A stretch of DNA of 64,000 nt from an uncultured Bacteroidia bacterium. GTDB taxonomy: Bacteria; Bacteroidota; Bacteroidia; Bacteroidales; UBA932. A program made the position numbers and the translations under genes. Where the stretch lies: NCBI GenBank assembly GCA_902785785.1, contig CADAAA010000001.1, forward strand, positions 434,001-498,000, in the 5' to 3' direction. Below, piece after piece: positions 1-64,000 of this stretch; within the stretch, counting starts at the first letter, position 1; each line of letters begins with the position of its first letter. Below the pieces are notes generated by a model. The model was not told where the DNA came from, did no database searches, and worked only from the letters and a program-made list of their open reading frames with translations.

Positions 1-291
1 TTCGTCACCGGGGGCGAAAAGTTCGGTCATGACCGCATTGTAGTCATCTTTGGAAAGCTTCGACAATGCGCGGTGGGAAAGTTCGCTGAAGCAGACGCCG
101 AAGCCTTGGACGGTCTGGCCGACGGCATCGAGGTCGACGATGATGTCGGCCTCGGCGCCTGCTGACGCGTCGTCATATACGGTGGTCTCCACCCAGGGAT
201 TGTCTTCCGTGGTGGTTACCATGGTGAAATTGTTGCTCGAACAGGCTGTCGCCAGGATCGCAATGGAACAGAGTAGGAGAGTGTGTCGCAT
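1..291 (-). CDS. GH30-like glycosidase lipoprotein, N-terminal fragment (runs off left edge)
   Basis: The minus-strand reading frame starts at an ATG at 291 and stays open to base 1, giving 97 residues. Residues 1-17 are a short lipoprotein signal ending ILATAC, with Cys17 followed by SSNN. The mature start has an acidic linker and then VQGFGVCFSELSHRALSKL, which resembles the opening of glycoside hydrolase family 30 (glucosylceramidase/xylanase type), where a GFG-x-FTE-like segment begins the barrel. The catalytic acids would lie outside the window. A TAnnTTTG-type -7 box at 319-326 supports the start. Likely role is surface or periplasmic glycan hydrolysis; the family call is from N-terminal resemblance only. 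Confidence 0.6.
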   Translation of the reverse strand, partial: MRHTLLLCSIAILATACSSNNFTMVTTTEDNPWVETTVYDDASAGAEADIIVDLDAVGQTVQGFGVCFSELSHRALSKLSKDDYNAVMTELFAPGDE

Positions 292-318
292 TTCTTGAAA
301 AGAGTTTCTTTTATACGA

Positions 319-326
319 CAAATATA
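319..326 (-). promoter_or_regulatory. -7 promoter element (TATATTTG) for the GH30-like gene
   Basis: Read on the minus strand this is TATATTTG, matching the Bacteroidetes -7 consensus TAnnTTTG, 28 bases upstream of the ATG at 291. No convincing -33 TTG is seen at the right spacing. Confidence 0.5.
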
Positions 327-468
327 GCAATTTGTTCGGGATTTGCCGCCTGCGGCGACACATCCCTTGCCGCTTGCGGCACCATATCCCTTGCTCTGCG
401 GCCATTTCAGAGTCGCCCTTCAGGCTTACCGCAGGCTTCCAAGCTCCCACAACGATTCTTACTTGTCC

Positions 469-549
469 CCGTGCTCAAAACGATCTTTTTTGAGCACGGA
501 ACGCTCCTTTGACCTGTTCCCGTGCTCAGATTCAGTTTTCCTGAGCACG
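469..549. repeat. Hairpin pair with shared GTGCTCA stem
   Basis: Hairpin 1 has a 12-bp perfect stem (469-480 with 488-499, 7-nt loop). Hairpin 2 has a 9-bp stem (521-529 with 541-549, 11-nt loop). Both stems contain CGTGCTCA/TGAGCACG. Start-to-start spacing is 52 bp. Neither has a downstream T-run typical of a terminator. Confidence 0.75.
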
Positions 550-624
550 CAGTTCTGCGTTTCCCGCGCAATTCCGCGTTTCTTGCGCAGTTCTGCGTTT
601 CCTGCGCAGTTCTGCGTTTCCCGC
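549..624. repeat. Four 19-bp tandem repeats
   Basis: Units at 549-567, 568-586, 587-605 and 606-624. Units 1 and 4 are identical (GCAGTTCTGCGTTTCCCGC); units 2 and 3 differ by four and one bases. 19 is not a multiple of three, so this is unlikely to be coding. Confidence 0.85.
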
Positions 625-813
625 GCAGGAGGAATGGTGAGGGTCTTATGTTCCTCCTGCGGGAACGGAAATGCGCTCTGAAGGGGTTTGGATCTGCGTA
701 CGAGGAATCTGTGAGGGCTGGCGTTCCTCCTGTGCATCAGGGAGCGGTGCGGGAAGGGATTTGGCCCTGGCGGGCCACATCCCTTGCCCTGCGGGGGCGC
801 ATTGGCGAGCATA

Positions 814-944
814 GGACAGGATGACGGGCATGCTTTGCATGCCTTGACTTTTCCGAAAAGAGGCTGCGTTCAAGCAAGCTTGACGCAACCCCTTTTCAAA
901 AAAGCCACGGCCGAGAACTACGTCTCGGCCGCGTCATCCTGTCC
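814..944. repeat. 131-bp nested palindrome with three internal hairpins
   Basis: The ends form a 13-bp perfect inverted repeat (814-826 with 932-944). Inside are three hairpins: 827-833/837-843 (7 bp, TTT loop), 855-897 (long imperfect stem) and 909-916/923-930 (8 bp). The third hairpin, read on the minus strand, is followed by a T-run at 902-895 and so may also serve as the terminator of tRNA-Arg. The whole could fold into a four-way-junction RNA or cruciform; a MITE-like insertion is another reading. Confidence 0.7.
909..930 (-). terminator. Probable terminator after tRNA-Arg
   Basis: GGCCGAGA/TCTCGGCC stem with a 6-nt loop; on the minus strand it is followed within 6 nt by GGCTTTTTTG. It sits 20 bases downstream of tRNA-Arg. 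Confidence 0.6.
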
Positions 945-950
945 CTTTCG

Positions 951-1024
951 TGATTCCGTTGGGATTCGAACCCAAGACCCACAGCTTAGAAGGCTGTTGC
1001 TCTATCCAACTGAGCTACGGAACC
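951..1024 (-). tRNA. tRNA-Arg(TCT)
   Basis: 74-nt cloverleaf on the minus strand. The anticodon loop is CTTCTAA (anticodon TCT), the T-loop is GGTTCGAATCC, and the 7-bp acceptor stem GGTTCCG/CGGAATC contains one G-T pair. CCA is not encoded. A -7 box lies at 1058-1065. Confidence 0.95.
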
Positions 1025-1057
1025 GTCCGTCAATCCAGCAAGGCGCTGAATGGACTG

Positions 1058-1065
1058 CAAATATA
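1058..1065 (-). promoter_or_regulatory. -7 promoter element for tRNA-Arg
   Basis: Minus-strand TATATTTG (TAnnTTTG consensus) 34 bases upstream of the tRNA 5' end. A -33 element is not clear. Confidence 0.5.
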
Positions 1066-1116
1066 AGAATTTATCCCGAAACCGTCGGAAAGTGACTGGT
1101 TTTATTTGAGAATTGT

Positions 1117-1124
1117 TATATTTG
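1117..1124 (+). promoter_or_regulatory. -7 promoter element for the pyrophosphatase gene
   Basis: TATATTTG, a full match to TAnnTTTG, 40 bases upstream of the ATG at 1165, predicting a ~35-nt leader. Confidence 0.55.
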
Positions 1125-1164
1125 TAACGTTTTAAACGACTATCGGACTTAAAAAACTAATAGT

Positions 1165-3369
1165 ATGGATACCCTGTTCTACGCCGTTCCGGCGGCATCT
1201 GTGACAGCCTTGGCCTTCGCATTTGCCTTTTACAAGCAGATGAGGAAGGAGGATGAAGGAACGCCTGCGATGCGGCGCATCGCACAGTTCGTGAGGGAGG
1301 GGGCGATGGCTTATCTCAAGCAGCAGTACAAAGTTGTCGTCATAGTATTTGCAATACTCGTGGTGTTTTTCGCCATCCTGGCTTATGGCTTCCATGTACA
1401 GAATCCATGGGTACCGTTCGCTTTCCTTACGGGAGGTTTCTTCTCGGGCCTCGCGGGCTTCATAGGCATGAAGACGGCCACTTACGCCTCCGGCCGCACG
1501 GCCAATGCCGCGCGGCGCTCGCTGAACGCCGGCCTGAAGGTCGCGTTCCGCTCCGGCGCTGTCATGGGGCTTACGGTAGTAGGCCTCGGCTTGTTGGACA
1601 TCGCTATATGGTTCATCATACTGAACGCATGCGTGCATGATGCGTCGATGGCGCAGAAGCTCGTGGTCATCACCACCACGATGCTTACCTTTGGTATGGG
1701 TGCATCCACCCAGGCGCTCTTCGCGCGCGTGGGCGGCGGTATCTACACCAAGGCTGCAGACGTGGGTGCCGACATCGTGGGCAAGGTCGAGTCCGACCTG
1801 CCGGAGGACGATCCGCGCAACCCTGCGACCATCGCCGACAATGTCGGTGACAATGTCGGCGACGTGGCAGGCATGGGCGCGGACCTTTACGAGTCATACT
1901 GCGGTTCCATCCTTTCCACGATGGCCCTCGGCGCTTCGGCATTTTTCCTGGCTGGGCCTGAGATGCAGATGAAGGCCATCCTGGCCCCCATGCTCATCGC
2001 AGCCGTGGGAGTCGTCCTGTCAGTCGTGTCCATCTTCACTGTCCGGACCAAGGAAGGCGCCTCGATGAGCCAGCTCCTCAAGAGCATGAGCTTCGGCACC
2101 AACCTAGCCGCGGCATTGAGCGCCCTGGCTTCCTTCGGCATCCTCGCCCTTGTTTTCGGAACCGGCACCAATCTATGGTGGCACCTTGCATGCTCGGTCC
2201 TTTCCGGCCTTGTAGCCGGCGTTGTCATCGGCAAGGCTACCGAATACTATACTTCGCACTCTTACCGTCCGACGCAGAAACTTGCGGAGTCAGCTGCGAC
2301 CGGTCCTGCCACCGTCATCATCAGTGGTGTAGGCCTCGGGATGGTCTCCACGGCTATCCCCGTGATCGCCATAGTCTGCGCTATCGTATTGGCATATCTG
2401 TTCGCCACCGGCTTTGACGTTCAGAACATGATGTCGGCGGCAAACCTGTCGCAGGGCCTTTACGGCGTGGCCATTGCCGCCGTAGGCATGCTCAGCACCC
2501 TCGGCATCACCCTTGCCACCGATGCGTACGGTCCTATCGCGGACAATGCCGGCGGCAATGCCCAGATGTCAGAGCTCGAGCCCGAGGTGCGCCAGCGCAC
2601 CGATGTGCTCGATGCGCTCGGCAACACCACCGCCGCTACCGGCAAGGGCTTTGCCATCGGCTCGGCGGCCCTGACGGCCCTTGCCCTGCTCGCTTCGTAC
2701 ATCGAGGAGATCAAGATCGCCGTCGGCCGCACCGCAGGTGCGCTCATCAACGGCGTCGATGCGGCCTCGGCATCGATCCTCGACGTCCTCAGCGAGTTCA
2801 ATGTCAGTATCATGAATCCTACGCTTCTGGCCGGTGTGTTCATCGGAGCCATGATGGCGTTCCTTTTCTGCGGCCTGACGATGAACGCCGTCGGACGCGC
2901 CGCGTCCAAGATGGTGCTGGAAGTCCGCCGCCAGTTCCGTGAGATCAAGGGTATCCTGACGGGAGAAGGCACCCCTGACTACCGCCGCTGCGTTGAGATC
3001 TCCACCAAGGCAGCCCAGCATGAGATGCTAGTACCGTCCCTGATCGCCATCATCGTGCCCGTTGCGACGGGCGTTGTGCTCGGCGTCAGCGGCGTCCTCG
3101 GCCTGCTCTTCGGCGGCCTCGGCGCCGGCTTCGTCCTGGCCGTGTTCATGGCCAATTCCGGCGGAGCCTGGGACAATGCCAAGAAGTTTGTGGAGGAAGG
3201 CCATTTCGGAGGCAAGAACTCCGACTCGCATCACGCCACTGTAGTGGGCGATACGGTCGGCGATCCTTTCAAGGACACGTCCGGCCCGTCGCTGAACATC
3301 CTCATCAAGCTGATGAGCATGGTCTCGATAGTCATGGCCGGCCTTACGGTCGGAGCACACTTGCTGTAA
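1165..3369 (+). CDS. hppA: Membrane-bound cation-pumping pyrophosphatase (K+-dependent type)
   Basis: Hydrolyses pyrophosphate to pump H+ and/or Na+ across the inner membrane. 734 aa with about 16 hydrophobic helices, the usual length for the family. Visible hallmarks are the substrate-binding segment with [11 protein letters not shown] and [19 protein letters not shown], a second acidic cluster [19 protein letters not shown], and the C-terminal [20 protein letters not shown]. The segment [18 protein letters not shown] carries Ala where K+-independent enzymes have Lys, so K+ dependence is inferred; Na+ or dual Na+/H+ pumping, known in Bacteroides relatives, is possible but not decided by what I can read. 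Convergent with the DUF368 gene, stops 2 nt apart. Confidence 0.97.
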
Positions 3370-3371
3370 GA

Positions 3372-4325
3372 TCAGTTTTTCTTTCTGCTTAGAAGCTGGA
3401 TCGAAACGATCACGGCTATGCCGATGACGCACCAGATGATGGCGCCGGGGACCTGACGGTCGAGGGTCTCGCCTAGTCCGGTCAGGACGTTGTATGCATC
3501 GGCGCTGCTGCCGGACTCGATCATCTCGGCCGGCATGAGGTCGGTGCGGAGCAGCTGGGCGTGGGCGCATGAGTCAAGGTCGTTCCACGGCCAGACCTTG
3601 ACGAGCGAGCCGAGCACGAAGCCCAGCAGCACGAGCATCGTCTGCCTTTCCCAGCGGGCCAGCAGCCAATTCAGAAATTTAGCGAAAGCGAGTATGCCCA
3701 CGGCGCAGCCGAAAGCGAATACCAGCAGCACGGGTACATCCATGTTGCTGACCGCACTCATGATGTAGTCGTATTTGCCTAGTATGACGAGGATGAAGCT
3801 TCCGGATATGCCCGGAAGTATCATCGTGCAGATCGCGAGTGCTCCGCAAAGGAAAATGAACCACATCGAATCCGGCGTGCTGGTGGGGGAGAGGGTGCAT
3901 ACCACAAGGCCAAGCACCGCACCCGCTACAGTGAAAAGGACATCACGGACCTTCCACCCCTTGATGTCCCGAAACATGTAGAAGGCCGATGCGAGGATGA
4001 GCCCGAAAAAGAATGCCCATACGAGGATGGGATGATACCGGAGTTCATGCTCGATGAGCTTGGCCAGCGTGAAAATGCTGAGGACCGCGCCGATCACCAG
4101 CCAGAGCAGGAAACGGCCGTGTACTTCTTTCCAGAACTCCTTGAACTGTCCGTGGAGGAGAGCCTTCCACGGGGCCGGACTCATGACGGCATTCAGCGCG
4201 CCGACCAACTCCTCGTATATACCGGAGACTAGTGCGATGGTGCCGCCGGACACGCCCGGTACGACATTGGCTGCGCCCATGCAGTAGCCCTTGACGGCTA
4301 CGATGATATCCTTTACCAGACTCAT
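3372..4325 (-). CDS. DUF368 polyprenyl-phosphate transporter family
   Basis: 317-aa polytopic membrane protein. DUF368 proteins (PopT) have been reported to recycle undecaprenyl phosphate across the membrane, so a role in cell-envelope lipid-carrier recycling is inferred. Diagnostic segment GAANVVPGVSGGTIALVSGIYE lies near the N terminus (read here in two parts: GAANVVPGVSGG, then TIALVSGIYE) and the repeat-like LPGISGSFILVILGKY sits mid-protein. I chose the ATG at 4325 rather than an upstream start at 4346 because it lies 4 nt after the stop of the preceding gene and the family begins MSLVKDI-like. Third gene of the 5883-to-3372 unit. Confidence 0.85.
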   Translation of the reverse strand: MSLVKDIIVAVKGYCMGAANVVPGVSGGTIALVSGIYEELVGALNAVMSPAPWKALLHGQFKEFWKEVHGRFLLWLVIGAVLSIFTLAKLIEHELRYHPILVWAFFFGLILASAFYMFRDIKGWKVRDVLFTVAGAVLGLVVCTLSPTSTPDSMWFIFLCGALAICTMILPGISGSFILVILGKYDYIMSAVSNMDVPVLLVFAFGCAVGILAFAKFLNWLLARWERQTMLVLLGFVLGSLVKVWPWNDLDSCAHAQLLRTDLMPAEMIESGSSADAYNVLTGLGETLDRQVPGAIIWCVIGIAVIVSIQLLSRKKN

Positions 4326-4329
4326 TGTG

Positions 4330-4866
4330 CTATTTGACTTTGGCAAGAAGCTCCTTGACGGACTTGAATATCTCGTCCTCGGGCGTGGAGGTCCCTTCGG
4401 GAGTGGCCTGGTCGGTGATGACCAGGTCGAAGATGTTGCCCGGAAGCTGCTTGCGGCCTATCTTGAACCTGGCCTCGCAGCAGGTAGCCATATACTGGAT
4501 GGGATAGTCGTCCTTGTTGATCAGGGAGATGAAAAGGTCGGGCTTGGCCTCGAGCATCAGGTCGAGCTTCTCCCTGGCGGGTTTGCCGTAGAAATTCAGG
4601 TCCTTCTTCAGAACAGTATTGGTGATGCTGGTGATGAGGCGTTCGGTATCTCCGATCTTGCGGAAGTCGAAGAAGAAGATCTCTCCCTTGATGCCGTTAT
4701 CCCTGTGGAAAGCCATGATGTCCTTCTTGCAGTTGTCGAATGACGTGTCCTCCACATCGATGACGGTCACTGCGGTGCGGATGTCCTTGAGAGGGGTTAT
4801 GTTCGTGCGGACCTGGCTGCGATGTTTCTTCAGCGCTCGGTTCCTGAGGAAGTCTGTGATGAACAT
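4330..4866 (-). CDS. DUF6913-like conserved Bacteroidetes protein
   Basis: 178 aa, no signal peptide or membrane helix. It opens MFITDFLRNRALKKH and includes LFISLINKDDYPIQYMA near residue 115 and CCEARFKIGR, features of a small Bacteroidetes-restricted family annotated DUF6913; function unknown. It lies 3 nt after the PfkB kinase stop and 4 nt before the DUF368 start, so the three are very likely co-transcribed. Confidence 0.6.
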   Translation of the reverse strand: MFITDFLRNRALKKHRSQVRTNITPLKDIRTAVTVIDVEDTSFDNCKKDIMAFHRDNGIKGEIFFFDFRKIGDTERLITSITNTVLKKDLNFYGKPAREKLDLMLEAKPDLFISLINKDDYPIQYMATCCEARFKIGRKQLPGNIFDLVITDQATPEGTSTPEDEIFKSVKELLAKVK

Positions 4867-4869
4867 GGC

Positions 4870-5883
4870 TTAATTCGTCTCCATTTGGCCGCCGTTGGCG
4901 GCAATGAGTTCACGGATCTCTTTCTTGGCATCCCTCCAGCGCGGGATGTCTATCTTGGTGCCGATGACCTCGACGACCTTGGCCGCGATGATCGAACCCA
5001 CCTCGCCGCAGACCTTAAGCGGCATGCCGAGGGCGTGGGCGTAGAGGAAACCTGCGGCGTAAGTGTCGCCTGCCCCCGTGGCGTCGAGGGGATTGGCCGG
5101 CCACGGCGCAATGAAGTGCTCCTCGTCCCCGCTGCGCACCCACGATCCGTCCTTCCCGACCTTGACGACCGCGATGCGGCAATGTCTGGAGATCTCCAGG
5201 AGCGCGTCGCGGGGGTCAGTCAGCTTGGTGAATGCCTTGGACTCGGTCTCGTTGGCGAATACTATGTCGACATACTTGTCCACGATGTCGTGGAGGAACG
5301 CTTCGTTGGACTCCACGACATTGTATGACGCCATGTCGAGGGAGATGATGCATCCCGCTTCGCGGGCCATCTCCACTGCGCGGCGGATGAGGGCCTGGTT
5401 CTGCACGAGGTATCCCTCGATGTGGAAATAATCGTATCCCTGGAAATACTCGGGCTTCAGGTCTTCGGGAACGAAATCCAGCGCGGCGCCGAGATATACC
5501 GCGAAGGTTCGCTCGGCGTTGCCGCCGCTCACGAATACCATGGACCGGCCCGAAGGGTTGGGGCTCTTGAGCAGCAAGGTATTGACGCCGTACTGCTCCT
5601 GGTCGCTCTTGAACAGCAGGCCGAGTTCGTCGTCGCCGATCTTTCCGATGAATCCCGAAGGCATTCCGAACACTGCCGTACAAGCGATGGTATTGGCGGC
5701 GGAGCCTCCGGCAACATAGTGTATGTCAAGCGTCTTGAGCTGGTTCCAGATCATGTCCCCGGTCTCCCTGTCCACATGCTGCATGCTCCCCAGGGGGAGA
5801 TGGAAGGTCTTCAGGAGGGTGTCGTCGGGCAGGACGGCCAGGATGTCCGTCAGTGCGTTGCCGATGCCGAGGATGGATTTCAT
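4870..5883 (-). CDS. PfkB-family kinase, adenosine kinase type
   Basis: 337 aa. Phosphorylates a sugar or nucleoside with ATP. The N terminus ILGIGNALTDILAVLPDD and the GGSAANTIA segment (about residues 59-67) are PfkB signature 1; NPLDATGAGDTYAAGFLYA near residue 260 is signature 2 with the catalytic Asp in GAGD. The domain order matches adenosine kinase-like PfkB proteins of Bacteroidetes, but ribokinase-type substrates cannot be excluded. First gene of a three-gene operon; a -7 box at 5914-5921 lies 31 nt upstream, divergent from the next gene. Confidence 0.88.
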   Translation of the reverse strand: MKSILGIGNALTDILAVLPDDTLLKTFHLPLGSMQHVDRETGDMIWNQLKTLDIHYVAGGSAANTIACTAVFGMPSGFIGKIGDDELGLLFKSDQEQYGVNTLLLKSPNPSGRSMVFVSGGNAERTFAVYLGAALDFVPEDLKPEYFQGYDYFHIEGYLVQNQALIRRAVEMAREAGCIISLDMASYNVVESNEAFLHDIVDKYVDIVFANETESKAFTKLTDPRDALLEISRHCRIAVVKVGKDGSWVRSGDEEHFIAPWPANPLDATGAGDTYAAGFLYAHALGMPLKVCGEVGSIIAAKVVEVIGTKIDIPRWRDAKKEIRELIAANGGQMETN

Positions 5884-5913
5884 ACCGCTTAGATTTTAGT
5901 ATTGCTTATCACG

Positions 5914-5921
5914 CAAAGTTA
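5914..5921 (-). promoter_or_regulatory. -7 element for the PfkB operon
   Basis: Minus-strand TAACTTTG (TAnnTTTG). It lies back to back with a plus-strand -7 box at 5934-5941, giving a compact divergent promoter. Confidence 0.55.
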
Positions 5922-5933
5922 GTCAAAAATATC

Positions 5934-5941
5934 TATATTTG
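5934..5941 (+). promoter_or_regulatory. -7 element almost touching the start codon of the UPF0104 gene
   Basis: TATATTTG; its last base is 7 nt before the A of the ATG at 5948, so the transcript would start at or within a few bases of the start codon (leaderless or nearly so). Confidence 0.5.
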
Positions 5942-5947
5942 CGAGGT

Positions 5948-6976
5948 ATGAACGACAAGACCTTCAAAATATTGAGGACCGTATTCTGGACCGTCCTGGC
6001 ACTGGTCCTGCTGTGGTTCTCGTTCCGGGGGGTCGACTGGGCGGAGTTCTGGAAGGTTATCCGCGCTTCGCGCTGGGGGTACGTCCTCCTCGCCATGGCC
6101 GCGGGCGCACTGTCGTTCGTTTTCAGGGCACTCCGCTGGCGCCTGCTGTTGCTGCCGGACGAGCCGAATACCAAGGTCGTCAGCTGTTATGACGGTTTCA
6201 CCATAGGCCGCCTGTTCAATTTCGTCATACCTTATTTCGGGGAGTTTGTCCGCTGCAGCTATGTCCAGAGCCGCCGCCTGACCTATGAGAGGGCGCTCGG
6301 CACAGTCGCGCTCGAGCGCGCCTGGGATATACTGGTGCTTCTGCTGCTGATAGTGGTCCTGCTGATTTTCCGTGGTGCCCAGTACGGGAGTTTCTTCATC
6401 GAGAAGATGCTCAATCCTGCGGTCGAGCGGCTTCAGCCGCTCGCTTCGCATCTCGGTATCGGTCCGGGTTGGATCATTGCAGCCATCATCGCCCTCGTAT
6501 TGCTCATAGGCTGGCTGATTTTTGCCCTCATGCGCCGCATCGCCGGTGTGGCCCCGTCTTCGAAAGGCTCGTTCCTTTCCCGTCTCTCCTTCTTCTTCCG
6601 TGGGTTCGGCCAGGGCTTTGTGTCAGTCCTCAAGATGAAGGGCAAGGGATGGTTCGTCCTCCTGACTGCCCTCCTGTGGCTTATGTTCCTGCTGATGAGC
6701 TGGTTCATCATCAAGGCACTCCCCGTGGACACAGGCCTTGGCATCGTCGATGCGCTCTTCATCATGGTGGTCGGCAGCGTCGCGGGCGTAGTCCCTGTCC
6801 CCGGCGGCTTCGGCGCCTTCCATTATCTTGTCGCCCTGGCTCTCGAGACTCTTTACGCCATCCCCTTCGAGACCGGCATCATCTTCGCCACCCTTTCCCA
6901 CGAGTCGCAGGCTGTCACCACCATCATCTGCGGCCTCCTCTCCTACGCCCACCATACCCTCAAGCGCCGCCGTTAG
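5948..6976 (+). CDS. UPF0104 / LPG-synthase-TM-like integral membrane protein
   Basis: 342 aa with about eight hydrophobic segments, opening MNDKTFKILRTVFWTVLALV. Resembles the lysylphosphatidylglycerol synthase TM-region family (pfam03706): FRALRWRLLL in helix 2-3, IGRLFNFVIPYFGEFVRC (usual N-P-x-R/F-x-GE-type loop), and PVPGGFGAFHYLV near the C terminus. No aminoacyl-transfer domain is present, so it is not a full MprF; a lipid or glycan-lipid flippase-like role is inferred. I reject an earlier TTG at 5939 because it lies in the -7 box. The 3' end, coding GLLSYAHHTLKRRR, is duplicated downstream (6932-7085). Confidence 0.75.
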   Translation: MNDKTFKILRTVFWTVLALVLLWFSFRGVDWAEFWKVIRASRWGYVLLAMAAGALSFVFRALRWRLLLLPDEPNTKVVSCYDGFTIGRLFNFVIPYFGEFVRCSYVQSRRLTYERALGTVALERAWDILVLLLLIVVLLIFRGAQYGSFFIEKMLNPAVERLQPLASHLGIGPGWIIAAIIALVLLIGWLIFALMRRIAGVAPSSKGSFLSRLSFFFRGFGQGFVSVLKMKGKGWFVLLTALLWLMFLLMSWFIIKALPVDTGLGIVDALFIMVVGSVAGVVPVPGGFGAFHYLVALALETLYAIPFETGIIFATLSHESQAVTTIICGLLSYAHHTLKRRR

Positions 6977-7085
6977 TTTTCTCTCTGGCCTCCTCTCCTA
7001 CGCTCACCATACCCTCAAACGCTGCCATTAGTTTTCTCTCTGGCCTCCTCTCCTACGTCCAACATACCCTTAAGCGCCGCCGTTG
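6932..7085. repeat. 55-bp tandem repeat triplicating the 3' end of the membrane-protein gene
   Basis: Units at 6932-6986, 6987-7041 and 7042-7085 (last incomplete). The first unit encodes the last 14 residues and stop of the upstream gene; later units are near-copies that would again encode GLLSYxxHTLKRxx and a stop. Because 55 is not a multiple of three, each copy is in a new frame. Confidence 0.85.
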
Positions 7086-7177
7086 GCCTCCTTCACCTTC
7101 GGTTTGCCCCTTCTTTTTGTGTTTCCTTCCCCTTCCTTCGGGATTTCTCCAGAGTATGTCGCACTCTCCAACCGGAA

Positions 7178-7357
7178 AAGAACAAAAAAAGCGTTTTTGT
7201 TCTTATTTCTGCATCCACGACCTATTTTAAGCACAAAACAGCCCTTTTTGTTCTTATTTCTGCATCCACGACCTATTTTAAGCACAAAACAGCCCTTTTT
7301 GTTCTTATTTCTGCATCCAATAGCCGTTTTAAGCACAAAACGACCAGTTTTGTGCTT
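7178..7357. repeat. Four hairpins at exact 51-bp spacing
   Basis: Hairpins begin at 7178, 7229, 7280 and 7331. The first (AAGAACAAAAA/TTTTTGTTCTT, loop 5) and last (AAGCACAAAAC/GTTTTGTGCTT, loop 5) have perfect 11-bp stems. The two middle ones combine the left arm of the last with the right arm of the first, and so are imperfect: the pattern expected if unequal crossing-over amplified an original pair. Confidence 0.8.
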
Positions 7358-7397
7358 TTATTCCGTTCTCGTACGCAGTTTTGTCCTTCCTGACCAA

Positions 7398-7477
7398 GTA
7401 TCCTTCTGCTTTTGGTCTAAGGATACAGGGGTTATCTTCAAATAGAGGGATATCCTTCTACCTTTGGTCGAAGGATA
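7398..7477. repeat. Hairpin pair with TATCCTT stems
   Basis: 7398-7405 pairs with 7419-7426 (8 bp) and 7451-7458 pairs with 7470-7477 (8 bp). Spacing is 52 bp. The stem is the same family as the array at 29939-30095. Confidence 0.7.
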
Positions 7478-7659
7478 CAAGGAAGTCATCATAGAAGGCC
7501 CAGGATGGTGGGGTGGGGAGCTATAACGTACACGGTACCAACTACGGCCGTGATTTGCAATGGCTTGACTCTTAGGGTGTTAGACAAAACATGCCCCATC
7601 AAAAACGCGGAGGAGAATGCGCGTAAGTCGTTGAGAGTAAGTCAATTATAAATCACGGG

Positions 7660-7803
7660 GTATCGACGCCGTGAGCATCGATGCCGTGAGCATAGACGTG
7701 GTGAGCATTGATGCGGCTAGCACCGACGTGACGAGCATAGACGCGACTAGCATCGACGCAGTGAGCACCGACACGGCGAGCATCGACGCGGCGAGCATCA
7801 GGG
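7660..7803. repeat. 15-bp degenerate minisatellite, about 9.5 units
   Basis: Unit close to GTGAGCATCGACGCC. Read on the plus strand it would encode a five-residue repeat like S-I-D-A-V, and the frame remains open to a TAG near 7825, but there is no start codon upstream (an in-frame TAA precedes it near 7640). Either a decayed coding repeat or a simple minisatellite. Confidence 0.75.
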
Positions 7804-7851
7804 CAAGGAGATTCTCCCCCCATAGATGCTGAATACCAGCTCCACAGGCCC

Positions 7852-8604
7852 TTAGATGCTGAGAACCAGCTCTACGGGGCAGTGGTCGGAGCCGAAAACG
7901 TCGTTAAGGATGTCGGTGGATACGATATGGTCCTTGAAGTTGTCGGAGACGAGGAAGTAGTCGATGCGCCAGCCGACGTTCCGTTCGCGGGCGCGCATGC
8001 GGTATGACCACCATGAATACTTGACTTCCTCCGGATGCTGGAAGCGCCAGCTGTCGACGAATCCGGCTCCCAGGAGTTCAGTCATCTTGGCGCGTTCCTC
8101 ATCGGAGAATCCGGCGTTGAAGTGATTGGTAGCGGGATTCTTGAGGTCGATCTCCTCGTGGGCTACGTTCATGTCACCGCAGATCACTACTCCTTTGCGC
8201 GCAGCCAGGTCGGAGACATAGGCCCGGAAGTCATCCTCCCAGCGCATACGGTAATCCAGGCGGCGAAGGCCGTCCTGGGAATTGGGGACATAGACGCATA
8301 CCAGATAGAAATCCTCCATCTCCAAGGTGAGCACGCGGCCTTCATGGTCGTGTTCATCCACGCCGATACCGCGAGTCACGGATAAGGGTAAGTGCTTGGT
8401 ATACACCGCGGTACCGGAGTACCCGGCCTTGTCTGCGTAGTTCCAGTAAGAGGTATATCCAAGGAACTCCAGGTCTATCTGACCCTCCTGCAGCTTGGTC
8501 TCCTGGAGGCATACGAAATCGGCGTCAAGCTCCACGAAAATGTCCGCGAAACCCTTGCCTGCGACTGCGCGCAGGCCGTTTACATTCCAGCTGATGAGTT
8601 TCAT
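7852..8604 (-). CDS. xth: Exodeoxyribonuclease III (AP endonuclease)
   Basis: 250 aa. Cleaves DNA 5' to abasic sites and trims 3' ends in base-excision repair. The endonuclease/exonuclease/phosphatase fold motifs are complete: [10 protein letters not shown] at the N terminus, LQETKLQ (metal-binding Glu), the catalytic Tyr in [20 protein letters not shown], and the C-terminal [11 protein letters not shown] with the catalytic His. The ATG at 8604 overlaps the cysS stop (ATGA), which fixes the start and shows translational coupling; an in-frame ATG at 8616 would intrude into cysS. Confidence 0.95.
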
Positions 8605-10124
8605 TCCAGTGTCCATTCTGCTCCGTCCTGGGTATCCTTGACCTTGATGCCGAGGGTGGCGAGGGCTTCGCGGATGTGGTCGCTGGTCGTCCAGTCCTTG
8701 GCGGCCTTGGCTGCTGCCCTGGACTCCAGCACCATGTCCATCAAGCCCGAGATGGTCTTCATGGCCTTGCCGCTCTCTTCCTCATCCTGCAGTCCGAGGA
8801 CACCGAAAACGATGTCGTCGAAAAGCTGGACCAAAGTGTCGATATCACCCTTGGAAAGCTTGACTTTCTTGTCCTTGGCGGTATTGATGATGCGGATTGC
8901 ATCGAAGATGTGCGAGAGGGCGGTAGGAGTGTTCAGGTCGTCGCAGAGTGCGTCGTAGACGCCCTCGAAGACGGCCTTCACCTCCGGGTTGGTGGCCGGA
9001 CAGCTGTCCGGCGCCACCCCCGGCGTGTACTCGCCGTAGGCGTAGCGCGGCGCGGACTTTCCCGCCATCGCGTAAAGGTCCTTCGCTCCCTGCAGGATGC
9101 GTTTGAGGCCCTTTTCCGAGGCCTGCAGGGCCTCGTTGGAGAAGTCCAGCGTCCCGCGGTAATGGGCCTGGAGTATGAAGAAACGAACGGTCATGGGGCT
9201 GTAAGCCTGGTCAAGCTTCGGATGGTTGCCGGAGAACAACTCCGGCAACGTGATGAAGTTGCCCAGGGACTTGCCCATCTTCTGCCCGTTGATGGTGATC
9301 ATGTTGTTGTGTACCCAGTAATGTACCCCCTGTGTGCCCCTGGAAGCCACATTCTGGGCGATTTCGCACTCATGATGCGGGAACATCAGGTCCATGCCGC
9401 CGCCATGGATGTCGAACTCGTTTCCGAGGTACTTCTCTCCCATGACCGAGCACTCCAGGTGCCATCCCGGGAAACCCTCGCTCCACGGGGAAGGCCATTT
9501 CATGATATGCTGCGGCTCGGCTTTCTTCCACAGGGCGAAGTCGAACGGCGCGTGCTTGTCGCCCTGGCCGTCCAACGAGCGCGTCCCTTCGAGAGTCGCG
9601 TCCAGGCTGCGCCCGGAAAGGACGCCGTAGCGGTGGTCTTCGTTGTATTTCTGCACGTCGAAATACACGGAGCCGTTGCTGATATAGGCATAACCGGCAT
9701 CAAGGATCTTCTTGACGGCTTCGATCTGCTCGACGATGTGCCCTGAAGCGCGCGGCTCGATCGAAGGCGGCGCGACGTTCAGCTGGCGCATGGCCTCGTG
9801 GTAGCGCAGCGTATAGGTCTGCACCACCTCCATCGGCTCGAGCTCCTCCAGCCTGGCTTTTTTCGCTATCTTGTCCTCACCCTCGTCGGCATCGTGCTCG
9901 AGATGTCCCACGTCGGTTATGTTCCTGACATAGCGGACTTTGTATCCGAGATGACGGAAAAGCTTCTGCAGCACGTCGTACGTGACTCCCGGCCGGGCAT
10001 GTCCGAGGTGTGCGTCACCGTAAACGGTGGGGCCGCACACATACATCCCGACATGTCCGGGATTCACCGGGACAAAGAGTTCCTTGCGGTGCGAAAGGGT
10101 ATTGGTAAGTCTGATGTCTCTCAT
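8601..10124 (-). CDS. cysS: Cysteinyl-tRNA synthetase
   Basis: 507 aa, class I synthetase that charges tRNA-Cys. Contains [19 protein letters not shown] with the zinc-ligand Cys and the HLGH (HIGH) motif, WHLECSVM and HHECEIAQ with further zinc ligands, and KMGKSLGNF as a KMSKS variant with Gly for Ser. I chose ATG 10124 because the protein family opens with a short lead before [12 protein letters not shown]; an upstream start at 10160 would add 12 unrelated residues. Upstream of xth in a two-gene unit, immediately after the rpoC terminator. Confidence 0.96.
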
Positions 10125-10176
10125 TTTCCGAAAATGACTAATTCGTGCTAAGTTAAGCATTTTGGCGGTATAAAAA

Positions 10177-10205
10177 AAGTCCCGCGCAGGAACTGCGCGG
10201 GACTT
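10177..10205 (-). terminator. Rho-independent terminator of the rpoBC operon
   Basis: Perfect 13-bp stem (10177-10189 with 10193-10205) with a GAA-type 3-nt loop, followed on the minus strand by a T-run (complement of 10172-10178). It lies 19 nt past the rpoC stop. Confidence 0.92.
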
Positions 10206-10224
10206 CTATAGTCAAAACGGAATC

Positions 10225-14490
<4,266 letters not shown>

Positions 14491-14501
14491 TTAGTCTGTG
14501 A

Positions 14502-17500
14502 TTAATCCAAGGTGACCTTGAGTCCGAGACCCCTGAGCTCGTGGAGGAGCACGTTGAGGGATTCGGGGATGCCGGGAGTCGGCATCGGGTCTCCCTTGAC
14601 GATGGCTTCATAGGTCTTCGAACGTCCGGTGACGTCGTCGGATTTGACTGTAAGAATCTCCTGAAGGGCGTTTGCAGCGCCGAAGGCCTCGAGGGCCCAG
14701 ACTTCCATCTCTCCGAAGCGCTGGCCTCCGAACTGGGCTTTACCGCCGAGAGGCTGCTGGGTGATGAGGGAGTAGGGACCTATGCTTCTGGCGTGCATCT
14801 TGTCATCGACCATGTGGCCGAGCTTGATCATGTAGATGATACCGACAGTGGCGGGCTGGTCGAACCAGTCGCCGGTACCGCCGTCGCGGAGCATGGTCTT
14901 GCCATATCTCGGGACACCGGCCTTGTCGGTAAGCTCGCTGATCTCGTCGAGGCTCGCACCGTCGAAGATCGGGGTGCTGAACTTGAGACCGAGCTCCTTG
15001 CCTGCCCAGCCGAGGACAGTCTCGTAGATCTGTCCGAGGTTCATACGGGAAGGCACGCCGAGCGGGTTGAGAACGATGTCGACCGGGGTACCGTCGCCGA
15101 GGAAAGGCATATCCTCCTGACGGACGATCTTAGCTACGATACCCTTGTTTCCGTGGCGTCCGGCCATCTTGTCACCGACGGTGATCTTCCTCTTCTTGGC
15201 GATGTAGACCTTGGCGAGCTGCATGACTCCGTTAGGGAGCTCGTCACCGACCTTGATCTTGTCGATCTCGCGCTTGCACTTGGCAGCGGCGGTCTTCTGG
15301 GCGATGCAGTAGTTGTTGATCAGGTCGCGGATGAGGAGGTTGGTGTCCTTGTCGGCCGTCCATTTTCCGGAATTGATGTTGTCGTAGTCGATGGCGCGGA
15401 GCTGTTCGACGGTGAATTTCTTGTCCTTGGGGACGATCTCCACACCGTAGAGGTCGCTCACGCCGGCGCTCTTGCGGTTCTTGGTCAGAACGGCAAGCTT
15501 CTGGATGAAGTCCTCGCGGAGCTTCTCGGAAGCCTGGTTGAAGAGCTCTTCCTTGAGCTCGATCTTGGCCTTCTGCTCGTTCTTGGAAGCTCCTTTCTTG
15601 GAGGTCGAGAGCTTGGCGTAAAGCGCTGTCTTGACGACGGTTCCGCTGAGCGAAGGATTGGCCTTGAGGGAAGCGTCCTTGACATCGCCGGCCTTGTCAC
15701 CGAAGATGGCCTTGAGGAGTTTCTCCTCAGGTGAAGGATCGCTCTCGCCCTTAGGGGTGATCTTGCCGATGAGGATGTCGCCCGGCTCGATATGGGCGCC
15801 GACGCGAACGATACCGTCCTCGTCGAGGTCCTTGGTGGCGTCCTCGCTGATGTTCGGGATATCGGAAGTCAACTCCTCCATACCGCGCTTGGTGTCGCGG
15901 ACCTCTATGAGGTACTCGTCGACATGGACGGAAGTAAGGATGTCCCACTTGACCATCTCCTCGGAAAGGACGATGGCATCCTCATAGTTGTAACCCTTCC
16001 AAGGCATGAAGGCGACCATGAGGTTGCGGCCGAGTGCAAGCTCTCCGTTCTGCGTGGCATAACCCTCGGTGAGGATCTGGCCGGGCATGACGATGTCGCC
16101 CTTGCGGACGATAGGCTTGAGCATGACGGTCGTGCTCTGGTTGGTCCTCCTGTAGATGGGGAGGGTGTATACGGTCTCGACGGGCGAGAAGCTGACGAAG
16201 TTCTCGTCGTCGGTGCGCTCGTACTTGATGCGGATCTCGTTGGCGTCCACGTAGGTGACTTCACCCTTGCGGTCGGCGATGTACTGGGTCCTGGAGTCGA
16301 TGCAGACCCTTTCCTCAAGGCCGGTACCCACGATAGGGGCTTCGGGGCTGAGGAGAGGAACGGCCTGCCTCATCATGTTCGCTCCCATGAGGGCGCGGTG
16401 GGCGTCGTCATGCTCGAGGAACGGGATGAGGGATGCTGCCACGGAAGCCATCTGGTTCGGGGCCACGTCCATGTAGTTGACCTCTTCCTTGGTAACTACC
16501 GGGAAATCAGCCTCCAAACGGCACTGGATGCGGTCGTCGGTGATGGTGCCGTCATCCTCCATACGGACGTTGGCGAGGGAGACGAGACGGTTCTCCTCCT
16601 CCTCGGCGCTCATGTAGTGCCAGCCCTCGTCGCTGAGGTCGACCTTGCCGTCCTTGACGTCACGGTAAGGGGTCTCGATGAATCCGAGCCCGTTGATGCG
16701 GGCATAGACGCAGAGCGAGGAGATAAGACCGATGTTCGGTCCTTCAGGCGACTCGATAGGGCAGAGGCGGCCGTAGTGGGTGTAATGCACGTCGCGGACC
16801 TCGAATCCGGCCCTGTCGCGGCTGAGACCGCCGGGGCCGAGAGCGGAGAGACGCCTCTTGTGGGTGATCTCCGCCAGAGGGTTGGTCTGGTCCATGAACT
16901 GCGAGAGCTGGCTCGTGCCGAAGAACGAATTGATCACGGAAGACAGGGTCTTCGCGTTGATGAGGTCGATCGGGTTGAACTGTTCGCTGTCGCGGACGTT
17001 CATGCGCTCGCGGATGGTGCGGGCCATCCTGGAAAGTCCTACGCTGAACTGGTTGGCCAGCTGCTCGCCGACGGTGCGGACGCGCCTGTTGCTCAGGTGG
17101 TCGATGTCGTCGACGGTGGCCTTGGAGTTGATGAGCTGGATGAGATACTTGATGATCTCGATGATGTCGTTGTTGGTGAGAACCCTGACATCGTCGCCGG
17201 TGGCGAGGTTCAGCTTCTTGTTCAGGCGGTACCTTCCGACGTTGCCCAGATCATAGCGCTTCTCGGAGAAGAAGAGCTTCTCGATGACGTCCCTTGCGGT
17301 GTTCTCATCCGGCGGTTCGGAATTGCGGAGCTGCTTGTAGATGTAGCTGACAGCCTCGTACTCCGTGTTGGTCGGGTCTTTCTGGAGGGTATTGAAGATG
17401 ATGGCGTACTCGTTGGTATTGGCCTCGTCCTTCTGGAGGAGGATGGTCTTGACCTCGGTCTCGAGTATGCTCTCGATGGTCTCGTCGTTGAGGATCTCAC

Positions 17501-18317
17501 CGCGCTCTACGATGGGCACGGTACGCTCGATCGGGATGACCTCTCCGGTGTCCTCGTCCTCGAAGTCCTCGATCCAGGTCTTGAGGACCTTGGCGGCGAG
17601 CTTGCGGCCTTCGTTGGCCTTGAGCTCCTCGGGAGTGACTTCGATCTCGTCGGCGAGGCCGAAGATGTCGATGATATCCTTGTCACTGTTGAAACCGATG
17701 GCCCTGAGAAGGGTAGTGACAGGCAATTTCTTCTTGCGGTCGATGTAGGCGTACATGACGTTGTTGATGTCAGTCGCGAACTCGATCCACGATCCCTTGA
17801 AGGGGATAATGCGGGCAGAATAGAGCTTGGTGCCGTTGGCGTGCATGCTCTGGTCGAAGAAGACGCCGGGCGACCTGTGAAGCTGCGATACGATGATGCG
17901 CTCGGAACCGTTGATGACGAAGGTTCCTGCAGGGGTCATGTAAGGGATGTTGCCAAGATATACGTCCTGGACACGGGTATCGAAGTCTTCATGCTCCGGA
18001 TCGGTGCAGGAAAGGCGGAGTTTTGCCTTGAGCGGTACGTTGTAGGTCAGACCTCTCTCAAGACACTCTTCAATCGAATACTGCGGAGGATCGATGAAAT
18101 AGTCGATGAACTCCAGCTTGTAGTTGTTTCTGGTATCTTCGATCGGGAAAATCTCCTGGAAAACCTGATACAACCCCTCGTTCCTGCGATTCTCGGGGGT
18201 AGTCTCGAGCTGGAAGAAATCCTTGAAGGACTTCAGCTGCACTTCGAGCAGGTCAGGATAATCCAGGATCTTAGACGTTGCGAAGTTTATTCGCTGGTTT
18301 TTTGTCTTTATGGACAT
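14502..18317 (-). CDS. rpoB: DNA-directed RNA polymerase subunit beta
   Basis: 1271 aa. Second-largest core subunit. The rifampicin-binding region reads [31 protein letters not shown] (conserved, read as [20 protein letters not shown] then [11 protein letters not shown]), with no obvious resistance substitution. Later motifs include [32 protein letters not shown] and the C-terminal [20 protein letters not shown]. Co-transcribed with rpoC; separated from rplL by a 105-nt gap containing a strong hairpin (18360-18388) likely to lower readthrough. Confidence 0.98.
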
Positions 18318-18359
18318 ATTCTGCCTTAGAAAAAAAGAAAACTTTAATACGAAGAAAAA

Positions 18360-18388
18360 GGTTTAGAGCCTATTGGTGGCTCTAAACC
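18360..18388 (-). terminator. Attenuator-like hairpin between rplL and rpoB
   Basis: Perfect 11-bp stem GGTTTAGAGCC/GGCTCTAAACC with a 7-nt loop, followed on the minus strand by TTTTTCTTC. Placed exactly where partial termination adjusts the ratio of ribosomal protein to RNA polymerase in E. coli; the same role is inferred. Confidence 0.8.
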
Positions 18389-18422
18389 TGTTTTTGTTCC
18401 CTGGGCAGGGAAGGGGGCGAAG

Positions 18423-18794
18423 TTATTTAACCTCAACTTCGGCGCCAGCCTCCTCGAGAGCGGCCTTGAGCTGCTCTGCCTCAGCTGCGGAAACTTTCTC
18501 CTTGAGAGTGGCGGGAGCCTTGTCAACAAGCTCCTTGGCCTCCTTGAGTCCGAGTCCGAGAGCCTCCTTGACGGCCTTGATGACACCGAGCTTGGCGGTG
18601 CCGGCGCTCTTGAGGACCACATCGAATTCAGTCTGCTCAGCCGGGCCTTCCTCGGCTGCGCCGCCGGCAGCAACAACGACTGCTGCTGCAGCAGGCTCGA
18701 TACCGTACTCTTCCTTCAGGATGTTAGCGAGTTCCTGAACGTCTTTAACAGTCAAGTTAACCAACTCTTCTGCAAGTGCTTTAACGTCTGCCAT
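18423..18794 (-). CDS. rplL: 50S ribosomal protein L7/L12
   Basis: 123 aa. Multimeric stalk protein that recruits translation GTPases. N-terminal dimerisation segment ([19 protein letters not shown]), an Ala/Gly-rich hinge (about residues 36-50), and a C-terminal domain with [22 protein letters not shown] and the usual acidic C terminus. Follows rplJ by 37 nt. Confidence 0.97.
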
Positions 18795-18831
18795 AATTGT
18801 TTTTTATTTTTAGATTGTTATTGTTTGTTTC

Positions 18832-19428
18832 TTATTCTGCTGCAGGTGCTTCTGCGGGGGTCTCTGCAGGCTCTGCTGCAGGTGCCTCTGCGGGTGCTGC
18901 CTTGACCTTGGCGAGGGACTTGATGAGGACGTCCTCGGCCTGGTCTTCCGCAACCGTCTGGAGAGCGGAGACGACACGGCGGATAGGGGACTGGAGAAGT
19001 CCGATGATGTCGCCGATGAGCTCTTCGCGGGTCTTGATGGCAGCGAGCTGGTCAAGCTTGTCAGCGCCGATGAAAGCGCACTCCTGTACATATGCACCCT
19101 TGACGACCGGTTTCTGCATACCGTCCTTGTTGAGCTTCTTGATGAGCTTGCCGGGGGCGTTGGGGACGTTGCAGTACATGATCGCGGTATTGCCCTTGAG
19201 GGTCTCGATGAGCTTCTGCATCTCAGGGTTGTCGATACCCTTGAGAACGTGCGCGAAGAGGGTATTCTTCACGACGGAGAGCTTGATGCCCTCTTCGAAG
19301 CAGGCGCGGCGGAGCTTGCCCGTATCCTTGGCATTCAGGCCAGCGATATCCGTAACATAGAAATTGGGATATTCCTTAAGCTGGGCTGAGATGGTTTCAA
19401 TAATCTGATCTTTGAGTTCTTTCTTCAT
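18832..19428 (-). CDS. rplJ: 50S ribosomal protein L10
   Basis: 198 aa, anchors L7/L12 dimers to the 23S rRNA. The family pattern begins KKELKDQIIETISAQLKEYPN and includes RRACFEEGIKLSVVKNTL. The C terminus carries an Ala/Glu/Pro-rich extension (about residues 165-198, AAPAEAPAAEPAETPAEAP), common in Bacteroidetes, after the helix that binds L7/L12. Starts 12 nt after rplA, so there is no room for a long L10-leader here. Confidence 0.95.
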   Translation of the reverse strand: MKKELKDQIIETISAQLKEYPNFYVTDIAGLNAKDTGKLRRACFEEGIKLSVVKNTLFAHVLKGIDNPEMQKLIETLKGNTAIMYCNVPNAPGKLIKKLNKDGMQKPVVKGAYVQECAFIGADKLDQLAAIKTREELIGDIIGLLQSPIRRVVSALQTVAEDQAEDVLIKSLAKVKAAPAEAPAAEPAETPAEAPAAE

Positions 19429-19440
19429 AATATTGAATTT

Positions 19441-20148
19441 TTATTTCTCAGCACCGTTCAAGAATGCTTTGATGTCAACTTTAACTCCGGGGCTCATGGT
19501 CGTGCAGACGGCAGCGCTCTTCATGTAAGTACCCTTGAGGGACTGAGGCTTGAGCTTGGCGACTGCGTTGAGGAACTCGGCGGCGTTCTCATAGATCTGC
19601 TCGGGGGTGAAGGAAACCTTACCGATGGCAGCGTGGACGATGCCGGTCTTGTCGACCTTGAAATCTATCTTACCAGCCTTGACCTCCTTGATGGCGTTGC
19701 CAATCTCCATGGTCACGGTGCCGGTCTTGGGGTTCGGCATAAGGCCGCGGGGTCCGAGGATACGTCCCAGGGCGCCCACCTTGGCCATGACCGAAGGGGT
19801 GCAGACGATGACGTCGATGTCGGTCCAGCCACCCTTGATCTTCTCGATGTAATCGTCAAGTCCGACATAGTCGGCGCCTGCGGCCTGTGCCTCGGCCTCC
19901 TTGTCAGGAGTACAGAGTGCGAGGACGCGGGTGATCTTTCCGGTGCCATGAGGAAGCGTGACAACGCCACGGATCATCTGGTTGGCCTTGCGGGGATCTA
20001 CGCCGAGGTTGGCGGAGATCTCGACGGAAGAGTCGAACTTGGTGTAAGTGATATCCTTCAAAATCCCGCATGCTTCGGCAAGCGTGTAAACCTTGGTATG
20101 GTCATACTTGGCCATAACGGCTTTCTGATTCTTAGTCAATTTGCTCAT
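19441..20148 (-). CDS. rplA: 50S ribosomal protein L1
   Basis: 235 aa, forms the L1 stalk. Motifs include [14 protein letters not shown] at the N terminus, [36 protein letters not shown] and the C-terminal [20 protein letters not shown]. 12-nt gaps on both sides within the ribosomal-protein operon. Confidence 0.97.
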
Positions 20149-20160
20149 GATGCGTAGATT

Positions 20161-20604
20161 TTAAAGGTCCTCGGGGAATTTACCTGTGACTGTGATACCC
20201 ATGCTTCTTGCTGTACCAGCAACCATCCTCATTGCGGATGCAATGGTGAAACAGTTGAGGTCCGGCATTTTGCCCTCTGCGATCTCCTTCACCTGGTCCC
20301 AGGTGATGGAGGCAACCTTCTTCCTGTTAGGCTCGCCGGAGGCGGTCTGGATCTTCGCGGCCTCCTTGATGGAGATCGCTACAGGCGGCTGCTTGACTTC
20401 AAACGAGAAGGACTTGTCGGAGTAGACCGTGATGACCACAGGGAGGACCTTTCCTGCCTGGGCCTGCGTAGCAGCATTGAACTGCTTGCAGAAGTCCATA
20501 ATGTTCAAGCCTTTGGAACCGAGGGCCGGTCCTACCGGAGGTGCTGGATTAGCTGCTCCTCCCTTGATTTGGAGCTTGATGAATCCGGTAACTTCTTTTG
20601 CCAT
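20161..20604 (-). CDS. rplK: 50S ribosomal protein L11
   Basis: 147 aa, part of the GTPase-associated centre. N-terminal [21 protein letters not shown] and C-terminal [10 protein letters not shown] are diagnostic. Six nucleotides after nusG. Confidence 0.97.
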
Positions 20605-20610
20605 GATTTG

Positions 20611-21177
20611 TTATTCTTTAGTGACTTGTGTAAAACTGAGTTCCAAGAGGGTCTTCCTGCCAAAAATGACAACGATGACCTTGAGCTTGCTCCTGTCTTC
20701 AATGATGCCGTCCACTGTACCGCTGAAACCGCTGAACGGACCGTCGGTGATCTTGACCTTGTCGCCGAGGGCATAGTTGACCTCGGTCTCGGCCGCGCTG
20801 TCGGCGTTCTCGTCCTGCTGGCCGAGAATCCTCTGGGCCTCCTCCTCGCGGATGGGGACCGGGACTCTCTCTATCTGGGATCCACTAACGGTTTTCTTCT
20901 CTGTCAGGAAACCTGACATGCCGGGAATGAGATTGCGGATAATATTCTCGAGCTTGGCGCTCAGTTCGGCCTGGATAAGCACATAACCAGGGAAAAGCAG
21001 CTTGTCGACCGCCTTCCTCTTGTTGTTTTTTGTGACTATTTCCTTCTTGACTGGTACGAGAACCTGGCCTACCTGATCCTGAAGCCCGCTCCTTTCTATT
21101 TCCTTCTCAAGATAATCTTTGGCTTTCTTTTCTTTTCCACCGGCTGTCCGAAGAACATACCATTTCATTTCGCCCAT
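20611..21177 (-). CDS. nusG: Transcription termination/antitermination protein NusG
   Basis: 188 aa. Binds RNA polymerase and couples it to Rho or the ribosome. NGN domain from residue 4 (KWYVLRTAGGKEKKAKDYL) with LLFPGYVLIQAEL, a variable linker with DENADSAAETE, and a C-terminal KOW domain (GDKVKITDGPFSGFSGTV). Sits between secE and rplK as usual. Confidence 0.97.
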   Translation of the reverse strand: MGEMKWYVLRTAGGKEKKAKDYLEKEIERSGLQDQVGQVLVPVKKEIVTKNNKRKAVDKLLFPGYVLIQAELSAKLENIIRNLIPGMSGFLTEKKTVSGSQIERVPVPIREEEAQRILGQQDENADSAAETEVNYALGDKVKITDGPFSGFSGTVDGIIEDRSKLKVIVVIFGRKTLLELSFTQVTKE

Positions 21178-21192
21178 GATATCAAACGGATA

Positions 21193-21381
21193 TTACAATG
21201 TGTAAATTGCAGTCATGACAGACTGGAAAGCCAGGTCTATCACCCAGAGTGCAAGCGCGAGGATGGCCGTCGTGACCATGACCAGGATAGCTGAACTCTG
21301 CAGCTTGTCCCAGGTGGGCCAGGTGGTCTTCTTCGTGAGCTCTACGAAAGACTCCTTCAGATAGTTGATAAACTTTCTCAT
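21193..21381 (-). CDS. secE: Preprotein translocase subunit SecE
   Basis: 62 aa, a single C-terminal membrane helix (about residues 29-57) preceded by the amphipathic KESFVELTKKTTWPTWDKLQ. Short form typical of Bacteroidetes. Clamps SecY in the translocon. Lies between tRNA-Trp and nusG. Confidence 0.95.
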   Translation of the reverse strand: MRKFINYLKESFVELTKKTTWPTWDKLQSSAILVMVTTAILALALWVIDLAFQSVMTAIYTL

Positions 21382-21468
21382 CTTTACTCTTAATGGACAC
21401 AGTCAATTTGGAAGCGGCGACAGTGTCTGTTAAACAATTACCAAATCGTAACCTTTGATATATATTGG

Positions 21469-21539
21469 CAGGGGAAGCAGGATTCGAACCCACATCTACG
21501 GTTTTGGAGACCGCTGAACTACCCTTGTTCTATTCCCCT
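21469..21539 (-). tRNA. tRNA-Trp(CCA)
   Basis: 71-nt cloverleaf; anticodon loop CTCCAAA (anticodon CCA), acceptor AGGGGAA/TTCCCCT, discriminator G as required for Trp. 3' CCA not encoded. Embedded between tuf and secE. Confidence 0.94.
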
Positions 21540-21544
21540 GTAAA

Positions 21545-21572
21545 GGGAAGCCTCCCTGCAGGAAGGCTTCCC
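21545..21572 (-). terminator. Hairpin between tuf and tRNA-Trp
   Basis: Stem GGGAAGCCT with one mismatch extended to 12 pairs around a TGCA loop. There is no T-run after it on the minus strand, so processing of the tuf-tRNA transcript or weak termination is more likely than full termination. Confidence 0.5.
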
Positions 21573-21592
21573 CGGAAACATCTGACCGAGAA

Positions 21593-22780
21593 TTACTCGA
21601 TGATCTTGATAACCTGTCCGGCACCGACGGTGCGGCCACCCTCGCGGATTGCGAAGCTGAGACCCTCGTTCATAGCGACGGCGGTGATGAGCTTCACAGT
21701 GATCTCCACGTTGTCACCAGGCATAACCATCTCGACACCCTCGGGGAGCATGATCTCACCGGTAACGTCAAGGGTACGGATGAAGAACTGGGGACGATAG
21801 TGGTTGTGGAACGGGGTGTGACGGCCACCTTCCTCTTTCTTGAGGACATAGATCTGGGCCTTGAACTCGGTGTGAGGAGTGATGGAGCCGGGCTTGGCAA
21901 CGACCTCGCCGCGCTTCACTTCCTTCTTGTCGATACCACGGAGGAGGAGACCTACGTTGTCACCAGCCTCACCCTGGTCGAGGAGCTTGCGGAACATCTC
22001 GACGCCGGTGCAGACGCTGGTACGAGGCTTCTCGCTGAAACCGACGAGCTCGACGGGATCACCGACATGGATGGTACCCTGCTCGATACGGCCGGTAACG
22101 ACGGTACCGCGACCGGTGATGGAGAAGATGTCCTCGATAGGCATAAGGAAAGGCTTGTCGGTAAGACGGACCGGGAGCGGAATGTAGCTGTCAACAGCAT
22201 CCATAAGCTCGAGGACCTTGGCCTCCCACTGAGGCTCGCCGTTGAGGGCGCCCAGAGCGGAACCGCGGATGACAGGAGCGTTGTCACCGTCGAAATCGTA
22301 CTTGTTGAGAAGGTCGCGGACCTCCATCTCGACGAGGTCAAGCATCTCCTCATCGTCCACGAGGTCGACCTTGTTGAGGAAGACGACCATCTTAGGGACG
22401 TTAACCTGCTTGGCGAGGAGGACGTGCTCGTTGGTCTGGGGCATAGGACCGTCGGTAGCAGCGACAACGAGGATAGCGCCGTCCATCTGGGCAGCACCGG
22501 TAACCATGTTCTTCACATAGTCAGCGTGGCCAGGGCAGTCGACGTGTGCGTAGTGACGGTTGGCAGTCTGATACTCGACGTGAGCGGTGTTGATGGTGAT
22601 ACCACGCTCCTTCTCCTCAGGGGCGTTGTCGATCTGGTCGAAGGACTTGACCTCGCTGAGGCCCTGCTTTGCAAGCACCTTCGTGATGGCGGCGGTCAAA
22701 GTGGTCTTGCCATGGTCAACGTGGCCGATCGTGCCGATGTTGACATGGGGTTTGGTTCTCTGGAATGTTTCTTTTGCCAT
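21593..22780 (-). CDS. tuf: Elongation factor Tu
   Basis: 395 aa GTPase that delivers aminoacyl-tRNA to the ribosome. G1 [11 protein letters not shown] near residue 19, switch I with [14 protein letters not shown]3 [13 protein letters not shown]4 [10 protein letters not shown], then beta-barrel domains 2 and 3 ([14 protein letters not shown]-terminal [15 protein letters not shown]). Strongly biased codons as expected for a highly expressed gene. Flanked by tRNA genes on both sides. Confidence 0.98.
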
Positions 22781-22840
22781 AATATTATGTTTTTTAAGTG
22801 TTTACAAACATTTGTAAGGTCCATTCAGACCTAAAAAAAG

Positions 22841-22912
<72 letters not shown>

Positions 22913-22920
22913 TTTTGTGG

Positions 22921-22993
22921 AGCGGAAAACGAGGTTCGAACTCGCGACCCTCAGCTTGGAAGGCTGATGCTCTACCAACTGAGCTACTTCCGC
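22921..22993 (-). tRNA. tRNA-Gly(TCC)
   Basis: 73-nt cloverleaf; anticodon loop CTTCCAA (anticodon TCC) on a TCAGC/GCTGA stem; acceptor GCGGAAG/TTTCCGC with one G-T pair, discriminator T. Confidence 0.94.
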
Positions 22994-23003
22994 AAAATTT
23001 TCG

Positions 23004-23084
23004 TGGGAGGTGGTGGACTCGAACCACCGAACCCTGAGGGAGCGGATTTACAGTCCGCCGCAATTGCCACTATGCGAACCTCCC
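23004..23084 (-). tRNA. tRNA-Tyr(GTA)
   Basis: 81-nt class II tRNA with a long variable arm; anticodon loop CTGTAAA (GTA) on a GCGGA/TCCGC stem; acceptor GGGAGGT/ACCTCCC, discriminator A. Confidence 0.94.
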
Positions 23085-23102
23085 ATGGTGTTTTTTCTTT
23101 CG

Positions 23103-23176
23103 AGCCGATAGAGGGATTCGAACCCACGACCCCGAGATTACAAATCACGTGCTCTGGCCAACTGAGCTATATCGGC
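23103..23176 (-). tRNA. tRNA-Thr(TGT)
   Basis: 74-nt cloverleaf; anticodon loop TTTGTAA (TGT); acceptor GCCGATA/TATCGGC, discriminator T. The anticodon stem CGTGA/TCTCG has a central T-T mismatch. First gene after the promoter at 23211-23241. Confidence 0.9.
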
Positions 23177-23210
23177 GGGTTCAGCGTCCTTCATTCGCTG
23201 AAAGGGATTG

Positions 23211-23241
23211 CAAAGGTAGACATTATTTTGGAGTTTGCAAA
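23211..23241 (-). promoter_or_regulatory. Promoter of the tRNA-tuf-rpl-rpo cluster
   Basis: On the minus strand: -33 TTTG (complement of 23238-23241), 19-nt spacer, -7 TACCTTTG (complement of 23211-23218). A full match to the Bacteroidetes housekeeping promoter, 34 nt upstream of tRNA-Thr(TGT), likely driving the transcript that ends after rpoC. Confidence 0.88.
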
Positions 23242-23247
23242 CTTTTT

Positions 23248-25128
23248 TCAATCTTTTTCTACAAGATTGTGAAGTAGATGCAGTATGCCGTCGCGGTCGA
23301 GATTGCACTCGGCCCTTTCGGCCGCCTGAGTGCCTTGAGCGATGAATCTGTCGGGGATTCCGGCGCCGGCGAGACGGACGCCGGAACCGTTGGCGGAGAG
23401 GTGTTCGGCGACGGCGCCGTAGAGCCCTCCGATGAGTGCTCCGTCCTCTACTGTGAGCACGGACTCGAAGCCTTCCGTGACTTCCTTCATCATCCCGGCG
23501 TCAAGGGGTTTCAGATAGCGGACGTCATATACTGCGGGGGAGAATCCATATTCTTCCTTGAATGCCGCGGCCGCTTCAACGGCCCTGTGCGATGCCGGGC
23601 CGAGGGCGAGGACGGCGATGCGTTCGCCGTCAACGAGCCGGGTGGCCCGGCCCGGAGGCAGGGTCTCCCATCCCGCCTCGCGCCAGTCACGGCCTTCGCC
23701 GGTGCCGCGCGGGTAGCGTATGATCATGGGGGAGTCCTGGTGCAAGGCAGTATACATGAGGTTCTTGAGTTCGGTCTCATCCGACGGGGCGGCGATGATG
23801 AGCCCGGGGATGCTCCTGTAAGCCGCGAGGTCGAAGGCCCCGTGATGCGTCGGGCCATCCTCTCCCACTACTCCGGCACGGTCGAAGCAGAACGTCACGG
23901 GCAGATGCTGCAGTGCCACGTCGTGTATGATCTGGTCATACGAGCGCTGCGCGAAGGAAGAATAGATGTTGCAGAAAGGCCTGAGTCCGCCCGCTGCCAG
24001 TCCTGCGGAGAACGTGACTGCATGCTCCTCCTCTATACCCACGTCGAAGAAACGCGAGGGCATCCTCTCGGCAAGGAGGTTCATTCCACATCCGGTAGCC
24101 ATTGCGGGAGTGATACCGACAACGCGGCGGTCCGCCTCCGCGAGCTCACAGAGGACTTCTCCGAAAACGTCCTGGTAGCGGTCCGCCTTATGCTCTGAAC
24201 GTATGCGTTCGCCAGTCTCTGGATTGAACCGTCCCGGGGCGTGCCATACAGTGGGGTCGGCCTCGGCGGGAGCGTATCCCTTGCCCTTGGTCGTGATGCA
24301 GTGCAGGATGCGCGGTCCCTTGAGTCCCTTTAGCTTCCTCAAGGTCTCCAGGACCTGGTCCATGTCGTTTCCGTCGATGGGGCCGAAATAACGGAATCCC
24401 AGGGCTTCGAAGAGGTCTCCTCCGGATCCCTTGACGATCCACGATTTCAAGCTCCTGATCCAGCGCTGTATGAACGCCCTGAAGCGACGGTCTCCCATCT
24501 TCTCCCAGACCTTGCCCTTGAAACGGTTGTATGCGGGGTTGGTGGTGATCCTCAGCAGATGGTCGTGCAATGCGCCTATATTGCGGTCGATCGACTGGTT
24601 GTTGTCATTGAGGATGATGAGCAGGTCGGCGGCGCTGCTGCCGGCGTTGTTGAGGCCTTCGAAGGCAAGGCCTCCGGTGAGCGCTCCGTCGCCTATGAAC
24701 GCGACGGTCTTCTCATCGCTCCCGCGCATCTTGGCCGCTTCGGCCAGGCCGAGGGCAGCCGAGACGGATGTCGAGGAGTGCCCGACTCCGAAAGCGTCGT
24801 AGGGGCTCTCTTCCATCTTGGGAAACCCGCTTATGCCGTCGCGGGTGCGGTTCTGCTTGAAAAGCTCCTTGCGGCCGGTCAGGATCTTGTGGGCGTAGGC
24901 CTGGTGGCCGACGTCAAAGACGACCTTGTCCGCGGGCGTATTATATATATAGTGGAGACCTACTATCAGCTCAACGGCGCCCAGGCTGGAAGCCAGGTGC
25001 CCGGGATTGCGGGAACAGCAGTCCACCATGTACGACCGGATCTCAGCGCAAAGCTCCTTGAGCTCGTCCGCATTCAATACCCTTATGTCTTCAGGAGTGT
25101 TGACCCTGTCCAGAATCCTGTACATCAC
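23248..25128 (-). CDS. dxs: 1-deoxy-D-xylulose-5-phosphate synthase
   Basis: 626 aa. Condenses pyruvate and glyceraldehyde-3-phosphate in the first step of the MEP isoprenoid pathway, using thiamine diphosphate. GHQAYAHKILTGR and the ThDP/Mg motif GDGALTGGLAFEGLNNAG near residue 150 are present; the pyrimidine domain has VGIEEEHAVTFSAGLA and FCFDRAGVVGEDGPTHHGAFD. Full length. A second Met is one codon downstream of the chosen start. -7 box at 25145-25152. Confidence 0.96.
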   Translation of the reverse strand: MMYRILDRVNTPEDIRVLNADELKELCAEIRSYMVDCCSRNPGHLASSLGAVELIVGLHYIYNTPADKVVFDVGHQAYAHKILTGRKELFKQNRTRDGISGFPKMEESPYDAFGVGHSSTSVSAALGLAEAAKMRGSDEKTVAFIGDGALTGGLAFEGLNNAGSSAADLLIILNDNNQSIDRNIGALHDHLLRITTNPAYNRFKGKVWEKMGDRRFRAFIQRWIRSLKSWIVKGSGGDLFEALGFRYFGPIDGNDMDQVLETLRKLKGLKGPRILHCITTKGKGYAPAEADPTVWHAPGRFNPETGERIRSEHKADRYQDVFGEVLCELAEADRRVVGITPAMATGCGMNLLAERMPSRFFDVGIEEEHAVTFSAGLAAGGLRPFCNIYSSFAQRSYDQIIHDVALQHLPVTFCFDRAGVVGEDGPTHHGAFDLAAYRSIPGLIIAAPSDETELKNLMYTALHQDSPMIIRYPRGTGEGRDWREAGWETLPPGRATRLVDGERIAVLALGPASHRAVEAAAAFKEEYGFSPAVYDVRYLKPLDAGMMKEVTEGFESVLTVEDGALIGGLYGAVAEHLSANGSGVRLAGAGIPDRFIAQGTQAAERAECNLDRDGILHLLHNLVEKD

Positions 25129-25144
25129 ATCAAGTTTGGAAGGG

Positions 25145-25152
25145 CAAAGGTA
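25145..25152 (-). promoter_or_regulatory. -7 element for dxs
   Basis: Minus-strand TACCTTTG (TAnnTTTG), 17 nt upstream of the dxs start. Confidence 0.5.
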
Positions 25153-25185
25153 CGATTTTATTTCAATAATTGTTAAATTCGCAAT

Positions 25186-26526
25186 ATGGACACGATGAAA
25201 AGACGCCGTTTCCCGAACACTTACGTGATCCTTTCGATCCTTATAGTGTTGTGCGCCCTGGCCACGCTTGTCGTGCCGCCGGGACAGTATGTCACCGCGG
25301 CGGACGGAAGCGTGTCCTTCGAGTCCGTACCCCGCGCCCCGCAGACATGGCAGGTATTCTCCTCCCTTTATGACGGATTCGTCAAGCAGGCGGGGATCAT
25401 CGTATTCATCCTCATAGTCGGAGGAGCCTTCTGGGTGCTCAACGCCACGGGTGCCGTGTCGTTCGGCATCAACCGCTTCATCTCCAGGGCGGGGAAGTAC
25501 GACCGTTTCGTACTTGCGGGGCTGGCTGTGCTGTTCTCCCTCGGCGGAGCCGTCTTCGGGATGAGCGAGGAGACCATTCCTTTCGTGGGCATAGTCGTAC
25601 CGCTCGTCATCGCCATGGGTTATGACGCCATCACCGGCCTGCTGGTGGTGTATGTCGCGTCGAACATCGGTTTTTCTTCCGCTTTCCTCAATCCTTTCAC
25701 GGTGGGCATCGCGCAGGAGATGTCCGGCCTTCCACTCTTTTCCGGCATGGGCTACAGGATCTTCTGCTGGGTGCTTCTCACGGCCGTGCTTGTGGTGTTC
25801 ATCCTCCTTTATTCTTCCCGTATACGCAAAACACCGCAGGCAGACCCCTGCACTTCATCCGCGGATACCAGCCAGGATGTACGCCGTCCGGCACTCATCC
25901 TGCTGACACTTCTGGTTACAGTCATCCTGCTGATCGTCGGTGTCACATGCTTCAAGTGGTACATGGCCGAGATTTCGGCATTGTTCCTGGCCATGGGCAT
26001 AGTCGTAGGCATCCTGGGCGGCTTCAGGGCCAACCGCATAGCCGACGAGTTCGTTGCCGGAGCAAAGGACATATTCCCGGCTGCGCTAGTCGTCGGCCTG
26101 GCGTCCGGCATCATAGTCATCCTCCAGGACGGACATGTAGTCGACAGCATCCTCCACGGACTGGAGTCCGGCCTCGGAGGAGCGGGGAAGACCGGATCGC
26201 TCGCGCTTATGTACGGCATCCAGACCGTGATCAACCTGCTCATTCCCAGCGCGACTGCCAAGGCTGCGGTGACCATCCCCATCATGGCGCCTTTTTGCGA
26301 CATGATCCATCTCTCCCGGCAGGCCATGGTCATGGCCTTCCAGTTCGGAGACGGCTTCACCAACATGGTCACCCCGACTTCGGGGGTGCTCATGGCTGCT
26401 CTGGCCATGGCGAAGGTCCCATACGATAAATGGGTCAAATGGGCATGGAAATACGTTTTGGCATTGATTCTTGCAGGATTTGTGCTACTTTTGCCTACTG
26501 TGCTCCTGCCCTTGGCGGGATTCTGA
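25186..26526 (+). CDS. YfcC/DcuC-type membrane transporter
   Basis: 446 aa with 11-12 hydrophobic helices. Resembles the YfcC family (pfam03606, basic amino acid or C4-dicarboxylate carrier type): N-terminal PNTYVILSILIVLCALATLVVPPGQY, GGAVFGMSEETIPFVGIVVPL, and near the C terminus NLLIPSATAKAAVTIPIMAP and TNMVTPTSGVLMAALAMAKV. Substrate is not decided by sequence. Start ambiguous between 25186 and an ATG at 25195. A near-consensus -7 (TAAATTCG) at 25174-25181 would again give an almost leaderless transcript. Divergent from dxs. Confidence 0.8.
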   Translation: MDTMKRRRFPNTYVILSILIVLCALATLVVPPGQYVTAADGSVSFESVPRAPQTWQVFSSLYDGFVKQAGIIVFILIVGGAFWVLNATGAVSFGINRFISRAGKYDRFVLAGLAVLFSLGGAVFGMSEETIPFVGIVVPLVIAMGYDAITGLLVVYVASNIGFSSAFLNPFTVGIAQEMSGLPLFSGMGYRIFCWVLLTAVLVVFILLYSSRIRKTPQADPCTSSADTSQDVRRPALILLTLLVTVILLIVGVTCFKWYMAEISALFLAMGIVVGILGGFRANRIADEFVAGAKDIFPAALVVGLASGIIVILQDGHVVDSILHGLESGLGGAGKTGSLALMYGIQTVINLLIPSATAKAAVTIPIMAPFCDMIHLSRQAMVMAFQFGDGFTNMVTPTSGVLMAALAMAKVPYDKWVKWAWKYVLALILAGFVLLLPTVLLPLAGF

Positions 26527-26556
26527 CGATAAAAATGATAACAAATTTTGACTGTC

Positions 26557-28188
26557 ATGACTGAAACCATCAACAAAACCACCCTCCGCGACTCCGCGGC
26601 GATGCGCTGGACGGCCCTGCTGCTGCTCGCACTCGGTATGTTCTGCGCCTATATCTTCATGGACATCCTGTCCCCGATCAAGGACCTGATGGAGTCCACC
26701 AGGGGTTGGGATTCCAAGGCATTCGGCACGATGGAGGGCGCCGAGACGTTCCTCAATGTGTTCGTTTTCTTCCTGATTTTCGCAGGTATCATCCTGGACA
26801 AGATGGGCGTCCGCTTCACTGCGGTCCTTTCCGGAGCAGTGATGCTTCTGGGCGGTTTCATCAAGTATTTCGCCATCAGCAAGGCTTTCATAGGCTCCGG
26901 GCTTGAGACCTGGTTCACGGACCATCTCAACTGGTACACCGGGATAGGCTTCATCGACGATGTGCTTCCGTTCTACCACGGCATGCCCGCATCGGCCAAA
27001 CTTGCGGCGATCGGGTTCATGATCTTCGGCTGCGGCTGTGAGATGGCTGGCATTACCGTCAGCCGCGGTATCGTCAAGTGGTTCAAGGGCCGGGAGACGG
27101 CACTCGCCATGGGCTCCGAAATGGCTCTCGCCCGTCTGGGCGTGGCTACCTGCATGATTTTCTCGCCCTATTTCGCCAAGCTCGGCGGCCATGTGGAAGT
27201 GAGCCGATCCGTCGCTTTCGGCGTGGTGCTCCTGTGCATCGCCCTCATCATGTTCATCACCTATTTCTTCATGGACAAGAAACTCGATGCACAGACAGGC
27301 GAGGCCGAGGACAAGGACGATCCGTTCAAGGTTAAGGATATCGGCAAGATCCTTTCAAGTCTCGGTTTCTGGCTTGTGGCCCTTCTCTGCGTGCTTTATT
27401 ATTCCGCTATATTCCCGTTCCAGAAGTATGCGGTCAACATGCTGCAGTGCAACCTTACCCTGACCGAACCCGCAGCAGGTTCGTTCTGGGCAGGGGAGAC
27501 GGTTACCATCATCCAGTACATCATCATGCTCGTGGTGGCAGTCTGCTCATTCGCCAGCAATTTCATCAAGAACAACAAAGGACTCAAATACGGCCTGATG
27601 GCCGTCGCTGTCGTCGCTCTGGTGGTCTATTGTCTTATGGGCTTCAAGCGCGGCACGGCTGAGACCATCTTCGCCGTGTTCCCGCTGCTGGCCGTGGCCA
27701 TCACTCCTATCCTCGGCAACTATGTGGACCACAAAGGCAAGGCGGCTTCGATGCTGCTCATAGGATCCATCCTGCTCGTGCTCTGCCACCTGACCTTCGC
27801 TTTCATCCTGCCCCTGTTCAAGGGCAGCGCCGTCGGAGGCACCATCGTGGCCTATGTCACCATCCTTGTCCTTGGAGCAAGCTTCTCACTGGTTCCGGCC
27901 GCGTTGTGGCCTTCCGTGCCGAAGCTGGTTGACGCCAAGGTCATCGGTTCGGCCTATGCGCTTATTTTCTGGATCCAGAATATCGGACTCTGGCTCTTCC
28001 CGATCCTGATCGGCAACGTGCTCACCAGCACCAACGCCCCCGGAACTCCTCCGGACCAGCTCAATTATACCTGGGCCCTGGTGATGCTTGCCTGCCTCGG
28101 AGTAGCTGCGATGCTGATCGGTCTCTACCTCAAGGTTGTCGACGGAAAGAAGCATCTCGGACTCGAGGAACCCAATATCACCGAGTAG
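26557..28188 (+). CDS. Major facilitator superfamily transporter
   Basis: 543 aa, 12 predicted helices with a central cytoplasmic loop (about residues 240-265, rich in acidic residues). Motifs include DKMGVRFTAVLSGA between helices 2 and 3 (MFS motif A-like) and YVDHKGKAASMLLIGS between helices 8 and 9. Paralogous to the next gene: both have SLVPAALWPSVPK and WIQNIGL/WVQNLGL. Start chosen at ATG 26557; an upstream TTG at 26548 is unlikely. Substrate unknown. 30 nt after the YfcC gene. Confidence 0.8.
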   Translation: MTETINKTTLRDSAAMRWTALLLLALGMFCAYIFMDILSPIKDLMESTRGWDSKAFGTMEGAETFLNVFVFFLIFAGIILDKMGVRFTAVLSGAVMLLGGFIKYFAISKAFIGSGLETWFTDHLNWYTGIGFIDDVLPFYHGMPASAKLAAIGFMIFGCGCEMAGITVSRGIVKWFKGRETALAMGSEMALARLGVATCMIFSPYFAKLGGHVEVSRSVAFGVVLLCIALIMFITYFFMDKKLDAQTGEAEDKDDPFKVKDIGKILSSLGFWLVALLCVLYYSAIFPFQKYAVNMLQCNLTLTEPAAGSFWAGETVTIIQYIIMLVVAVCSFASNFIKNNKGLKYGLMAVAVVALVVYCLMGFKRGTAETIFAVFPLLAVAITPILGNYVDHKGKAASMLLIGSILLVLCHLTFAFILPLFKGSAVGGTIVAYVTILVLGASFSLVPAALWPSVPKLVDAKVIGSAYALIFWIQNIGLWLFPILIGNVLTSTNAPGTPPDQLNYTWALVMLACLGVAAMLIGLYLKVVDGKKHLGLEEPNITE

Positions 28189-28189
28189 G

Positions 28190-29782
28190 ATGGCTGAAGA
28201 AGTGAAACGCCGCTATTCGCGGCTGGCATGGGTAGCACTGGCTTGTCTGGTGGTACCCATGTTCGCGTCATATTTCTTCGATGACATGTTCTCGACGATC
28301 TCGTATCTTTTCGAGGATCCGTCGAGGACGGCGCTGGGCTGGGATGCTGCCGGTTATGGCCTGTATACCAGCGGTTACAGTGTGCTGTGCGTATTCGGAG
28401 GACTGGTGATCTGCGGTATCCTGCTGGACAAGTGGGGAGTGCGTATCACCGGATCGATATTCGTGGGCATGATGGCGGCCGGCGCCCTGCTGGTGCTGCA
28501 TGCCATCACGGCAGGCTATGCGCCGGCCAAGTCCCTGCGTTTGGCTTATGTCGGATGCATGTTTTTCGGACTAGGCAGCGAGATAGCGGGCACGGCCGTG
28601 ACGCGGTCCATTGCCAAATGGTTCCGCGACGGGCCGATGGCGCTGGCCATGGGCCTGCAGCTGGCTATCGCCCGTCTGGGCACGGCCGTGGCCCTGGTCC
28701 TGGCGCCGCGCCTTGTCGTGGAGAATGCCGGCCATGTATACAGCCTGGCCGAGACGGCCCGTCCGGCCGTCTTCGGCATCGGGCTGATGGCCGCCGGCCT
28801 TATCCTCTGGGCCTTCTTCGTGGCGCTTGATGCCCGGAGATTCTCGGCAAAGCCGGGACCGAAGGCCCGGCGGAACGCCGTGGACTCATCCGACGGGATT
28901 GTTGCAACAGATTCGGACTCGAAAGCAGTGACTGATACCGACCATTCCTCCGATGATGAGGCATTTCGCCTGAAAGACGTCTTGAAAGTGCTGACCAACA
29001 AGAATTTCTGGTTGCTCGGCCTGCTTTGTGTCCTGTTCTACAGCAGTATCGTCGCATTTAAGAAATTCGCCGGGGCCATCCTGATTCCCCGTTTCGGAAT
29101 CCCGGCCGCTACGGCGGGGTGGATGGTGTCCATGCTGCCTTTTTCTACGGTCATCTTCGCCCCGCTTTTCGGTCTGTTGGTCGACAAACGCGGCAAAGGT
29201 ACCCGCTGGATGATACTCGGTTCGATACTTGCCCTGATCGCCCATCTGCTTCTGGCATTCGCCCCTGCCGGCGTACCTTTCTACGGCTATCTCAGCATGG
29301 TTTTCCTAGGTTTCGGATACTCACTTGTACCCGCTGCCTTGTGGCCTTCAGTGCCTAAGATCGTGCCTGACAAGGTGTTGGGTACGACGTATTCATTGAT
29401 CTACTGGGTGCAGAACCTCGGTCTGCTGTCCTTCAAATGGCTGGCGGGCGTGATACTCGGTGCCGCCGCGGGCTCCGCAGCTGCGGCCGCGGCTGGCTCC
29501 GCCGCTGCGGCATCTTCCGCCGGCTCAGCTGCTGCCGCGTCTTCCGCCGGCTCAGCTGCTGCCGCGTCTTCTGCCAGCTCCGCTGCTGCCGCGTCTTCTG
29601 CCAGCTCCGCTGCTGCATCTTCCGCCGGCTCCGTTTTTTCCGCCGGCGCCCTGAGCGGCCCCGTGCGCGTCGAACTGATGTTCGTCGCGCTCTGCGTCGC
29701 CGCGGTGGTCATCGCGCTGCTCTTCGCCCGCGTCTCCCGCCGCCGTCCCGAACTCTGTCTCGACACCCCCTCCGGCAAATAG
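28190..29782 (+). CDS. Major facilitator superfamily transporter with Ala/Ser repeat insert
   Basis: 530 aa, paralog of the preceding transporter and starting one base after its stop, so co-transcribed. Motif A-like DKWGVRITGSIFVG between helices 2 and 3 and DKRGKGTRWMILGS between helices 8 and 9. The loop before the last helix (about residues 425-485) is expanded by nine-residue repeats A-G-S-A-A-A-A-S-S encoded by 27-bp direct repeats at 29492-29623, absent from the paralog, which has a short ordinary loop there. ATG at 28190 chosen over an upstream ATG at 28136 inside the previous gene. Confidence 0.8.
   Translation: MAEEVKRRYSRLAWVALACLVVPMFASYFFDDMFSTISYLFEDPSRTALGWDAAGYGLYTSGYSVLCVFGGLVICGILLDKWGVRITGSIFVGMMAAGALLVLHAITAGYAPAKSLRLAYVGCMFFGLGSEIAGTAVTRSIAKWFRDGPMALAMGLQLAIARLGTAVALVLAPRLVVENAGHVYSLAETARPAVFGIGLMAAGLILWAFFVALDARRFSAKPGPKARRNAVDSSDGIVATDSDSKAVTDTDHSSDDEAFRLKDVLKVLTNKNFWLLGLLCVLFYSSIVAFKKFAGAILIPRFGIPAATAGWMVSMLPFSTVIFAPLFGLLVDKRGKGTRWMILGSILALIAHLLLAFAPAGVPFYGYLSMVFLGFGYSLVPAALWPSVPKIVPDKVLGTTYSLIYWVQNLGLLSFKWLAGVILGAAAGSAAAAAAGSAAAASSAGSAAAASSAGSAAAASSASSAAAASSASSAAASSAGSVFSAGALSGPVRVELMFVALCVAAVVIALLFARVSRRRPELCLDTPSGK
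29492..29623 (+). repeat. 27-bp in-frame tandem repeat inside the MFS gene
   Basis: Units at 29492-29518, 29519-29545, 29546-29572, 29573-29599 and a 24-bp unit at 29600-29623. Unit lengths keep the frame, so copy number can vary without breaking the gene. Confidence 0.85.
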
Positions 29783-29822
29783 CATTCTCCCCCGGTAGTT
29801 TATTTCTATAGATGTTTGACAG

Positions 29823-29910
29823 TGCTGTAGACGGTCCAGAAAATGGACCGTCTACAGCATTTTGGGGCGTTTTTGACGTAGACGGTCCAATCTGTGGACC
29901 GTCTACGTCA
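29823..29910. repeat. Pair of 16-bp perfect hairpins, 51 bp apart
   Basis: 29823-29838 pairs with 29844-29859 (loop GAAAA) and 29874-29889 pairs with 29895-29910 (loop ATCTG). Both stems share TAGACGGTCCA; near the base they differ at two positions, and both arms change together. Confidence 0.88.
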
Positions 29911-29938
29911 CTTTCTCCCGTATAGCAGGGCATACAAA

Positions 29939-30095
29939 ACATCCTTCGGAAATCTGCCGAAGGATGTATGTCCTCTCCCGGGTGTCCTTCGGAAACTTGC
30001 CGAAGGATGTGCGACTACTCCGAGTATCCTTCGGAAACTTGCTGAAGGATATATGCCCTAACCCGGGTATCCTTCGGAAACTTGCCGAAGGATAC
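29939..30095. repeat. Four hairpins with TATCCTTCGG stems, about 42 bp apart
   Basis: Stems: 29939-29949/29957-29967, 29985-29992/30000-30007, 30025-30034/30042-30051 (one G-T pair) and 30067-30077/30085-30095. Loops are 7 nt, AAACTTG in three of the four. The unit is a ~42-bp direct repeat. No T-runs follow. Confidence 0.88.
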
Positions 30096-30259
30096 GGTGG
30101 TCAGTTTGCCGATTGTTCGGTTTGCTGCCTTCAAGGGCTGTTGCCCGGCTCTGTCCTGCGACCTGGGTTGGTCCATCAGGCTCAGAACAGCTCGTAGAAG
30201 TGGTGTAGAAAGCCTTTGAGGGTAGCCGGCCGGTCCGTATAGAGGATAGAGGGATGATG

Positions 30260-31165
30260 TCAGAGTTTCCTGAGGGAGGCGCCGCGGGAGACCTGGATGA
30301 TATCGACCTTGGTACCGGCTTCTGCTTCATAGGAGCAGGTGGATGCGCCGGTGGCCTCGATGGAGATTGTCCGGATGGCGGATACCTTGCAGTTGGCTGC
30401 GCCGGACAGCTCGACCGACACTTCCTGCGCTTTGGCGCTGCGGGTGTCGATCGATGCTGCTCCGCTGCCCTCGATGTCGAGTTCAGCCAGGAAATCGTCA
30501 GACTCCATATCCACGCGTGCAGCGCCTGATGCCTCTATGGACACTTCCTTGAAACTGCCGTTGAGGTCAGCTCTCGCGCTCCCTGAGAGTTCTGCATCAA
30601 GATCGGAAACCTCGACGCCCATTTTGACCTTTCCCGCACCGGAGATCTCGAGCGACACTTTCGTGAACCGACCGGTGAGACCGGCCTCGGTAGCACCGCT
30701 GAGGGAGAGACTAGCAGAAGGAGCAGAGAGCGACAGGCCCTTTGCGTGGGAGGCACCGCTCAAGTCAAGCTGGAATGCCCTGTCCCTCAGGGTGGGGAAA
30801 GTACCCTCGGCATTGAGCGCTGCGGCTCCGCTGAGAGAAACGCTCTCCAGGAGCGGCATCTTCACTATTGCCCGTACGGCCCCGGCCCTCTCGTCGGAGA
30901 GTTTGCGACTGATGGATTTGGGCAATTCTTTCATTCTCAGCACCAGTTGGTTGCGGCTGACCTCCACGATGATGTACGGCTCCAAATAGTCCGGAGCTTC
31001 TATTCCGACGGAAAAGTTGGCGGAAGGGCTCAACTCAACACTGAAAACATTGGAAGCCCTTATACCGGTGAACCCTGAGAGCCTGTAGTCGTTGCTGAAT
31101 GTGCCGGCCAGTGCCGGGACAATGGCCAGTATGACGGCCAATGTGGTCAAAAGGATCTTTTTCAT
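30260..31165 (-). CDS. Exported GIN-domain protein (DUF2807)
   Basis: 301 aa. Signal peptide MKKILLTTLAVILAIVPALA, then FTGIRASNVFSVELSPS, the usual start of a DUF2807 (head GIN) domain, followed by a beta-helix-like run of S-L-S-G-A / D-L-S-G-A / E-I-S-G-A-G repeats to about residue 290. Function in the family is unclear; often linked to extracytoplasmic stress or adhesion. Lies 10 nt after a putative anti-sigma gene downstream of an ECF sigma factor, suggesting it belongs to that regulon. Confidence 0.82.
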   Translation of the reverse strand: MKKILLTTLAVILAIVPALAGTFSNDYRLSGFTGIRASNVFSVELSPSANFSVGIEAPDYLEPYIIVEVSRNQLVLRMKELPKSISRKLSDERAGAVRAIVKMPLLESVSLSGAAALNAEGTFPTLRDRAFQLDLSGASHAKGLSLSAPSASLSLSGATEAGLTGRFTKVSLEISGAGKVKMGVEVSDLDAELSGSARADLNGSFKEVSIEASGAARVDMESDDFLAELDIEGSGAASIDTRSAKAQEVSVELSGAANCKVSAIRTISIEATGASTCSYEAEAGTKVDIIQVSRGASLRKL

Positions 31166-31175
31166 ATCAATGGAT

Positions 31176-31631
31176 TTATTTCGCGTTTGTCAAAAGGTTG
31201 TGTACTCCATCCAGCAGGGTGTTGTAATGCTCACGGAGTATTGCGGATTTCTCTGCATCGCCGAGCTCGTCCGGGAGAAGGTCGATAAGGGGGATGGCCT
31301 CCTCGGTCACGCTGCTCAACTGGGCAGACAGGATCTCGTCCGGGCCGGCTTTCTCCCAAGCGGCGGATACTTGCTCCATGTAAGCCAGATATATCCCCTC
31401 CGGGGAGTCCCCGGCGCCGCGGAGCCAGTCCGTGCTGCGGCCTGCCTGAGGCAGGAGCAGCACGGCGGCGAGCGCCGCGGCCGCGGCGGCAGGCAGGACT
31501 GTCCGGAATATCCGGACCCTGAGCCTGCCCGCCTCCCACTTCCGCAGGAAGCGGTCTTCCGCCCCTTCGGGAGGTAACTCCGTGTCAAATGCCTCTGCAT
31601 TGTCACGTATGAAGTCATCAAGCTTACTCAT
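31176..31631 (-). CDS. Single-pass membrane protein, putative anti-sigma factor
   Basis: 151 aa. The N terminus (MSKLDDFIRDNAEAFDTELPPEG) is acidic and soluble, one hydrophobic segment spans roughly residues 40-60 (TVLPAAAAAALAAVLLLP), and about 90 residues follow outside. The ATG overlaps the sigma-factor stop (ATGA), which fixes the start. Layout and coupling match Bacteroidetes anti-sigma or membrane partner proteins of ECF factors, but no zinc or ASD motif is seen, so this role is an inference from context. Confidence 0.6.
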   Translation of the reverse strand: MSKLDDFIRDNAEAFDTELPPEGAEDRFLRKWEAGRLRVRIFRTVLPAAAAAALAAVLLLPQAGRSTDWLRGAGDSPEGIYLAYMEQVSAAWEKAGPDEILSAQLSSVTEEAIPLIDLLPDELGDAEKSAILREHYNTLLDGVHNLLTNAK

Positions 31632-32119
31632 ATCGTTTCCGTTTTCAATTCCTTGATAAGTTTTGCCCTTCCCCGGGAATACCATGACCGTAGCGTTGCT
31701 TCCTTCTGTCCTGTCAGTCGTGCTATCCCGGCGTAATCCATCCCTTCTATCAGTATCAGGTCGAGAATAAGGGAATAAGGATGCGGGAGCCGCTCCATCG
31801 CAGTACGTATCCGCATGACATCGATGCTTTCGGGAAGCTCCTCTTCATCTTCCGCTTCGTCCGGAATCCTTTCTACAAATAGTTCCAGACCTTTTTTCCT
31901 GCGCCGCAGGAAGTCTATGCCCATGCGGATGCAGGTAGTCCTGAGCCACGCGGCTTTCCTGGCCTCCGACAGTCCCGGTACTCCTTTCGTGAAATACTTC
32001 ATGAAGGTGTCCTGCATGATCTCCTCCGCCTCTTCCGGATCCCGGACTATACGCAGCGCCGTATTGTAGACGGCCTTGCTGTGGCTTCGGTAGAACTCTG
32101 TCGCTTCCTGTCTGGTCAT
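31628..32119 (-). CDS. ECF-type RNA polymerase sigma factor
   Basis: 163 aa. Region 2 includes YRSHSKAVYNTALRIVRDPEEAEEIMQDTFMKYF (seen as YNTALRIVRDPEEAEEIMQD), with the typical D-x-EEAEE-x-x-QD core. Region 4 is LPHPYSLILDLILIEGMDYAGIARLTG followed by EATLRSWYSRGRAKL, the DNA-contacting helix-turn-helix. No extra domains. Likely directs the downstream membrane protein and GIN gene and perhaps itself. Confidence 0.92.
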   Translation of the reverse strand: MTRQEATEFYRSHSKAVYNTALRIVRDPEEAEEIMQDTFMKYFTKGVPGLSEARKAAWLRTTCIRMGIDFLRRRKKGLELFVERIPDEAEDEEELPESIDVMRIRTAMERLPHPYSLILDLILIEGMDYAGIARLTGQKEATLRSWYSRGRAKLIKELKTETI

Positions 32120-32150
32120 TTCCGTGTGTCTCTGCTATAATAACGCAAAA

Positions 32151-32174
32151 AAGACGGTGACGTTGCACCGTCTT
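32151..32174 (-). terminator. Terminator after ssb
   Basis: 9-bp stem AAGACGGTG/CACCGTCTT with a 6-nt loop, followed on the minus strand by a run of six T (complement of 32147-32152). Confidence 0.88.
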
Positions 32175-32192
32175 TCCATCTTTTCGTTAAAA

Positions 32193-32771
32193 TCAGAACG
32201 GCAGGTCGTCAGCCCCGTCTCCACCCATGATGTCGATCGGTCCCGGCTGAACGGGTGCCGCAGGTGTGGCGGGACGCGGCTGGAAGCCGGCAGGCTGATT
32301 GTAGCCCTGCGGCGCAGCAGGCTGAGGATACCCCTGCGGGGCCGGGGCGCCGTAGGCGCCGCCCTGCGGCTGCGCCGGCCTCTGCTGGCCGTAGCCATCC
32401 TGGCCTTCGCCGCCGGGGTTGTCCCCGCGTTTGCCCAGCAACTGGATATTGTCCACAACGACTTCGGTGGTGAATTTCTTAACTCCCTGCTGGTCGGTCC
32501 AGGACCGGGTCCTGAGCTTGCCTTCGATATACACCTGGGTGCCCTTGCGGATGAACTTCTCCGCAAGGTCTGCTGAATTGCGCCAAGCGACGATGTTGTG
32601 CCATTCGGTATTCTCGCGGAGTTCTCCGCTGCGGTCGCGGTACCGCTCAGTGGTGGCCAGTGTGAATGATGCTACTTTCGTGGCGTTCTGTGCGCCGGAA
32701 TTTCCTTCGAGGTAACGTACTTCGGGGTCTCTGCCAACGTTACCGATCAACATGACTTTGTTAAGTGACAT
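32193..32771 (-). CDS. ssb: Single-stranded DNA-binding protein
   Basis: 192 aa. OB-fold in residues 1-110 (LNKVMLIGNVGRDPEVRYLEG, WHNIVAWRN, GTQVYIEGKLRTRSW), then a Gly/Pro/Gln-rich disordered linker and the partner-binding acidic tip ending DDLPF. Promoter at 32815-32845; terminator directly after. Confidence 0.95.
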   Translation of the reverse strand: MSLNKVMLIGNVGRDPEVRYLEGNSGAQNATKVASFTLATTERYRDRSGELRENTEWHNIVAWRNSADLAEKFIRKGTQVYIEGKLRTRSWTDQQGVKKFTTEVVVDNIQLLGKRGDNPGGEGQDGYGQQRPAQPQGGAYGAPAPQGYPQPAAPQGYNQPAGFQPRPATPAAPVQPGPIDIMGGDGADDLPF

Positions 32772-32814
32772 AGTGGTTCGATATTGTTTACTTTAACTAA
32801 AAAAGGTTTCTCTA

Positions 32815-32845
32815 CAAATATAGCAAACGCCGTCCAAATAACCAA
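32815..32845 (-). promoter_or_regulatory. Promoter of ssb
   Basis: On the minus strand: -33 TTG (complement of 32843-32845), 20-nt spacer, -7 TATATTTG (complement of 32815-32822); about 44 nt upstream of the ATG. Confidence 0.7.
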
Positions 32846-32888
32846 CAGCCTTTTCCGCCCGCTTCTCCCGACCAGCCCCGTTAACCTT

Positions 32889-33884
32889 CTACCGCCGGTC
32901 GAAGGCTAAAAACAGGTCGGCGAGCTGATCGGAGGATGTGTTGTCGAAATAATTGCTGACGCAGAGTCCGCGGAGGGCCTCAAGGATGGAGGCGCGGTCG
33001 AAGCGGCAGCCGTCAAGGGCCGCCGCCAGCCCTTCGGCGGGCAGACTTCCAATGAAGTCCCCGCCGAAGGAGAGCCCGCGGATTTTCCCCCGCACGATGC
33101 TGCAACTTACCTCCACTGTCCCGCAGGGGAGTTTAGCGGCATGCGTGAACCCGGCTTTCGGCGAAAGCCCGAAATTCCATTCCCAGGTGGAGAACTTGGT
33201 CCTGCAGATTTCCTGTATCTCAGTCTCATCTTCACTGCTTAGAAACACTTGGCTATCAGCGTAATCCCTTGAAAGGGTCCTTTCAAGGGCCGCTTGCATC
33301 TCCTCGACACGGGAAAACTGCGGCAGGTAGTCCCTGAGGTTGGCTACCCTGCTACGGACGGAGGCTATTCCGGCTGCGTCGAGCTTGCTCCCCGGCACGG
33401 AAAGCGCCTCGGTCAGGCTGGCGATGTCCACGTCATACATAAGTGTACCGTGGACCATCAGCCTGTCCTTGTAGACCCGCTTGGCGTAGCCGGAGACTTT
33501 CCGGCCCTCCACGACTATGTCGTTCCGGCCGGTCAGCTCCGCCGGGACGCCAAGCGCCCGCAGCGCATCCAGCATCAAGTGCAGATACTCTGGACAATCC
33601 CGTTCCAGATCTCTGGAACGCCCGACAATAGTATAGTTGAGGTTTTGCAGGTCATGGTACACGGCCCCTCCGCCGGTGACCCTGCGGGCCAGGCGGATGC
33701 CGTGTGCTTCCAGATACGGAAGATTGACCTCTGCGTAGGCGTTCTGGTTCCTGCCGATGATGACCGAAGGACTGTTCCGCCAGAGATAGAACACGGTATC
33801 ATCCGACGGGAACCGCTCCAGGCAGAATTCGTCGAAAGACATGTTGTAATGCGGGTCGGTGGAACTATTCCTGAGGTACTTCAT
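32889..33884 (-). CDS. lplA: Lipoate-protein ligase A
   Basis: 331 aa. Attaches lipoate to E2 and GcvH proteins via lipoyl-AMP. N-terminal PHYNMSFDEFCLERF and PSVIIGRNQNAYAEVN, RRVTGGGAVYHDLQNLNYT (RRxTGGGAVxHD signature), the catalytic region GRKVSGYAKRVYKDRLMVHGTLMYD with the key Lys in SGYAKR replacing the usual SG-x-A-K pattern in place, and a C-terminal accessory domain. Full length. Confidence 0.93.
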   Translation of the reverse strand: MKYLRNSSTDPHYNMSFDEFCLERFPSDDTVFYLWRNSPSVIIGRNQNAYAEVNLPYLEAHGIRLARRVTGGGAVYHDLQNLNYTIVGRSRDLERDCPEYLHLMLDALRALGVPAELTGRNDIVVEGRKVSGYAKRVYKDRLMVHGTLMYDVDIASLTEALSVPGSKLDAAGIASVRSRVANLRDYLPQFSRVEEMQAALERTLSRDYADSQVFLSSEDETEIQEICRTKFSTWEWNFGLSPKAGFTHAAKLPCGTVEVSCSIVRGKIRGLSFGGDFIGSLPAEGLAAALDGCRFDRASILEALRGLCVSNYFDNTSSDQLADLFLAFDRR

Positions 33885-33902
33885 CCTGCATCAGTTATGC
33901 TG

Positions 33903-33910
33903 CAAATTTA
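33903..33910 (-). promoter_or_regulatory. -7 element for lplA
   Basis: Minus-strand TAAATTTG (TAnnTTTG) 19 nt upstream of the start; a TTG at the complement of 33933-33935 gives a slightly long 22-nt spacer. Confidence 0.5.
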
Positions 33911-34026
33911 GCAAAAAGCTTCCCCGGATGTCCAATTGTTCCACCTATTTTTCCGAAGGTTGAAGATTTTTGGAAAAATAATCCTAACTTGTGACTTCAA
34001 ACAGGAATCATTAACACTAATACTAA

Positions 34027-35160
<1,134 letters not shown>

Positions 35161-35161
35161 G

Positions 35162-36031
35162 CTAGAGAGATATAAGTGAATCGATGTCAGGGGCTGCCCC
35201 TGTCATTACGGAATACCCGGAGACTGCCTGGTTCACGAGCCAGAGGTTTCCGGGTAAATATTTCGCCCCGGCGTCAAGCATCCGGGCACGAAGCAGCCCC
35301 GAGAAAGCGGGGTCGCGGTAATTGGCCTCCAGCACGAGAGGCTTCGCGGAGAAATCCTCCGCTCCCAGCTCCGCGAATACATCCAGAGCCATAGGCAACG
35401 CATAAACGATGAAATCCGCCAAGCGGAGCTCCTTGCGGAAATCCTGGATATCCGCAACGCGGAATCCGTACTCCGGAAGGCCTTTGATGAACGCCTCCGC
35501 CTTGGCGGCGGTGCGGTTCATCACGGTCGTGGCGAAGCCGCATTCCGCCGCGGCGAGTGCCGCGGCCTTGCCGGCTCCGCCGAGGCCCGCGACCAGCGCC
35601 GCCGGCCTCCGGCCGTAGCGTTCCACTAGCTGCGCCTTCACGAACTGATGAATCTTCACATGCGCCTTGCTTCCGAATGTGCCGTAGAATTCATGGATGA
35701 TGCCGGGGAAAAGCGCCTCGGCCACGGTGAGGATCACTCCCGTGAAGTCGGAATTATGCGCGCTGACCCCTTCAGGAGTCTTGACCAGAATGTTGGCCGC
35801 GCCAGTCAATGCCACGGGACCGGATACGATTTCAGCCTTCTCGTAAGCCTTCTCCTTGAACGGGGCAGTGACGTTGACGGCCTTGTATCCCTTGAGGAAC
35901 TTGGCGTAAGATTCTTCGAAATACTGGCCTTCGATCAGGTCGTAGCCGTATTTTCCATGGTAGGCGGTCTCGAAGAGCCTCGGGCTCTGCGAGTGTTCGA
36001 TGGGATGTCCTATGAGACCGAAATCAGGCAT
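35162..36031 (-). CDS. aroE: Shikimate dehydrogenase
   Basis: 289 aa. NADPH-dependent reduction of 3-dehydroshikimate. Substrate domain: FGLIGHPIEHSQSPRLF, VNVTAPFKEKAY with the catalytic Lys, and AHNSDFTG with the catalytic Asp. Nucleotide domain: AALVAGLGGAGKAAALAA (GxGGxxxA). Starts with an 8-nt overlap of the methyltransferase stop, so the lysS-methyltransferase-aroE genes form one unit. Confidence 0.94.
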   Translation of the reverse strand: MPDFGLIGHPIEHSQSPRLFETAYHGKYGYDLIEGQYFEESYAKFLKGYKAVNVTAPFKEKAYEKAEIVSGPVALTGAANILVKTPEGVSAHNSDFTGVILTVAEALFPGIIHEFYGTFGSKAHVKIHQFVKAQLVERYGRRPAALVAGLGGAGKAAALAAAECGFATTVMNRTAAKAEAFIKGLPEYGFRVADIQDFRKELRLADFIVYALPMALDVFAELGAEDFSAKPLVLEANYRDPAFSGLLRARMLDAGAKYLPGNLWLVNQAVSGYSVMTGAAPDIDSLISL

Positions 36032-36932
36032 TTCTCTGGCGTACGGCTTCGAACAGCAGGATAGCTGCGGACACCGATGCGTTGAGGGAGTCGAGCTCCC
36101 CGAGCATCGGGATGCGGATATGTCCGTCGGCGGCCTTTCGCCATCCGTCGGTGAGGCCTGTAGCCTCAGTCCCGACGACTATGGCCGTACCGCCCGTCAT
36201 GTCCGTATCGTAGTACCACGACGAATCCTGCAGCTGTGCCGTGTAAATATTTATCTTGTTGTCTTTCAGCCATTTGATGGCTTCTTCCGAACTGCAGCAG
36301 ACGACCTGGACGGTGAATACCGCCCCGATGCTTGCGCGGATGAGGTTGGGATTGTACAGGTCGGTCAGCGGATCGCATATCAGCACGGCGTCGGCTCCTG
36401 CCGCATCGGCGCTCCTGAGCACCGCTCCGATATTGCCCGGCTTCTCCACGCCTTCCAGCACCACCACAAGTGGCTTCTCCCTCATCTCCAGCCCGTCGAG
36501 CGTCCTTTCCTTCACTTTCACCTCGGCAATCATCCCCTCTGTCCCTCCTCTGTACGCAATCTTCTCGTACAGTTCCCTCGGCACCTCCACAATCTGCCCC
36601 GCATTCTCAAGGATGGTCTGCAGCATGTCAAGGTTCGGGGATTCACTTCCCGGAAACCGTGCCACCCTCGGCATCGTAAGAGGGGGGGACCCAAGCTTGC
36701 TTGGGGGGGGTCCGAAGGACGTTTCAGGGAGGTGAATCCCCGAACAACCTGTAATCTCCGGACAATAGAAAAGCGTGTCGATCTCGAAGCCGGCGCGGAC
36801 GCAGTGCCCGAGCTCCCGGCGGCCCTCCACGACAAAAAGCCCCATCTCCTTGCGGAGGCGGGCTTTCTCCTGAAGCGCCAGAAGCGTCTTGACCTTGCGG
36901 TTCTGCGCCGATGTCACCGACTCGACCCTCAC
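36024..36932 (-). CDS. TrmH/SpoU-family RNA 2'-O-methyltransferase with palindromic insert
   Basis: 302 aa, about 37 longer than usual. N-terminal substrate-binding domain ([37 protein letters not shown]), then a C-terminal SPOUT knot domain with [27 protein letters not shown] (motif 1, seen as [19 protein letters not shown]), [12 protein letters not shown] (motif 2) and [22 protein letters not shown] (motif 3). Residues about 63-100 (from [11 protein letters not shown] to FPGSESPN) fit no family sequence and are encoded by the palindromic element at 36633-36745, between the two domains. GTG start overlapping the lysS stop (GTGA). rRNA versus tRNA target is not determined. Confidence 0.88.
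36633..36745 (-). repeat. In-frame coding palindromic element, copy A
   Basis: Ends form an inverted repeat matching at 23 of 25 positions (36633-36657 with 36721-36745). Internal hairpins: TGCC/GGCA (36660-36673), CCCAAGC/GCTTGGG (36690-36705), GTCC/GGAC (36710-36720). Core shared with copy B at 43655-43775, including plus-strand GTGCCACCCTCGGCA and ACGTTTCAG. The length and phase keep the methyltransferase frame open. Confidence 0.88.
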
Positions 36933-38473
36933 TGCTCCTTCTCCTCTTCTTTCTTCACGGCCTTCTCAGGCTTCATCTGAGGGAAGAACAGCACGTCCTG
37001 GATGGTGCTCTGGCCGGTCATGAACATGGTAAGGCGGTCGATACCCATGCCAAGGCCCGAAGTCGGCGGCATGCCGTACTCGAGCGCGCGGACGAAATCG
37101 TAATCGATGAACATGGCCTCGTCATCGCCCTTGCTCTTGAGCCTGGCCTGCTCCTCGAAACGCTCCAGCTGGTCGATAGGGTCGTTCAACTCGGAATAAG
37201 CATTGGCCAGCTCCTTGCCGCATACGAACAACTCGAAACGCTCGGTGAGAGCGGGGTTGGAACGGTGGCGCTTGGTAAGAGGCGACATCTCCACCGGATA
37301 GTCGATGATGTATGTAGGCTCTATGAGATTCTTCTCGGCGTATTCTCCGAAGATCGCGTCGATCAGCTTGCCCTTGCCCATGGAAGGCTCCACTTCCACG
37401 TTCAGCTTCTTGCAGGTGGCGCGGAGCTCATCCTCGTCCATGCCGGAAACATCGACTCCGGCGTACTCCTTGATGGCATCGAGGATGGGGAGACGGCGGT
37501 ACGGAGGCTTGAAATCCACCTTGTGCTCACCGATCTGCACCTCGGTCGTACCGTTGACCCTGAGCGATATCTTCTCCAGCATCTTCTCCACGAACTCCAT
37601 CATCCAGATATAGTCCTTGTAGGCGACGTAGATCTCCATGCAGGTGAACTCGGGGTTGTGCGTCTTGTCCATGCCCTCGTTGCGGAAATCCTTTGCAAAC
37701 TCATACACGCCGCTGTAGCCTCCCACGATCAGACGCTTGAGATACAGCTCGTTGGCTATACGGAGGTAAAGGGGGATATCCAGCGCATTGTGATGGGTGA
37801 TGAACGGACGGGCGGTCGCGCCGCCGGGGATGCTCTGAAGGATGGGGGTTTCGACCTCGAGGCATCCGGCCTCGTTGAAATACTCGCGCATCGTGGCCAC
37901 GATTTGGGCACGCTTGATGAAGGTCTCCTTCACCTGAGGGTTCACGATAAGGTCGACGTAGCGCTGGCGGTAGCGGAGCTCCGGATCGGAGAAACCGTCA
38001 TGGACGGTACCGTCGGCGTCGGTCTTAACGATGGGGAGGACCTTGAGCGACTTGCTCAGCAGGGTGAGCTCCTTGGCATGGACGGACAGCTGGCCGGTCT
38101 GCGTGATGAACGCAAATCCCTTGATACCCACTATGTCACCGATGTCGAGGAGTTTCTTGAATACAGTGTTGTACATGGTCTTGTCCTCGCCGGGGCAGAT
38201 CTCGTCGCGCTTGACATACACCTGCATGCGTCCGGTCTCGTCCTGGAGCTCCATAAACGAGGCGGCGCCCATGATGCGGCGCGACATGATGCGTCCTGCG
38301 ATGCAGACATCCTGAAGGTTTTCCTTCTCCGGGTCGTACTGGTCCTTGATGCTCTGCGCGGTCTCGTTGACCGGGAACAACGCTGCCGGATACGGCTCGA
38401 TGCCCAACTCTCTCAATTTGACGAGGGACTCCCTCCTCAGCACTTCCTGCTCACTGTATTCGATATTGCCCAT
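36929..38473 (-). CDS. lysS: Lysyl-tRNA synthetase, class II
   Basis: 514 aa. OB-fold anticodon-binding domain ([21 protein letters not shown]), then the class II catalytic domain: motif 1 around [19 protein letters not shown], motif 2 [20 protein letters not shown], motif 3 [16 protein letters not shown] short Lys/Glu tail ([12 protein letters not shown]) ends the protein. I chose [11 protein letters not shown] at 38473; an open frame extends upstream to 38512 but the added residues are unlike the family. Confidence 0.95.
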
Positions 38474-38583
38474 AATTAGATGATGATTATTCAAAGTCCA
38501 CAAAAATAGCATATTTAATCCGGTTTTTCTTCATTGGAGGCATTTTTCTTGATTAAATAATTCCATTCTTGAATAAAAAACCG

Positions 38584-38591
38584 TAACTTTG
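38584..38591 (+). promoter_or_regulatory. -7 element 8 nt before recJ
   Basis: TAACTTTG (TAnnTTTG); its last base is 8 nt from the A of the start codon, predicting a leaderless or nearly leaderless recJ mRNA. Confidence 0.5.
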
Positions 38592-38598
38592 AACGAAT

Positions 38599-40332
38599 AT
38601 GGCCAGAGAGTGTAAATGGATAGTCATGGAGCAGGCCGATGCCGAAAAGGTATCGAGGCTCGCTACCGAAGTCGGCATCGACAGGGTGCTGGCCGAGCTT
38701 CTCGTGAAGCGCGGTGTCGAGACCTTCGAGCAGACCCGCTCTTTCTTCCGCCCCCAACTCTCCGACCTCCACGATCCCTTCCTGATGAAGGACATGGACG
38801 TTGCGGTCGAACGGCTCCGCAAGGCCATCGTCACCAAGGAGAAGATCCTCGTATACGGAGATTACGACGTCGACGGCACCACTGCGGTATCGCTCGTTTA
38901 TTCGTTCATCAAGCGTTTTACCGACCAGGTCGACTTCTATATCCCGGACCGTAATGACGAAGGATACGGAGTCTCCATCAAGGGCCTTGACTGGGCTGCG
39001 GACAACGGTTTCACCCTGGTCATCACCCTTGACTGCGGCATCAAGGCTATCGAAAAGACGCGTTATGCGGCTTCGAGGGGCATAGATTTCATCATCTGTG
39101 ACCATCACCTTCCCGATTCGGAGCTTCCGCCCGCAGTTGCCGTGCTTGATCCCAAGCGCGAGGACTGCCATTATCCCTTCGACGACCTTTCAGGCTGCGG
39201 AGTGGGTTTCAAGCTCGTGCAGGCTTATTCGCAGCGCTACGGAGTGGCCTTCGAGACGCTGGTCCCGCTGCTGGACTACCTTGTAGTCAGCATCGCATCC
39301 GACCTCGTGTCCGTGGTGGGGGAGAACCGCGTACTGGCGCATTATGGCCTCAGGCAGCTCAATGAAGCGCCGCGCGCCGGGCTTTTGGCCATGATCACTC
39401 TCTCCAAGCTCGAGCTAGGACACATCACCATCGATGATATAGTGTTCAAGATCGGTCCCCGCATCAATGCCGCAGGGCGCATGGAGACCGGCCGCCTCGC
39501 GGTCGAGCTCCTCACCGCCACCGGCATCGACGAGGCCATGACTATCGGAGAGAAGATAAACGAAAACAACAACGACCGCAAGAGCATCGACCGCGAGATT
39601 ACCCAGGAAGCCCTCGAGATGGTCCAGAAAGGCGAATGCCTCGCCTGGAAGAATGCCACGGTCGTATACAATCCCAAGTGGAACAAGGGCGTTGTCGGTA
39701 TCGTTGCATCGAGGCTCGTTGAGGCTTTCTACAAGCCTACCATCGTGCTGACCAAGTCCAACGGTTTCGTCACCGGCTCGGCCCGCAGCATCCAGGGCTT
39801 CGACCTGTACGAGGCCATAGAGAGCTGCGCCGACCTCCTCGAGAATTTCGGCGGCCATGTATATGCCGCCGGACTCACCCTCAAGGAGGAGAACCTCGCC
39901 GAGTTCAGCAGCCGCATCGATGCGTTCGTGGACAGCAAGATCACGGAGGATATGCTTACGCCCGTGGTTACGATCGACGCCAAGCTCGATTTCGCGCGCA
40001 TCACCCCTAAATTCTTCCGCATACTCAAGCAGTTCCAACCCTTCGGGCCGGGCAACAACAACCCCCTTTTCCTCACGGAGAACGTCTACGACGACGGCAA
40101 CGCCCGCAAGGTCGGCGCCGGGGGCGTACACGTCAAGCTTGAGCTGCTCCAGGAGTCACAGCCATATCACCAGATTCCGGCCATCGCCTTCAATATGTCA
40201 GATTTTTACGACTATATCAAGGCTGGCAATCCTTTCGATGTCTGCTATTCGATAGTAGAGAATTATTACAGGGGAAGTACCAATATCCAGCTCCGCATCA
40301 AGGACATGCACGAGCGCGAGGATATTATCTGA
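38599..40332 (+). CDS. recJ: Single-stranded-DNA-specific exonuclease RecJ
   Basis: 577 aa. 5'-3' ssDNA exonuclease in recombination and repair. DHH phosphoesterase motifs: VYGDYDVDGTTA, TLDCGIKA, ICDHHLPDSELP (DHH), and the DHHA1 half with INAAGRMETGRLAVELL and the Gly-rich NFGGHVYAAGLTL. OB-fold in the C-terminal part (GPGNNNPLFLTE). Slightly short of the ~570-580 typical is not an issue. Tail overlaps the convergent beta-barrel gene by 8 nt. Confidence 0.95.
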   Translation: MARECKWIVMEQADAEKVSRLATEVGIDRVLAELLVKRGVETFEQTRSFFRPQLSDLHDPFLMKDMDVAVERLRKAIVTKEKILVYGDYDVDGTTAVSLVYSFIKRFTDQVDFYIPDRNDEGYGVSIKGLDWAADNGFTLVITLDCGIKAIEKTRYAASRGIDFIICDHHLPDSELPPAVAVLDPKREDCHYPFDDLSGCGVGFKLVQAYSQRYGVAFETLVPLLDYLVVSIASDLVSVVGENRVLAHYGLRQLNEAPRAGLLAMITLSKLELGHITIDDIVFKIGPRINAAGRMETGRLAVELLTATGIDEAMTIGEKINENNNDRKSIDREITQEALEMVQKGECLAWKNATVVYNPKWNKGVVGIVASRLVEAFYKPTIVLTKSNGFVTGSARSIQGFDLYEAIESCADLLENFGGHVYAAGLTLKEENLAEFSSRIDAFVDSKITEDMLTPVVTIDAKLDFARITPKFFRILKQFQPFGPGNNNPLFLTENVYDDGNARKVGAGGVHVKLELLQESQPYHQIPAIAFNMSDFYDYIKAGNPFDVCYSIVENYYRGSTNIQLRIKDMHEREDII

Positions 40333-43300
40333 ACCTTCCGGGACCGCCTCCTCTGGGACCTCCGAAGCCTCCCGGGCCTCCGGGACCGCGTCCGCCGCCA
40401 CCTCCTCCGTTGCCACCCATGCTGTTGAACCTGTAAGCCAGGGTCACCATCACGTAGCGTCCGAAGTTGTGCGTCCATCTGTTGTTCACATAGTCGTCAG
40501 TCATGGAAGTGCTGAATCCCATGGTCTTGTTGAACAGGTCATGGACAGTGAACGAGATTTCGACGTTGTTCCTGGGACCGAACCTGAAACCTCCGTTCAG
40601 GTCGAGGATATTGTCATTGACGGCGGCATATTCCACACCTTGCATGAAGGTCTTGGTGTAGTTACCTCCCAGATACATGATCTTGAAGATATTGTTGAGC
40701 TCGAATCCTGCCCTGATGGCTTCGGTAAAGTATTCGGTGCTGGATCCGGCGCTGTTCCACGAGTGGACGTAGGATCCGTTGCCGTTGATGTTGAAGCGGA
40801 TGTCCCGTGAGAAATTGCTGCGGATACCCAGAGAGAGTCCGGGACGGAGGTTCTGGGTGTAGATCAGGCCGTCGTTGACGTATGACGGGGATTTGTCCCA
40901 GCTTCCGGAAAGGCCGGTGTTGAAGATGCAGCCTATGAACTTGATAGGGAATCCGAAATTGACCGAGAGATTGGCGTTGTAGTTGTTCGCCGCGTTCTCA
41001 TAGCTCGTGAATGACGCCTGCGCTGGTATCGTATAGTTGTACTTAGGCAGGTATGTGTCTTCGGTATAATACGTACGCCTGCTTACTATGGGATTCTTTC
41101 CGGCAGTGAACGAACCGTTGATGCTGAAGGTCGTAAGGTTGGAGTTGATGCCCCAGCCTCCCTGCCTGTTGTTCCCGCCCAGGGCCTGCCCGAGCAGGGC
41201 ATTGCGGGCTTCCTTGCCGAGCACGGTGCTGTAGTTGAACCTGAAGGCATTGGACTTGCTCGCCTTGAGGTCGGGATTTCCGGCGGAGACCGAATAGAGG
41301 TTGGTGTTGTCGATCCTCGGGCGCAGCTGGTCGATGGACGGTGTGTTGCTGGAAGTGGTCCAGTTGAACTGCCAGTGGTTCATCTGCGAGTTGTTACCTA
41401 TCTGCAAGGAGGGAACGAAGGCATTGAAACTCCTGGAATAGATCGGTTCCTCCTCGGGGAATGCGTCGCCGCGGTTCAGCCCCGTCATCCTGTAGTCGAG
41501 ATTGGCCGAGAGGATGACCTGGTCATTGTTGAAAGTGGTCCTGAACGTGGCGGAAACGGAATTGGTGTAATTGTCGTTGATCCTGTTGTAAGTGTTTACG
41601 CTGTCGATCACGCTGGCTGCAGGGTTTGTGACGTCATACGCCCATTGGACCGAATTCGACTTGTTGTTGGAATAGCCGTAGGCTATGCCGATCGTGCTCC
41701 TTTCGCTCAACTCGTAAGCAGCGGATGCCTGTGCGTTCATGCTCTTGGACTCCGTGCCCGTGTCGATGTCGAGCACCGTGACCGTAATGGTCGAGGTGGT
41801 GGTGTCGACCTTTGTGCTGATCCCTTCGTTCTTCGAGCTGTTCAGCGAGATTGAGCCGGCCAGCCTGAACTTGTTGTTGAATCCCTTGTTGATATTGGCG
41901 CCGACATTGTACGAAATGCCGTCGGTGTTGCGGTTGGTCGACGATGATGTTCCGCGTCTTGGAAGGTCGTTCTGATAGTTGTAGTCGCTGCTGCGTGATA
42001 CTGACTCATTGTCAGTGAGGGAGAGGGATGCATTGATCCTCATGTTTCCGTCAGGCAGGGCCTTCCTGCCATTCACAGAGAAGCGGTGGGTACCGTTGTC
42101 CGTCGTCGACAGCGAAGACGAAGTGTTCTTGCGGTAGAAATACTGTTCGTTGGGGAAATATATCCTTTCGCTCCTGGACTCGCTGACATTGTACCGGCTG
42201 TTATACTCATAAGAGGCGCCGATGCTTCCGAGGACGAAATTCCTGGTCTCGGGACTCATCCATCTCCTGTTGAAGCTGATTTCTGCCATCTTGGCCTTCA
42301 GGTCGGCCGAACCGCCTCCGCCCGCCGCGCGGAAAGTGTTGCCCCTGCGGCGGTTATTCTGGTTGTTGATGTTGTTCAGGTTGAACGAACCTTCGATCTG
42401 CAGTTTCTCCGACGAGAAGTTCAGGTCTGCTCCGACCGTATAACGGAACTTATGGAAAGTGGTGTCGGTATCGTAACCTCCTCCTATCAGGAAATTGCCG
42501 TTGCTGACCATCGTAGGCTTTGTTTTGGTCTCGATATCCAGCACCCTGCGCTTGCTTTCGTTCTTGCTTATCCTGTGCCTCGGGTCCTTGTTCTCATACT
42601 CCTGGTATGACTTTATGGTCACGACCTCTTCTGCACGGAGATTGTTCAATGCAGCCATGGGCGCATCCCCGAAGAGGAGCGCTCCGTCTATATATACGGT
42701 GCTGACGTCCTCGTTGAGCACAGTCACGCCGTTCTCTCCCACTTCCACTCCCGGCATCTGTTCAAGTATGTCGATTGCCATTTCGCCTGCATTCAGCTTG
42801 ACAGCGGCGGCGTGGAATGCGATGGTGTCCTCCTTGATGGATACGGGATTGGCTATATCCCTGACCACGGCGCCCTCGAGCATGATGTTCTCGGCATTGA
42901 GGTTCGCTATCACGCGGTTCTGTCCTGATACGAGGGTGATGGGATTGGTTTGCTCCTGATATCCGAGCATGCTGAAAGTGACCCTGGCATTTCCCGGTTT
43001 GAGGTTCCTGATGGTGAAGGTGCCGTTGGCACCGCTCACAGCAAAGGTCGTGTCGGCTTTTTCGTTCTCCCCCCTGTCGGATATGACGATGACGGTTACG
43101 CCTGCACCAGGCTGCTGCCCGGTGTCTTCATCGGTAAGGTAAACGTTTCCTGTGAGAATGGCCTGCTGGTTCCAGTTGCGTTGCTGGAGAGCATTCATCG
43201 CTTGGTTGCCTCCCCCGCGGTTCCCGCCCCAGTTCTGGGCGGAGGAAATGATAGAGATCGTTATCAGGGCAAAGGCAAGGAACAAGTTTTTCATGTTCAT
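40325..43300 (-). CDS. Outer-membrane beta-barrel protein with CarboxypepD_reg and plug domains
   Basis: 991 aa. Signal peptide MNMKNLFLAFALITISIISSAQ, a carboxypeptidase regulatory-like domain (about residues 48-130, ILTGNVYLTDEDTGQQPGAG), a plug-like region (SIKEDTIAFHAAAVKLNAGEMAIDILEQMPGVEV is seen as AGEMAIDILEQMPGVEV), then a long beta-barrel (OMP_b-brl_3 type). The barrel is followed by a 30-residue Gly/Pro/Arg tail (GGNGGGGGGRGPGG...). No clear TonB box; a partner SusD gene is absent, so this is not a Sus pair. Possible transporter or structural barrel; substrate unknown. Confidence 0.85.
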   Translation of the reverse strand: MNMKNLFLAFALITISIISSAQNWGGNRGGGNQAMNALQQRNWNQQAILTGNVYLTDEDTGQQPGAGVTVIVISDRGENEKADTTFAVSGANGTFTIRNLKPGNARVTFSMLGYQEQTNPITLVSGQNRVIANLNAENIMLEGAVVRDIANPVSIKEDTIAFHAAAVKLNAGEMAIDILEQMPGVEVGENGVTVLNEDVSTVYIDGALLFGDAPMAALNNLRAEEVVTIKSYQEYENKDPRHRISKNESKRRVLDIETKTKPTMVSNGNFLIGGGYDTDTTFHKFRYTVGADLNFSSEKLQIEGSFNLNNINNQNNRRRGNTFRAAGGGGSADLKAKMAEISFNRRWMSPETRNFVLGSIGASYEYNSRYNVSESRSERIYFPNEQYFYRKNTSSSLSTTDNGTHRFSVNGRKALPDGNMRINASLSLTDNESVSRSSDYNYQNDLPRRGTSSSTNRNTDGISYNVGANINKGFNNKFRLAGSISLNSSKNEGISTKVDTTTSTITVTVLDIDTGTESKSMNAQASAAYELSERSTIGIAYGYSNNKSNSVQWAYDVTNPAASVIDSVNTYNRINDNYTNSVSATFRTTFNNDQVILSANLDYRMTGLNRGDAFPEEEPIYSRSFNAFVPSLQIGNNSQMNHWQFNWTTSSNTPSIDQLRPRIDNTNLYSVSAGNPDLKASKSNAFRFNYSTVLGKEARNALLGQALGGNNRQGGWGINSNLTTFSINGSFTAGKNPIVSRRTYYTEDTYLPKYNYTIPAQASFTSYENAANNYNANLSVNFGFPIKFIGCIFNTGLSGSWDKSPSYVNDGLIYTQNLRPGLSLGIRSNFSRDIRFNINGNGSYVHSWNSAGSSTEYFTEAIRAGFELNNIFKIMYLGGNYTKTFMQGVEYAAVNDNILDLNGGFRFGPRNNVEISFTVHDLFNKTMGFSTSMTDDYVNNRWTHNFGRYVMVTLAYRFNSMGGNGGGGGGRGPGGPGGFGGPRGGGPGRFR

Positions 43301-43328
43301 CTGTATGGTGGAATTACGGATTGAGGTG

Positions 43329-43336
43329 CAAATATA
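43329..43336 (-). promoter_or_regulatory. -7 element for the beta-barrel gene
   Basis: Minus-strand TATATTTG (TAnnTTTG), 29 nt upstream of the start; no -33 at good spacing. Confidence 0.5.
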
Positions 43337-43352
43337 GTAAATAATAGGGATG

Positions 43353-43979
43353 TCACGAAATCAAGTTGGCTATGATGCCCGCCGTCTGCATCGGCGAGAT
43401 GTTGTCTATGTCAATGATATAGTCGGCCGCGGCGGTGTAGGCCGGCGTCCGCTCGGCCAGCATGGCCTCGAATCCGCCGTCCTTCAGCAGCGGCCGGTGG
43501 CTCTGGTCGCCGCCGAGGTGCAGCCGCAGCGTGTCTACGTTCGCCCTGAGGAAGAAGCACTTGCAGCGCTTCTTGATCAGCGCCGCATTCTCTGGTCTCA
43601 GTATCGTCCCTCCGCCCAGCGACAAAATAAAGCTGTTATTTGAAGGAGAATCTTGGTCCGGGTAGTTCCCTCTCGGAAACTGTGCCACCCTCGGCAACAT
43701 AAGAGGGAGGGGCCCATCGTCAGATGGGAGGGGTCCTGCGGAGCAGGACGTTTCAGAGTGGGAACTACCCGGACCCAAAAGGAGTTCAGCCAGCGCTTCG
43801 GATTCGAGGTCGCGGAAAGCCTTTTCACCCTGCTCGGCGAAAATGTCGGCGATGGATCTCCCTGTTTTGTCCACGATGTACTTGTCCAGGTCGACAAGCG
43901 GCATGTCGAGCAGCACTGAAAGCTCCTTTCCGACGCTGCTCTTCCCGCAGCCCATGAAACCGGTCAGCGCAACTATCAT
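43353..43979 (-). CDS. aroK: Shikimate kinase with palindromic insert
   Basis: 208 aa, about 40 longer than normal. Phosphorylates shikimate at O3. P-loop GFMGCGKSS (residues 7-15), substrate Asp/Arg in PLVDLDKYIVDKTGRSIADIF and GEKAFRDLESEAL, then the Walker B-side LSLGGGTIL. Residues about 68-110 (GPGSSHSETSC... to RGNYPDQD) are foreign to the family and come from the palindromic element at 43655-43775, lying between EALAELL and the FILSLGGG strand. ATG 43979 is 1 nt after the parC stop; an upstream start at 44009 would intrude into parC. Confidence 0.93.
   Translation of the reverse strand: MIVALTGFMGCGKSSVGKELSVLLDMPLVDLDKYIVDKTGRSIADIFAEQGEKAFRDLESEALAELLLGPGSSHSETSCSAGPLPSDDGPLPLMLPRVAQFPRGNYPDQDSPSNNSFILSLGGGTILRPENAALIKKRCKCFFLRANVDTLRLHLGGDQSHRPLLKDGGFEAMLAERTPAYTAAADYIIDIDNISPMQTAGIIANLIS
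43655..43775 (-). repeat. In-frame coding palindromic element, copy B
   Basis: Ends form an inverted repeat matching at 24 of 26 positions (43655-43680 with 43750-43775). Hairpins: TGCC/GGCA (43683-43696), CCCATC/GATGGG (43713-43728), GTCCTGC/GCAGGAC (43733-43749). Shares the core with copy A but has different end arms and different stem bases, changed on both sides. Confidence 0.88.
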
Positions 43980-43980
43980 C

Positions 43981-46731
43981 CTAGAACAGGGTAAGGTCCT
44001 CGTCGTCATTGACTTCGGGAACGTTTATCTTGCTCATGTCGATGTCCGGGATATCAACCTCGTCCGGAGTGTCGATGATGTCGGACATGTCTATCTCGCC
44101 GGCGAGATTCTCCGGCTCCGCATCGGTATTCTCCTCTTCGAGGTCCTCGGGCTTGACCAGAGGCTCGGCGAATTCGACTTTCTTAAGATCCCACGAATGA
44201 CACTTCTTGCCTTTCGCCGCGATACCCTTCTTGGCGATGTACTCCTCCGCATCGATGAGTTCCGGCTCCCTGTGGGCATACTTGCCTCCGAAGGTCACTT
44301 TCACCTGGGGATGCTTGTCCTCGCTGATGTCCACCAGGTAAGAGTTGCGGCCTTCCGCGATGAAGGAGACAGGGGTGTTGTCGCTCAATACGAATGAGAA
44401 ACGCTTGACATAGAATGCTTTGACCGAAGCGTCCCAGTACAGTGCCGTGTATGTCTTGTTAGGATCGAACTTCTCTATCTTCAGCACGTCGCCCTGATAC
44501 TTGTTCACCAGGTCGAAGGACGTCGTGTAGAAAGTACCGTTCTTGAAGATGGCAAGGACCTTGTCGTCGGTCTCAAACTGGCCAAGGTACTGGCCCCTTC
44601 CGTCCTCGTTGAGTTTCTGGATGTCGGCGTCGTACCAGATGTCCTTGCCGGAAATGGTGGACACGCCCTTGCTCTTGAGCTGGATGCGCTGGATTGGATT
44701 CTTGGACACGAGATTGCCGCGCGAGGTCTTGCCCTTGATCGCGAGAGTGGAGAAGTCATACTCCATCGACGACTTTTTCAGTTTGGCGCGCGGGCGAAGG
44801 TATATCCGCACCGACTCGGCCTCGCCGTTGTGGTTGGCCGTGAACCAGAGGATGGTCGAACCCGGAGCGCCGGTAGTGATGTCATACTCCTTGTCGCGCG
44901 TTACCGAAGTGATGGCGAAGCGTTTGGCATACGACACGGAGGTCTTGCCCTCCCGGTAGATCACGTTGTAGATCGTCCTCGAATCGTTCCTGTGGAATAC
45001 CCCGACGTAAAGGAGGTTCTTGCCGAAAAAGGCTTTGTCCGTCACCTTGGTGATGATGTACTTGCCGTCCTTGCCGATGACGATGATCTCCGAAAGGTCG
45101 GAGCAGTCACAGATGTACTCGCCGTTGTCGTCGCGCTTGAGGCCTATGCCCACGAAGCCCTCGGCCTTGTTGGCGTAGAGCTTTGCATTGTTGTTCACAA
45201 CCTTGGTGGCGGCGATGGTCTCGAAACTGGTGATCTCTGTGAGACGGGGGAAATCCTTGCCGTATTTCTTCTTCAGCCCCTTGAACCAGTCGATGGTATA
45301 GCGCGTTATGTGCGCGATCTTGTCCTTGACGTCGGCTATATCGCCTTCGATGCCGCGGATCTTCTCGTCGATGGCCTTGGTGTCGAACTTAGATATCTTG
45401 CGGACAGGCTTTTCCACGAGCTTTAGGATGTCGTCCATCACTATCTCGCGGGTCAGAAGGTCCTGATACTCCTTCATGCGGTCGAACACGTCGCCGATCT
45501 GCTCCTCCCAGCTCTTCTGGTCCTGTTCCAGGACCTTGTAGATGCGGTTTTCGAAGAAAATGCGCTCCAGGGAACTGTAATGCCATTCATTCTCAAGCTC
45601 ATCCAGCCTGATGCGGAGCTGTTGCTCCAGGATGTCGCGGGTATGGAACGTGTCGTATTCGAGGATCTCGTTCACATCCATGAACTGCGGCTTGTTGTCC
45701 TTGATCACGCAGGCGTTTGGCGAGATATTGATCTCGCAGTCGGTGAAGGCGTAGAGGGCGTCTATGGTCTTGTCGGGGGACACGTCGTTGGGCAGGTGGA
45801 TGATGATTTCCACATGGTCCGTCGTCATGTCGTCGATCTTCTTGATCTTTATCTTGCCCTTGTCCTTGGCCTTGAGGATGGAATCGATGACGATGCCGGA
45901 GGTCTTGCTGTAAGGTATCTCTGTGATGGCGATGGTGTTCTTGTCGATCTTGTCAATCTTGGCGCGTACCTTCACCACGCCGCCGCGGCGGCCTTTCTGG
46001 TACTTGGAGCAGTCGGCGTATCCGCCGGTAGGGAAGTCCGGGTAGATCTCGTAGGGCTTACCTTCGAGAATGGCTATGGAAGCATCCAGAAGCTCGTTGA
46101 AATTGTGGGGAAGGATCTTGGAGGCCATTCCGACCGCGATGCCCTCCGTGCCCTGGGCTAGGAGGAGGGGGAAGCGGACCGGCAGCTCGGTGGGCTCCTG
46201 GTTGCGTCCGTCGTAGGAAGTCATCCAGTTGGTGACCTTGGGGTCGAAGATGACCTCCTTGGCGAACTTGCTGAGGCGTGCCTCGATGTATCGGGGAGCA
46301 GCGTTGGAGTCGCCGGTGAGGATGTTACCCCAGTTTCCCTGGCAGTCCACGGCGTAGCCTTTCTGGCCGATCTGTACGAGGGCGCCAAGGATGGAGGCGT
46401 CTCCGTGAGGATGGTACTGCATCGCCTGTCCCACGATGTTGGCGACCTTGGTATAGGCGCCGTCATCCATCTTGTACATGGCGTGCAGCACCCTGCGCTG
46501 CACCGGCTTGAGGCCGTCCACGATGTGGGGGACGGCCCTCTGCAGGATAACGTAGGACGAATAGTCAAGGAACCAGTCCTTGAACATCCCCGAGAGCTTG
46601 AACTTGCGGCTGTCGTTGCCGAGCAGTTTGTCGAACCTTCCCGACGGAACGGCGGACTCGTCCACCATCTCCTCTCCTTCTTCGAAGGACTCCTGGGAGT
46701 CCATGATCTCTTCGTTGAATTCTTCGCTCAT
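43981..46731 (-). CDS. parC: DNA topoisomerase IV subunit A
   Basis: 916 aa. Type II topoisomerase breakage-reunion subunit. SSYVILQRAVPHIVDGLKPVQRR opens the winged-helix domain (read as SSYVILQRAVPHIVDGLK), with the catalytic Tyr in AAPRYIEARLSKF; quinolone-pocket HPHGDASI. The sequence fits Bacteroidetes ParC rather than GyrA, which normally begins around SYIDYSMSVI. The C-terminal acidic tail (EEENTDAEPENLAGEIDMSD) is ordinary. I chose MSEEFNEEIMDS at 46731 over a GTG at 46755. Partner parE is not in the window. Confidence 0.92.
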   Translation of the reverse strand: MSEEFNEEIMDSQESFEEGEEMVDESAVPSGRFDKLLGNDSRKFKLSGMFKDWFLDYSSYVILQRAVPHIVDGLKPVQRRVLHAMYKMDDGAYTKVANIVGQAMQYHPHGDASILGALVQIGQKGYAVDCQGNWGNILTGDSNAAPRYIEARLSKFAKEVIFDPKVTNWMTSYDGRNQEPTELPVRFPLLLAQGTEGIAVGMASKILPHNFNELLDASIAILEGKPYEIYPDFPTGGYADCSKYQKGRRGGVVKVRAKIDKIDKNTIAITEIPYSKTSGIVIDSILKAKDKGKIKIKKIDDMTTDHVEIIIHLPNDVSPDKTIDALYAFTDCEINISPNACVIKDNKPQFMDVNEILEYDTFHTRDILEQQLRIRLDELENEWHYSSLERIFFENRIYKVLEQDQKSWEEQIGDVFDRMKEYQDLLTREIVMDDILKLVEKPVRKISKFDTKAIDEKIRGIEGDIADVKDKIAHITRYTIDWFKGLKKKYGKDFPRLTEITSFETIAATKVVNNNAKLYANKAEGFVGIGLKRDDNGEYICDCSDLSEIIVIGKDGKYIITKVTDKAFFGKNLLYVGVFHRNDSRTIYNVIYREGKTSVSYAKRFAITSVTRDKEYDITTGAPGSTILWFTANHNGEAESVRIYLRPRAKLKKSSMEYDFSTLAIKGKTSRGNLVSKNPIQRIQLKSKGVSTISGKDIWYDADIQKLNEDGRGQYLGQFETDDKVLAIFKNGTFYTTSFDLVNKYQGDVLKIEKFDPNKTYTALYWDASVKAFYVKRFSFVLSDNTPVSFIAEGRNSYLVDISEDKHPQVKVTFGGKYAHREPELIDAEEYIAKKGIAAKGKKCHSWDLKKVEFAEPLVKPEDLEEENTDAEPENLAGEIDMSDIIDTPDEVDIPDIDMSKINVPEVNDDEDLTLF

Positions 46732-46765
46732 AAATACCTCCGGGCGCGCTTCCACGCACCTTTTA

Positions 46766-47650
46766 TCATTCTTCGTAGCCGAAGCGGCGGAGCTCCTTTC
46801 GGCTCTCGCGCCAGTCCGGATCCACTTTCACGTACAGGGACAGGAAGACCTTCTTCTGGAAAAAGTCCTCCATGTCGATGCGGGCTTCCGTGCCCACTTT
46901 CTTGAGGGCTGCGCCCTTCTTGCCTATGATTATGCCCTTCTGCGAATCGCGCATCACATAGATGACGGCGCCGATCTCGTACCTCTCCTCGCCTTCCTTG
47001 AAAGACTCGACCTCGACTTCGCAGCAGTACGGGATCTCCTGGCTGTAGTTCAGCAGGATCTTCTCGCGGATGATCTCCTGTGCGAAGAAACGCAGGTTGC
47101 GGTCGGTGAAAGTGTCCTTGTCATACCACGGAGGGCTGAGCGGGAGTTTCTCCACGACCTTGTCGAATATGCTTTCGAGATTGAATCTCTCCTTGGCGGA
47201 AGCCGGGATGACTTCGGCCTTGGGCAGCTGCGCATGCCAATAGTCCATCAGCTCCAGGACTTTCGGCTGGTCGCTGAGGTCGATCTTGTTGATGACCACG
47301 ATGACGGGGCATTCGAGCCTCTGGAGCTTGGCTACATAATCGGCATTCTTGTCCGCAGTCTCCACGGTGTCAGTGACATACAGGATGATGTCCGCGTCGC
47401 CGATTGCGGCGTCCACGAAGTTCATCATGTTCTTCTGGAGACGGTAGTTGGGCTTCAGGATGCCGGGCGTGTCGGAATACACTATCTGGTAATCCTCCCC
47501 GTTCACGATGCCCATGATGCGGTGACGGGTGGTCTGGGCCTTGGCCGTGACGATGGAGAGCTTCTCGCCCACCATCGCATTCATCAGCGTGGACTTGCCG
47601 ACGTTGGGATTACCTATGATGTTGACGAACCCGGACCTGTGGCTAGACAT
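46766..47650 (-). CDS. era: GTPase Era
   Basis: 294 aa, 16S rRNA maturation and 30S assembly. G1 GNPNVGKSTLMNA, switch I/G2 TTRHRIMGI, G3 DTPGI, G4 NKIDLSD, and a C-terminal KH domain with IGKKGAALKKVGTEARIDME. Overlaps the upstream rluB-type stop by 8 nt. Confidence 0.96.
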   Translation of the reverse strand: MSSHRSGFVNIIGNPNVGKSTLMNAMVGEKLSIVTAKAQTTRHRIMGIVNGEDYQIVYSDTPGILKPNYRLQKNMMNFVDAAIGDADIILYVTDTVETADKNADYVAKLQRLECPVIVVINKIDLSDQPKVLELMDYWHAQLPKAEVIPASAKERFNLESIFDKVVEKLPLSPPWYDKDTFTDRNLRFFAQEIIREKILLNYSQEIPYCCEVEVESFKEGEERYEIGAVIYVMRDSQKGIIIGKKGAALKKVGTEARIDMEDFFQKKVFLSLYVKVDPDWRESRKELRRFGYEE

Positions 47651-49103
47651 AGGCGCCCATCTTAAGGATGTTCACCTCGCCCTCGGTGAGGTAACGCCAC
47701 TCGCCCTTGTTGAGGCCCTTCTTGGTTAGTCCTGCGAAATACACCCTGTCAAGAGCCTTGACCGTGTAGCCGAGGGACTCGAAAATCCTGCGGACGATGC
47801 GGTTCTTGCCGGAGTGGATCTCGATGCCGAGCCTCCTGTGGTCGGTGGCGTCGATGTACTCGAGCTCGTCAGCGGAGACCTCTCCGTCACTGAGCTCGAT
47901 GCCGGTAAGCACCTTGTCATAATCCTCCTGGGAAAGCTCCCTGTCGAGGATCACCTGGTAGATCTTCTTCTTGTCGTATGAGGGGTGTGTGAGCCTTTCG
48001 GCGATCTCTCCGTCGTTGGTGAACATCAGCACGCCCGTCGTGGCCTTGTCGAGGCGGCCGACGGGGAATACGCGGGTATCACAGCCCTTCAGCAGGTCCA
48101 TGACGGTCTTGCCGGCATGGGGATCGCTGGAGGTGGTTACGTATCCCTTGGGCTTGTTCATGACGATATAGACTTTCTCTTCGCCCCTGAGACGCTCGCC
48201 GTTGAAACGGACGTCGTCATTGAGGACGTTGACCTTGGTGCCGAGCTCGGTGACGACCTCTCCGTTCACGGTGACGACACCGGCCTGGATGAGGGTGTCG
48301 GCCTCGCGCCTGGAGCACACGCCGGAATTGGCGATGAACTTGTTGAGGCGGATCTCGTTCTGGATGGGGGTCTTTACGTAGTCGTTGTCGGAATACTGGG
48401 AAGCGTCGATGTTGGGACGGCGCTCGATCATGCGGTAGATGCCGGACTCAGGGCTCTCGTCGAACTGGGGCTCGAACTTCTTGCGGCCGCCTTTGCCGCG
48501 GGCCGGCTTGGGGCCCTGCGGGGCGCCGTAAGGCTTGCGGCCCGCGCCGTTGTAAGGTCGCCTTCCGCCATCCTCGCCGAAGCTTCTGCGCTCGCCATAT
48601 GGCTTGTTGTAGGCCCTGTGCTCGCCGCCTTCGCCATAGCTTTTGCGCTCGCCGTAAGGTTTGCTGTATGTCCTGCGTTCTCCGCCCTCGCCGTAGCTTC
48701 TGCGCTCGCCATAGGGCTTGCTGTATGTCCTGCGCTCGCCGCCTTCGCCGTAACTTCTGTGCTCGCCGAAAGGCCTGTGGTCGCTGTTGTAGGGACGTCT
48801 CTCGGAGCTGCCGTAAGGCCGGCGCTCGCCGTTGTTCCTGTCATTGTATCCGCCCTGGCGCTGTCCGTATGGACGGTGTTCACCGCCTTCTCCGTAGCTT
48901 CTTCGGTCTCCGTAGGGCTTGTTGTAACTGCGGCGTTCGCCTCCTTCATAATTCCGGCGTTCACCGTTGTCGTTCCTGTGACCGTAGTCACTCCTTCTTT
49001 CGCTGTTCTCGAAAGAAACCTTCTTTCTGGGCCTGAGCTTCCTGCCTTCGGCAGAATAGCCGCCATTCTTGTTGTCTTCCATTTTTTCTTTGCCTTGCGG
49101 CAT
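47643..49103 (-). CDS. RluB/RsuA-type pseudouridine synthase with repetitive N-terminal tail
   Basis: 486 aa. The C-terminal half has an S4 RNA-binding domain (IRLNKFIANSGVCSRREADTLI) and the RsuA-family catalytic motif GRLDKATTGVLMFTNDG with the catalytic Asp, plus the closing KALDRVYFAGLTKKGL. Residues 1-220 are a low-complexity, basic and Tyr/Gly-rich tail built of repeats like RRSYGEGGERRTYSKPYGE, likely disordered and RNA-binding. Target uridine not determined. Upstream of era in one unit. Confidence 0.9.
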   Translation of the reverse strand: MPQGKEKMEDNKNGGYSAEGRKLRPRKKVSFENSERRSDYGHRNDNGERRNYEGGERRSYNKPYGDRRSYGEGGEHRPYGQRQGGYNDRNNGERRPYGSSERRPYNSDHRPFGEHRSYGEGGERRTYSKPYGERRSYGEGGERRTYSKPYGERKSYGEGGEHRAYNKPYGERRSFGEDGGRRPYNGAGRKPYGAPQGPKPARGKGGRKKFEPQFDESPESGIYRMIERRPNIDASQYSDNDYVKTPIQNEIRLNKFIANSGVCSRREADTLIQAGVVTVNGEVVTELGTKVNVLNDDVRFNGERLRGEEKVYIVMNKPKGYVTTSSDPHAGKTVMDLLKGCDTRVFPVGRLDKATTGVLMFTNDGEIAERLTHPSYDKKKIYQVILDRELSQEDYDKVLTGIELSDGEVSADELEYIDATDHRRLGIEIHSGKNRIVRRIFESLGYTVKALDRVYFAGLTKKGLNKGEWRYLTEGEVNILKMGAYV

Positions 49104-49133
49104 TTTAATGATTAATCTTCGTGGTTCACACCA

Positions 49134-49913
49134 CTACTTCAATGTAAATATGTAGGTTATAGTACCTTGCTGTAAAGCCGGAGCGTCAGCCTTCTGGTTG
49201 AAGTGGGCTTTCATGGCGGCGTTCCTCGCCGCAGTCCACAGCTCCGTGCTGGTCACGGTCGTACCCTCGGCTCCCGCCTGGGCTTTCGTGACGTTTCCGT
49301 AATTGTCCACCCAGATCGTCACTACTACGGTGCCGCTCTCCTGGACCCTGTAAGCGGGCCTCGGCAATGTCCCCACGACATTGCGGCCCTTAAGGTGCGC
49401 GTTGGGCGCGCCCGTGGTCTGCCCCTTGTCGGTATTCCCGTCGGGCTGTCCGGCCTTGAACGTGCCGGACGCCTCCTCGGCCGAATGGGGGGCGGTCAGA
49501 CTTGTATCCTTCTTCGCCATGCCGGGGAAAGCTGCGCGGGGGTCGAGTTTTGGCTCCTCCGGAGGGACGGGGACTTCGACGTCACCGTGCGGATCGGGTG
49601 CAGCGGCGGGTGTGAGGTTCTGCGAAGTATGCGCCTCATACGGCGATTCGCTCCTCTGCACCAGCTCGATGGGCCTCGAAAGGTCGATCTCCTCGGCCTG
49701 GGGCTGGTTGCCGTCCCTGTGCTGCGTCACGGTCTCGATCTCTTCCGTGAAATCTATCACGAAAGTGTTCTCCTGCGGCGGAGGATACAGGTATCTGAAC
49801 CCGGTGAAGGAGCAGAAAAGGACCGCGCACAGGGTGATGCCCAGCGACAGCGCTGCGCCTATCATCCTGGAGGTCTTCTCCTGTTTCTCCCTTTCGCGGA
49901 TATACTCTTTCAT
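49134..49913 (-). CDS. tonB: TonB-family energy transducer
   Basis: 259 aa. N-terminal membrane helix (about residues 21-45, GAALSLGITLCAVLFCSFTGF), a Pro/Asp-rich periplasmic middle (EVPVPPEEPKLDPRAAF), and a C-terminal TonB domain with YRVQESGTVVVTIWVDNYGNVTKA and a closing beta-strand ITYIFTLK. Downstream of exbD by 4 nt, completing an exbB-exbD-tonB operon that would power outer-membrane import. Confidence 0.85.
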   Translation of the reverse strand: MKEYIREREKQEKTSRMIGAALSLGITLCAVLFCSFTGFRYLYPPPQENTFVIDFTEEIETVTQHRDGNQPQAEEIDLSRPIELVQRSESPYEAHTSQNLTPAAAPDPHGDVEVPVPPEEPKLDPRAAFPGMAKKDTSLTAPHSAEEASGTFKAGQPDGNTDKGQTTGAPNAHLKGRNVVGTLPRPAYRVQESGTVVVTIWVDNYGNVTKAQAGAEGTTVTSTELWTAARNAAMKAHFNQKADAPALQQGTITYIFTLK

Positions 49914-49917
49914 GACA

Positions 49918-50328
49918 TCATTCCGGCTGCGTGGCCAGGATCACTTTGTAATGGTTCCTTTTGGCAATGTTCATCATGGCGACGATCTCCTTGACGGGGA
50001 CGGTCTCGTCCGAATAAATGGAGAAGGTGGGATCCTCCTCGCTCTGGAGAAGTCCTACGATCTCGTCCTCGGCCTGCTCGTAGCTGACTGGCTGCTCGTT
50101 GCCGTTGATGTGATATGTGTATGTGTCATCCCCCCAGTCCTTGATGGAGACGCTTACCGTGGCCTTGGCCGAGACCTGGCCCGTACTCTTCGGAAGGAGG
50201 AGCTTCAGGGCGTTCGGATTCACGAGCGTCGAGGTCACGAGGAAGAAGATGAGCAGCAGGAACACGATGTCCGTCATGGACGACATCGACATTTCCGACA
50301 GTACCTTCGTAGTTCTCTTGATAGCCAT
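49918..50328 (-). CDS. exbD: ExbD/TolR-type biopolymer transport protein
   Basis: 136 aa. N-terminal MAIKRTTKVLSEMSMSSMTDIVFLLLIFFLVTST gives the single membrane helix with the proton-relay Asp in MTDIVFLLLIF; periplasmic domain follows. 12 nt after exbB. Confidence 0.92.
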   Translation of the reverse strand: MAIKRTTKVLSEMSMSSMTDIVFLLLIFFLVTSTLVNPNALKLLLPKSTGQVSAKATVSVSIKDWGDDTYTYHINGNEQPVSYEQAEDEIVGLLQSEEDPTFSIYSDETVPVKEIVAMMNIAKRNHYKVILATQPE

Positions 50329-50340
50329 AACCTATGACGC

Positions 50341-51090
50341 TTATTCGTCCTCTCCGGCAGGCTCGTGGAGGAGGTCCATGAAGTCGATCGTGGCGCTCTC
50401 CATCTTGAAGACGAGGCTGTTGATGCTGGAGGACAGGTAGTTGTATCCGAAGTAGGCGAGAATACCGACGATGAGACCGCCGACGGTGGTGACCATGGCG
50501 GTGTAGATACCGCTCGAGAGCAGGGTGATGTCGATATTGTTGCCGGCCTGCGACATGTTGAAGAATGCCTGGATCATACCGATGACCGTTCCGAGGAATC
50601 CGATCATGGGCGCGCCTCCGGCGACGGTCGCAAGGAAGGAGAGACCTTTCTCGAGGCGGGCCACTTCGACGTTGGCGGTGTTCTCGACCGCAGCCTGGAT
50701 ATCAGTCATGGGACGTCCGATGCGCTCGATGCCCTTCTCGACCAGACGGGCGACGGGGGAGTCGTATTTCTCGCAGAGGGTGATGGCGGACTTGATCTTG
50801 CCCTCGTGGATGTAGTCGCGGATGTCGTTCATGAAGTTCTTTCCGATCTTGTTGGCCTGGCGGATCATCCACCACTTCTTTCCGAAGATGTAGATGGCGA
50901 TGACGGAAAGGGCGAGGAGAACGAGCATGAGCCAGCCTCCCTTTGAAGCCATTTCAATGAGTGAGTAGGACATGACCTGCTGCTGGGGGAGTACTTCCGC
51001 CGCGGTCACGGCATCGCCGGCATTGGCGACCTGCTCCATCGCCGCAGCGGCCATGGAATCGATTTCGGTTTGGAGGATGTTGAAAAACAT
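50341..51090 (-). CDS. exbB: MotA/TolQ/ExbB proton-channel protein
   Basis: 249 aa. Three membrane helices with FLGTVIGMIQAFFNMSQ near residue 163 and the C-terminal IYTAMVTTVGGLIVGILAYFGYNYL. The N terminus has an extra ~35 residues (LQTEIDSMAAAAMEQVANAGD) before the first helix. First gene of the exbBD-tonB operon; predicted leader about 75 nt with a 7-bp hairpin (51120-51126/51141-51147). Confidence 0.92.
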   Translation of the reverse strand: MFFNILQTEIDSMAAAAMEQVANAGDAVTAAEVLPQQQVMSYSLIEMASKGGWLMLVLLALSVIAIYIFGKKWWMIRQANKIGKNFMNDIRDYIHEGKIKSAITLCEKYDSPVARLVEKGIERIGRPMTDIQAAVENTANVEVARLEKGLSFLATVAGGAPMIGFLGTVIGMIQAFFNMSQAGNNIDITLLSSGIYTAMVTTVGGLIVGILAYFGYNYLSSSINSLVFKMESATIDFMDLLHEPAGEDE

Positions 51091-51169
51091 ATCGTGTAAT
51101 TATTGATTTCGTATAACGGTTCAGGCCCTGCAACAATTGAGCCTGAAAGCCCCATATTATTTCAGTTTA

Positions 51170-51201
51170 CAAAAATAGGAGAAAAAACTGAAACGGCCCA
51201 A
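51170..51201 (-). promoter_or_regulatory. Promoter of the exbB operon
   Basis: Minus-strand -33 TTG (complement of 51199-51201), 21-nt spacer, -7 TATTTTTG (complement of 51170-51177). Confidence 0.6.
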
Positions 51202-51642
51202 TTCCCGGCCTTTTTTCTTTTAGAAAAAAACTGCCGCTCGCTTTCTCCTGGTTCTCCTGCCCTTCCCACCAAATCCCATCCCTCGCCATCACCTCTCCCT
51301 TGTTCCTTATCTGCCAGTCCTGCCCCTATCTATCCCACTTCCCTTTTTTTTCCCATTTTGGCCGCATCCTTATGCGCCTCCTTCTTTATTTGTCCCTTTT
51401 TTCGCTTTGCCGTATAGAAGTATTGGAGCGTAAAGGCTTTTCTGAACAAAAGACCCCGTTTTGTTCAGATTTGGGAGAAATACAAGCGATTCTGAACAAA
51501 TGGCCTCGATTTGTTCAGAAAAAACATTGGCGGACAGGGTGTTTTGCCCTGGGAATGGAGTCTGTTGGCTTTATCCCCTTGGGATGTTAGCGGTTGGAGG
51601 AAAACATTGCGAATGGTGTTACGCTCCAGCTGCCGAGGGGGT
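51178..51642. other. Gene-free gap with a hairpin pair
   Basis: Between the exbB promoter and truA stop. A pyrimidine-rich stretch (about 51240-51420) shows no gene; 51441-51520 holds two hairpins; the rest shows nothing I can support. Confidence 0.6.
51441..51520. repeat. Hairpin pair with CTGAACAAA stems
   Basis: 51441-51451 pairs with 51459-51469 (11 bp) and 51490-51501 with 51509-51520 (12 bp); loops are 7 nt (GACCCCG, GGCCTCG). Spacing 50 bp. The innermost pair is A-T in the first and T-A in the second. Confidence 0.82.
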
Positions 51643-52596
51643 CTAATGGCTCTCGGCTGCCGAGGAGGCTTGGTAGTCGACGCGGGAGAGGAAGAGGGCG
51701 TGGCCGGGGACGGATTCGCCGGCCATGGAGCGGAACGGCGTGCCGTCATCCGCGACCAGACGGCGGTCCTGGAACGGCAGGCTGCTTGCAACTTGCTCGT
51801 TTCCAGGGGATGGCAATTCAACGGTGGCGCCGTCGGGCTGGGGAAAGCCGGTCTGCGAGAAGTCTGGCGGGAGGATGAGGGCGGCGAAATCGGCGATGCT
51901 GCGGCGGCCGCGGCCGACCTCGAGCAGCGAGCCGACGACGGCCCGCACCATGTTCCGCAGGAACCTGTCGGCCGCTATGCGGAAGTACAGGTAGCGGGGA
52001 CCGCCATCCTCCGGGGAGTCCGGGCGCAGGCAGGCGGGATCGAATCCCATAATCCTCACATGGTCAGGAGTATAGGGCATCCAGAACGCTTCCGAGACAG
52101 TGCAGATGGAAGTGCGGTTGTCGCTGCCTGCCTTCTCGAAGCAGCGGAAGTCGTGCGTTCCGAGCAACAGTGCGGCAGCCTCATTCATCGCATCGACATC
52201 CAGCTCCCAGCTGCAGAAATACGAATGGTTTTCGATGAACGGGTCTTTCGTCCTGTGCAGAAAATATGTATATTCGCGACGCGCTGCGCTGAACCGTGCA
52301 TGCAGGTCGTCATCCACCAACCCGACCGAGTGTATGACGATGCCACGCGGCAAAATGGCATTTAATTTGTAGCCGAAAGCGGTCGTGTCTATGACTTTGT
52401 CATAGTCGAAATGCGCCACGTAGCCTATGGCATTGACTTTCGAGTCGGTACGTCCGGCTCCGACTACTTGCACCCGTTCCTTGAGGAGCGTGGTGAGTGT
52501 CGTTTCCAGGCATTCCTGGACTGTCAGGGCGTTGGGCTGGAGCTGCCAACCGCAGAACTCCGACCCTTCGTACGAAAGCTTGATGAAGTAGCGCAT
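51643..52596 (-). CDS. truA: tRNA pseudouridine synthase A with extended C-terminal loop
   Basis: 317 aa, against about 245-265 normal. Isomerises U38-40 of tRNA. N-terminal YFIKLSYEGSEFCGWQLQPNALTVQ, catalytic Asp in GAGRTDSKVNAIG, and FRIAADRFLRNMVRAVVGSLLEVGRG. After SIADFAALIL an extra ~40 residues (FSQTGFPQPDGATVEL to DDGTPFRSM) precede the standard closing ESVPGHALFLSRVDY. The extra segment has no match to the aroK/methyltransferase element. -7 box at 52604-52611 is 8 nt from the start. Confidence 0.93.
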   Translation of the reverse strand: MRYFIKLSYEGSEFCGWQLQPNALTVQECLETTLTTLLKERVQVVGAGRTDSKVNAIGYVAHFDYDKVIDTTAFGYKLNAILPRGIVIHSVGLVDDDLHARFSAARREYTYFLHRTKDPFIENHSYFCSWELDVDAMNEAAALLLGTHDFRCFEKAGSDNRTSICTVSEAFWMPYTPDHVRIMGFDPACLRPDSPEDGGPRYLYFRIAADRFLRNMVRAVVGSLLEVGRGRRSIADFAALILPPDFSQTGFPQPDGATVELPSPGNEQVASSLPFQDRRLVADDGTPFRSMAGESVPGHALFLSRVDYQASSAAESH

Positions 52597-52603
52597 ACAG
52601 ATG

Positions 52604-52611
52604 CAAAAGTA
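52604..52611 (-). promoter_or_regulatory. -7 element 8 nt before truA
   Basis: Minus-strand TACTTTTG (TAnnTTTG) 8 nt upstream of the ATG at 52596, predicting a leaderless mRNA. Confidence 0.5.
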
Positions 52612-52627
52612 TTAAAAAAACGATAGA

Positions 52628-53620
52628 ATGGAAAGTGTAAACATCAAAGAGCTCAATGAACGCATCCAGAAAGAGAGCGCATTCGTGGACCTTCTCTCCC
52701 TGGAGATGGGCAAGGTCATAGTCGGCCAGAAGCACCTCGTGGAGAATCTCTTCATAGGTCTGCTCGCCGGGGGACACATCCTCCTGGAAGGTGTTCCCGG
52801 TCTTGCCAAGACATTGGCCATCAACACTTTGTCCCAGGCCGTCAACGCCAAGTTCAGCCGCATCCAGTTCACTCCTGACCTTCTGCCTGCCGATGTGACA
52901 GGTACGCTCATCTACTCGCAGAAGAACGAGCGTTTCGAGGTCCGCAAGGGCCCCGTATTCGCCAATTTCATCCTGGCGGATGAGATCAACCGTTCCCCCG
53001 CGAAGGTGCAGTCCGCCCTGCTCGAGGCCATGCAGGAGAAGCAGGTGACTCTCGGCGACGAGACTTTCAAGCTCCCCGAGCCCTTCCTCGTGATGGCTAC
53101 GCAGAACCCTATCGAGCAGGAGGGCACCTATCCTCTCCCTGAGGCCCAGGTCGACCGTTTCATGCTCAAGGTCGTGGTGGATTATCCCAAGAAGGAAGAG
53201 GAGCGTATGATAGTCAGGATGAACAATTCCGGCGAGTTCCCCAAGGCAAGCCCCGTCGTCAGTCCCGAGGATATCATCCGTGCCCGCCAGGTCGTACGCG
53301 ACGTTTACATGGACGAGAAGATCGAGCGCTACATCGTGGATATCGTTTATGCCACCCGTACTCCCGGTGACTACAACCTCGCCAATATCAAGGATCTCAT
53401 CTCGTACGGTGCATCGCCGCGCGCCAGCATTTCGCTTGCGCTTGCCGCCAAGGCCTACGCCTTCATCAAGCGCCGCGGCTATGTCATCCCCGAGGATGTC
53501 CGTGCTGTCTGTCCCGAGGTGCTCCGCCACCGTATCGGACTTACATACGAAGCTGAGGCCGAGAACGTTACGACCGAGGAGATCGTCTCCCAGGTCATCA
53601 ATGCCGTCATAGTTCCGTAA
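52628..53620 (+). CDS. moxR: MoxR-type AAA+ ATPase
   Basis: 330 aa. First gene of the Bat (Bacteroides aerotolerance) operon; MoxR ATPases act as chaperones for von Willebrand A proteins. Walker A GVPGLAKT near residue 56, Walker B FILADEINRSPAKVQSALLEAMQE, sensor 1 MATQNPIEQEGTYPLPEAQ, and a C-terminal lid domain. TAATG stop/start overlap with the next gene. Confidence 0.96.
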   Translation: MESVNIKELNERIQKESAFVDLLSLEMGKVIVGQKHLVENLFIGLLAGGHILLEGVPGLAKTLAINTLSQAVNAKFSRIQFTPDLLPADVTGTLIYSQKNERFEVRKGPVFANFILADEINRSPAKVQSALLEAMQEKQVTLGDETFKLPEPFLVMATQNPIEQEGTYPLPEAQVDRFMLKVVVDYPKKEEERMIVRMNNSGEFPKASPVVSPEDIIRARQVVRDVYMDEKIERYIVDIVYATRTPGDYNLANIKDLISYGASPRASISLALAAKAYAFIKRRGYVIPEDVRAVCPEVLRHRIGLTYEAEAENVTTEEIVSQVINAVIVP

Positions 53621-54510
53621 TGGAAAACACCCAGACGACAGACCTCCTGAAGAAGGTCAGGAAGATCGAGATCCGGACCAGGGCGCTGAGCCACCAGGTC
53701 TTTGCGGGCGAATACCACTCCGCCTACAAGGGCCGCGGCATGGCTTTCAGCGAGGTGCGTGAGTATCAGTACGGCGATGACGTCCGCAACATGGACTGGA
53801 ACGTCACCGCCCGTCTCCGCACGCCCTATGTCAAGGTCTTCGAGGAGGAGCGCGAGCTCACCGTGATGCTCCTGATCGACGTCAGCCGCTCCGGTCTGTT
53901 CGGTACGGACACCATGACCAAGCGCGACCTGACCGCGGAAGTGGCAGCCGTGCTGGCATTCTCAGCCATACTCAACAACGACAAGGTCGGTGCCCTCTTC
54001 TTCAGCGACCGAGTGGAGGAGTTCATACCTCCCAAGAAGGGCCGCAGCCACCTCCTCCATATCATCCGCGAGATCATCAGCCTCCGTCCGACATCCAACG
54101 GGACGGACCTGTCCGGCGCGCTCCGCTTCCTCACCAATGCCATGAAGAAGAAATGTACCGCGTTCGTTCTCAGCGATATGCTGGACGTGGATTCCGAAGG
54201 TAAGCCGCGCTATGAGGATGCGCTCAAGGTCGCTGTCAACCGCCACGATATCTCAGTGCTGAAGGTCTATGACCCGCGCGAACGTGATATCCCCGACGTC
54301 GGTCTCGTCCACGTCAAGGACTCTGAAAGCGGGGAGGAAGCCTGGGTGGATACCGGCAGCCGCAAGGTACGGGATTCCTATGCCCGGTGGTTCCGCACGG
54401 TGGCGGAGAACGAGAACCGGCTTTTCAACAAATTCAGGACCGACAACATCGACATCGCCACCGGCGAGGATTATGTCAGCCGCCTGATGCTATTCTTCAG
54501 CCGAAAATGA
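53620..54510 (+). CDS. DUF58 protein of the Bat operon
   Basis: 296 aa, soluble. GEYHSAYKGRGMAFSEVREYQYGDDVRNMDWNVTAR (seen as YQYGDDVRNMDWNVTAR) is the DUF58 signature, followed by a VWA-like half starting LTVMLLIDVSRSG with a degenerate MIDAS (D-x-S-x-S). Presumed client or partner of MoxR. ATGA overlap with the next gene. Confidence 0.93.
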   Translation: MENTQTTDLLKKVRKIEIRTRALSHQVFAGEYHSAYKGRGMAFSEVREYQYGDDVRNMDWNVTARLRTPYVKVFEEERELTVMLLIDVSRSGLFGTDTMTKRDLTAEVAAVLAFSAILNNDKVGALFFSDRVEEFIPPKKGRSHLLHIIREIISLRPTSNGTDLSGALRFLTNAMKKKCTAFVLSDMLDVDSEGKPRYEDALKVAVNRHDISVLKVYDPRERDIPDVGLVHVKDSESGEEAWVDTGSRKVRDSYARWFRTVAENENRLFNKFRTDNIDIATGEDYVSRLMLFFSRK

Positions 54511-55520
54511 GAAAATTGTCCATAGCTGCGCTTGTCGCGGTGCTCCTCGCATCGCTCTCCTCCCGGGCACAGGGCCTGAAGGAGGTTGAGGGCTCGTTCC
54601 TCGAGCCCCTGCAGCAACGGGATTCGATACTGGTCGCAGACCAGCTGCGCTATGGCTTCACCCTGGAGGATGTCGCCGAAGGGACGCAGCTGCGCATGCA
54701 GGACTATTCCAAGGCCTTCGGCGACACCTTGATCGTCGTCCGCAACTGGAAGGTCGATACTCTGAAAACCATACGCGAAGGCCGCAAGGGCCCTGCGCGG
54801 TACAACCTCCGGGGCGACGTCGTCCTGGCGCCTTTCGAAGCCGGAACCTACCATCTGCCGCAGATCGCAATCCAGAGGATATCTGCAGCCGGTGTTGTCG
54901 ACACGCTCGTTTTCGACCCACAGGTGATGGAGGTGAAGACCATGCCCGTCGATACCACTACTTTCGTCCCGCATGACATCAAGGGGCAGATGCGTTATCC
55001 GTTGACTTTCAGGGAAGTGCTGCCGTGGATACTTGGATTCGACCTGGTCGCGGTGCTGGCGATACTCGCCGTCGCCTTGGTCATGATGCGCCGCAGGCGC
55101 GGCCAGGACGCCGAGGCGCACCGCGATCCCGCCTACATCGTCGCCCTGAGGCGGCTTGACGCCTTCCGGGGCGACAAATACTGGGCTCCGGACAAGCAGA
55201 AGACCTTCTATTCCGGCATCACTGACACGCTGCGCGCCTATATCGCCGAGACTTTCGGCATAGACGCCAAGGAGATGACGACTGCCGAGATATTCGATGC
55301 CCTTAAGGGCAATGAGAGACTGACGGACGAGCTTTACGGCAGCACCAAGGAGCTCTTCGAGCTGGCTGACTTCGTCAAGTTCGCCAAGCATGTCGCGGAC
55401 GATTCCGAGAATGCCGCCGCGCTGCCACTGTCAGTCCGTTTCGTGACTTCAACGTACCAGTCCGTCCTTGAGGATGAGACTCTTCAGGCCGGTACTGAAA
55501 ATGTAGAGGAGGTAGGCTGA
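54507..55520 (+). CDS. Exported/membrane Bat-operon protein of unknown function
   Basis: 337 aa. Signal peptide MRKLSIAALVAVLLASLSSRAQ, a periplasmic beta-rich part (LRYGFTLEDVAEGTQLRMQ; weakly BatD-like), one membrane helix about residues 177-200 (LGFDLVAVLAILAVALVMM), then a cytoplasmic helical domain (IVALRRLDAFRGDKYWAPD). The position is that of the hypothetical between DUF58 and BatA in Bacteroidetes. Start fixed by the ATGA overlap with DUF58; the frame is open further upstream. Confidence 0.75.
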   Translation: MRKLSIAALVAVLLASLSSRAQGLKEVEGSFLEPLQQRDSILVADQLRYGFTLEDVAEGTQLRMQDYSKAFGDTLIVVRNWKVDTLKTIREGRKGPARYNLRGDVVLAPFEAGTYHLPQIAIQRISAAGVVDTLVFDPQVMEVKTMPVDTTTFVPHDIKGQMRYPLTFREVLPWILGFDLVAVLAILAVALVMMRRRRGQDAEAHRDPAYIVALRRLDAFRGDKYWAPDKQKTFYSGITDTLRAYIAETFGIDAKEMTTAEIFDALKGNERLTDELYGSTKELFELADFVKFAKHVADDSENAAALPLSVRFVTSTYQSVLEDETLQAGTENVEEVG

Positions 55521-56503
55521 TGTTCTTCGAGTATCCCAACCTTCTATGGCTCCTCGCCATTCCGGTCCTCCTGACATCACTCTACATCTATCAGGAACTT
55601 ACGGGCCGCAAACCGCACATGCGCGTTTCCACAGCGAAGCCGTGGAAGCTCGAGGGCCGCAGCGCCCTGTCCGTGCTGCGGCACCTCCCTTTCGCTTTCC
55701 GCATCGCGGCCCTCTCGCTGATCATAGTCGCCATAGCCCGGCCGCGTTCGTCCTCCCAGATGGAAAAGATTGATACCGAAGGTATTGACATAGTCCTGGC
55801 GATGGACGTTTCGACCAGTATGCTTGCCAGGGATTTCAATCCCGACCGCATCAGCGCGGCCAAGGACATTGCGATCGAGTTCATCGCGCAGCGTCCTACC
55901 GACCGCATAGGCATCGTGGTTTTTGCTGGCGAGAGCTACACCCAGTGCCCCCTCACCACCGACCGAGCCACGCTCATCAACCTGATGAAGGAAGTCCAGA
56001 CCGACTTGATCGAGGACGGTACCGCTATCGGCAACGGCCTGGCCACTGCAGTGGCCCGCATGGCCGAGTCCGATGCCAAGAGCCGTGTCATCATCCTCCT
56101 GACCGACGGTGTCAACAACAGCGGCGAGATAGCTCCGCTGACCGCCGCTGAGATTGCCAATACCTATGGAGTGCGTGTTTATACAATAGGAGTCGGAGCC
56201 AACGGCACCGCTCCCTATCCGGTCATGACACCTTGGGGTGTGGACATCCAGCGCGTCAATGTAGAGATCGACGAGGATTTGCTTAAAACCATCGCCGAAA
56301 CTACCGGAGGCCGTTATTTCCGTGCCACCGACAATACCAAGCTCGCCGAGATCTACTCCGAGATCAACCGGATGGAGAAGGCGCGCACCACCATAGACAG
56401 CTTCCCCGTTTACAAGGAGCTCTTCACGCGATACGCGCTGCTCGCACTCGCGTTCCTTCTCCTTGAACTCCTTGTCCGACTGCTTATCAGACGTCTGCCA
56501 TGA
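55520..56503 (+). CDS. batA: BatA, VWA-domain membrane protein
   Basis: 327 aa. Two N-terminal helices, a VWA domain with intact MIDAS (AMDVSTSMLARDFNP, D-x-S-x-S, and later LTDGVNNSGE), and a C-terminal helix. TGATG coupling to the preceding gene and ATGA coupling to batB. Inferred role is a periplasmic/inner-membrane complex aiding tolerance to oxidative or envelope stress. Confidence 0.93.
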   Translation: MFFEYPNLLWLLAIPVLLTSLYIYQELTGRKPHMRVSTAKPWKLEGRSALSVLRHLPFAFRIAALSLIIVAIARPRSSSQMEKIDTEGIDIVLAMDVSTSMLARDFNPDRISAAKDIAIEFIAQRPTDRIGIVVFAGESYTQCPLTTDRATLINLMKEVQTDLIEDGTAIGNGLATAVARMAESDAKSRVIILLTDGVNNSGEIAPLTAAEIANTYGVRVYTIGVGANGTAPYPVMTPWGVDIQRVNVEIDEDLLKTIAETTGGRYFRATDNTKLAEIYSEINRMEKARTTIDSFPVYKELFTRYALLALAFLLLELLVRLLIRRLP

Positions 56504-57498
56504 TCCTTTTCGCCCAATACAAGTATCTTCTGCTCCTCCTGCTCGTGCCGGTGATACTCATCGCGCACGGGGTGAAGATGCGCATGCGCCGCAAGCGCAT
56601 CGAGCGCTTCGGCGATGCTGCGCTCGTCGAGGAGCTGATGCCTTCATGGTCCGTAGCGAAAGGTTGGTTGCGCACCGTGCTGTACAGCCTGGCGTTCTTC
56701 CTGTTCGTCATAGGCCTTGCTCGGCCGCAGATAGGAGCCAAACTCAGCGAGCACGAGGCCAAGGGCGCCGAGATCATGATATGCCTGGACGTCTCCAATT
56801 CCATGCTGGCCGAGGATTACTCCCCGAACCGCCTGGAACGCGCCAAACTGGCAATATCGCGCATCGTGGACCGCCTTCAGGAAGACCGTATAGGCCTGAT
56901 AGTCTTCGCCGGGTCGTCTTTTGTCCAGTTGCCCATCACCACCGACTATGTGTCAGCCAAGATGTTCCTGAACTCCATAGACACCGGCTCGGTGCCGGTC
57001 CAGGGCACGGCCATCGGTGATGCGGTCCTGACCGCGGCCCGAAGTTTCAGCGAGCAGAGCGAGAAGAGCCGTGCCATAATCGTCATCACCGATGGCGAGA
57101 ACCATGAGGATGACCCCGTCGATGCCGTCCGCCAGGTGGCGGAAATGGGTATTAAAGTCTATACGATAGGTGTAGGTTCGCTTCGTGGACAACCCATCCC
57201 GAAAGACGGCCAGCTCATGAAGGACCGTGAGGGGAACATCGTCGTCAGTCGTTTGGACGAGGGAACTCTTCAGCAGATGGCCGAGGCAGGTAACGGGGCT
57301 TATGTCCATGCCGGCAACGAGGAGTTCGGCCTCAATCCTATCATAGACGATATCCGCAAGATGGAGGCGGAGAAGTTCAACTCCGTCGTCTTCGAGGAAT
57401 ATGACGAGCAATACATGTATTTCTTTGCCGCAGCGCTGGCATTATTCGTGATAGAGATGCTGATAGGGGAGAGGCGTTTGCGCAAGAAACTGTTTTAG
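56500..57498 (+). CDS. batB: BatB, VWA-domain membrane protein
   Basis: 332 aa, paralog of BatA. Helices at about residues 8-25 and 58-75, VWA domain with ICLDVSNSMLAEDYSP and VITDGENHEDDP (MIDAS), and a C-terminal helix before RRLRKKLF. Follows batA with a 4-nt overlap. Confidence 0.93.
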   Translation: MILFAQYKYLLLLLLVPVILIAHGVKMRMRRKRIERFGDAALVEELMPSWSVAKGWLRTVLYSLAFFLFVIGLARPQIGAKLSEHEAKGAEIMICLDVSNSMLAEDYSPNRLERAKLAISRIVDRLQEDRIGLIVFAGSSFVQLPITTDYVSAKMFLNSIDTGSVPVQGTAIGDAVLTAARSFSEQSEKSRAIIVITDGENHEDDPVDAVRQVAEMGIKVYTIGVGSLRGQPIPKDGQLMKDREGNIVVSRLDEGTLQQMAEAGNGAYVHAGNEEFGLNPIIDDIRKMEAEKFNSVVFEEYDEQYMYFFAAALALFVIEMLIGERRLRKKLF

Positions 57499-57504
57499 AA
57501 TGAG

Positions 57505-58296
57505 ATGAGTTTGAAGTCAATCATAAGCTGCGCGGCGTTGTTGCTGCTGTCCGCCTCTGCCTTCGACCAGGCGGACCGCCGCGACGTGCGCGCCGGCAAC
57601 CGCAAGTTCCGCAAGGGAGACTATAAGGCTGCGGAGATAGACTACCGCAAGGCCGTGGTCAAGGATTCGACGTCCATGGCCGGATCGTATAACCTTTCCA
57701 ACGACCTTTACAGGCAGGAAGGGTTCGAAGATGCCGGCAAGGCCATGGAGGCGGCGGCGCGCGGCGCCGCCAATGTCTCCGCCTGGCCTGACGCGGCTCC
57801 GAAGCAACTGCGCAAGTCGGTCGACTCAGCTTCCGACGTTTTCTACAACTCCGGAGACATCGCCCTCCAGCAGAAGGACTATGCCGCAGCCGTCGAAGCC
57901 TTCAAGCAGGCGCTCCTTCGCCGTCCCGATGACCTGGACGCAAAGGAGAATTACATTTACGCCAAGCTGATGCTTCAGAACCAGCAGAACGGCGGCGGTG
58001 GTGGCGGCCAGAACAACCAGGACCAGAATCAGGACCAAAACCAGGACGACCAGAATCAAGACCAGAACCAGGACAACCAGAATCAAGACCAGAACCAGGA
58101 TCAGGATCAGGATAATCAGGACCAGGGTGACCAGGGACAGTCCGGTTCCGAGCAGCCCAGGGAGATAAAGATATCTCCCCAGCAGGCCCAGCAGATGCTG
58201 CAGGCCATTCAGGCAAAGGAGAAAGAGACCCAGGACAAGGTGAACAAGGAGAAGGCGGCGGCGCTCAAGTCCCGCCAGAAAGAGAAGAATTGGTAA
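57505..58296 (+). CDS. batC: BatC, TPR protein with a Gln/Asn/Asp-rich repeat
   Basis: 263 aa. Signal-like N terminus (IISCAALLLLSASAFDQ), TPR repeats (about residues 30-160, with FRKGDYKAAEIDYRKAV and DYAAAVEAFKQALLRRP), then a ~55-residue D/Q/N repeat (QDQNQDQNQDDQNQ...) and a basic C-terminal tail ending KSRQKEKNW. The repeat is built from short GACCAG/AATCAG-like units and may vary in length between strains. Six nt after batB. Confidence 0.9.
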   Translation: MSLKSIISCAALLLLSASAFDQADRRDVRAGNRKFRKGDYKAAEIDYRKAVVKDSTSMAGSYNLSNDLYRQEGFEDAGKAMEAAARGAANVSAWPDAAPKQLRKSVDSASDVFYNSGDIALQQKDYAAAVEAFKQALLRRPDDLDAKENYIYAKLMLQNQQNGGGGGGQNNQDQNQDQNQDDQNQDQNQDNQNQDQNQDQDQDNQDQGDQGQSGSEQPREIKISPQQAQQMLQAIQAKEKETQDKVNKEKAAALKSRQKEKNW

Positions 58297-58299
58297 GAC

Positions 58300-60945
58300 A
58301 TGAAGAGACTAGCCATCATATTCGCGTTGCTGGCGGCATCCATGGCCGCCTTTGCGCAGAATTCCATCAAGGTCCAGGTACCGAACGTGGTGGCCGCGGA
58401 CGAGCAGTTCAATATTTCCTTCATCATAGAAGGTGAGAACGCCCCTTCGGACTTCAGCTGGTCCGAAGGGGATGATTTCCAGCTTGTCTGGGGGCCCCAG
58501 AAGGGCACGTCCACCAGTATCACCGTGGTCAATGGCAAGAGGACGCGCTCGGTTCAGCATACTTATACCTATGTTTTGATTCCCCGCAAGACAGGCAACC
58601 TCGTGATACCGGCCGCCTCTGCTACGGTCAAGGGTGACAAGATAGCCTCCTCACGCACTACGGTTGAGGTCGTGTCTGACGGAGCATCCTCGGGTTCCTC
58701 CGGCGGTTCGTCCCAGTCCCAGGGATCTTCCGGATCCGCCTCCGGCCAGTCTTCGTCCAGGGCGTCCTCGGGTGACATAGCCCGTGATGACCTCTTCCTC
58801 AAGCTTTCGCTCAGCCGCACCAATGTCGTGGTGGGCGAGCCCGTCACCGCTACGCTCAAGCTCTACCAGCGCGTCAACATCGCGGGTTTCGAGGATGCGA
58901 AGTTCCCGACTTTCAACGGTTTCTGGAGCCAGGAAGTCCTTGCGCCGACCACCATCGACTTCAAGCGTGAGAGCTACAACAATATGATCTACAACACCGC
59001 CGTCCTGCGCAGCTACGTGCTGATCCCGCAGCAGGCCGGCGACATCACCATCGATCCCGCCGAACTGGTGTGCCTGGTCAATGTCAGGGCTCCGTCCAGC
59101 GGGTCGAACAGCATTTTCGACAGTTTCTTCCAGGAAGACTACCGCACCATCCGCAAGCGTGTTACTTCGGAATCGTATAAGGTCCATGTATCCAAGCTTC
59201 CTTCCGGGGCTCCGGCTTCGTTCGGAGGCGGTGTCGGCACGTTCACCATCAAGACCGCCCTCAGCAAGGATTCGCTGCGCACCCATGATGCCGCGTCCCT
59301 GCTTGTTACGATCTCAGGAAAGGGCAATGTGTCGCTCCTGGAGGCTCCTAAGATTGATTTCCCTCCGGATTTCGAGGTTTATGACGTGAAGGTCACGGAC
59401 AATACCGACAAGTCCACCGGCCGCACGAGCGGATCGAAGACTTTCGAGTATCCTTTCATTCCGCGTAGTCATGGGACCTTTACGCTTGGACCTATCGAAT
59501 ACAGCTATTATGACATTGACGCAGGACGTTATTCCACTCTCCGCACCGATCCCGTCGCCGTTAGAGTTGCCCGTGGTAATGATGCAGACGCGCCTCAGGC
59601 GGGTCAGATGGTCCAGGGCACTGTCCGCCGTGATGTCAAGAGTCTCGGTTCCGATATCCGTTTCATCGCGACGAAGAAGCCGTCCCTGTCGCGGCAGGGG
59701 AGTTTCTTCGTGTTCTCCGGCGGATTCTGGGCGCTGCTTGCACTGCTGCTGGCGGCCGCCACTGCAGCATACATGCTGCTGAAGCGGCAGGCGGCGCGCC
59801 GGGCCGACGTAGTCGGCACGCGCGGCCGCGCCGCCACCAAGATGGCGCAGAAGCGCCTCTCCGTGGCCGAAGGCTATCTCAAGAATAACCTCTACACCGC
59901 TTTCTATGAGGAGTTGCACCGCGCCCTGCTCGGATTCGTGTCCGACAAGCTCAATATAGATACGGCCGACATGACCAAGGAGAATATCGCGTCCGCACTC
60001 TCTTCAGGAGGCGTCCCCGAGTCTCTGGTATCGGAGTTCACTGGCCTTCTGGACGCCTGCGAGTATGCCCGCTACGCTCCTGATGCCGGTCATGAGGCCA
60101 TGAATGCCCATTATGAGACTGCCGTCGGCGTCATTTCCATGATTGATTCGAACATGAAGAAAAAGAATGCTTCCGCTTCGCGGACTGTTGTGACCGGCTT
60201 GTTGCTGGCGCTTTTGCTGCCGGCGTGGAACGCGTCCGCGCAGGCTTCTGCCGATTCGTTGTGGAATGCCGGTACGGCTGCTTATTCCGAAGGGCGGTGG
60301 GATGCTGCTGCCGAAGCCTGGACCGCTATCGAAGCACAGGGACTCGAGTCGCCTGAACTATATTATAATATAGGAAATGCTTTCTTCAAGTCTTCGGACT
60401 ATGCCCATGCCATCCTGTATTACGAACGTGCCCTTAAGCTTGATCCTTCATATTCCGACGCTCGTTTCAACCTCGAGTTTGCGCAGGGATCCGTCCAGGA
60501 CCGCATTGAGAGCGTTCCGGAGTTCTTCCTTAAGACATGGGTAAGGAAACTCGGATATGTGTTCTCGTCCGATGCATGGACAGCCCTGTTCTTTGTTCTG
60601 CTTGCAATTACGCTTGCATGCGTGCTGCTGTTCCTGCTCGGATCCGGCAGCGCCGGGCGCAGGACCGGATTCTTCGCAGGCATCGCCGCGCTCCTGCTCG
60701 CCTTCTGCTGCCTCGGCTTCGCCGCCTCGCAGAAGGCTGCCTATAACCGTGCGGACGGAGCCGTCGTCACTGTTCCGGTGTCTTCCGTCAAGAGTTCCCC
60801 CGGTGCGGAGTCGGCCAAGGACCTGTTCATCCTGCACGAAGGCACGCGTGTCCTCGTCCTTGACGAGGTCGGCGGCTGGTGGAATGTCGAACTTGCCGAC
60901 GGGCGCCAAGGCTGGATACCGGCCTCGGACCTGGAACTGATATAG
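58300..60945 (+). CDS. BatD-BatE fusion
   Basis: 881 aa. Residues 1-618 are BatD: signal peptide MKRLAIIFALLAASMAAFAQ, several beta-sandwich domains (SIKVQVPNVVAADEQFNISF, a Ser/Gly-rich linker at 130-155), a membrane helix near 477-497, and a short helical tail. Residues 619-881 begin MKKKNASASRTVVTG with an intact-looking signal (LLLALLLPAWNASAQ), TPRs (NAGTAAYSEGRWDAAAEAW, YYNIGNAFFKSSDYAHAIL), two further helices and a C-terminal SH3b-like domain (VLVLDEVGGWWNVELADGRQGWIP): that is BatE. No stop separates them. Last gene of the moxR operon, followed by a strong terminator. Confidence 0.88.
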   Translation: MKRLAIIFALLAASMAAFAQNSIKVQVPNVVAADEQFNISFIIEGENAPSDFSWSEGDDFQLVWGPQKGTSTSITVVNGKRTRSVQHTYTYVLIPRKTGNLVIPAASATVKGDKIASSRTTVEVVSDGASSGSSGGSSQSQGSSGSASGQSSSRASSGDIARDDLFLKLSLSRTNVVVGEPVTATLKLYQRVNIAGFEDAKFPTFNGFWSQEVLAPTTIDFKRESYNNMIYNTAVLRSYVLIPQQAGDITIDPAELVCLVNVRAPSSGSNSIFDSFFQEDYRTIRKRVTSESYKVHVSKLPSGAPASFGGGVGTFTIKTALSKDSLRTHDAASLLVTISGKGNVSLLEAPKIDFPPDFEVYDVKVTDNTDKSTGRTSGSKTFEYPFIPRSHGTFTLGPIEYSYYDIDAGRYSTLRTDPVAVRVARGNDADAPQAGQMVQGTVRRDVKSLGSDIRFIATKKPSLSRQGSFFVFSGGFWALLALLLAAATAAYMLLKRQAARRADVVGTRGRAATKMAQKRLSVAEGYLKNNLYTAFYEELHRALLGFVSDKLNIDTADMTKENIASALSSGGVPESLVSEFTGLLDACEYARYAPDAGHEAMNAHYETAVGVISMIDSNMKKKNASASRTVVTGLLLALLLPAWNASAQASADSLWNAGTAAYSEGRWDAAAEAWTAIEAQGLESPELYYNIGNAFFKSSDYAHAILYYERALKLDPSYSDARFNLEFAQGSVQDRIESVPEFFLKTWVRKLGYVFSSDAWTALFFVLLAITLACVLLFLLGSGSAGRRTGFFAGIAALLLAFCCLGFAASQKAAYNRADGAVVTVPVSSVKSSPGAESAKDLFILHEGTRVLVLDEVGGWWNVELADGRQGWIPASDLELI

Positions 60946-60950
60946 AAAAA

Positions 60951-60976
60951 CAGCCCCGGAAACCATTCCGGGGCTG
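60951..60976. terminator. Bidirectional terminator between the Bat operon and tRNA-Val
   Basis: Perfect 11-bp stem CAGCCCCGGAA/TTCCGGGGCTG with loop ACCA, flanked by A5 on the left and T6 on the right, so it can stop transcripts from both the plus-strand batDE gene and the minus-strand tRNA-Val. Confidence 0.92.
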
Positions 60977-60985
60977 TTTTTTATG

Positions 60986-61060
60986 TGGGAGATAGCGGAT
61001 TCGAACCGTTGACCCCCTGCTTGTAAGGCAGGTGCTCTAAACCAACTGAGCTAATCTCCC
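60986..61060 (-). tRNA. tRNA-Val(TAC)
   Basis: 75-nt cloverleaf; anticodon loop CTTACAA (TAC); acceptor GGGAGAT with a matching 3' side, discriminator A; T-loop GGTTCGAATCC. CCA not encoded. Confidence 0.94.
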
Positions 61061-61075
61061 GTGTTTTGCGGACTG

Positions 61076-61106
61076 CAAAGATACGCCATTTTTTCTTTCT
61101 ACCAAA
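61076..61106 (-). promoter_or_regulatory. Promoter of tRNA-Val
   Basis: Minus-strand -33 TTTG (complement of 61103-61106), 19-nt spacer, -7 TATCTTTG (complement of 61076-61083), the same geometry as the promoter at 23211-23241. Confidence 0.82.
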
Positions 61107-61476
61107 AAATGCACGGGCAAATGTCGTCCCGTTTCCATCGCGGGTGATGGCCTTTGCCGCTATATTTATATAAAGGTAAAAGACGCTTGAATGAAAAATA
61201 TGTAAAAAAATCCGAAAAAAGTTTGATACCGATGCAACGAATGTGTAGAAAAACGCATCTTATACCTGTGTGAACCTCATTGGAGGCCGCTGGAGATAAG
61301 AAAAATTAACAAAAGTTGTTGCATAAGAAAAAAAATCTCCATACCTTTGTGCATTGAGTACTATGCCATAACTGTGTGGTATTGTATCTTGACGGGCACA
61401 AATGTGCTTTTTGGGTTGAAACAAAGTGAAAGAAATACTATTATAGTTTAACTTTTTATTTTTAATCTATTCGTTT
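61107..61476. other. Leader/promoter region of the coiled-coil lipoprotein gene
   Basis: 370-bp AT-rich gap with no gene. It contains the promoter at 61316-61349 and an approximately 120-nt untranslated leader ending in an A/T-rich stretch before the ATG at 61477. No riboswitch I can recognise. Confidence 0.6.
61316..61349 (+). promoter_or_regulatory. Strong promoter of the terminal lipoprotein gene
   Basis: -33 TTGTTG (61316-61321), 20-nt spacer from the second TTG, -7 TACCTTTG (61342-61349), matching the consensus. The -7 to ATG distance implies a leader of about 120 nt. Confidence 0.8.
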
Positions 61477-64000
61477 ATGAAAAAAATTTTTAGAATGGCT
61501 TTGGTGTTCGCCCTCGCGGGTGCGACACTGATGTACACAGGGTGTTCTAAAGATTACACGGAGGACATCAACAATGTGAAGTCCTCTGTCAGCGATCTTC
61601 AGAACAAGCTGGGCGAACTCAACAACGAGCTCTCAGCTCTGAAGTCGAGTGTGTCCTCCCTCGAAGCTGCTTACAAGGCCGCTGACGACCTCATCAAGGG
61701 TGACGTCACTGATCTCAAGACCAGGGTCGCCAAGGTTGAGGAGGCTATCAAGGACCTCTCCAAGTATGCTACCAAGGATGAGCTTAACGAGGCTGTAAAG
61801 GGTGTTGAGAAGAAGATCTCTGACGCCAAGGCTGAGATTAAGAAGACCACTGATGATCTCCAGAAGCAGATCAACGATCTGAAGGAGCAACTCGCCAAGG
61901 ACGAAGAGGCTATCAAGAAACTCGAGGCCGCTCAGAAGGAGGTTGACAATGTTTATGGCTTCCTCTCCGACGAGCTCCGTGCCATCGTCTTCTTCCCTGA
62001 CTTCTATTTCGCCGGTGTCGAGGCTACTTCCTATGACTTCGCTACCTTCTGGGGTTACAAGCCGGTTGCCCTTGGCAAGGCTGATACCAGCCACCAGGAT
62101 CACGAAGGCGCAGCGCTTGAGTTCCCTAAGGGTGCCAAGACCACTGCCGAGGTCAATGTCAAGAAGAACATGTTCGGTCAGCCCATCCAGTACGCCGTTG
62201 ACCGTCAGAGCGCTTCTTATATCTATGATGAGAAGGGCAACATGGTTGAGTACAAGGATGCTTACAAGTATGCCAAGGCTGGTTCATACATGCCGTTCTA
62301 TTATTTCCCTGCCAACTTCTCCCAGGGCCAGATCGGTCGTGCCTATTATGATCTCAATCCTTCTTCCTTCCCGCTTGACTCCGCTGCATGGAGCCTGAAC
62401 GGTATGGATCGCAATTACGTCGTCAAGGCTGACGAGTCCGTCTTCTGGGATCCTATTTTCGAGGGCATCTCCAAGGTTGACGGTCATGCCGAGGTCCTTT
62501 ATTCGATTGACGATCCTGCAGCTGTATTCACTTCTGTCATCGATGCCTTCATGTATCAGTATGCGAAGAGGGGAGCAGTTCCTGAGAACTCGTGGAATAC
62601 CCAGGCTGAATACAGGCGTTACCTCATTAAGATGTACACCGATTATCTCATGGAAAGCACCAGCCATCTCCCGGTCATGCAGCTTCAGGCTGACCTCGAC
62701 GATGAGAGGTCTGTCGTTTCGGACTGGCACGCTATCGCTTCCGGTGAGGAGCTTGTCGATCACCTCGCCTTCGCTAAGGACAACAAGTGGCTCACTGATT
62801 CCACCGACTGCGGCGCCATCCAGAATGCCATGGGTGTAACTGTGAAAAAGGATCTTTATGAGGATGCTTATGCCGCAGCTGCCAAGAAGCCTAGTGTTCA
62901 GGTTCTGTACAACGGCGGTCCTGTCGACCTCGCCAAGCTTATCGCCATCCATACTATTGATTCCTATGGTGATACCTACAACGACTATACCCTTGACGAG
63001 TTCAACACCAAGTATCCTTCCTTCAGCTACAAGTTCGAGCTTATCCCTTACAAGGTAGGTGGTGAGGTCACCAGCGAGGAGATGTACGGCCAGATTGACG
63101 GTACCGAGTTCACTCCTTGCTATGTCGTCAGCAAGGACAAGAACGCTGAGAGCAAGCCTATCGAGAAGGGTTCCGAGGACAAGCAGGGTGTCTCTGCTGT
63201 CGGCCGTATGCCTATCGTCCTCGCTTACCTCGTGAACAACGAGACTGGCGAGAGCTACGCTGTCGGTTACTTCAAGATCGAGATTGTCAAGGAGATCCGC
63301 GAGGCCGATGAGAGGTTCTTCGAGATTCCTGACCTCGGAAAGGTTCCTTTCATCTGCAATCCTTTCACTCTCAGGACCAACTGGCATGAGTTCTCCTACT
63401 TCGTACTTGAGGCTCTCAAGGTCGATTATAAGGAATTCATCGAGGACTTCGAGCTCCAGGGTATCTATGGTTACGAATTTGTTGAGAAGTATGGCAGCAT
63501 CGTCAGCGAGCTCACCAAGATTGCTGATGCTTCTGCAGACCAGGAGGTTCACCTCACTTACAGTGAGCCTTACGTGAAGGATCCTGTGAACAATGTCATC
63601 GACTACAAGGATGTTGACTATGGCTTTGCTTCCTACAATAAGGATGAGTCCGGTTCCACCATCAACGACGCCTTCACCTGGAAGGTCAATCCTCAGGACA
63701 TCGGTGCCGGTAAGGCCAAGTCCATCTACTTCAAGTTCATCAACAAGACTGACAAGTATGATATTGTCTACATCGAGATGAAGGCTGATGTTGCTGGTCC
63801 TGCCAAGTTCGACTTCGGCGCCAACAAGATCTCCAACGAGTGGTTCGATGATATTGATGGTGAGGTTAAGAATACCGCCCGTATCAATGTCCTTGTTCCT
63901 AACGTGACTTCCGACGATGTAACCAAGTTCTATCGTGACCTCAACCGCTTCTTCATCGGTTACAAGCCTGGTCTCACCCTCACCGAGGATTCCGATCCGG
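61477..64000 (+). CDS. Large lipoprotein with N-terminal coiled coil (runs off right edge)
   Basis: At least 841 residues; no stop before the window ends. Lipoprotein signal MKKIFRMALVFALAGATLMYTGC with Cys23 followed by SKDYTED, charged residues like a Bacteroidetes surface-export signal. Residues about 30-160 are heptad-rich coiled coil (e.g. VSDLQNKLGELNNELSALKS, DLQKQINDLKEQLAKDEEAI). The remainder is aromatic- and Asp-rich beta-like sequence that I do not recognise. Codons favour GCT/GTT/AAG/GAT/TAC more than the neighbours, which with the strong promoter suggests high expression. Possibly a surface stalk or adhesin; function unknown. Confidence 0.85.
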   Translation, partial: MKKIFRMALVFALAGATLMYTGCSKDYTEDINNVKSSVSDLQNKLGELNNELSALKSSVSSLEAAYKAADDLIKGDVTDLKTRVAKVEEAIKDLSKYATKDELNEAVKGVEKKISDAKAEIKKTTDDLQKQINDLKEQLAKDEEAIKKLEAAQKEVDNVYGFLSDELRAIVFFPDFYFAGVEATSYDFATFWGYKPVALGKADTSHQDHEGAALEFPKGAKTTAEVNVKKNMFGQPIQYAVDRQSASYIYDEKGNMVEYKDAYKYAKAGSYMPFYYFPANFSQGQIGRAYYDLNPSSFPLDSAAWSLNGMDRNYVVKADESVFWDPIFEGISKVDGHAEVLYSIDDPAAVFTSVIDAFMYQYAKRGAVPENSWNTQAEYRRYLIKMYTDYLMESTSHLPVMQLQADLDDERSVVSDWHAIASGEELVDHLAFAKDNKWLTDSTDCGAIQNAMGVTVKKDLYEDAYAAAAKKPSVQVLYNGGPVDLAKLIAIHTIDSYGDTYNDYTLDEFNTKYPSFSYKFELIPYKVGGEVTSEEMYGQIDGTEFTPCYVVSKDKNAESKPIEKGSEDKQGVSAVGRMPIVLAYLVNNETGESYAVGYFKIEIVKEIREADERFFEIPDLGKVPFICNPFTLRTNWHEFSYFVLEALKVDYKEFIEDFELQGIYGYEFVEKYGSIVSELTKIADASADQEVHLTYSEPYVKDPVNNVIDYKDVDYGFASYNKDESGSTINDAFTWKVNPQDIGAGKAKSIYFKFINKTDKYDIVYIEMKADVAGPAKFDFGANKISNEWFDDIDGEVKNTARINVLVPNVTSDDVTKFYRDLNRFFIGYKPGLTLTEDSDP

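What the first reader, a model, noticed from the sequence alone, without database searches (positions are those of the whole stretch)
36633..36745. Palindromic element inserted in frame in a TrmH-family methyltransferase, homologous to one in aroK
Seen: residues about 63-100 of the methyltransferase are extra to the family and are encoded by a 113-bp palindrome with 25-bp inverted ends. The same core (minus-strand peptides ETS...[12 protein letters not shown] here and ETS...PLMLPRVAQFPR in aroK) occurs in shikimate kinase 7 kb away, in the same frame and orientation relative to the gene. Two unrelated, essential-type genes each tolerate it between domains or in a surface loop. Rickettsia palindromic elements behave this way; I know of no such family in Bacteroidetes, so this may be a new class of selfish coding DNA.
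Basis: partly seen in the sequence, partly recalled or inferred. Interest (0 to 1): 0.93.

Follow-up and report, generated by a model that had tools for sequence, protein, structure and literature searches.

The report
In-frame mobile hairpins in housekeeping genes
In a group of gut bacteria, a roughly 110-150-base hairpin-shaped DNA element has repeatedly landed in the middle of housekeeping genes without breaking their reading frame, so that the proteins should carry it as an extra floppy loop, a behaviour described before in Rickettsia.

Summary
Window 36633-36745 is a palindrome in frame inside a TrmH/SpoU methyltransferase gene; a 73%-identical copy lies in frame in aroK (43655-43775). 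A DNA search found 16 core copies in this genome; the 13 genic copies read through are all in open frames, in both orientations. A covariance model hits 120 of 151 genomes of the genus (probably Cryptobacteroides) and 4 of 294 others sampled from the order. The element is a conserved three-hairpin core inside long arms that pair within a copy but differ between copies, even when cores are identical.

An 88%-identical AroK lacks the whole insert, and 27 of 27 copies in open frames (16 sites) differ from their best empty relative by a multiple of three. AlphaFold models put the TrmH and AroK inserts in disordered loops. Outer arms look partly local: empty-allele homology runs at least 8 nt into an own arm at 12 of 31 sites, against 31 of 367 with swapped arms.

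It works like Rickettsia palindromic elements; kinship to them was not tested. The mover is unknown; a Y1-type transposase in trans is a guess.

The parts
36633..36745 (-). palindromic element, copy 1, in frame in the trmH-like gene; total 113 bp
   Evidence: empty and differently filled orthologs
36721..36745 (-). arm on the 5' side of the core (core orientation), copy-specific
36710..36720 (-). hairpin H1 (GTCC..GGAC)
   Evidence: RNAalifold and pair counts on 14 copies
36690..36705 (-). hairpin H2 (CCCAAGC..GCTTGGG), double changes in 4 of 7 pairs
36659..36682 (-). 24-nt core motif CTCTTAYGWTGCCGAGGGTGGCAC, which forms most of hairpin H3
   Evidence: 7 of 7 H3 pairs never vary in 14 copies; pattern used
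36633..36657 (-). arm on the 3' side of the core, copy-specific
36024..36932 (-). TrmH/SpoU-family RNA methyltransferase ORF (302 aa) carrying copy 1; residues 71-97 have pLDDT < 50 in the model
43655..43775 (-). palindromic element, copy 2, in frame in aroK; arms 43655-43680 and 43750-43775
43356..43979 (-). shikimate kinase (aroK) ORF carrying copy 2 (window coordinates converted from L010:1186-1809); ortholog L237, 88% identical, lacks the insert; residues 71-105 and 107-113 have pLDDT < 50

Best explanation
The segment is one copy of a non-autonomous mobile palindromic element. A roughly 60-75-nt core of three hairpins (H1-H3, the third near-invariant in own copies) sits between long inverted arms. 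It is found in intergenic DNA and in coding sequence. In genes, the copies that remain are in frame and without stop codons in the used frame, so the element should be translated as a disordered loop of about 30-60 residues in an otherwise working protein (translation itself is inferred). Inferred, not shown: it moves as a folded single strand recognised through H3 by an enzyme supplied in trans, most likely a Y1 (IS200/REP-type) transposase. Inferred with partial support: the inner arm travels with the element, while the outer arm is written from sequence beside the insertion, one side being native and the other its inverted copy, by snap-back or template-switch synthesis that also keeps the two arms complementary.
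For: Dispersed copies: 16 in the own genome; 120 of 151 genus genomes, own included, with the model (at most 25 candidates scored per genome). Two loci of one MAG (RUG13584, L062 and L063) have identical cores, which points to recent spread. Insertion: of 7 AroK proteins aligned, L237 (88% identical), L091, L143 and L032 lack the insert and L010, L122, L140 have it. Frame: length difference from the best empty relative is 0 mod 3 in 27 of 27 copies with an open native frame outside known intergenic sites, 16 sites. Pfam finds domains on both sides in one ORF for 11 of 14 own-genome genes. Inserts are disordered in the TrmH and AroK models. Structure: 95.2% of cells paired, 23 of 37 pairs with double changes, 0 of 500 shuffles reach the covariation score. 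Arms: pairing with the own arm 0.59-0.98 over the first 27 positions against 0.25-0.65 with another copy's arm, in the 111 of 129 copies with a clear stem. Cores at least 95% identical, arms 52% identical on average, 83 pairs. Local origin of outer arms: 12 of 31 sites against 31 of 367 swapped, p 1.7e-5; outer-arm GC follows flank GC (rho 0.51), core GC does not (0.07). Y1: mean 10.7 element hits in 18 genomes with a Y1_Tnp match against 2.9 in 7 without, p 0.011.
Against: No mover was identified. None of 20 fetched Y1 loci holds the exact string TGCCGAGGGTGGCA, and several are flanked by other repeats. G014 has 14 hits and no Y1 match, though it is only 70% complete; the two Y1 matches of G016 are below Pfam's cut-off. 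The Y1 presence test alone is p 0.053, and MAG completeness confounds it. At 19 of 31 sites homology reaches 8 nt into neither arm, and at L008, L010, L140 and L152 both arms look extra. The native side is not fixed: 7 right only, 4 left only, 1 both. Relatives used are about 73-97% identical in the flanks, so loops have diverged. The 31 sites include orthologous copies, so p-values are optimistic. The 111 copies were chosen, and their anchor set, by own-arm pairing, which raises that figure. For L107 a second, less similar relative gives a length difference of 119, not a multiple of three. No direct repeats at the ends.
Confidence: 0.8

Rival explanations
1. The arms belong wholly to the element. 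They differ between copies because selection on the folded form (RNA or single-stranded DNA) drives rapid compensatory change; no target sequence is copied.
For: Seven loci with one identical core share an inner arm like GGC(C)AACTGCC at most of them. L270 and L275 in another family share the arm stretch GGAATATGCTTT. L014 and L170 keep the same arm peptide with the core flipped (read by eye). Both arms look extra at L008, L010, L140, L152.
Against: Cores at least 95% identical carry arms only 52% identical on average. Empty alleles match an own arm more often than swapped arms. Outer-arm GC follows the flank.
Confidence: 0.4
2. The element is removed or skipped at RNA level (self-splicing, or translational bypassing as in yeast mitochondrial byp elements, recalled) and never reaches the protein.
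For: Very stable fold: -87.5 kcal/mol for the 222-nt TrmH segment that holds it. It is tolerated in housekeeping genes.
Against: Length difference 0 mod 3 in 27 of 27 copies in open frames, and the same frame open through 28 of 29 filled alleles, the exception being an intergenic site; splicing or bypassing would not require this. No Rfam match at E up to 1.
Confidence: 0.05
3. It is a functional structured RNA or regulator (attenuator, terminator) selected for host benefit.
For: Strong covariation. Intergenic copies L008 and L016 sit between convergent genes (read).
Against: Both orientations and several frames in unrelated genes; present or absent between relatives.
Confidence: 0.08
4. It is an assembly artefact of metagenome bins.
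For: Most listed sources are MAGs, and palindromes can disturb assembly.
Against: The same insertion at the same place appears in separate assemblies (L003/L060, L004/L139). Frame is kept.
Confidence: 0.02

Closest known systems
Rickettsia palindromic elements (RPEs)
   Same: About 100-150 bp palindromic repeats, dispersed, many in frame in unrelated genes, solvent-exposed inserts, possible insertion hotspots (passages of PMC3767692 and PMC10969869).
   Different: Host is Bacteroidales, not Rickettsiales. Three-hairpin core with near-invariant H3; arms copy-specific. Sequence kinship not tested: no Rickettsia sequence was compared.
GTAG/CGTC-tagged REPs, including intragenic ones
   Same: Palindromic, some inside genes such as uvrA and other repair genes, often between convergent genes; the CGTC type lacks a known transposase and is listed in Bacteroidetes (passages of PMC3733652).
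   Different: REPs are 20-40 bp stem-loops with an unpaired tag; here GTC of H1 is paired and L009, L012, L016 have GCC instead. Median total length 128 bp.
Coding palindromes in nematomorph mitochondria
   Same: Long inverted repeats inside translated genes; the authors discuss arm conversion and template switching (passages of PMC6649704).
   Different: Both arms there encode conserved native residues; no shared core family was mentioned in the passages I saw.
MITEs
   Same: Short, non-autonomous, terminal inverted repeats, dispersed.
   Different: No target duplication found, and the terminal repeats are mostly not shared between copies.

Membership tests
Rickettsia palindromic elements | 100-150 bp palindromic repeat dispersed in the genome | tested here: met
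   94-136 bp with ungapped arms in the 15 own copies measured, median 128 bp with gapped arms in 113 copies; 16 core copies in the own genome
Rickettsia palindromic elements | in-frame insertion in unrelated protein genes | tested here: met
   27 of 27 copies in open frames 0 mod 3 against the best empty relative; Pfam
Rickettsia palindromic elements | insert exposed on the protein surface | tested here: met
   only for TrmH and AroK, as disordered loops in AlphaFold models; AroK model from 7 sequences; no solved structure
Rickettsia palindromic elements | sequence homology to an RPE family | not tested
   no RPE sequence or Rickettsia genome was compared
Rickettsia palindromic elements | host in Rickettsiales | tested here: not met
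   the 80 listed of 115 stretches are all titled Bacteroidales, Bacteroidia, Rikenellaceae or Cryptobacteroides
CGTC-tagged REP | 20-40 bp stem-loop with unpaired CGTC tag and short tail | tested here: not met
   GTC is paired in H1, and L009, L012, L016 lack it
GTAG REP / RAYT system | RAYT gene flanked by the same repeat | tested here: not met
   0 of 20 Y1_Tnp loci contain the exact string TGCCGAGGGTGGCA; the other matches were not fetched
GTAG REP / RAYT system | a RAYT in the carrier genome | tested here: inconclusive
   2 Y1_Tnp matches in the own genome; among 25 genus genomes 17 of 21 carriers have one, 4 do not
MITE | short direct target duplication | tested here: not met
   97 copies: 4-nt repeats 16 against 12 in control, 5-nt 6 against 6, 6-nt 1 against 0
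Reverse-transcribed element | a reverse transcriptase in the carrier genome | tested here: not met
   RVT_1: none in G000 (96% complete); present in 6 of 21 carriers

The most novel reading that the evidence does not exclude
Each insertion writes its own outer stem: it copies the neighbouring target sequence back as an inverted duplicate, giving an inverted rather than direct target duplication, and the stem is later re-copied arm from arm. That would be a mobile element whose termini are made at the target by self-primed or template-switch synthesis, spreading through the coding loops of housekeeping genes.
Probability: 0.35. Interest if true: 0.87.

Novelty: new variant of a known kind. Interest (0 to 1): 0.74.

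Why it matters
In-frame selfish DNA in housekeeping genes is best known, to my recollection, from Rickettsia and its small intracellular genomes. Here the same behaviour occurs across a large genus of gut and rumen bacteria, with many copies (129 distinct ones examined) and many empty sites, so insertion, tolerance and loss can be measured. It also gives a natural set of permissive loops in proteins such as AroK, TrmH, UvrA, RecR and AtpG. The copy-specific complementary arms pose a clear mechanistic question: how a stem comes to differ on both sides at once.

Tried and rejected
Stop-free windows as a frame test: 44 of 111 copies open through plus/minus 300 nt, but random windows are open in 1265 of 2580, so the measure says nothing; it was replaced by length differences from empty relatives. 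An early idea that the arm on the 3' side of the core is always native (after) failed: 7 right only, 4 left only, 1 both. Target-primed reverse transcription lost support because G000 has no RVT_1 match. A RAYT flanked by the element was sought and not found in 20 loci. A 400-genome search for closer empty sites scored only 2 candidates per genome and gave no relative nearer than the three already found. Rfam: only tRNAs in the window at gathering scores, nothing around the element at E up to 1. Viral contigs (exact core pattern), plasmids and phages: no match. In one search a simple score for which arm to keep was mixed and was replaced. Two outside hits, L273 and L276, could not be judged, because the slice shown was not centred on the match.

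Full report
Observation. The palindrome at 36633-36745 is real: 25-nt arms, 92% complementary, 63 nt apart, inside the ORF 36024-36932 on the minus strand. The second copy in aroK is at 43655-43775, 73% identical over 104 columns. In the own genome a DNA search finds 16 places with the core, some of them partial (of three further short rows two are this copy's own arms on the other strand and one is a 25-nt piece); the covariance model later finds 18.

Anatomy. Oriented by the core, a copy reads: arm, H1 (GTCC..GGAC or a longer variant), H2 (CCC[variable]..GGG), a near-invariant CCCTCTTAYGWTGCCGAGGGTGGCAC, arm. On 14 own copies RNAalifold gives 37 pairs, 23 with changes on both sides. A count on the same alignment gives 95.2% of cells paired and a covariation score of 0.543 against 0.165 in shuffles, 0 of 500 reaching it; sliding partners by one column drops pairing to 53-54%. 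The structure was derived from these same sequences. H3 never varies, H2 varies in 4 of 7 pairs, and 18 of 20 outer-stem pairs show double changes. Two own copies were left out of that alignment, L011 (divergent core) and L015 (half element).

The arms are copy-specific. Among 129 distinct copies carrying the exact H3 pattern, 111 have a clear stem by a score threshold. In these 111, own arms pair at 0.59-0.98 over the first 27 positions, and an arm paired with another copy's arm at 0.25-0.65, below 0.40 beyond position 8 except one position at 0.53; the threshold and the anchor were set on own-arm pairing, which raises the own figure. Copies at different loci with equal-length cores at least 95% identical share on average 52% of arm positions 7-24 (83 pairs). 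Seven loci with one identical core share an inner arm at most places but differ further out. Median arm length with gaps is 31 nt, median total 128 bp over 113 copies.

Genes hit. Own-genome copies lie in ORFs that Pfam identifies as SpoU methylase, UvrD helicase, flavokinase/FAD synthetase, radical SAM (HemN-type), Methyltrans_RNA, UvrA, ATP synthase gamma type, UPF0004/radical SAM, shikimate kinase, DNA polymerase III gamma/tau, TruB, RecR, PP-loop (TilS-type) and GHMP kinase (gene names such as HemW, RsmE, MtaB, TilS, IspE, AtpG are my reading). In 11 of these 14, matches lie on both sides of the insert in one ORF; in the HemN-type, gamma/tau and GHMP ones they lie on one side only. L015 (GHMP kinase) holds only half an element, so 13 genic copies were read through. 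L008 and L016 are between convergent genes. Both orientations occur, and the peptides show at least four frames in use. On 113 copies the mean number of open frames is 3.5 of 6 against 2.67 after shuffling; one antisense frame is almost never open.

In-frame insertion. For 32 copies a relative was aligned on both sides. L002/L074 is not an empty pair, since L074 carries the element. Of 29 with an open native frame, 28 differ from the best relative by a multiple of three; the exception, L008, is intergenic. L016 is intergenic too and should not count. That leaves 27 of 27 copies, at 16 sites because several are orthologous copies; for some of them the gene was not identified beyond the open frame. 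For L107 a less similar relative gives 119. L116 and L166, without an open native frame in the test, also differ by multiples of three (150, 141). The cleanest case is AroK: L237 is 88% identical and lacks the whole insert, as do the more distant L091, L143 and L032, while L122 and L140 carry it at the same place in another reading frame.

A reused loop. Of 30 TrmH loci read (the best-ranked from 58 of 61 genomes with a match, so biased towards the query), 13 have a model hit in the same loop, own included, 10 in sense and 3 in antisense orientation. L044 and L045 have another palindrome there, L042 a 33-bp tandem repeat, L033 and L047 other extra sequence, and L048-L059 no comparable insert. 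AlphaFold gives the TrmH insert pLDDT below 50 at residues 71-97 in a model of mean 84, and the AroK insert below 50 at 71-105 and 107-113 in a model of mean 77.9 built on only 7 sequences.

Distribution. DNA search: 14 of 25 genus genomes, 0 of 16 from other families. Model: 120 of 151 genus genomes at E up to 1e-3, own included. Order: 5 of 295 at E up to 1e-5, own included, with at most 12 candidates scored per genome; one other sampled member of the genus, G249, had no match there. The outside hits L270, L275, L271, L277 and L272 fold into the same architecture; L276 and L273 were not judged. No match in viral contigs (exact pattern), plasmids or phages.

Origin of the arms. At several sites the empty allele continues into one arm: L006 (20 nt), L014 (21), L062 (19), L146 (31), L009 (13), L016 (10), L102 (8) on the right side; L007 (30), L170 (17), L165 (15), L151 (8) on the left; L118 on both. 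Overall 12 of 31 sites reach 8 nt, against 31 of 367 when arms of other copies are put in; Fisher p 1.7e-5, optimistic because orthologous copies are included. Outer-arm GC follows flank GC (rho 0.51, n 97), core GC does not (0.07); genome-wide GC was not controlled for. At 19 of 31 sites there is no such homology, and at L008, L010, L140, L152 both arms look new. I read this as an inner arm that travels with the element and an outer arm written from local sequence on one side or the other, but relatives of about 73-97% flank identity cannot settle it. At TilS, L014 and L170 keep the same arm peptide while the core is flipped (read by eye), which suggests inversion between arms or independent use of one site.

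Mover. Y1_Tnp matches, mostly in frames of about 300 aa, occur in 18 of 25 genus genomes, those of G016 below Pfam's cut-off. Element hits average 10.7 with and 2.9 without (p 0.011; presence test p 0.053). None of 20 such loci contains the exact H3 string. RVT_1 is absent from the own genome and shows no association. A Y1 enzyme acting in trans is a guess.

Print. The listings showed no paper whose title or abstract start describes such elements in Cryptobacteroides or Bacteroidales; the library holds open-licence PMC papers only. The four papers holding both 'Cryptobacteroides' and 'palindromic' use the latter in the CRISPR sense (passages). Known relatives in behaviour are RPEs (passages of PMC3767692 and PMC10969869), intragenic REPs (passages of PMC3733652) and nematomorph coding palindromes (passages of PMC6649704). 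The original Rickettsia papers were not read.

Noticed in passing
window 29823-30095: Intergenic array of two short palindrome families (2 copies of GTAGACGGTCCA..TGGACCGTCTAC and 4 of about ATCCTTCGG..CCGAAGGAT), REP-like and unlike the element.
   Followed up: partly
window 29448-29643: 24-27-nt Ala/Ser-coding repeat near the C-terminus of the transporter-like ORF 28136-29782.
   Followed up: no
L044 and L045, TrmH loop: A different long palindrome (GACGGTGCCC..., AT-rich stem) occupies the same TrmH loop in two other species, so more than one family may use it.
   Followed up: no
L042, TrmH loop: A 33-bp tandem repeat coding about three units of PRDDNNEGA in the same loop.
   Followed up: no
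L034, L037, L039, L046; flank of L063: Sister core subfamilies in which the usual H3 sequence is replaced (for example GGCCACGGGCGGCCACGG), apparently at high copy in G074/G700.
   Followed up: partly
L190, L197, L193, L204: Y1_Tnp genes flanked on both sides by their own inverted or repeated palindromes, like REP-transposase units, in this genus (read by eye).
   Followed up: partly
L270, L275, L271, L277: Same three-hairpin architecture in two other families of the order, with arms shared between loci in one of them.
   Followed up: partly
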